The position numbers and the translations under genes were made by a program. This document shows, piece after piece, positions 1-31,762 of a stretch of 31,762 nucleotides of DNA. This stretch comes from Thraustochytrium sp. TN22 (lineage: Eukaryota > Sar > Bigyra > Thraustochytrida > Thraustochytriidae): NCBI GenBank assembly GCA_013306675.1, contig JABLUY010000332.1, positions 1 through 31,762 on the forward strand. Direction: 5' to 3'. The notes beneath the pieces were generated by a model. That model did no database searches and had not been told where the DNA came from. It saw nothing but the letters and a program-made list of their open reading frames with translations. Every line of letters starts with the position of its first letter. Position 1 is the stretch's first letter.

Positions 1-22
1 GGGCGGCCCGCGGCGCGGCGGC

Positions 23-2122
23 ATGGCGGACGCCAGGGACGGGGCGGGCGCGGGCGACGGCGGCGGCGAGGAGCCGCGCGGCGCGCGCGAGGCGGCAGCG
101 ACGCGCGGCGCGGCGGTAGCGGCAGCGGCGGGGGATGGGACAGAGGCGGCGGCCGTGACGGCCGTCGCGGATATGGAGATCGCCGAGGACGCCAGCGCCC
201 TGGAGGCGGGCAGGGTGCCGCCCGCGCCGCAGCAGGGGCAGCTGGCGCCAACGCCTGCGGCGCCCGCAGCGACGACGACCTCGACGGTGGCGGCCTCGAC
301 GGCGGCGGCGGCAACCGGTACGACGCCGACGAGGCGCAAGACTGGGTCGCGCGTGGGTCGCAGCGGGTCGGTGCGCGGCGCGGCGAGGAAGGCCATCTCG
401 GACTTCATGGTGGGCAAGCTGCTGGGTGAGGGCGCGTACGCGCGCGTGCACGTGTGCCGGCTCAAGGCGTCCAAGGAGCTTTACGCAGTCAAGGTCATGG
501 AGAAGCGCTTCATCGTGAAGGAGGGCAAGGTGAACTTCGTCAATATGGAGAAGAAGGTGTTGAGCCAGGTCGACCACCCGCTGTTGGCCAAGCTGTATTT
601 CTCCTTTCACGACGCGCGGTACCTTTATCTAGTCATGGACCTGTGCAAGGGTGGCGAGCTGCAGTCGCTGATCCGGTACCGCGCGGAAGAGCGCCGCATC
701 GCAACGGGCGTGACGAACCGCGCCTGCTCGTTAGCAGAGACGCGCTTCTACGTGGCGGAGACCATCGCCGCCATGCAATACCTACACTCGCTGGGTTTCG
801 TGCACCGCGATATCAAGCCGGACAACGTGCTCATTACGGAGTCGCGGCACATCAAGCTCACGGACTTCGGCACGGTCAAGGACGAGCGTGAGGCGAGCGC
901 GCGTGCCTCGCAGCAGCAGGCGGACCCATCCCAGCCGCAGCACGCGCACAGCGATAGAGAGCCGAGCCGCGGTGCCGCGGCCGGCGCGCGCCGCGGCACC
1001 TTTTGCGGCACCGCCGAGTACGTGTCTCCCGAGGTGCTGGCGGACCAGGACCCCTCCGTCGGCGCCGATCTCTGGGCCGTGGGCTGCATGGTCTTTCAGA
1101 TGATTGTGGGCCGCCCCCCGTTTCGTGGCGGTTCCGAGTACTTCACCTTCCAGCTCATCATGGGCCACGGCGAGGCAGGGGCGCAGGTTGACTTCCCGCC
1201 CGAGGAGCGCGCTGACGCTGAGGACGAGGAACACCGCCTGGGCGAGTTGGGCGAGCTCGTCAGCGAGCCCTCGTCGGCGGCCAGCAGCTCCAACGAGGCG
1301 CTCACCGTGCCACCGGAGGACGCAGCGGACTTGGAGGTAGCCGCTGCGCTGGTGAACGCGCTGCTGCGGCGGAACCCGCGTGAGCGCCTCGGCGCCGGCT
1401 GCAACTGCACGCCGGGGAGCCCCGACTTCGACGCGGCCGCACCCAACGGCCCACGGGTGCTGCGCGAGCATCCTTTCTTCAGCTCGGTTGACTGGGATGG
1501 CCTTGCAGAGCAGGAGGCGCCGCCGCTGCCCTTCAGTATGGATATCCCGGAGCCAATGTACGATGGCGCTTCGGACGACTGGACCATGGCCGGCGATGTG
1601 ACGGAGCTGGAGCTCGCCGCCGCCCTGGAGCTCGCGCAGCCGTCGCCCGTGCTGGACTCGCCGTTGGCGGTCGCCGCCATGGCGGCGCGGCCGCTGGCCA
1701 GCAGCGACATGACTGCGGCCGCCGCTGCCGATGCGGCGACGACCGCCGCGCCGCCCTCAGCCGCCGCGCGCACCGTGGGGGGCGCGCCCGAGCTCGGGGC
1801 GCGCACCGTCGTGGGCGAGCTCTCGCAGTTTCTCGCGCCCGACGAACGCATTCTGCTGGACGGCCTCGTGATCAAGCGCAAGAGCCTCTTTCACACCAAC
1901 ACGCGCCATCTGATCCTGACGGACCTGCCGCGCTTCCTCTACGTGGACCCGGTCAAGGTCGTGCTCAAGGGGGAGATTGCTGTTGACAGCAGCGTCTTCA
2001 TCCAGGTCAAAAACGCCAAGACCTTTGACATCGTCACGCCGCGCCGCACCTTCCACATGACCGACCTCATGTCGCAGGCCAAGCGCTGGCAGGCCGCCCT
2101 GGACGCCGCCAAGAAGCCCTGA
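23..2122 (+). CDS. PDPK1: PDK1-like AGC protein kinase with C-terminal PH domain
   Basis: Likely 3-phosphoinositide-dependent kinase 1, the master kinase that phosphorylates activation loops of AKT/S6K/PKC-type AGC kinases at membranes; this role is family knowledge. The 699-residue frame has an Ala/Gly-rich, disordered N-terminus (1-125). The kinase domain spans about 127-500: glycine loop GEGAYA at 135-140, Lys157, catalytic HRD at 261-263, DFG at 281-283 and an FCGTAEYVSPE activation segment. Thr326 sits where human PDK1 has the autophosphorylated Ser241. The C-terminal PH domain (about 612-697) has the PDK1-type YVDPVKVVLKGEI core. Unusual are a Gln/His/Ser-rich insert of roughly 30 residues between DFG and the activation threonine, and an acidic insert near 393-440. 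ATG 23 is the first ATG, but the frame is open to the window edge, so the true start could lie upstream. Confidence 0.93.
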   Translation: MADARDGAGAGDGGGEEPRGAREAAATRGAAVAAAAGDGTEAAAVTAVADMEIAEDASALEAGRVPPAPQQGQLAPTPAAPAATTTSTVAASTAAAATGTTPTRRKTGSRVGRSGSVRGAARKAISDFMVGKLLGEGAYARVHVCRLKASKELYAVKVMEKRFIVKEGKVNFVNMEKKVLSQVDHPLLAKLYFSFHDARYLYLVMDLCKGGELQSLIRYRAEERRIATGVTNRACSLAETRFYVAETIAAMQYLHSLGFVHRDIKPDNVLITESRHIKLTDFGTVKDEREASARASQQQADPSQPQHAHSDREPSRGAAAGARRGTFCGTAEYVSPEVLADQDPSVGADLWAVGCMVFQMIVGRPPFRGGSEYFTFQLIMGHGEAGAQVDFPPEERADAEDEEHRLGELGELVSEPSSAASSSNEALTVPPEDAADLEVAAALVNALLRRNPRERLGAGCNCTPGSPDFDAAAPNGPRVLREHPFFSSVDWDGLAEQEAPPLPFSMDIPEPMYDGASDDWTMAGDVTELELAAALELAQPSPVLDSPLAVAAMAARPLASSDMTAAAAADAATTAAPPSAAARTVGGAPELGARTVVGELSQFLAPDERILLDGLVIKRKSLFHTNTRHLILTDLPRFLYVDPVKVVLKGEIAVDSSVFIQVKNAKTFDIVTPRRTFHMTDLMSQAKRWQAALDAAKKP

Positions 2123-2182
2123 CACATCCATCCATTCATTGATTCATTCCTCTATGGATGGACGGACGCAAGCGGGAGCTAG

Positions 2183-2218
<36 letters not shown>

Positions 2219-2297
2219 CAACCATGTAAGAGACTCATCTGACTGCTACAGCGTCAAAAAGTCGCGAAAAAGAGAACGCGCACTTTTTCTTCGTTCT
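2123..2297. repeat. Convergent 3' spacer with CAGG tetranucleotide microsatellite
   Basis: Short spacer between the kinase and dehydrogenase genes, which converge here. Positions about 2181-2220 are an almost perfect (CAGG)n run of nine to ten units. No poly(A) signal of the AATAAA type is visible. Confidence 0.85.
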
Positions 2298-3403
2298 TTA
2301 CTTGAGGACCTTGTTGCCGTCCCACTTGTAAAAGCCCTCGCCAGACTTGCGGCCCAGCTTGCCCTCCTGCACGAGCTTCTCCAGGCACTGCGGCATCAGA
2401 AAAGCGGGCTCATCAGGGTACATGTCCTTCCAGCCCGAGATGATCGAGTGAATGGTGTCGTGGCCAATGTAGTCCGCCAGATGGAAAGGGCCCATCGGGT
2501 GACCGGCACCGCGCATCATGGCCTCGTCGATGTCCTTGGTCGACGCCTCGCCGCGGTCGTACATGGCCAGGGCTTGCGCCAGGTACGGCACCAGCAGCCG
2601 GTTCACCACGAAGCCGGGCGTGTCCTTGCACTGAACCGGGAAGCGCTCCACCTTGTTGGCGAAGTCCATGGCCACGCTCATCGCGGCATCGCTCGTGTCC
2701 TTGGCGCGAACCACCTCGCAGAGGTTCATCATTTGCACCGGGTTGAAGAAGTGCAGCTGCGCGCGTGTTCGTGTCGGCCTGTCAGTCAGCCACCCGCCCG
2801 CCCGCCCGCCCGCCCTGCGCCAAGATCACAAGAAAAAAGAATGACAAGTGGAGGAGAACTCACGCCAACGACCTTGTCCGGGCGGCCCGAGGCCTCCGCC
2901 AAGTGGCCGATCGGGAACGACGACGTGTTGGAGGCCAGAATGGTATCCTTGTCGCAGAGCTCACCGAGGTCCTTGTAAAAGGACTTCTTGATGTCGAGGT
3001 TCTCGATGATGGCCTCCACGACGATCTCACAGCCCTGCAGGTCCTCCACCTTGGTGGTGCCCTGGATACGGTCCATGACGCTGTCCACCTTCTTGGCCAC
3101 CTCGGCCTCGCCCGCGTCCTTGAGCTTCTTGCCGTACACCTTGCCGAGCGAGCTGCGGATCGCGCCCACGCCCTTCTCCATGGCCTTGGGGTTCGTGTCG
3201 AGCGCCACCACCTGGAAGCCCGCCTTGTCGGCCGCCAGCTGCGCGATGCCATGGCCCATGAGGCCGAGCCCGACGACGCCCACCTTGGCGCCCTTGGACA
3301 GCTCGGTGCGCTCCGCGGCGGCCGCGCTCAGCGCGCGCACCGTCTGCGCCTGCGCCGCCGGCGCCAGCCGCCGCAGCGCCGCGCTCTGCAGCGCCGTCAC
3401 CAT
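2298..3403 (-). CDS. HADH: Mitochondrial 3-hydroxyacyl-CoA (3-hydroxybutyryl-CoA) dehydrogenase, two exons
   Basis: NAD-dependent short-chain L-3-hydroxyacyl-CoA dehydrogenase, third step of fatty-acid beta-oxidation. Exon 1 is 3403-2864 and exon 2 is 2756-2298, joined in phase 0 to give 332 residues, a normal length for the family. The join restores the signature LHFFNPVQMMNLCEVV. The catalytic pair His182 and Glu194 is spaced 12 residues apart, as in human HADH. The NAD-binding motif GLGLMG lies near residues 50-55, and the C-terminal helical domain contains KDTPGFVVNRLL. The N-terminus MVTALQSAALRRLAPAAQAQ...RALSAAA is a basic, acid-free mitochondrial presequence, which is why ATG 3403 is preferred over the in-frame ATG at 3568. 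No peroxisomal targeting tripeptide is present. It is transcribed away from the large intergenic stretch at 3404-4029. Confidence 0.94.
2757..2863 (-). other. Spliceosomal intron of the HADH gene (107 nt)
   Basis: Donor GTGAGT follows the Val-Val-Gly codons and the acceptor CGCGCAG precedes the CTG-CAC-TTC codons. Removing it keeps frame and rebuilds a conserved family motif. The intron carries a (GGGC)n run and a plausible CTGAC branch site. No functional reading frame crosses it. Confidence 0.9.
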
Positions 3404-4029
3404 CCTGCCTGCGTGCGCTCCTTCTTGCTCGCTGTGCTCCCCGCCCGCCGCTCGCCCGCTCGCCCGCTCGCCCGCTCGCGCGCTCGAATCCGCTTTGCTG
3501 CGCCACGATTCCGCGGATTTCAACGCGAGCGTATCGGGTAGTAATCCGAAGCCCGCGCTTGCACTCATTGGGCTACAAGCTTACCAAGGACCAGGTGCAG
3601 TGCAGTGCAGTGCAGTGCAGTGCAGTGCTGCCACGAGACCGTGCTGAGATCAGACTGAACTCTGATGAGTGATCAGACTATGCGTTGCGCTGCTCTTGTC
3701 AGCCTGCACGACGAGGGCCGCTGGGTGCTGTTGGAACGGGAGGTTGGAGGCGGTTGAAGCGTCGCACTCTGCAAGGACTGAAGGATGATGATAGCTGCGG
3801 CTGCTGGTCAAAGATCTCGGTGCTGCTAACTTGAGGCTCGGCGTTGCCAGCGTACTTGCAGAGTAGGAGCCAAGCAACATGGACAAAGTAAAATCACTCT
3901 CAGGCTTTCGGCTTTGTGGCTCGGAGTCGGGCTGGGCCGGGCTTTTGCAGCGGCGCTTCTGCACCGCGGCGAGCTCTCGGCCTGCTCAGGTTCCATCCAA
4001 CTCCATAGAAATCGGACCGTGAAAGGTTG
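3404..4029. other. Intergenic region with two short tandem repeats
   Basis: It separates the HADH start from the 3' end of the CH-domain gene. It holds a degenerate 8-bp tandem repeat (unit CTCGCCCG, about 3451-3486) in the HADH 5' flank and six exact TGCAG pentamers at 3596-3625. I see no credible gene, tRNA or TATA box here. The HADH promoter presumably lies in the part next to 3403. Confidence 0.7.
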
Positions 4030-7000
4030 TCAGGCGTGACGCGGATGGACGTGCGGGAGAAGCAGCGCGTTGAGATTGGCGAACAGGGTGAGGGTGTCCC
4101 TGTCGGAGCTACCCTGAAGCTGGAGCAGGCTGGAATGGTGGGCCCGCTGCAGTGCGAGGTCGACACGGAGATCGACGGCATTGCTAAGCGTGACGGACTC
4201 GATGTCGCCAAGAAGGATGTAGCCAAAAGTGCTGGGCTCCATGGGGAGCGCCTTCCACTCAAGCTGGGAGCCTGCAAGCGTCAGCTCGCAGCGCGCTCGC
4301 ACATCACGCTTGTAGAGGAGGACCACGCGCTTCTGGAAGAAGGAGCGCGCAACCTCGAGCTTCTCCTGATGGTCAAAGTCGTCCGCGCGGACCATGCCTT
4401 GCGAGGTGGCCGCGGACCGGCGTCCAAGCTGGGTCGCGCGCATGTGAGCGGCGCGGCTAGCGAGCCTCGTGCGCACGCGCTCCTCTTGCTCACGCATGAG
4501 GCGGCGCTCCTGCTGCGCAATCTCTAGCTCCCAGTCGCCGGCTGAGGACGCCTCGCCGATGGCTAGTCCCTCGGCCCCTACTTGACGCTGCAGCAGAGAT
4601 GGCGGGGGCGGCGGGGGCGAGTGGCCCGGCAGTGGAGGCGGCGGCGGCGACCGGCTGGCGGCCGAGGCCATTGACCGCGGCGATCGCGGCGATCGCGGCG
4701 AGGAGGTCCCAAGAGCCGCAGCGTCGTCCACGCCGTCCTCCTCGTCCTCGTCCTCGTCCTCATCCCCTTCGTCCTGAAAGCTCCCACCCGACCCAAGCAG
4801 GCGCGAGGATGTCACTCTCGAGGGAAGTCCGACCGGGTCAAAGTCCGTCGTGTCGGCCGTGGTTGAGGCCGGATCTGCCGTGGAGGCCTCGGAAAAGGAC
4901 CTGTTGCGGAAGACAAGGGCCCCCGAGCCGTCACCACGCACGACCCTCTCCGCGCGCAGGCGGCTCCGCACCGCGAAGAGGAGGAGCACGAGGAAGTCGA
5001 GCGAGTCAGCCTGCGGCTCGGCAAAGTCTTCTGGCGCAAGCCCGCACGGGATGCCGAGCGAGCCCAGGTGGCCCAGGAGCTCCTCAGCGTTGCAGCGGAT
5101 CTCGTCCGCGTCGCTCGGCTCGTAGTAGACTGCATCCAAGCGGACGGCGTCTGGGAAGAACTGATTGAGCACGGTGAGCACGGCGTCGCACTTTTGGAAA
5201 GCCGGCCAGAGCCCGTGGTGCGGCGGACGCACCACCGCAGCTGGGAGTTCACGGCCGGCTGCCTTGAGGGCGCGGTCGAACCAGTTCAGCACGGTCTGCA
5301 CGCGGGGCGACGTCGTGAGACTGCCCGCAAAGACCAAGCTGGCCACCATCTCACGCAGCAGCGCGCAAATGGCGCGGGGTTCGCCGCCGTAGATCTGCGC
5401 GGCCGACGGCATATTGCGCGCCGTGACGCCGCGCTGCTTCCAAATCACCGAGAGTGCCGTCTCGATGTTCTTGAGGCAGGGTGACCGCGTCAGGCCGCGG
5501 ACATTCCAGTGCACGCCGCGAAAGAGGTCCGAGGGCGCCGAGGAGACCTGGCCGCGTGCATTCCACTGCGTCAACAGCACGTCCGCCAGCTTGCACAGCA
5601 GTGTGCCATTCTGGAAGCCGAGCTGGAGCTCCTCCACGCTCACCGGCCGGCCCCAGACGCCCATGCCGTCGATCCATCGCGCGAAGCGCCCCAGCCGCCA
5701 GTACGCCTCTGTGGTGCGCGGTGTCGCCACCTCGGCGTCTGGCTGGCGCGACCCAGGGCTTAGCCGCCCGGGCGAGCTCAAAATGGCCAGCGGGAAGGGC
5801 GTGCCCTTGGTGCGGAACTTGGCGCGCCGCTTGTGCATCTGCAGCGCGAACTCGTCCGCAGCTTGCATCAGCAGCGTGTACGGGACACGCTCGCCCGCCG
5901 GGATGCCGTAATTCATGGCGCGCGCCAGCCGCGTCAGCCGCGACTCGTCCGCGATTGCGAAACCAAGCGTCTCTGCCAGCAGCGGCGCCAGATCGCGCGT
6001 CGCGATCTCGCCCTCGCCCTCCGGGTCAAACCACACCACGGCCTCGTGCACGCGTCGCCGCGGTAGGACGCGTTCCTTGCGCGCCTCTCGCTCCTCGAGC
6101 GCCTCGCGCAGCACTTCAAGGATCGTGTTCAGCGCTTCGTGCTCGGACAACGGCGGCGGCGGTGCCGGGATGTACTCGCCGAGGCCATCCGCTCCATCCG
6201 CCTGGTCGTCCCTCGCGGCACTCTGCTCGCCACCGCCGCCGTCGCCGCCGCCGCCGCCGCCGCCGCGGCTCGCGACCTGAACCCGCCCTCCGGGATGCGC
6301 GAGAGCCGCGCCGCCCCGACGCGACGCGCCAGCCCTGAGAGGCGATCCGCTCTGCACCAGCGCCACGAGCGTTGTGTCGGATTGGCGCTCCACGGCCGAG
6401 GTCGCCAGGTCCTCAGGGTACTCGTACGGGAAGAACATTTGGCCCGCCTGGTTCGTGTCGTCATCGCTGAGCGGCGGCGGAGGGTAGTCCGGCGCCCGCA
6501 TCATCCGGGAGAGGTCTGCATCGGAGCCGCGATGCGACGCGGAACCCCGACGCGGCCTCTCGGCAGCGACAGCTGCATATGGTGTGGCATGGTGACGGTC
6601 TTCGTCCGCATCACGGACGGAGGCTGAGTCGCCAGAGCCACTGGGGCGCACGGAGGGCGGCGCGCGAGCGGCGCTGCGCTGCGATGCTGTGCTCTGCGCG
6701 CGGCCACGGGCAAGTGCGGCGTCCACAGAGGCGGACACGGCGCTCTTTTGGGATGCCGTGCTGTGCACCCTGCCCCGTGCCTGCAGCGGGGGCTGCGCAG
6801 GTGGTTCCGGCTCCGCGGCTGCGTCCTCTTCGAGGTCCGCCTCGGTCTCTTCCGCGATCGGGGGCTCGTGAAAGCCGGGCACGTCGCGCCACGCGTCCAC
6901 GAGCACGCGACGCCTCGCATCAGCCTCTGCCCTCGCGTCGCGCTTCTCTTCGGCCGAGGTTCCACTCCCCACGTCGTCCTCCTCGTCCTCCTCGTCCTCC

Positions 7001-8061
7001 TCGCTCGCCTCTTGAACAAAAAACAGCTCATCGTCGTCCTCTTCGTCGTCATCCTCGCCCTCAAGTGGCGGCGGTGGGCCCGGCGGCAGCGGGATCTCCG
7101 TGAGAGAGAGCGGCTTGGGCGGTGGCACGAAGCGGTACGCGCGCGGTGGTGGTGGGTCGCGCGGCGGCGGCGGACCCGAGGGCAGGGGGACGCGGCGCTC
7201 CCCGCGACCCGACGGGTTGCGGCTACTACTGCCGACGCTGCTCCCACTGGACCCGGTCCAGCCAACACTGCCGCTTTGCGAGCTGCCGCCACCAGCGCTA
7301 CTGCTACTCTGGCCCTTGCGATGCAAGCCGCGAGCCAGGCCTGGCCCAAAGGCTGACCGATTGTCTGCTGAGGTGATGGACCCACGGGGCGAGCTGGGCG
7401 GAGAGACCTCGAGAATTACGGGCCCGCGGCGAGTGGGCGGCGGTGGTGAGTCGCTGGGCGGCCGCGGCATGAAGACGACTGGCCGGGGCGAGCGGTCCTG
7501 CTCGTCCTGCTCGTCCTCCGTGTCCTCAATACCCTCCGAGAAAGCCGGGGAAGGCGGCGGCTCCGGGATCTCGGGTGGTAGCTCCCCGCCATTTCCACGA
7601 TGGCGCTCCGTCACCGGTGCCGAGTTGGCCCTCAAGCGCACCGCCTCGCGCATGAGCGAGTCCCAGGGGTTGTGCTCTTGGCGGTCCGGGGCCTCGCTCG
7701 CACCCCGTGGACGAGCCGCCCCGCGTAGCGAGGCGGACGCCATCGGCAGCGGCGGCGGAGGCGGCGCCACGGGCGCTGGCGGCCGTCTCCTCGTCGACCT
7801 GCGCGAGTTGGAGCGTGCTTTGAAACGCTGCTGCTGCTGCTGCTGCTGGCGCTGCTGCTCCTGGAGACGGCGAGCGTCCTCCTCCTGCTCCCGCCGTCGC
7901 CTTAGCTCCTCGCGCTCGAGCTCTTGCAGGCCGCGTGGCGCCGCCCTGGCACCCGACCCCGCGCGCGAGGTGCGATGGCTGCGGAAAGCCCACGCCGGTG
8001 GCTCCGACGCCGGCGGCGGCGGCGAAGCGCCCGCCGCCTTTGCGCCGTGTCTGCCCGACAT
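4030..8061 (-). CDS. Large cytoskeletal-type scaffold: EF-hand-like, tandem calponin homology, PH-like
   Basis: A 1343-residue protein with no name I can assign. Residues 1-640 are largely disordered: a charged coiled-coil with a Gln run (44-80), proline blocks, acidic blocks and a two-copy internal repeat (ARGRVHSTASQKSA near 430, ARGRAQSTASQRSA near 452). An EF-hand-like segment lies at about 643-705 (WFDPEGEGEIATRDLAPLL). CH1 is about 787-912 (FQNGTLLCKLADVL; LKNIETAL; the GEPRAICALLREM helix). CH2 is about 920-1035 (VLTVLNQFFPDAV; LGIPCGLAPEDF). After a second acidic and proline-rich linker, a PH-like beta-rich domain covers about 1233-1340. Paired CH domains usually bind actin or act as adaptors, so a calcium-responsive, membrane-linked cytoskeletal adaptor is an inference. 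ATG 8061 is chosen because the only upstream in-frame codon of interest is a GTG. Confidence 0.85.
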   Translation of the reverse strand: MSGRHGAKAAGASPPPPASEPPAWAFRSHRTSRAGSGARAAPRGLQELEREELRRRREQEEDARRLQEQQRQQQQQQQRFKARSNSRRSTRRRPPAPVAPPPPPLPMASASLRGAARPRGASEAPDRQEHNPWDSLMREAVRLRANSAPVTERHRGNGGELPPEIPEPPPSPAFSEGIEDTEDEQDEQDRSPRPVVFMPRPPSDSPPPPTRRGPVILEVSPPSSPRGSITSADNRSAFGPGLARGLHRKGQSSSSAGGGSSQSGSVGWTGSSGSSVGSSSRNPSGRGERRVPLPSGPPPPRDPPPPRAYRFVPPPKPLSLTEIPLPPGPPPPLEGEDDDEEDDDELFFVQEASEEDEEDEEDDVGSGTSAEEKRDARAEADARRRVLVDAWRDVPGFHEPPIAEETEADLEEDAAAEPEPPAQPPLQARGRVHSTASQKSAVSASVDAALARGRAQSTASQRSAARAPPSVRPSGSGDSASVRDADEDRHHATPYAAVAAERPRRGSASHRGSDADLSRMMRAPDYPPPPLSDDDTNQAGQMFFPYEYPEDLATSAVERQSDTTLVALVQSGSPLRAGASRRGGAALAHPGGRVQVASRGGGGGGGDGGGGEQSAARDDQADGADGLGEYIPAPPPPLSEHEALNTILEVLREALEEREARKERVLPRRRVHEAVVWFDPEGEGEIATRDLAPLLAETLGFAIADESRLTRLARAMNYGIPAGERVPYTLLMQAADEFALQMHKRRAKFRTKGTPFPLAILSSPGRLSPGSRQPDAEVATPRTTEAYWRLGRFARWIDGMGVWGRPVSVEELQLGFQNGTLLCKLADVLLTQWNARGQVSSAPSDLFRGVHWNVRGLTRSPCLKNIETALSVIWKQRGVTARNMPSAAQIYGGEPRAICALLREMVASLVFAGSLTTSPRVQTVLNWFDRALKAAGRELPAAVVRPPHHGLWPAFQKCDAVLTVLNQFFPDAVRLDAVYYEPSDADEIRCNAEELLGHLGSLGIPCGLAPEDFAEPQADSLDFLVLLLFAVRSRLRAERVVRGDGSGALVFRNRSFSEASTADPASTTADTTDFDPVGLPSRVTSSRLLGSGGSFQDEGDEDEDEDEEDGVDDAAALGTSSPRSPRSPRSMASAASRSPPPPPLPGHSPPPPPPSLLQRQVGAEGLAIGEASSAGDWELEIAQQERRLMREQEERVRTRLASRAAHMRATQLGRRSAATSQGMVRADDFDHQEKLEVARSFFQKRVVLLYKRDVRARCELTLAGSQLEWKALPMEPSTFGYILLGDIESVTLSNAVDLRVDLALQRAHHSSLLQLQGSSDRDTLTLFANLNALLLPHVHPRHA

Positions 8062-8307
8062 CACGCCACGCCGCGCCGCGCCGCCCCGCGCTGCGCCGCG
8101 CCGCGAGCTCGAGCTCGACTTTGGCGACGACGAGCTTGTGCAGCCTCATGCAGCGCACATTTTGCCCTATCTATCCGCTGGAAAACCCGGGTGAACGGGC
8201 CAAACTCCCGGGCGTGGCGCAGGCAAGCAAGGAGCATCGCAGGCTCATGGCCGCAGAATACGTCAGAAACATCAATGCAGAGCATCCTTGGCTACCCTGG
8301 TACCCTA

Positions 8308-11043
8308 CTACGTAGACATGACGAAGTTGGCCTTAAAGTCGGCCTGGCGACGCCGCGTCGCTTTGATGCGGCGGGCGAGGATGTGGTCTTCGAGCGTCTG
8401 CAGCCCAGAGAACCAGCTGGTGGGCAGCACGAGGCGCGGTTGCGATGCGGTCTCATGAGCGATGAGCGCAGGAATCGCAGCGTCATCCGTGGCAAGCTCG
8501 AGGCGAGTCGTGGCCTGCTGCGTCATCTCGCGCTTCCTGTGGGCGCCCTCAGCGCTGTAAAAATAGCAACTTTGGCGGAGCGTGCGCACCGCATCGGCTA
8601 GGCGGATCTCCTTGCCAACCATGAGGTAGGCGCACGTCAACACGGCCGGGAGTAGCAGAGAGTCACCGGCTGTCGCGTCCGCGGACACAATCAGGACACG
8701 TCGCTTCCGCGCATTCGCGCCGTCGAGAAAACGGAGCAAGGCCTGTGCGATGCGCAAGAGATAGTCAGCTGAGGTCGTGTCAAGCCCCCCCCCCCCCCCG
8801 GTCCCTTTCTCTGCCAATAAGCGCAACTCATGCAAACGTACCGAGAGATGTCGTGCCGTGAGGTCCTCGAAGGAGACCACCGGCTCTTCCATGACGTAAT
8901 GGTCCTCCAACTCGCCTATCCAGCGCAGGGTCGGGTCACTCAAGTCCAGCGGCGCACCGGCCGGGGTCTCCTCCTTTACCGCAGCGACAACCTTGGCCTC
9001 GCGACGCTGCTGACGCTTCGTGCGAGCTTCCCGCTCCTCTTTTTCTGCTTCGTCCTCATCCAGGCGTTCGTCGCTGGGCGCGCGATGCCCGCGCCTTGAC
9101 TTTGAGGTCGTGGTCGGCGATTCCAGTCGCACTTGCGGAACTCTTGCCTCCCGCACCACAATAACGGCATCGATACCCTTGTTACGGCGCGAGACCTCTT
9201 CGTGCAGGGCTTCGCGACTCCCGACCCAGATCTCGGCGCCGTCCTCGTCAAGCTCGGCGAAGCTGGAGAGCGCCTGCTCCTGACGCAAGAGCTCCTGTGG
9301 GTCTTGGCGGCCTTCGGGACGCGTGGCGCGAAAGCGGTCGAGTTTGCCGCACGCGCGGCGGCGACGCGCCACCTCGAGGTCGCGCAGCGAGCGAAACTCA
9401 TCGCCCTCGCGCCAAGGCAGGTCTGGGACAGCGAGCGCGTCGTCGGTGACAACCCAAGCGCTGGGACGTGGCCAGACGCGCTGCAGAGGCTCCGCCGCGA
9501 GTCGCTCGTGCAACAAGCAGGCGGCATCCGTTTGCGAGGCCTCGCGAGCGATGTCGAGCGCCGTCCGAGGCGCACGCCACGGGCCGGGCAGGGTTGCGAC
9601 GTGCGGTGACAGCTTGCCAGCGTCCATTAGGACCTGGAGAATGTCATCGCGGCCGTTGAGGGCCGCGTAGTGTAGCGCGTTCCAGCCGGCGCTGCGTTCC
9701 ACGGCACGGGCATCGGCGCCGCCTCGCAGCAGCAGCGCCACGGCGTCTGCCTGGCTGTGAATAGCGGCCTCCAGCAGCGGCGTGCGGCCCTGGCGATCGG
9801 CGAGGTTCGCGTCGGCGCCAGCGCGAAGTAGCGTCTCCACGACTCGGGCGTGGCCCTTGCGCGCCGCCAGATGCAGGGCCGAGGCCCCGTTGCAGGTATC
9901 AATCTCGTGCACGTCAACGCCCTCGGCCAGGAGTAGATCCACAAAGTACTCCGCGTCGGCCGCGCTGCCCAGCACAGCGGCGCACATGAGCGGGCTACGG
10001 CCCATGGTGTCTCGCACGCCTAGCCGCATGCCGTCTCGGAGGCGCGCCTCCACGTACCCTCGGTCCGCCTCTGTGAGGCGGCTGAAGAATTGCTCCAGGT
10101 GGACAGCGCCAAAGGGTACGTCGCGCACGAGCAGGTGCGGGTCCATTGCGCGCGTGATGACGCGAGTCTCGGCGACGGTGCGTACAACCGGCGCCTCCCC
10201 CAGGCGTAGCACGACCGGCGGCCTCGCCTCGCGAATGCAGTCGAGCGCCACGTCGAACTTGAGGCCCTCCACGGAACGGTTGTTGACCGCAAGGAGCCAT
10301 AGACCGGGGCGTACGCCGCGGAATGCGCGTTGTGAGGCCTCGGCGGCCTCGGAGGAGAGTCCCTCAAAGACCGCGCCACACATGGTGTCGTCGGGTGGGC
10401 GAAACCAGGCGTCGACGGTTGGCAGTTCGTCTGGCTCGTCCTCCCCATCGCTCTCCTCTTCGGTGGTGAGCCCTCCGCTGCGGCGTCGCGCGGCTTTGCT
10501 CTTGCGCCGCCGAGCTGCGGCCGCGATCTTGCGTGCCTTCGCCTTCGCCTGCTTCTCTTCCTCCGACTCTTCCAGGCGCTCCAGCACGACGATCTGCTCG
10601 TTGCCTGGCTTGCGGAATGTGAGGCGCACGCGCATGTTGACGACCGACTGGCGGCGTGAGTCCTGGCCATACTTGCTCCGCAGGGGCGCGAGGCCGCTGG
10701 CGCGCTCCTCAGCCTCGCGGGCTTCCGCATCGGCGATCTCCTGCGCGAGCGATCCAATCGCCTCGCGCAGTAGTCGCGTGATGCGTTCAAAGGAGGAGGT
10801 GCCAGGCGCGACCAAGACATCGTTCACGGCCAGCAAGCGGTCACCGGTCTCGAGCAGCTCATGGTTCTCGCCGTCGCTGGCCTTGTCCTCGGTCCAGCCA
10901 TCAAATACGGCACCGCCGCGGCCGCCTGGCAGTTGCGCTAGCCGCAGGCCGAGCGTCGTGCAAGCCTTGCCGACCTTGAAGGCCACGACGAAGCCTTCCT
11001 GCGGCCCCTCGCTGCCGATGCTGTTCGCAGCGGCCTCGGCCAT
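8308..11043 (-). CDS. PDZ-PDZ-ankyrin protein with C-terminal inactive dual-specificity phosphatase domain
   Basis: A 911-residue multidomain adaptor. PDZ-like domain 1 spans about 17-147 (LGLRLAQLPGG; LLETGDRLLAVNDV) and is split by a charged helix. PDZ-like domain 2 is about 208-285 (AVFEGLS; GLWLLAVNNRSVEGL). Four ankyrin repeats run from about 345 to 480 (GASALHLAARKGHARVVETLLRAGADAN and neighbours). The C-terminal third resembles a dual-specificity phosphatase: AEIWVGSREALHEEV...GIDAVIVV (603-630), a charged insertion, then DYLLRIAQALLRFL and VLIVSADATAGDS...AYLMVGKEIRLADAVRTLRQ (760-824). The catalytic HCxxGxxR is absent; Ser787 occupies the cysteine position, so it is probably a pseudophosphatase. 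Fifteen consecutive G bases encode Gly749-753. The gene ends 246 bp before the CH scaffold start, same strand. Confidence 0.87.
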   Translation of the reverse strand: MAEAAANSIGSEGPQEGFVVAFKVGKACTTLGLRLAQLPGGRGGAVFDGWTEDKASDGENHELLETGDRLLAVNDVLVAPGTSSFERITRLLREAIGSLAQEIADAEAREAEERASGLAPLRSKYGQDSRRQSVVNMRVRLTFRKPGNEQIVVLERLEESEEEKQAKAKARKIAAAARRRKSKAARRRSGGLTTEEESDGEDEPDELPTVDAWFRPPDDTMCGAVFEGLSSEAAEASQRAFRGVRPGLWLLAVNNRSVEGLKFDVALDCIREARPPVVLRLGEAPVVRTVAETRVITRAMDPHLLVRDVPFGAVHLEQFFSRLTEADRGYVEARLRDGMRLGVRDTMGRSPLMCAAVLGSAADAEYFVDLLLAEGVDVHEIDTCNGASALHLAARKGHARVVETLLRAGADANLADRQGRTPLLEAAIHSQADAVALLLRGGADARAVERSAGWNALHYAALNGRDDILQVLMDAGKLSPHVATLPGPWRAPRTALDIAREASQTDAACLLHERLAAEPLQRVWPRPSAWVVTDDALAVPDLPWREGDEFRSLRDLEVARRRRACGKLDRFRATRPEGRQDPQELLRQEQALSSFAELDEDGAEIWVGSREALHEEVSRRNKGIDAVIVVREARVPQVRLESPTTTSKSRRGHRAPSDERLDEDEAEKEEREARTKRQQRREAKVVAAVKEETPAGAPLDLSDPTLRWIGELEDHYVMEEPVVSFEDLTARHLSVRLHELRLLAEKGTGGGGGLDTTSADYLLRIAQALLRFLDGANARKRRVLIVSADATAGDSLLLPAVLTCAYLMVGKEIRLADAVRTLRQSCYFYSAEGAHRKREMTQQATTRLELATDDAAIPALIAHETASQPRLVLPTSWFSGLQTLEDHILARRIKATRRRQADFKANFVMST

Positions 11044-11131
11044 GGCCCTGTCGCGCGCAAGCGCATACGTGTTGACCGACCGGTCTGCCTTCCCCCCCGA
11101 CGCTTGGCGCCCCGAGGACGAAGGGAGAGCC

Positions 11132-11138
11132 TATATAG
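11132..11138 (-). promoter_or_regulatory. Candidate TATA box for the PDZ-ankyrin gene
   Basis: TATATAG, followed by an AGCTAGCT run, about 90 bp before the start codon in otherwise GC-rich DNA. The placement suits a core promoter; there is no experimental support. Confidence 0.4.
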
Positions 11139-11185
11139 CTAGCTAGCTACCTAGCTTTGAGCGGCAAGCCAGTCAACCCGGTCTC

Positions 11186-11277
11186 GTGAGCCAAGCGAGT
11201 TAAGCGAACCAGGCGAGCCAAAAGCGAAACTAGCGAGACGAGCGAGCCAGGCGAGCCAAGCGAGCCAAGCAAGCAGT
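11186..11277. repeat. Nine-bp minisatellite (unit about GCGAGCCAA, ten degenerate copies)
   Basis: Consecutive 9-nt units such as GTGAGCCAA, GCGAGTTAA, GCGAACCAG, GCGAGACGA and GCGAGCCAA, with one unit 2 nt longer. The phase is kept across the array. It lies in the divergent 5' region and is not part of a convincing reading frame. Confidence 0.75.
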
Positions 11278-11556
11278 CAAAGCTGCGAGCGGTCGCTCCG
11301 CGCCACGTGACCGCGGCCTCCTGGCCTCGCACCGCGCCACGCTGCTCCGTGCGCCCCAGCCGCCGACTCGGAGCTGTGCTAGAAATAGAGAACTTGACTG
11401 TGCACGAACGGCTCTGGCGCAGTGGCCAGGTGGAGCGACCGACGGAGCGACCTAACTGTAGATCGACTCGGACCGTGACTCGGATCGATCGATCGCCGCC
11501 GCGCGGCAGAGCGCAAGCGCGAGCGCGCGGCGCGGCGCGGCGCGGAGGGCGCCGCG

Positions 11557-11793
11557 ATGGCGCAGGCGCGCGAGGTGGCGGCGGTGCGCGCGGCGCGCGA
11601 GGCGCTGGAGGGCGTGGACACTGCTCTGCAAGCGCTGACGGCCCAGCTGAGCGACCTGCAGGACGCATACGAGCGCATGGACGAGGCGAACCGCGGCTGG
11701 GCGCGCATCATGGGCAAGCCGCTGCCGGCGTCCGCCGGCGCCGACGGCCAGCAGCGTGCCAAGCGGCGCGGTCGCCCGCCGAAACACGCCTGA
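11557..11793 (+). CDS. Small coiled-coil protein with C-terminal AT-hook (possible DASH/Duo1-like subunit)
   Basis: A 78-residue protein. Residues 1-48 form an amphipathic helix with regular hydrophobic spacing (AREALEGVDTALQALTAQLSD), followed by MDEANRGWARIMGKPLP and a basic tail KRRGRPPKHA that is a textbook AT-hook (GRP core flanked by Lys/Arg). The coiled coil followed by a Trp-containing short helix loosely recalls the kinetochore DASH-complex subunit Duo1 (LLD-W-IL pattern), but similarity is too short to be sure. The frame has a purine-containing Kozak context (GCGATGG) and coding-like GC bias at third positions. It starts 513 bp from the divergent PDZ-ankyrin gene. Nuclear DNA binding is an inference from the AT-hook only. 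Confidence 0.6.
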   Translation: MAQAREVAAVRAAREALEGVDTALQALTAQLSDLQDAYERMDEANRGWARIMGKPLPASAGADGQQRAKRRGRPPKHA

Positions 11794-12503
11794 GGCGAGC
11801 TCGCGAGCGAGCAACATAGTCATGGGCGAGCGAGACGAAACTGCTGCTGAAGATGGTGACAGGCGAAGACGGCCAACACAAGCCAGAGAGGTAGGGCGAG
11901 CGCCCAAGGCGGCACGTGAAGCGACGCGTCACGGGTTGAGTTCATCTCGGCCTATCATGATGGCGCCGTGGTGTGCGGTCTTCAAGACTCCAAGGAGCAA
12001 ATTTTGCTGCGCGCACGATCGTGATGGTACCAGTGCTGCTGCAACCCTCGTCAGCCACCTCTGGCTTTTACCTTTTGGACGGCTCGACCCGAAATTTCGG
12101 CAGATTTGCAGCCCGCGACGGAAAGCAGCGTGCCCACGCGCTGTTCCGCACGCATTTGACGCGTGGCATGGGTGATGCATTTCGTTGTGGCCGGCCCGCT
12201 CCGCTCCTGCATCGATCTTCATGCCTTCTGAAAACTTCTCGTGCGCGGCGCGTCGCTGCCATGATCCGTGCGGGCGAACTCTCTAGCTAGCCATAGCGCG
12301 AACTGGCTGCTCGCGCGCGGCCTGTCGCGTTCGATCACACTCACTTTCAAACCTTGATCGAATCCTCCTTTCCCTTTTTGTGTGTGCCGCTTGGTAAGCT
12401 GAGCGAGGTGTTCCATGCTTGTGACGCTGCACGCAAACAAATGTGCCCGTGCCACGCTGGCTCAGGCCAACACACGTGAACTTTGTGCTCCTCCTTCTTT
12501 TTT
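11794..12503. other. Gene-free stretch upstream of the decayed transporter copy
   Basis: No protein, RNA gene or clear repeat was recognised. Base composition is less GC-rich than the coding regions, with frequent short stops in all frames. An AGCTAGC word occurs at about 12284. Faint resemblance to the OPT gene may continue leftward from 12504, but by eye it is not above chance. Confidence 0.5.
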
Positions 12504-12985
12504 CTGGCGCCTCTCGCATCATCGCGTTACCGTTCCCAGCTCGGACAGCCCTTACTTGGCCCCATACGGCGCAATCGCCGGCAACAAGGCCTGGGGCGAC
12601 AGTGATGCCGAATTTGATATGAGAGTGGGCTTGTAGCGCTGCGCTGCCGAAAAAAAAAAAAGTCGATGGCAAGGTAGGCAGGCGCCAATGTAGAAGGAGG
12701 CCCGGGATCGAAATGAGGAGCTCTACTCAGGCGGCGTTGTCTCGCTCAGGAAACGCGGCGCCAGGTCCCGCACGATCTTCATGACAACGGCCACAATGAA
12801 GAAGCAACGCAAAAGGACAGCGCAGTGCTTTTGCAGAGCGCCAAAGCCATCCAGCTCGAAAATGGCCATCAACCTAAAGATGGCATTTGAGCCCTCCCGA
12901 GCGTCATCTTGACCCATACGGGCGTCAGCACCCCCATCTACTTGTCATTTCTCGGAACGGCTGGCGTGGTTAAGTTTACTTCAGG
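12504..12985 (+). pseudogene. Decayed partial copy of the OPT/YSL transporter with an internal inversion
   Basis: Part of the downstream OPT gene (about 15850-16350) is repeated here in ruined form. Plus-strand 12879-12964 matches gene positions 16247-16333, and 12551-12573 weakly matches 15896-15918. Between them, 12574-12884 matches 15917-16249 on the opposite strand, still readable as FGALQKHCAVLL and VRDLAPRFLSET. Both junctions fall on the inverted pair GCCATC/GATGGC, so a single inversion between these 6-bp sites explains the arrangement. A Trp codon has become TGA, there are several deletions, and a 12-base A run (12650-12661) replaces coding sequence. Identity is high in the core (about 85% by eye in the 86-bp plus-strand segment) with many C-to-T and G-to-A changes. 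Confidence 0.88.
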
Positions 12986-14233
12986 AGCTGTCTTCGCGCG
13001 TCCTTTCCGTACCAGGCAGAGAGAGGAGATCGGTCAAAGTGTGACTTGAAGCCATCGCGCATCGCAAGTCGTATTTGTGTCGCCATAATCGCGCCGCACT
13101 CCTTGCCTTTTCGCTCTACTACGCGCTCTAGCTACTAGCTAGTCACCGTACCATGTGGTCCGTCTCTCGTAAAGTAGCTCGCAGTCCATCCTACCTGGTA
13201 CGGACTCGCACCGCAAACTCTCACGATGATGTATCCGAGTTCCTACCCCTGCTACGCTGAATGGTGTCAGTCGACCAGCCTCGAGGCATTGCCGTGTGGC
13301 CTTTGTGAAGGAGCACCTGCGTCTTCTCAAAGCTAGCTAGAGCGCGCTCCAGCCTGCGCGTCCTTGACCTGCCCAGGAGCGTTGGAGCGCCGGAGCTGGC
13401 CCGGATTCGCTCCTTGGCCTATGATCGGAGACGCGTTGGCGGCGGCGGCCCCGTCTCGGGCACGACTCGGACTCGGGCTCGGACTTGGTGCGGTCACGGT
13501 CACAGCTGAATCGACGGGCCGACGGCTGTCTCAGGATCCACTATCATCCCTACGATGCCCCCAACCCCGCGGCGCCACCGCCCGCGCCCCAGAGTCCATA
13601 GTGAGGCAATAGCCTAGTGGTGGTACTCACGAGAGTAAAAAAGACATTTGTACGCGGACGGGTGGAGCCATGTGACCGCCCGCGACTGACTTCCGACTCG
13701 GAGTCATGCCAGTGCTGAATCACGCGTGCTGCCAATCTCGCGATCACAGGCTGACTGTTCGAACGACCACTCACTGTCAGCCAGCCTCCGAGCGATCACC
13801 TAGCCACCAAGGTTGGCGGATGGCAGCAGCCAGGAGTCGCCCTGGCCTGGCTGGGAGCCGCCTTGCACAGCGAGAACTTAGAAGGGATGATAGGCTGACC
13901 GGCAGCCCACGGCCGGCTGGCTGCTTTCAGCAGCTCAGGCGGCGCGGCGCCAAGTCGCTTCCGAGCGGCGCGCGTCGCGGTTCAGGTAGCAGCGGTCGTG
14001 GTTGTGACCGCAACCAGGCCGCTGCGGGACTGCTCAGCTAGGGACTCGCGCTGTGCTGGACGCGTGGCCACGAGTAGCTGCGCGTGCTCTTGACCGTGAC
14101 GCATGGCCACGAGCTCCGAGCAACGCTGCGTCTGCCCGGCGCCAAGACCGATGCAGCGCTCTCGGCGAAAGCAAACCTCAAAACGGCAGCGACAAGAGCA
14201 GAGGAGAAGCGAGGGAGAAGGCATCCAGCCACC
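12986..14233. other. Gene-free 5' region of the OPT transporter gene
   Basis: About 1.25 kb without a recognisable gene. It contains AGCTAGCT-type words (about 13128 and 13332), a short inverted repeat (GCGCTCTAGCT near 13123 and its complement near 13337) and a GACTCGGA/GGACTCGG cluster at 13464-13480, followed by GGTCACGGTCAC near 13491. A further GACTCGGAGTC lies at 13695 and TGACCGTGACG near 14092. The last 150 bp before ATG 14234 are open in the transporter frame but contain no in-frame ATG, so they are read as 5' UTR. These words are candidate regulatory elements only. Confidence 0.55.
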
Positions 14234-16342
14234 ATGGTCGGGAGCAACCATCCGGAGACTGTGGATGCCTCGAAAGGCGCCGTCAAGATCGAGGGACAGG
14301 ATACCATTGCTCCTCATGAGACGCCCGAGTCCCTGGAGAGCGGCAAGAGCTTGAGCTTGCTCGATGAGGACGCCGAAGTGGCCCGCTGTCTTGACTGGCG
14401 CAAGCAGTTCACGGTGCGCGGCGCCTTCGTCGGCCTGATCGTAGGCTTTGCCATGACCATCATCTCGCTCAAGCTGAGCCTGACGACCGGCGTCATCCCG
14501 TCGTTGAACATCTGCGCCGGCCTCCTTGGCTTTGTCGGTGTTCGCGCCTGGGTGTCCGTGCTCACGCGCTGGCTCTCCTCCACCTACGAGTTCACTGCCC
14601 AGGAGAACACCGTCATCCAGACACTCGCCGTTGCCCAGTACAGCACCGCCTTTTGCCTCGGCCTCGGCACCTACTACATTGGCATGGACCAGACGTCGTG
14701 GGAGAATACCGGGAGTATCGAGTCGCAGGCGGGTGAGATCGTCAACCCGAGCTTCAGCAACCTCATCCCTTTCGGCTTGCTCGTCCTCTTCACCGGTATC
14801 TTCGTGCTTAATGCGCTGCGCAAAAACTTCGTCGTGGATCTCGGCCTCGTGTACCCGTCCGGCACGGCGACGGCGACCATGATCAACACCTTCTTCACCG
14901 ACGAGGGCCGTGAGACGGCGCACCAGCAGTTTATCAGCTTCTCGCGCTGGTTCGGTATCTCCTTCGGTAAGAGCTTCTTCGCGTGGTTCTTTGAGGGCGA
15001 CGGCTCCTGCGGCATGGTGAACTGGCCCACGCTCGGCATGAAGGCCTACAACTGGACTTGGCAATTTGACTGGGAGATCAACTACATTGGTGTCGGCATG
15101 ATCTGTGGCCACGCCGTCAACTACTCAATGCTGGCAGGCGCCGTTCTGGGCTGGGGCATCATGTGGCCCATCTTTGAGGAAAAGGCCGGCGACTGGTACC
15201 CGGCCGACGCGGGCAGCAACCTGAACGGTCTTCTCGGCTACAAGGTGTTCATCGCCATTGCGCTGATCGTGGGCGACGGCGCCTACAACCTCGTCAAAAT
15301 GTGCAGCGTTGCCTACCGCACGTACCAGCAAAACCGCGCCAAGGCGGCGCAGGTCGACGGCAAGGGGAGCCACATTGGCGCCGACATCGATGATCCCGAG
15401 ACGCGCATGCGGATGCGCGTCTTTCTCACGGACTCCATCCCGGTCTGGCTAGGCTATACCGGCTTCATTGTGTTCGTCGTCATTGGCGTCATCGCGCTGC
15501 CCTACCTTTACGGGAGTGCGCACTGGTACATTCTGTTGGTCGCCTACCTGCTGATTCCGATTTTTGCGCCGGCCAACGCGTACATTTGCGGCCTTACGGA
15601 CTGGGACATGTCTTCGACCTTCGGCAAACTCGGCCTCTTCATCTTCGCCCTCTGGGCTGCCCAGGTCGACCCATCCACTGGCATCCTCTCGGGCCTCACC
15701 ACCTGCGGCATCCTCCTCGCCGGCACCTCGCAGGCCGCGGTGCTCATGCAGGATTACAAGACTGGCTTTATCACACGCAGCAGCCCCAAGGCCATGCTCA
15801 TCGCCCAACTGTGCGGCACGCTGGCGGGCTGCATCACTTCGCCCGGCGCCTTCTTCATCTTCTACAACGCCTTCAAGGTAGGTGACCCGAACGGCATCTA
15901 TTCGGCTCCGTACGGCGCCATCTACAGGTCGATGGCCATCCTCGCGCTGGAGGGCTTCGGTGCTCTGCCCAAGCACTGCGCTGCCCTCATGCTTGGTTTC
16001 TTCATTGCGGCCATCGTCATGAACATTGCGCGGGACCTGGCGCCACGTTTCCTGAGCGAGACGAAGGCCGCCTGGGTACAGTTTCTCATCCCGATCCCGG
16101 GCGTCATGTCCATCACCTTCTATATTGGTGCCTACCTTGCCATCGACATGTGCATTGGCAGTCTCGTGAACCTTTTCTGGCAGCGCTACAAGCCCGATTC
16201 CTTCTCCAAGTTCGGCGTTGCCGTGGCCTCTGGCCTTATTGCCGGCGATGGCATTTGGGCCCTCCCGAGCGCCATCCTGGCCCTTGCGGGCGTCAGCAGC
16301 CCCATCTGCATGTCCTTCTCATGGAACGGCTGGAAGGCGTAA
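14234..16342 (+). CDS. OPT-family transporter, YSL (yellow stripe-like) subfamily
   Basis: A 702-residue polytopic membrane protein. Plant YSL proteins of this family move metal-nicotianamine or metal-phytosiderophore chelates, coupled to protons; substrate here is unknown. Hallmarks in order: TVRGAFVGLIVG first membrane segment (about 60-80), AQENTVIQTLAVAQ (122-135), DLGLVYPSGTATA (202-214), VLMQDYKTGFITRSSPKAM (503-521), FKVGDPNGIYSAPYGAIYRSMAIL (547-570), ARDLAPRF (599-606) and VASGLIAGDGIW (664-675). About 14 to 16 hydrophobic segments are visible, with an acidic N-terminal cytosolic tail of roughly 55 residues. The start at 14234 has an ideal ACCATGG context. A broken partial copy lies about 1.3 kb upstream in the same orientation, so this is the surviving member of a local duplication. 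It converges on the cyclophilin gene. Confidence 0.94.
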   Translation: MVGSNHPETVDASKGAVKIEGQDTIAPHETPESLESGKSLSLLDEDAEVARCLDWRKQFTVRGAFVGLIVGFAMTIISLKLSLTTGVIPSLNICAGLLGFVGVRAWVSVLTRWLSSTYEFTAQENTVIQTLAVAQYSTAFCLGLGTYYIGMDQTSWENTGSIESQAGEIVNPSFSNLIPFGLLVLFTGIFVLNALRKNFVVDLGLVYPSGTATATMINTFFTDEGRETAHQQFISFSRWFGISFGKSFFAWFFEGDGSCGMVNWPTLGMKAYNWTWQFDWEINYIGVGMICGHAVNYSMLAGAVLGWGIMWPIFEEKAGDWYPADAGSNLNGLLGYKVFIAIALIVGDGAYNLVKMCSVAYRTYQQNRAKAAQVDGKGSHIGADIDDPETRMRMRVFLTDSIPVWLGYTGFIVFVVIGVIALPYLYGSAHWYILLVAYLLIPIFAPANAYICGLTDWDMSSTFGKLGLFIFALWAAQVDPSTGILSGLTTCGILLAGTSQAAVLMQDYKTGFITRSSPKAMLIAQLCGTLAGCITSPGAFFIFYNAFKVGDPNGIYSAPYGAIYRSMAILALEGFGALPKHCAALMLGFFIAAIVMNIARDLAPRFLSETKAAWVQFLIPIPGVMSITFYIGAYLAIDMCIGSLVNLFWQRYKPDSFSKFGVAVASGLIAGDGIWALPSAILALAGVSSPICMSFSWNGWKA

Positions 16343-16518
16343 GCAAGTCTCCACGACCCAGGCTCTCCATGTAAACTCTTTAACCTCAGAAAAGAAAGAA
16401 GGTTCACCATGCTGAGTCAAGAAAGAAGAAAAGGAATGGAAAGAACGGAAGAGAGGGGGAGGGGGGGAGGGGTCGTTCTTGTCTGTGAGTAAAAGAGCAA
16501 GTCACTCTCTGACCGCGA
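16343..16518. other. Convergent 3' spacer between OPT and cyclophilin genes
   Basis: A 176-bp spacer with a purine-rich plus strand (AGAAAGAAGG, then GGGGGAGGGGGGGAGG near 16454-16472). It presumably holds both 3' UTRs. No classical poly(A) signal was seen. Confidence 0.6.
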
Positions 16519-17533
16519 TTAGAGCTCGCCGCAATCGACGATCTTGACCTCGGCACGGGTGCGGCCGCTCCCCGAACCGTAGTTGTCGCCAATGTCCTGA
16601 ACGAGCTCCTGGCCCTCGATCACCTGCGCGCGACGCGTGAGTTAGCCAAGTTTGCTGGGGGTGAATCGAGCCGAGTCTCGAGACGAGAGCCGCGCGGCAC
16701 TTACCTCGCCGAAGACGGTGTGGTTGCCGTCAAGCCACGGGCACGGCACGGTGGTGATGAAAAACTGCGAACCGTTCGTGTTGGGGCCCGCGTTGGCCAT
16801 GCTGAGCTTGTACGGGGCATCGTGCTGCATAAGCGGAGATGAGCGGGCGTCAGTCAGAGTTGGACAAGCCAGGCCAGGCCGGTCAGCCTGCACACGCGAC
16901 ACGAGACACGTGCGAGAAGAGGGGAGGACGAGAACGCACGCTCAGGGTGAAGTTCTCGTCGTTGAACTTGTGGCCGTAGATGGAGATGCCGCCGGTGCCG
17001 TTGAAGTTGGTGAAGTCGCCGCCCTGGAGCATGAAGTTGGGAATGACACGGTGGAAGATGCTGCCCTTGTAGTGGAGCGGCACGCCCTTGGCGTCGCCCT
17101 TCTCGCCCGTGCAGAGAGCGCGGAAGTTCTCGGCGGTCTTGGGCGCCACATCTGCGCACCGGAAATAAAGACAAGCGTCAGTCTCGCTCACACCCTCAAG
17201 TGATCAGGCGCCTGGCTTCCTGTCTCTCTATCTGCCCGCCTGTCTGTCTGTCTGCCTGTCTGTCTGTCTGCCTGCCTGTCTACGTGCCTGCCTGCCTGCC
17301 TGCCTGCGTTCCCCAATCCTCTCTCCCTCGCGGGTGCACGTACCGCTGCGCAGCTCCATCACGATGCGGCCGGCCGGCTTCTGGTCCAGCGAGATGTCAA
17401 AGTACACCTTGGGCAGCTTCTCCGCCGCGGCGCTGAGCGCGCGCGCGGCCTGCGCACCGGCCGTCGGCTGGAGGCCGCGCGCGGCGCTCAGGCCGCGCGC
17501 GAGGAGGGTCCGCCCGTGCTGCGCCGCGAACAT
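16519..17533 (-). CDS. Mitochondrial cyclophilin (peptidyl-prolyl cis-trans isomerase), four exons
   Basis: Cyclophilin-type proline isomerase, probably matrix-located. Exons 17533-17344, 17151-16940, 16824-16705 and 16623-16519 splice to 208 residues with phases 1, 0 and 0. All junctions use GT-AG (donors GTACGT, GTGCGT and GTAAGT). Residues 1-45 form a presequence ([20 protein letters not shown]...RALSAAA), then the domain [10 protein letters not shown] to DCGEL. Active-site residues are intact: the Arg, Phe and Gln of [29 protein letters not shown], the Trp of WLDG and the His of HTVFG. The length beyond the presequence (about 163) is the standard single-domain size. Orthology to vertebrate cyclophilin D (PPIF) is possible but not provable from this sequence. 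Confidence 0.95.
16624..16704 (-). other. Cyclophilin intron 3 (81 nt)
   Basis: GTAAGT donor after the FGE codons and CGCGCAG acceptor before GTG-ATC-GAG. Phase 0. Confidence 0.9.
16825..16939 (-). other. Cyclophilin intron 2 (115 nt)
   Basis: GTGCGT donor after the FTLS codons and CTTATGCAG acceptor before CAC-GAT-GCC. Phase 0; it restores [18 protein letters not shown]. Confidence 0.9.
17152..17343 (-). other. Cyclophilin intron 1 (192 nt) with CTGC/CTGT tetranucleotide tract
   Basis: GTACGT donor, GTGCGCAG acceptor, phase 1; it joins MELRS to [10 protein letters not shown]. Positions about 17230-17310 on the plus strand are an imperfect (CTGC/CTGT)n microsatellite, CAGG-like on the transcribed strand. 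Confidence 0.9.
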
Positions 17534-17699
17534 CCTGCTCGTCCTTGCTCTTGCCCTGCTCCGCGCTCGCGCCGCCGCTGCTCCTGCCGATGTCGAGCTG
17601 CGCGCCGCCGCTGAAGTCGAATTGGATCTGGATGGATCCCATCACCGCCAGCGCCACCAGATCACTGCGTGTCTCCAAATGATACGCCTGTAGAGAAAC

Positions 17700-17760
17700 A
17701 GGGAGAGAGAGAGAGAAAGACAGAGAAGAGAAAGAGAGAGGAGAGAGAGAGAGAGAGAGA
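17700..17760. repeat. GA-rich polypurine microsatellite
   Basis: Nearly uninterrupted (GA)n with occasional AAAG and ACAG units, about 170 bp upstream of the cyclophilin start. Confidence 0.85.
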
Positions 17761-18865
17761 CCCGTGTACTAACCTAACTTTACCACCATGCCACGCCGTC
17801 TTGACCGTGGGCATGACTCATTGACTCGGAGTCTCGGACTCGGACTCGGACTCGGAACGTAGGTGATCCTCGGCAGTCGAGAGAATCCTGGCACATGGCG
17901 GGTACCAGAATTCTCGCGACGCCGCGGCGGCGGCGACGGCGACGCCGGACCCGGGCCCGGGCCCGGGCCGCGGCGGCTGCGCCCGGCCGCGGATTTCCTT
18001 CGTCAGCGAGGATGTCCTCGGCCGAGCGTTTGCGAGCGGCCGCCGCTCGTGGCGGTGGAAAGCGGCCTATTTGTTGAGAAAGCGGAGCAACGGCTCGGAG
18101 GAGTCACGGTCACGGTCTCCACGGCCGAGCGGGTCGAGCGGCACTCTCCGACAGCCTTCAAGTTCAAGTTGTTGGGTGACTTAAAAGCCATGCGTACGTG
18201 CGTCGAAAAATGCGCATTTGTGGGTTGGTGGATGGCATGAACACCGCGGCCGCAGAGGAGTCGTAGTTACGTCCAGACGACCCCGAGGAGGCGCAGCGGA
18301 TAACTAATTCTTCTCAAAAGGCCAGGGTCACAGGTCCACTTTCGCGGCAGTGACAAGCAGCACAAGTACGAGGGAAGCGCCAGCAATGCAACGCAGTTCG
18401 CACACCACGGGCTCAGCGCACTGTTCCGTTTGATCGTTGAGGGTGAGGCAAGTCTTGGCGATGAGCTGCGAGCAGGACGGCAGGCAGGCACAGGCAGGCA
18501 CAGGCAGGGGCGCTCAAGTCAAGGTGAGCGAGGCGCCACACTGCGACATTCGTCCAGGAGCGAGGCGAGGCCTGCACGGCCAAAACCGGCGAGGCAAGGC
18601 TAGGTCAGCCGACCGGCCAGCGGGCGCCGCGCGAGCGCTCGCAGGCGCTAGCGCAAGGGGCAAGCTCGGACCGTGCCAGTGCCGCTCGCGTGCGTCAAGG
18701 CGGAGCAGAAGCGCGGCGCTGCGCACAGCGGACCTGCGAAGGAAGGGGCTGCTGCCCGACCTCACTCAGCCTGGTTTCTCCCGCCTGCCGCGCGCGCGGG
18801 TCATGCCAGTGGCGGTCGGCGAGGTCTAGACAGCCTCTTCCCCTTGATCACGAGCGCGCGTTTGT

Positions 18866-18906
18866 GCGAGTGCGTGCGTGCGTGCGTGCGCGGTTGCGTG
18901 CGTGCA
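18866..18906. repeat. TGCG tandem repeat in the exchanger 5' leader
   Basis: Five or more TGCG units, then a second short block, in alternating pyrimidine-purine order, ending about 40 bp before ATG 18947. Strict alternation makes it a potential Z-DNA former. Confidence 0.8.
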
Positions 18907-18946
18907 TCGTCTCCAATCTCAAGTGCGTTGGTTCGCTTTCCAAGTC

Positions 18947-21805
18947 ATGCGCGGCATGTCACGGCCCGGCCTGGCCGCCCTTCTTCTAGCCATCGCGGCG
19001 ACCGCCCCGGAAGGCACCAGCGCCCTCATTAACGTGGAAGTGGAGCGACTAGACGGCTCGCAGGCAGTCTGCAATGCCAGTGTGTCGTCCACGTACCAGA
19101 ACGATGCGTGCGTCCTGTACAGCACGGAGATGAGCAAGGGCAACCTCATCTACGCGTTGTCGATAAACTCGAGCGAGGGTGAGCTGGATGAGTGCACAGG
19201 CGACTACGTGTTCCCCGTGCTCGCGAGCGAGCTCATGTGGTCAGACTCGGCGCGGCTGGTCTTCTACTTTTTGCTCCTCGTTTGGTGCTTCCTCGGCGTG
19301 GCCATCATTTCGGACCACTTTATGGCCGCTATCGAGGTCATTACCAGCAAGGAGAAGGTCATCGTCCTGGCGAACGAGGACGGCGAGTCCGAGGAGCACC
19401 GGGTGCTGGTGTGGAATGAGACCGTGGCTAACCTGACGCTCATGGCTCTTGGCAGCTCAGCGCCCGAGATTCTTCTCTCGGTCGTGGAGACCATCGGCAC
19501 GCTGGACAAAGAGCCCGAAGACGGTCTTGGCCCATCGACCATCGTGGGCAGCGCGGCCTTTAACCTGCTCTGCATCACGGCCGCCTGCATGGTCGCGCTC
19601 AAGGAGGGCGACAAGCGTGACATCGAGAACTACGGTGTCTTCATGATCACGGCCTTCTTCTCGGTCTTCGCGTACCTCTGGCTGCTCATCGTCCTGTCTG
19701 ACGGTGGCCAAGTGGATCTGTGGGAGGCCTTGATTACCTTCTTGTTCTTTCCGCTGCTGGTTTTCCTTTCGTACGGCGAGAGCAAGGCGTGGTGGGGACT
19801 CTTTGGTCGTTCGCACACGGCCAAGGTGCGGCCCGAGGGTCACGTTGTGGCCGTGGATGCCACGAACCACACCGGCCTGCGCGATCGCCGGCGCTTCTCG
19901 GCGGACCACGGATCGTCGACTGACCCACACGGGGACGCGGTATCCGCGCCAGAACGTTTGGAGCGCGTCATCACCATGGAGGACAAGCAGAACCGCCGCA
20001 TCGCGGAGTTTCTGCAGATGCTGCCGCGCGGGCTCTCAGAGGAGGACGTGGCCAAGGCTGTAGCGGGCGACATCATGAAGGAGAACACCAGCGCCATGCG
20101 CTACCGCATCGACGCGCGCCGCAAGCTGGCGGGCGGCCGCGGCGTGATCCAAAAGCGCCTCGACTTTCTCTCGCGCCACACGACCCGGCGCTTCGCACAC
20201 AACACACCGTCAGAGCTGGACCGCCTGGGGCTTGGCACGCTGGGCGAGACCAAGGGCTCGCACGCTACCTCGCCGGCGGCGATTCAGGAGAGCATCGAAC
20301 AGGAGGAGGTGGCCGCTCGCGAGGCGGAAGAGGCCAAGAAGCGGGCGGGCCCGTCGCTACCGCGCGTTTCCTTCACCGCCTACGCGTACTGCGTGAACGA
20401 GAACTCGGGCAGTATCGACATCCCTGTCGTGCGCATTGGCACGGACGACGAGCTTCGGCTCACCTCGATTGTCTACTTTGAGACACGCAGCGGCACCGCG
20501 CGCGGCGGCGAGGATTTCGAGCATGCCGACGGCAAGCTGGTGTTTTTGCCGGGCGAGAAGGAGAAGTCGATCACCGTCCAGATCATCGACGACAATGTTT
20601 ACGAACCGGACGAGACCTTCCAGGTTGTGCTGAGCGTCAAGGGCGATGACCACAACGTCGATATGGACCACTCGGCCTTTTCGACGGCCGAGGTCACCAT
20701 CATCGACGACGACCTGCCCGGGACATTTACCTTCGACGAGGCTGCTGTCGTGGTCGCCGAGTCGGAGGGCATGGCCCGCATCAAGGTGCGCCGCGACAAT
20801 GGCATCGCAGGCCGCGTCATGCTCAAGTACCGCACCAAGGACGCCACTGCCAAGGCCGGTGAGGACTACATGGAGGCCACGGGCGTGCTGGTCTTTGAGG
20901 AGGGCGTTCGCGCGGCCACGTTCGAGATCGCTATCAGCGACAAGAAGACATACGAGCGCGACTCCACCTTCTCTGCCGAGTTCGAGATCCTCCACTTTCC
21001 AAGCTGCGGCGCGCTCTATGGCGAGCACCGGGTCGTGAGCATTACCATCACGAGTGACGAGCGCTACAAGGCGACCGTCGATCGCATCGCGTCCCTCATG
21101 CGTCTCCACCTGGAGAGCGTCGATGTCGGCTCGGGCAGCTGGAAGGAACAGTTTGTCAATGCCCTCACAGTCCAGGGGGAGGACGGTGCGGACCCGTCCA
21201 ATATCGATTGCGCCTTGCACGTTCTCTCGTTCGGCTGGAAGGTGCTCTTCGCGCTCGTGCCGCCCACCTCGTACTACGGCGGCAAGCTCAGCTTCGGCGT
21301 CTCGCTCTTTTTCATTCTCGTGCTCACGGCCGTGGTTGGTGACGTCGCCAAAATCTTTGGCTGCCTCCTGGGTGTTCCCACCTCTCTTACTGCCATCACC
21401 TTTGTGGCGCTCGGCACCTCCTTGCCGGACACATTTGCCAGCAAGACCGCCGCGGAGAATGACGACAACGCCGACAACTCCATCGGCAACATCACGGGTT
21501 CCAACTCGGTCAACGTCTTCCTCGGTCTTGGGCTGCCCTGGGTCATCGCCACCATCTACAAGAAGATCAAGGGTGAAGTCTACGTTGTCAAGCCGGGCAA
21601 CCTCACCTTTTCCGTCTGCATCTTTTGCATCGTCGCGGCCGTCTACTTTACGCTCATGTACACGCGCCGACGCATGGGCTGGGGCGAGCTCGGCGGCCCG
21701 ACCGGGCCGAAGTGGGCCTCCTTTCTTATTCTCTGCGTCCTTTGGGTGGGCTATGTCACGCTGTCCGGCTTGCAGTCCTTGGGGAAGATCACGAGCCCGT
21801 TTTAA
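18947..21805 (+). CDS. Na+/Ca2+ exchanger (NCX/SLC8-type) with two Calx-beta domains
   Basis: A 952-residue antiporter that exports Ca2+ in exchange for Na+ at the plasma or an internal membrane. It has a signal peptide (1-25, hydrophobic AALLLAIAATA) and a short Cys-containing lumenal or outer segment. The first membrane bundle carries alpha-1 (NLTLMALGSSAPEILLS, 162-178; STIVGSAAFNLL, 197-208). A large cytosolic loop (about 280-760) holds Calx-beta 1 (473-588, ending IIDDDLPG, the acidic Ca2+-site motif) and Calx-beta 2 (592-702). The second bundle carries alpha-2 (FVALGTSLPDTFASKTAA, 819-836; GNITGSNSVNVFLGLG, 847-862). The layout matches animal NCX, including loop size. The ATG at 18947 is the first in frame and begins the signal peptide; upstream in-frame codons contain only GTG. 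Asn-linked sites near the N-terminus (NAS, NSS) fit secretion. Confidence 0.95.
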   Translation: MRGMSRPGLAALLLAIAATAPEGTSALINVEVERLDGSQAVCNASVSSTYQNDACVLYSTEMSKGNLIYALSINSSEGELDECTGDYVFPVLASELMWSDSARLVFYFLLLVWCFLGVAIISDHFMAAIEVITSKEKVIVLANEDGESEEHRVLVWNETVANLTLMALGSSAPEILLSVVETIGTLDKEPEDGLGPSTIVGSAAFNLLCITAACMVALKEGDKRDIENYGVFMITAFFSVFAYLWLLIVLSDGGQVDLWEALITFLFFPLLVFLSYGESKAWWGLFGRSHTAKVRPEGHVVAVDATNHTGLRDRRRFSADHGSSTDPHGDAVSAPERLERVITMEDKQNRRIAEFLQMLPRGLSEEDVAKAVAGDIMKENTSAMRYRIDARRKLAGGRGVIQKRLDFLSRHTTRRFAHNTPSELDRLGLGTLGETKGSHATSPAAIQESIEQEEVAAREAEEAKKRAGPSLPRVSFTAYAYCVNENSGSIDIPVVRIGTDDELRLTSIVYFETRSGTARGGEDFEHADGKLVFLPGEKEKSITVQIIDDNVYEPDETFQVVLSVKGDDHNVDMDHSAFSTAEVTIIDDDLPGTFTFDEAAVVVAESEGMARIKVRRDNGIAGRVMLKYRTKDATAKAGEDYMEATGVLVFEEGVRAATFEIAISDKKTYERDSTFSAEFEILHFPSCGALYGEHRVVSITITSDERYKATVDRIASLMRLHLESVDVGSGSWKEQFVNALTVQGEDGADPSNIDCALHVLSFGWKVLFALVPPTSYYGGKLSFGVSLFFILVLTAVVGDVAKIFGCLLGVPTSLTAITFVALGTSLPDTFASKTAAENDDNADNSIGNITGSNSVNVFLGLGLPWVIATIYKKIKGEVYVVKPGNLTFSVCIFCIVAAVYFTLMYTRRRMGWGELGGPTGPKWASFLILCVLWVGYVTLSGLQSLGKITSPF

Positions 21806-22384
21806 ATTGGGGACATCGCGACAGTGGGAGTACCGGTAGGAGTGCTAAGGCTTTGAAGTAGTAGAGAGCGGCGAAACTCCGGGGCAGAATGAGGGGATGG
21901 TTTGGGGCCAGTCTCTCTGCCCTTGGCAGGATCCGACCAAGAGAAGGCGCGGAGAGAGAGCTTTCAAAAGCCCTCTCCGAACACCATCCCGCTAGCAAAC
22001 AAGGAAGCGCGAAAACAAGCGAGCGCCGACAATTGGGGGAGAAGACGCGCATCTGCTTTCCGTCAGTGTGCCCGGGCCCACCACGAGGAAAAGGAAAGAG
22101 AGAAAGGAACATTCACACTTTTTGGGAACAACGGAGCAAGCTGGCTCACTTCAGACAGATAGACCGGCAGGCAAACAGGCAGACAGCCACGCGTGCAGGC
22201 GCCAGCCCTACATGGCGTCACGGAACGTCAAGCCGGCGTCAATGCAAACATTCCTTCCTTTTGGTATCTTAGCTAGTGCGGTCTGATAGATACCAGTCCT
22301 TGTTCCTCTTGTTCCTCTCGGTGGCTGCGGACCTTGGGCCTCTTGTCCATAAGCTTTGGTCGGCCATTCGTCCGTCTCATCCAA
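21806..22384. other. Convergent 3' spacer between exchanger and aldolase genes
   Basis: A 579-bp stretch with frequent stops in all frames. It includes a degenerate CAGG/CAGA run at about 22150-22190 and an A/G-rich plus strand near 22080-22110. I see no gene, tRNA or hairpin terminator. Confidence 0.6.
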
Positions 22385-23581
22385 TCATTCGTCATGCGTA
22401 CCATTCTCCGGGCGCGCCAGGCGCAGCAGAATGGAGCGCGCGTGGTCGCGGCCACCATTCGGTGCAAGATAGGCGTCGCGATACTTTGCAGCGAGGTCCG
22501 GCTCGCTCGTGCCGAGGTCCTTGCCGCAGATGAGTGAGCCCATACCCACGGTGGCGCAGCCGGCGGCAAGCCACTCGTGCGCCTGGGCCTCGTCGATGCC
22601 GCCCGTGGCGAGGAAGTTGACGGCACGAAAGTGGGCAATGGAGCGCAGGGCGCGCAGGGCCGCGAGGCCAAAGTTCTGTGCTGGGTAGAGCTTGACAAAG
22701 GTGGCGCCGACGGCTGTCGCATTGAAGACCTCCTGCGGCGTGAAGCAGCCCGGAACAGGCAGCACGCCGTGATTCGCGCAGGCAGCCACGAAGCCAGGCG
22801 GGTTGACCGGGCTCAGCGCGAATCGAGCGCCAGCCTCGGCCGCCTCAACGATCTCCGCGGCGTCCAGGATCGTGCCGACGCCCACCACGGCGCGGTGGCC
22901 GACCTTTTGGGCGATGGTGCGCAGCACGCGCAGCCAGTCGTGCGAGTCCCTGGTGATCTCAATGGCGCGGCAGTGGCAGTTGTCCACGAGGTCGCAGGCG
23001 CGCTCGATGGCTGCATCGCCATGCACGGCGCGGATAACGCAGACCACGCGAGCCCTGCGCAGCGCCTGGGAGGTGTCCTCCATGGCGGCACGGTTGGCAC
23101 GCGTTGGCGCGGCCACCACCCCGGCAGCCCTAACCGCTGCGTAGCCCGCCGCGTCACCGCCCTTGCCGCCCGCAATGGCAGCGCCGTCGAGACCCACGCG
23201 GCCCATGGCGCCGGGCAGGTGCCCGTCCTCGCGCTCGCCGGGCGCCTTGCGCTGCCAGCGCGCGCACAGCTCCGCGACGCGCTCCGCGCCCACTTTCTCC
23301 TTGAAGCCCTCGCACATGGCCAGGTGCCTCCGCAGCCGCGGCAGGTTATACGCCTTCTCCCATTCGCAGTGCCTGCATTTGGCGCGGTCGCTCTTGAGGT
23401 AGTCGCTCGCGGCGATGACGAACTCGTCGCGTGTCTCACGGTCCTGCGGCCGCCCGGGCCGCTTCCTGCCTCGCTGCTCGCTGTCGTCGCGCCTCACCTC
23501 GCCTGCACCCCCGGCCAGCACCGGCGGCAGCGCCACGGCCACGTCCTCCTCGCCCGCCTCCCCGTCCACGCTCGCCTGCAT
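22385..23581 (-). CDS. BED-type zinc finger fused to KDPG/KHG-type aldolase
   Basis: A 398-residue single-exon fusion. Residues 166-398 are a class I aldolase of the 2-keto-3-deoxy-6-phosphogluconate family: AIEIT with Glu208, [19 protein letters not shown] (Thr237), [21 protein letters not shown], the Schiff-base Lys297 in [11 protein letters not shown] and [10 protein letters not shown]. The residue equivalent to E. coli Eda Arg49 appears shifted or replaced (EITRD). Residues 1-100 contain an AT-hook-like [10 protein letters not shown] (37-46) and a BED finger: Cys69, Cys72, His86 and Cys90 around [19 protein letters not shown], typical of hAT-related and plant BED proteins. The linker (100-165) is Ala/Gly rich. 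ATG 23581 is the first in the frame. The bacterial enzyme is about 210 residues with no such extension. Catalysis is likely; DNA binding is inferred. It diverges from the helicase gene. Confidence 0.88.
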
Positions 23582-24078
23582 GCTCGCCCTGCTTGCTCCC
23601 TGCTTGCTCGCCCTTGCCCCTTCCCTTTCAAACGATCCCGCGGTCGCCAGGAGGCCACCGCCGCCGCCGCCGCCGCCGCCGCCGCGCCGCGCCGACCGCG
23701 CCGCGCCGCCGCGCTGGCCGCGCCGCCGCCGCCGCCGCCGCGCCGCCGCCGCCCCGCCCCGCGCGACCGAGCGAGCGAGCCCGCCAGGGTTTTGCCAAGC
23801 GATTTGGACGAGGTCTCGGACGGCTCGGACGTCCACGACGCCCGTCCGGAAAGCCGCCAGGCCGGCCGGCCGGCCGCTCCGTTCCCCGTTCCGTTCCGCG
23901 CGACACCGTGCACGGTCCCGCGACGGGCGTTCCGGAACGCGTTCCAGCCGCGGCCGGCGACTGGTTCCACGGCGGCCGCTTCGAGGCCGAGTCCGAGGCC
24001 GAGTCCGAGGCCGTGTCCGAGCGCGAGGCCAGAGCAGACCGCAGGCGCGCGGGCGCGGGCGCGGGCGCGGCGCCAAGC
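23582..24078. promoter_or_regulatory. Divergent promoter region between aldolase and helicase genes, GCC-repeat rich
   Basis: A 497-bp spacer. It holds long runs of GCC/CCG triplets (about 23650-23760) and a tandem GAGGCCGAGTCC repeat near 23985-24015. The frames are open on both strands because of composition, but no ATG lies in frame with either gene beyond 23581 or before 24079. No TATA box was seen, so it resembles a CpG-rich bidirectional promoter. Confidence 0.55.
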
Positions 24079-25611
24079 ATGGAGGGACACGGGCGCGGCG
24101 GCGGCTCGCGCAGCGCGAAGCGGTCGCGCAGCGAGGGCCGCAGCGCGGGCGCGGGCGGGGAGGACGAGCCCGCGGCGCGCAAGAAGGACAAGAAGCTGCG
24201 CGCCGGCGAGAAGGAGGACGAGGGGAAGCAGCAGCAGCAGCAGCAGCAGCAGGAGGAGGAGGAGGAGGGGCAGGAGAAGAGGGAGAAGCAGGAGCAGGGA
24301 GAGGCGACAGCGCCGGCGATCGGGTTCGCTGGGAGCGTGGTCAAGGGCGCAGAGGCCGCGGCCAAGGCGGCCAAGGCGGCCAAGGCTGCGCTGGAGGCGG
24401 CCAAGAGCGCGGCCAAGACTGCGCAGACCGGACTGCAGGATGTGCGGAGCCGTGAGATCTCGGGCACCGCGGCGCTGCGCGCGGTCAAGACATTTGACGA
24501 GATGCGGCTCAAGGAGGGCCTTTTGCGCGGCATTTACAGCTTTGGCTTTGAGAAGCCGTCTGCGATCCAGCAGCGGGCCATCGTGCCCATCGTCCAGGGT
24601 CGCGACCTGATCGCGCAGAGCCAGAGCGGCACGGGCAAGACTGCTGTATTCTGCATCGGCGTCCTGCAGGTGGTCAACAATCGTGAGCGGCACACACAGG
24701 CACTCATTCTTTCGCCGACGCGCGAGCTGGCGGAGCAGACGCAAAAGGTGCTGCTTTCGTTGGGCGATGCGCTCAATGTGCAGTGCATGCTGTGCATCGG
24801 CGGCACCAAGGTGGGCGAGGACATTCGCGCTCTTGAGCAGGGCGTGCAGGTGGTCTCTGGCACGCCCGGCCGCGTCTTCGACATGATCCGGCGGCAGCAC
24901 CTGCGTACGGACAAGATTCGGCAGTTCGTCATCGACGAGGCCGACGAGCTGCTGCAACGCGGCTTCCAGGATCAGATCTACGACATCTACCGGTACATGC
25001 CGCCCACGGTGCAGGTGGTTCTCATTAGCGCCACGATGCCGGGTCCCGTGCTGCGCATGACGCGCAAGTTCATGCACGACCCGATCTGCGTCCTGGTGAA
25101 GCGGGACGAGCTTACGCTCGAGGGCATCAAGCAGTTTCACGTGCCCGTTGAGCAGGAGGACTGGAAGTATGATACGCTCTGCGATCTCTACGACATGCTC
25201 ACCATCACCCAGTGCGTCATCTTTTGCAACAAGCGCGCCAAGGTCGAGTGGCTCGCCAAAAAGATGCGTGAGAATCAGTTCTCCGTCAGCGCCATGCACG
25301 GCGAGATGGACCAGAAGGAGCGTGACCAGGTCATGCAGGAGTTCCGCGCCGGCTCCACGCGGCTCCTCATCACGACGGACGTTTGGGGCCGCGGCATCGA
25401 TGTGCAACAGGTCTCCCTCGTCATTTGCTACGACCTCCCCTCCAATCGCGAGCTCTACTTGCACCGCATTGGCCGTTCCGGCCGCTTTGGCCGTCGTGGC
25501 GTTGCGATCAACTTCGTCACGGACGAGGATGCCAAGTTGCTTCACGACATTGAGCGCCATTACCGCATCCGCATCCCGGAGCTGCCCAACAACATTGGCG
25601 AGCTGCTCTGA
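24079..25611 (+). CDS. EIF4A3: eIF4A3/FAL1-like DEAD-box RNA helicase with long N-terminal extension
   Basis: ATP-dependent RNA helicase of the eIF4A family, closest by eye to eIF4A-III, the exon-junction-complex core; all-family motifs are present in 510 residues. Q motif [13 protein letters not shown] (156-168), motif I SQSGTGKT (181-188), PTREL (213-217), [11 protein letters not shown] (262-272), DEAD (286-289), SAT (317-319), [11 protein letters not shown] (432-442) and HRIGRSGR (462-469). eIF4A3-type features include [12 protein letters not shown] with LRT, FCN, DVW and NRELY, while GIDVQQV and MDQKERD are more eIF4A1-like. Motif V reads GRG rather than the usual ARG. The N-terminus is about 100 residues longer than human eIF4A3: basic nuclear-type segments, an eight-Gln run beside Glu repeats (51-63) and an Ala/Lys helix (90-115). 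It shares a divergent promoter with the aldolase. Confidence 0.92.
24228..24268 (+). repeat. CAG/GAG trinucleotide repeat encoding poly-Gln and poly-Glu
   Basis: Eight consecutive CAG codons followed by GAG codons inside the helicase N-terminal extension. Pure CAG runs are length-unstable. Confidence 0.85.
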
Positions 25612-26122
25612 TAATGGTGTGGACGCTGTTCGTGTCCGTCCGTGTGCCTTTGCGGAGTTGTACGATGTCACACATGTCATGTTGCGGGCCGTCTCGCGAG
25701 CACACTGATTTTTTGGCTTTGCTCCTGGTAGCAGCTAACTGTAAGGGAAGTGCGATGCGTTGGATGTGAAAGGATGCGCTCAAGATGAGAAACCTGACAC
25801 GCAAGGCGTGGATGCGACGTGCGCCTGCGTGGCGTGGTCAAGGCGACAAGGAGTGCCTTCAAGGCTAGTCGCTACTAAACAATTGATCAGTTACCACGCA
25901 ATGCGAGCTGCGTGGGAAGCGAGACAGAAGGAGGGGGAGGGGGGGGGGGGCTTTTGCTTGAAAAGAGAAGCCCCGCACACAGAGAGACAGCTAGCTGTAA
26001 GGAGCCGTCAGGGTCAGGGCAAAAGGCGCATCGAGCAAGCTAGACGGCCGCGTGCGTGCGCGCTAGCGAAGCTCGCGCACAGGCATGCGTTCGGCTCAGG
26101 TTGCGTCCGGCTCGACCCGTGA
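25612..26122. other. Convergent 3' spacer between helicase and PstS-7TM receptor genes
   Basis: 511 bp with no gene recognised. It contains a G-rich run (GGGGGAGGGGGGGGGGGG, about 25933-25950) and an AGCTAGCT word near 25990. It presumably holds two 3' UTRs. Confidence 0.6.
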
Positions 26123-29100
26123 TCAGACGGTCTCCTCCAGGTTGTCCTTGTCATTCGCTGGGGGCTCCATGAAGGACCGAGTGTGGTCCTTGAAGGAATC
26201 AATGAAGGAGCTTGACTGGAGCGCGGCGTCCTGGAGGCGCGGCTTGGAGTGCGTGAAGGAGTAGTCCTGGTCCGAATCGGAGTTCGGGCCGGTGGTCCAG
26301 CCCCAGGCGTAGACGTGCCAGACCTTGGGCAGAAAAAGAAAGCCGACGGTGGCGGTGCTGGTGAAGATGATGAGCGCCATCTTGACGATGAAGGAGGCAG
26401 TCGGGTTGTCGCCGGCGAGGAAGAGCACGGGAATGCCGAGGAGGAGCGACTCAAAGGCGGTGGTGAGGGCAAAGGCGATGTAGCGGCCCTCGCCATACTC
26501 CGACGGAATGCGGCGCGACTGGTAAATGAGGTAGATGCCGTAGATGAGCGAGATCATGAGGAGCGCGGCGAGCGGGGCAAGGAGCTGCAGCGAGCGGGGC
26601 GAGTAGCAGCGGCCGTAGGACGCAAGCACGTTGCCGGAGTCGTCAGAGGAAAGGATGACCCGCTCGTAGCGCAGAGGGTCGACGAGAATCCAGACAATGT
26701 TGAGGCCGATGGTGACGAGCAGCAGGAGACCCTGGTAGATCTGCATGGAGCGGTTGGTGATGAAGATGCGCTTGAGCTTGGGGTTGTCGAAGATGCGACC
26801 GAGGCGCCAGGTCTTGAGCCAAAGCGAGGTGTAGAGAACGGCGAAGCCGACCGAGTACAGCAACGGCGCGGCCGCGCAGGCCACGTCGAGCCCCGGGAAG
26901 CTGGCGGCCTCGACGGATGCCACGTCCGTTGCCGTGAGCTCCGCGTAAAAGACGCCGTCGTCCTGAAGCGAGAGAGGGATGATGGCCGACATGCAGATCG
27001 ACGCGCCGAGGAGAATCTGCAAGAGAAAGGGCGGCGACGCAATGAGGATGATCTTCTGGCGGCGGTGCTTTTGCACCCAGAAGGCGAGCACCACGAACAT
27101 GAGAAGGAAGATGCCGACGATGGCAAAGCTAAAGCCGACCACCGGGATGGGGATGAGGTTCTTCGCGTGCGCCGGCGTGAGGATGGACACGCCATTGCAG
27201 GTTATCTCAGAAAGCGCTTGGTAATTGCGCTCCAGGCTGACATCGAGCGTGGAGAGCGGCACAAGACCCTGCGTCACGAGCGGCTCCTCGACAGAGGCGT
27301 CAGCACCCCTCTCCAGCACGTTGTTCAGAATGAAGCCCAGGTACCGCGTATATACGAAGCCGGAGCCCAGAACGGAGTCATCGGCGGTGCCGTCGTTGCA
27401 CTCGACTTCGCCAGAGAAGGAGTTGCGCACGGCAATGTTCATGACGTCGACGAGTGGGTAGCAGGCGGCAGGCCGGGCGGACGAGGTGACGATGGCGCTA
27501 AAGTCGAGCAGACCCGTGGCGCTATCGTACGTGAGGTCGGTGGCGCATGCGGTCACCCCGAGCGTGTCCAGCGTTGCGTAGGTGTTTCCGGCGTCCATGG
27601 TGAGGCTGGCGAAGAAGGCCTCGCGCTGGTTGGCCTCACCAATGGCTGGATTGTACGCGATGGAGAAGGCCGTAATGGCCACGGCAGAGCGCACGGCCTC
27701 CCGATTTTCCTTGGTCACTGTCGGAACGACGTCGAAGTTGCTGTCACCGGAGAGCTCCGCGACGAGGGCCACGAAGCGATTCTTGAGCTCGTCGTCCGCG
27801 TCGTCCGTGCCGTAGATGATAATGTCGGGCACCGTCCAGGCGGGCTCTTCGAGCTTTTGCGTGGCAATTTGCGCAGCGAGGAGCGGGTTGAGCGCAGTGA
27901 TCTCGGCGTCCTCCCAGCTCGTGACGGCGCCGCTGAGCATCTTGGCGAGCAGATCGACCGTGGCGTTGAAGGAGGTCACGAAGTCACAAAGGTTGGCCAG
28001 GTTATCTTCGCCTGAGGAGCAAAAGTTGACCGAGACACCGAGGCCGACGCCGACGTAGGAAAATGCGGTGATCGTGGAGGCCTCGGTGATGGCCGCATTG
28101 GCAGCAGCGTTAGAGGCCAGGGTCATGGCGATGGCGTTGTCGCCTGCGATAACCGCCGAAATGGCGGCTTCCGAGTCGAGGTTCTCGAAGTCGTCCTCAA
28201 AGAGCGTGTCCGGAGAAAGAACGGCGTAGGAAAGCTCGTACTGATTGAAGATGGCCTCGAAGGACTTGGAGCCGCCGTAACCGATGACGGGCGTGTTGTC
28301 CGCCTCGGCAACGTAGAGCATCTCACCATCGCAGTACATGTCCTGCTGGATGCGCGTGACGATGGTGTTGCGCACCTCGTCCGAGAGCGGTGAGAAGCCA
28401 AGGGACTCGGCGATGCCCTGAGGCACCTCGTTCTGATAGAACCAGAGGAAGAAGTCTTGCGTCGCCTTGCGGTTCGCGCACGAGGCGCCGAAGCGCGTGG
28501 TGTTCTTGCGCACGACAAAGTAGGTGTAGCCAGCGATGGGCCAGGCCTGCGACCCGGAGGCGTCCGAAATTACAGCGTTGAGCCGCTCCGGGAACTCCTC
28601 GCCGAAGTCCAGGCCCTTCTCGACCATGGCGTTGGCCACCGTAACCGTGGTGGCCTCGACGGGTGTGGATTCGTTGGTGGCCGCCACAAGGGCCCGCGGC
28701 AGACCGATTGTGAGAGCTTCGCCGAGCACCGAGTAGCCGATGGCGCCCTCGGTAGCCGAGACGTGGCCTGCGACACCGACGTTGCCGTCATGCTTGGTGA
28801 CGATGGCAGGGTAGTCGGCGTTGGAGGAACCCGTGAGATCCTCGAACTGCGTGGCGAAGGCGTCCTCAAAGAGGGCCAGCGCACCCTTGAAGATCTCGCT
28901 CGTTCCGGAGCTGTCGGACCGCACGGTGACGATGATCTCGCCAGCCGCGTCGAGGACGTTCCCGATGGCCGTCGTGAGCGCGGCATCGTCCTCGTACTGG
29001 TTAAGGTCCTTGATGCGCTGATCGCCCCACATGCTGATGGAGCCTGGTTCGCACGTGTAGGGAAGGCCCACTGCGGCCTCATCGCACTTGCGGAAGATCT

Positions 29101-29836
29101 GCGCCAGCACCTCCTTGGTCAGCACGAGCTGGTGGCCCAGGGCGTCGAGTCCGGGCAGGTTGTAAATGGGCACGACGGCGCCTGCCACGGCCGGGTACAT
29201 TTGCAGGTCCGGATACGCCGAGTAGTCGCTCGTCTTGAGCAGCGAGTCGGAGCCAGCAAAGTCCACGTAGTATGTGTCGTAGGAGTCGTCATCGTCCGTG
29301 CAGATGTTGTCACACGCGTCCACGTAGCTCTCGATGCGGCACTTGCCCTTGCCGCTGCCCGTGCCGAGGTACGAGACCGTGACCGACTGGTTCTGAAATC
29401 TGTACGCGAAGAAGGCCTCCTGGTACAGGCGCAGCGGGAAGGTGGCGCCGGCGGCTTGCACAACAACCTTCTCCGCGCCGCTCTCCGTGAGGGTCTCCGG
29501 CGAGAGCTCTGCCAGCGACTCATTCAGGCACGAGGAGAGCTCCGCCAGGCAGCTCGCCTCTGACGTGCCTTTGAGTGAATACAGGTCCTCCGTGTCGCAC
29601 GTGGCCGGCAGCGCCTGCGCGCCGCCCGTCAGCAGGGCGACGGCCACCACCGTCGCTGCCAGGGCCACCAGCGTGGGCGCCGAGCGTCGCGCCATCCGCG
29701 GCGAGCTCTTGCGCGAGCTCGAGCTCGAGCTCGCAGCAGCAGAAGGAGCCATTCGCACTCGATCCCGAAATGTAGTTTGTCGTCGCCGCGCCCCGGCCAG
29801 CCGCGGCCGCTGCATCCGCACCTGCACGCGAGGCAT
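26123..29836 (-). CDS. Class C-like 7TM receptor with two tandem PstS-type phosphate-binding ectodomains
   Basis: A 1237-residue single-exon membrane protein. The signal peptide is at about 48-75 (MARRSAPTLVALAATVVAVALL); Met29 (29752) or Met48 (29695) may be the real start. PstS-like module 1 (about 123-500) matches bacterial PstS: QAAGATFPLRLYQ, YLGTGSGKGK, VDFAGSDSLL, GAVVPIYNLPGL, MWGDQRIKDLN, VRSDSSGT, VGVAGHVSATEGAIGY. The residues aligned with phosphate ligands are all kept: Thr132, Phe133, Ser161, Asp197, Arg306, Ser310, Gly311, Thr312. Module 2 (about 515-890) has the same plan but lacks GATFP and RSDGSGT. Seven membrane helices follow (about 898-920, 930-953, 986-1008, 1033-1052, 1083-1105, 1118-1142, 1149-1170). 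FAVLYTSLWLKTWRLGRIF after helix 3 and FLPKVWHVY after helix 7 are class C traits, with a probable Cys987-Cys1077 disulfide. The tail is about 65 residues. A phosphate-sensing GPCR is the inference. Confidence 0.88.
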   Translation of the reverse strand: MPRVQVRMQRPRLAGARRRQTTFRDRVRMAPSAAASSSSSSRKSSPRMARRSAPTLVALAATVVAVALLTGGAQALPATCDTEDLYSLKGTSEASCLAELSSCLNESLAELSPETLTESGAEKVVVQAAGATFPLRLYQEAFFAYRFQNQSVTVSYLGTGSGKGKCRIESYVDACDNICTDDDDSYDTYYVDFAGSDSLLKTSDYSAYPDLQMYPAVAGAVVPIYNLPGLDALGHQLVLTKEVLAQIFRKCDEAAVGLPYTCEPGSISMWGDQRIKDLNQYEDDAALTTAIGNVLDAAGEIIVTVRSDSSGTSEIFKGALALFEDAFATQFEDLTGSSNADYPAIVTKHDGNVGVAGHVSATEGAIGYSVLGEALTIGLPRALVAATNESTPVEATTVTVANAMVEKGLDFGEEFPERLNAVISDASGSQAWPIAGYTYFVVRKNTTRFGASCANRKATQDFFLWFYQNEVPQGIAESLGFSPLSDEVRNTIVTRIQQDMYCDGEMLYVAEADNTPVIGYGGSKSFEAIFNQYELSYAVLSPDTLFEDDFENLDSEAAISAVIAGDNAIAMTLASNAAANAAITEASTITAFSYVGVGLGVSVNFCSSGEDNLANLCDFVTSFNATVDLLAKMLSGAVTSWEDAEITALNPLLAAQIATQKLEEPAWTVPDIIIYGTDDADDELKNRFVALVAELSGDSNFDVVPTVTKENREAVRSAVAITAFSIAYNPAIGEANQREAFFASLTMDAGNTYATLDTLGVTACATDLTYDSATGLLDFSAIVTSSARPAACYPLVDVMNIAVRNSFSGEVECNDGTADDSVLGSGFVYTRYLGFILNNVLERGADASVEEPLVTQGLVPLSTLDVSLERNYQALSEITCNGVSILTPAHAKNLIPIPVVGFSFAIVGIFLLMFVVLAFWVQKHRRQKIILIASPPFLLQILLGASICMSAIIPLSLQDDGVFYAELTATDVASVEAASFPGLDVACAAAPLLYSVGFAVLYTSLWLKTWRLGRIFDNPKLKRIFITNRSMQIYQGLLLLVTIGLNIVWILVDPLRYERVILSSDDSGNVLASYGRCYSPRSLQLLAPLAALLMISLIYGIYLIYQSRRIPSEYGEGRYIAFALTTAFESLLLGIPVLFLAGDNPTASFIVKMALIIFTSTATVGFLFLPKVWHVYAWGWTTGPNSDSDQDYSFTHSKPRLQDAALQSSSFIDSFKDHTRSFMEPPANDKDNLEETV

Positions 29837-31638
29837 GGGATGGAATCGCGCGCGCGCCTCTGGCGCTTCGCGGCCCTCCGCCTGCGCGCGCTTGTCCCCT
29901 CCGCCTGCTCTGAAGTCTGCAGACTCTGCACCACAGCAGCCCGTCCCGGTTCAGGCGCGCGCGTCCATCATGCTCCCCTCCCTGGGCGCGTGGTCGGTCG
30001 CCGAGCAGGACGCTAGATTCAAAGTGCATTCGCAGGGGGTCAGGCACCGCTTCATGCGCGCTTGCCTAGATCCGCCGTCGCGTGGCGCCACGGGCCTCTT
30101 CACTCCACCAATCAGTCGTCCGTGCATCATCGCTCTGCTACTAGCCTAATAAGTTAGCTCAGGCCGGCCAAGGCCAAGCGCATCAAGAACTCGAAAAGCA
30201 GGGGTGCCAAGGTGCCAAGGCGAAGCAAAGCGTCGCGGCTTGCAGGTCACGCTGGCGCGAGCACGCGAGCGGCGGCGCGGCGCAGCCCGGCTGGCGCCCG
30301 ATGCGCTGCGGCGGCGGCGCACCTCGCACCTCGACTCGCGTCCCGTGGGAAGCAGGCACTTGGAGCCCGCCCCCGCGGGAGTTGGAGCTTCCGCTCACGG
30401 CGCTTGGCTTCGTGAGAAGAGCAGCGACAGCGCGTGCCGTGGCCGTGGCCGCACCTAGGCCTAGGCCCAGTGGTGATGGCAGGCTAGCAGCCACAAGGGG
30501 CTACCGTGACGCCGCTACAGAGTGGCACGCGTTGCACAGCACCCCAGGCGCAGCCCACTGCAAGGCACAATACAAGTTTCTTGCAGGGCTCGGCGCTGCC
30601 TGCTGACACCGGAACCGCTGTGGCTGGCGACGCTGGAATGGCCGCTGATAGCGCCGGAACCGCTGGTGGCGCCGACCAGGCCGACCAGGAGCGCGTTCCC
30701 GTACCCGCCTGGCCGCGGACCGCCAGTCACCGCCTTCTTCTTTAGCCTTCGGGCAGCCAGCCATCTGAGCGGCGGCTGATTAGTAGGCTAGCGTGTCCAA
30801 GTTGCAGGAAGCTTGCTACTGGCAGCCAAACAACCCGTCCTCCGCAAGCTCCGCTGATCAGCGGCTGATGCGCTGGGAGGACCAGCGCCTTCGTCTGTTG
30901 GCCAAAGACGCAGGCCAGGGGGCTCCTGGGTGCTGTGTCTTGTTTCACGCTCGCTCCAAAGAGAAGCAACGCGCTTCACCGAGCCGTGGTCTCTTGAGCT
31001 GCCCGAGCTCCCACCGACCGATTCTGCGAGCTCCGCAGCCGTGCAAGGCACCTGCACAAACTGCCAGACTGCCAGTGCCAGAGACGAACGAACGAGCCTT
31101 CCGAGGCCGCGGACTCGGACTTGAAAACACGTCGCGGGCTCGCAGCGCCTCGCAGCGCGCCGCAGCGCGTGCACAACCAAGCACAACCGAGACACTGGCT
31201 GGTGTTGGCCCGCTGCACGCTGGCCGACCAAAGCCTTTCATGGGCGGAGCATCTTCAAGTCGCCTCGGCAGCAGGGGCCTGCCCGCCTCTTGCGGCCTGA
31301 CTGCGTGCGGCCCTGCGCTACCAGCCTAACAGTTACAGTACCCCTGGCACTGCAGCCAGCGCCCGAATCTTTGTCAAGTTGCACAACTTGAAGCTCGGCT
31401 CTCCGAGTCGTGCACAGCTCCGAGTCACCATCACTGCACAGGTCACGCCAGGTGACCGAGGGGCCCAAGGCAAGGTGTGCGACGCTCTGCACAGTGTGCG
31501 GTGACAGGCCGCGGACCCCCGCAACTCTGTATGATGCCACGTAAGACGCGCTCCAGGAGTGCGGCAGCCAGACCGATTGCTTGACCTCGTACTCCTACAC
31601 GCGGCGCGACAGTGACGGCCGGCGCGGGGGAGGACGCG
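29837..31638. other. Gene-free 1.8-kb region upstream of the receptor gene
   Basis: No gene or RNA was recognised. Open frames up to about 180 codons occur but none begins with a credible ATG or shows a domain. A 12-bp direct repeat CCGGAACCGCTG occurs at 30609 and 30654. GACTCGGA or its complement TCCGAGTC occurs at 31111, 31402 and 31419. It should hold the receptor promoter on the left and the promoter of the partial gene at 31639 on the right. Confidence 0.5.
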
Positions 31639-31707
31639 ATGGAGGTCGCGATGGAGAACGCGGCGGGAAACGCGGTACCAGACAGCCCGAAGGCTGGCGC
31701 GGGCCCT

Positions 31708-31762
<55 letters not shown>
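31639..31762 (+). CDS. Probable N-terminus of an unidentified gene, cut by the window end
   Basis: ATG 31639 opens a frame MEVAMENAAGNAVPDSPKAG followed by alternating Ala-Gly, and runs to the last base. Such a low-complexity N-terminus resembles the start of the kinase gene at the left edge. A repeat-only frame could also arise by chance, and the in-frame codons just upstream lack a stop, so the start is uncertain. No function can be given. Confidence 0.35.
31700..31762. repeat. GCGGGC hexamer repeat at the window edge
   Basis: About ten near-perfect GCGGGC units running off the end. In the frame of the ATG at 31639 they encode (Ala-Gly)n. Confidence 0.85.

Follow-up and report, generated by a model that had tools for sequence, protein, structure and literature searches.

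A class C seven-transmembrane protein with two PstS-like modules in tandem as a candidate receptor for extracellular phosphate in Thraustochytrium sp. TN22

The sensing of extracellular phosphate is an open question for some eukaryotic microbes; the relevant portion of a 2024 article states that it is not known whether diatoms perceive phosphate at the plasma membrane or through an internal sensor, of which SPX is an example (PMC11448323). The window analysed here, the whole 31,762-nucleotide stretch of contig JABLUY010000332.1 from Thraustochytrium sp. TN22, harbors a gene that raises this question for a protist, as it encodes two PstS-like modules (SBP1 and SBP2) joined to a class C seven-transmembrane (7TM) core. 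This gene provides a specific candidate surface sensor that can be put to the test, and the purified ectodomain of its product would be assayable in the same manner as bacterial PstS. The protein is probably a metabotropic receptor for extracellular orthophosphate, with SBP1 binding, SBP2 relaying and the 7TM core activating a G-alpha, as judged from its sequence features.

The reading frame, its parts and its locus

An uninterrupted frame of 1275 codons was observed at 26123..29950 on the minus strand, to which all coordinates below refer, and its first ATG at 29836 gives a product of 1237 amino acids (26123..29836; 1237 codons and the stop codon at 26123-26125). Met48 (29695) appears to be the likelier start than the first ATG, since it lies directly N-terminal of the signal peptide, and the placement in the paralogue L043, where a methionine directly precedes the hydrophobic segment, agrees with this. 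The signal peptide region, assigned from its position, encompasses residues 48-75 (29612..29695), and a simple hydropathy scan of the protein displayed a single signal-peptide-like segment (residues 55-73), followed by seven segments within residues 899-1167. The parts are thus arranged in one frame in the order signal peptide, SBP1 (PstS-type), SBP2 (degenerate PstS-like) and class C 7TM core.

Two paralogues on other contigs, with identities of 41% and 62% to the window protein, exhibit the same order of parts in single frames (contigs C258, C249 and C111 for all three), and the three proteins form one 7TM clade with a support of 100/100. The architecture is beyond chance because both paralogues keep this order, and the tandem PstS-type ectodomain on a class C core that the preliminary description had put forward is supported. 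The presence of two separate genes is unlikely, since three paralogues on three contigs hold all the parts in one frame, and the reading of two neighbouring genes as one was rejected on the order that they have in common. As the evidence consists of genomic sequence only, one might also suppose that adjacent genes were joined by chance, or that the assembly is faulty, and that the PstS modules came to lie beside the class C 7TM core in this way. Such an explanation is extremely improbable: on C258, C249 and C111 the three paralogues all have their parts in that order within a single open frame, and the window protein contains only one signal-peptide-like segment.

The genes around the receptor gene are eukaryote-type, so the contig is not bacterial and bacterial contamination was rejected. 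A helicase gene neighbours the receptor gene, and a plasmid search with this helicase returned two weak records. A scan for bacterial-type promoters upstream of the receptor gene, which is not meaningful for a eukaryote, gave none, and in IMG/VR no stretch fitted the search patterns for relatives of the whole protein.

The two binding modules

SBP1 comprises residues 123-497 (28346..29470) and was assigned from its matches to PBP_like_2, a bacterial PstS and solved PstS structures. The PBP_like_2 match in the full protein spans residues 119-469 (2.5e-17, above the curated Pfam cut-off), and SBP1 alone gives 2.1e-14; the module shares about 30% identity with a bacterial PstS over 378 aligned positions (E 3.5e-37), and a profile built from the three paralogues matches solved PstS chains with a best E of 4.9e-24. 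SBP1 and bacterial PstS belong to a common sequence family, with all eight phosphate ligands in both, whereas PstS works as the free partner of the PstABC transporter and SBP1 continues, in the same chain, into another module and a 7TM core. In a first scan of genome_contigs with the SBP1 alignment, 75 stretches fitted a pattern and none was confirmed as a relative.

The residues contacting phosphate in E. coli PstS have counterparts at all eight positions in SBP1, which align to the ligand-bearing motifs of solved PstS chains; the predicted ligands are Thr132 and Phe133 (29438..29443), Ser161 (29354..29356), Asp197 (29246..29248), Arg306 (28919..28921), and Ser310, Gly311 and Thr312 (28901..28909), with Asp197 and Arg306 corresponding to Asp56 and Arg135 of PstS. 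The complete ligand set claimed earlier for the first module is present at these positions and is invariant in all three paralogues; 172 of the 375 SBP1 positions are invariant among them, and the chance of all eight ligands being so is about 0.002. The eight positions are identical in 49 of 49 aligned bacterial PstS sequences, a comparison in which only six positions count since Thr and Phe were preset by the search pattern.

Differential constraint was also observed among the parts of the three paralogues, with identities of 52-75% for SBP1, 41-66% for the 7TM core and 32-57% for SBP2, and SBP1 was the best conserved part in all three pairs. SBP1 likewise has the lowest dN/dS in every pair, at about 0.11 in the closest pair against 0.24 for SBP2 and 0.22 for the 7TM core, with dS values over the pairs (0.9-1.6) that are near saturation. 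The same architecture could hold an SBP1 that has switched from orthophosphate to another oxyanion or to a phosphorylated or phosphonate compound, as such modules can do after fusion. The identity of about 30% to PstS, the insertions in SBP1 compared with solved PstS, and a receptor with a Phosphonate-bd ectodomain in the same genome (L039, 2.9e-23) speak for this switch, but it is unlikely in view of the eight orthophosphate ligands, the acidic Asp197 among them, that stay invariant in three diverged paralogues.

Beside this putative orthophosphate module lies the membrane-proximal SBP2, residues 498-889 (27170..28345), which was assigned by profile and alignment. Its PBP_like_2 score is below the cut-off of 27 bits in all three paralogues (17.9, 16.6 and 23.2 bits; 0.0028 for the window protein at 17.9 bits), and a profile of the three SBP2 sequences against PDB, at E up to 1, found six sequences, all of them PstS-kind phosphate-binding proteins (best 6.7e-4), so that SBP2 appears to be a real but weak PstS-like module. 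One of the eight ligand positions is kept (Ser), five are changed and two fall in a gap, in an alignment that is 14-21% identical and of uncertain placement; together with the family scores, this fits the degenerate nature already ascribed to the second module. In the tree, SBP2 occupies its own long branch, and a topology holding SBP1 and SBP2 together, as expected of SBP2 as a copy of SBP1, was not rejected (p-AU 0.099). SBP1 groups weakly with two Chloroflexota sequences in the same tree (86/83), pointing to a possible bacterial source of this module.

The seven-transmembrane core and the proposed mechanism

The 7TM core covers residues 899-1167 (26336..27142) and matches 7tm_3 at residues 900-1171 with 1.8e-33 and 116.7 bits, against a curated Pfam cut-off of 33.5, so that PBP_like_2 and 7tm_3 both score above their curated cut-offs in one frame. 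Its closest solved structure is GABA-B subunit 2 (1.4e-21), and its solved relatives are GABA-B2 and mGlu. The cysteines of TM3 and of the second outer loop (Cys987 and Cys1077) are shared by all three paralogues, and such a TM3-ECL2 cysteine pair is a class C trait. Lys1008 (26813..26815), position 3.50 of the class C ionic lock, lies in a KTWR motif aligned to that of GABA-B2, and its partner Glu1116 (26489..26491) takes position 6.35, which is Asp688 in GABA-B2; both are invariant in the three paralogues, and a role of the Lys3.50 and acidic 6.35 pair as an ionic lock is described for class C receptors in the part of the literature consulted (PMC8222003). The switch residue Asn520 of GABA-B2 is replaced by Leu938, and the switch set is thus incompletely kept. 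The seven segments, the 7tm_3 score, GABA-B2 as the nearest structure, the lock residues and the cysteines agree with the class C core named in the preliminary description.

An ectodomain of the ANF-type Venus-flytrap kind is usual in class C, though not universal; in the window protein no ANF_receptor match was listed at E up to 10, and PBP_like_2 stands in its place. GABA-B subunit 2 resembles the protein in its 7TM structure and ionic-lock positions, but GABA-B has an ANF-type ectodomain and is a heterodimer, whereas the ectodomain here is PstS-type. By analogy with GABA-B, the degenerate module may possibly take the role of the transmitting subunit, within one chain.

The sequence itself shows what the parts are and how they are ordered, which ligand residues are present, and which paralogues exist and how they are constrained; the mechanism proposed on this basis is as follows. 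SBP1, the outermost module, would close on extracellular inorganic phosphate, as its complete and conserved ligand set suggests; SBP2, which seems to have lost the PstS-type phosphate site, would most likely act as a spacer, provide a dimer contact and pass this closure on; and the 7TM core, with its Lys3.50 and acidic 6.35 pair and its TM3 and ECL2 cysteines, would activate a cellular G-alpha. The cell would thereby read the phosphate supply directly at its surface.

A phosphate-binding 7TM protein could instead act apart from G-protein signalling, whether in phosphate scavenging, in adhesion or as a co-receptor for phosphate. The cytoplasmic tail (residues 1181-1237, 26126..26296) is poorly conserved, with 17-37% identity between paralogues, and the same genome encodes L045, a kelch and PBP_like_2 protein with one transmembrane segment beyond its signal peptide, predicted to be a surface binding protein without 7TM. 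Such a role is nevertheless quite improbable, as class C switch residues are kept in the 7TM core and G-alpha is abundantly represented in the genome, with 15 of 24 places above the cut-off.

Known receptors and the genomic context

The architecture is not wholly new, a point that the preliminary description had left undecided. PBP_like_2 and 7tm_3 were listed together in 2012 for one chytrid protein, the putative glutamate-family receptor SPPG_06488 of Spizellomyces punctatus (PMC3251606), which resembles the window protein in holding both Pfam domains; it is listed by domain name only, the portion of that account at hand mentions no phosphate site, tandem modules or ligand, and the two are compared here by description rather than by sequence. 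A tandem PstS arrangement or an intact phosphate site in a class C receptor was not found described in the literature consulted, in part in excerpt.

Other bacterial binding domains have already been published as parts of class C receptors (PMC5168858, PMC3727952), examples being the receptors of Allomyces with OpuAC, SBP_bac_1 and LysR_substrate ectodomains (PMC3251606) and those of gut fungi with sugar-type SBP type II ectodomains (PMC5168858). These receptors likewise use a bacterial ABC-transporter-type binding domain as ectodomain but differ in ligand class, by name, and the phosphate type was not found in the consulted portion of the gut-fungi account. GrlD of Dictyostelium, a putative polyphosphate receptor, is also a class C receptor tied to a phosphate compound, but its ligand is polyphosphate, and the Grl ectodomains are assigned, in the sections consulted, to the ANF or the BMP type or have no recognised domain (PMC10445921).

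In the Thraustochytrium genome, SPX-domain proteins were detected at 10 places, and no PiT/PHO4-type transporter was found in an exon-wise genome search. SPX-domain proteins are the usual internal phosphate sensors, and since they are also present, a surface phosphate sensor is not required.

The receptor gene also suggests that class C receptors may, by exchanging bacterial binding modules, have come to recognise inorganic nutrients as ligands, and, if so, the ligands of orphan protist receptors could be guessed from the binding-protein family. We lean slightly towards a history in which phosphate, betaine-type and phosphonate-type bacterial binding proteins were recruited as class C receptors of this protist lineage, one clade at a time, so that dissolved nutrients could be monitored directly at the cell surface, the phosphate branch combining a binding module and a pure-transmitter module in one chain. 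The genome contains 37 7tm_3 places above the cut-off, and among the 35 scanned, other bacterial binding ectodomains were observed in six (OpuAC in five and the phosphonate type in one).

Reading frame and domain layout

The minus strand of the window carries at 26123-29836 a single frame of 1237 codons without interruption, in which Met48 is the likelier translation start, and hydropathy placed a signal-peptide-like segment at residues 55-73, followed by seven segments within residues 899-1167. The Pfam search returned PBP_like_2 at residues 119-469 (2.5e-17) and 7tm_3 at residues 900-1171 (1.8e-33), both above the cut-off, and up to an E-value of 10 ABC2_membrane (1.8) alone was listed besides them. 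Among solved structures, the ectodomain was nearest to PstS (5.1e-14) and the 7TM part to GABA-B subunit 2 (1.4e-21). The combination of PstS-like modules and a class C 7TM core in one frame, as given in the preliminary description, was thus confirmed by Pfam, solved-structure matches and hydropathy. The neighbouring genes are of eukaryote type, and the plus strand encodes at 18848-21802 a Na/Ca exchanger that carries Calx-beta domains, an architecture familiar from animals.

The two PstS-like modules and the 7TM core

The first module, SBP1 (residues 123-497), was compared through a profile built from the window protein and its two paralogues, which matched 20 solved sequences at E <= 0.001; their labels name PstS, other proteins of the phosphate-binding or phosphate-transporter kind, a single DING protein and a "putative alkaline phosphatase", whose aligned stretch is the same as that of the DING protein. 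The top-scoring bacterial PstS among the matches listed shares 30% identity with SBP1 over 378 aligned positions (E 3.5e-37). In the profile alignment to solved PstS, Thr132, Phe133, Ser161, Asp197, Arg306, Ser310, Gly311 and Thr312 align with the phosphate ligands of E. coli PstS. These eight positions are identical in 49 of 49 aligned bacterial PstS (drawn from the 101 of 117 passing length and name filters); only six of the eight positions are independent, since Thr and Phe were demanded by the search pattern that gathered the sequences. By this alignment SBP1 keeps all eight ligands, as had been proposed, and they are also invariant in all three paralogues, where 172 of 375 SBP1 positions are invariant (chance about 0.002).

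The second module, SBP2 (residues 498-889), is by its sequence PstS-like but degenerate, because on its own it scored below the Pfam cut-off in each of the three paralogues (0.0028 for the window protein, 0.007 for L043 on contig C249, 7e-5 for L044 on contig C111), its profile matched in the PDB up to E 1 six sequences, all of them PstS-kind phosphate-binding proteins, and it aligned with the SBP1 profile (E 4.7e-5, probability 68). The ligand loss described earlier for this module is apparently borne out, with one of eight positions kept (Ser), five changed and two in a gap, in an alignment of 14-21% identity.

In the 7TM core, Lys1008 and Arg1011 (KTWR) and Glu1116 align with Lys574, Arg577 and Asp688 of GABA-B2, residues whose names and roles follow PMC8222003 and PMC9360005; the aligned GABA-B2 chain is numbered 40 lower than in these papers, and the Lys-Asp spacing of 114 residues agrees. 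The three residues, together with Cys987 and Cys1077, are invariant in all three paralogues, whereas Asn520, a further partner in GABA-B2, is replaced by Leu938.

Differential constraint was observed for the parts of the protein, with pairwise identities among the paralogues of 52-75% for SBP1, 32-57% for SBP2 and 41-66% for the 7TM part. SBP1 displays the lowest dN/dS in all three pairs (about 0.11, with 0.24 for SBP2 and 0.22 for the 7TM part, in the closest pair, window and L044), a ranking rather than a measurement, since dS of 0.9-1.6 is near saturation.

A phosphate receptor is the best reading of the sequence, and it is strengthened by the paralogues. Phosphate binding would close SBP1, SBP2, probably as part of a dimer, would relay this movement to the 7TM part, which would then activate a G protein. 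The possible analogy with GABA-B fits the anatomy of one intact and one degenerate module, and SBP2 as a plain spacer fits as well.

Published relatives

PBP_like_2 is listed in the class C receptor SPPG_06488, and further class C receptors of fungi or amoebae are listed with OpuAC, SBP_bac_1, LysR_substrate and BMP (PMC3251606); sugar-type type II SBPs occur in those of gut fungi (PMC5168858), and periplasmic-binding domains in those of diatoms, three being most like ABC sugar transporter components (PMC3727952). Receptor ectodomains in relatives of animals are treated in PMC12716839, and PBP_like_2 is among the abbreviations of PMC10445921, in the available excerpt of which no discussion of the domain was found. 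Among the matches listed from the open-licence PMC literature, no description was found of a 7TM core that carries PstS modules in tandem, nor of a PstS-type 7TM receptor whose phosphate site is conserved, and either may be in print elsewhere.

Class C receptors and G-alpha across the genome

PBP_like_2 was detected at four places in the genome, three of which (window, L043 and L044) are receptors that share one architecture. The fourth, on contig C434 (L045:4504-7074, minus strand), has kelch repeats and PBP_like_2 together with a signal-peptide-like segment and a single TM segment, and is apparently a surface protein that crosses the membrane once and bears a PstS-like domain.

The exon-wise search found 7tm_3 at 38 places, a lower bound, 37 of them above the cut-off. 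Thirty-five were scanned with Pfam frame by frame, introns being disregarded, and ectodomains above the cut-off were PBP_like_2 (3), OpuAC (5), Phosphonate-bd (1), ANF_receptor (3), an MCP-type PDC sensor (1), Laminin_G_3/Ephrin_rec_like (1; L041:1117-5634, plus strand, contig C224) and sCache_2 (1); Cache matches below the cut-off were found in a further eight, and no ligand-binding ectodomain was recognised by Pfam in 12 of the 35, one of them with a disordered-repeat match. The phosphonate-type receptor (L039:128-3160, minus strand, contig C421; PhnD type, 2.9e-23) gave one match among solved chains, a weak one to a phosphonate-binding protein (0.0091).

In the tree of 37 7TM cores, with the partial place C169:41690 left out, supported groups were formed by the PstS-type (3 rows, 100/100), OpuAC-type (5 rows, 100/100) and Cache/PDC-type receptors (11 rows, 100/99, two without a recognised ectodomain), with the first two separated by a supported branch (98/94). 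The three ANF-type receptors did not all fall in one group, and several rows, including the phosphonate-type receptor, have long branches and unsure placement. The five OpuAC (glycine-betaine type) receptors, one 7TM clade, are clustered at C437:7916-27213 (L029, L031, L032, L033 and L035). On contig C169 receptor frames stand in a row, the third of which (C169:39257-42604; L042:1758-5105, plus strand) covers only 7tm_3 positions 6-66 and is perhaps a decayed or intron-split copy.

The genome is probably that of a thraustochytrid, to judge from the acyl-carrier array described below and from the enrichment that PMC6050695 reports in this group for three GPCR domains, IPR017978 (named as the class C entry in PMC5168858) among them, and a G-protein domain. 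G-alpha was matched at 24 places, 15 above the cut-off, two of these 15 in one frame; at C331:66388-70624 about 2.5 kb separate one G-alpha match from a class C receptor match, both being on one strand. Elsewhere in the genome, ten acyl-carrier domains with 327-base spacing (C124:29160-32300) lie within one 3044-codon frame, which suggests a thraustochytrid-type PUFA synthase, such an array being the mark of these enzymes.
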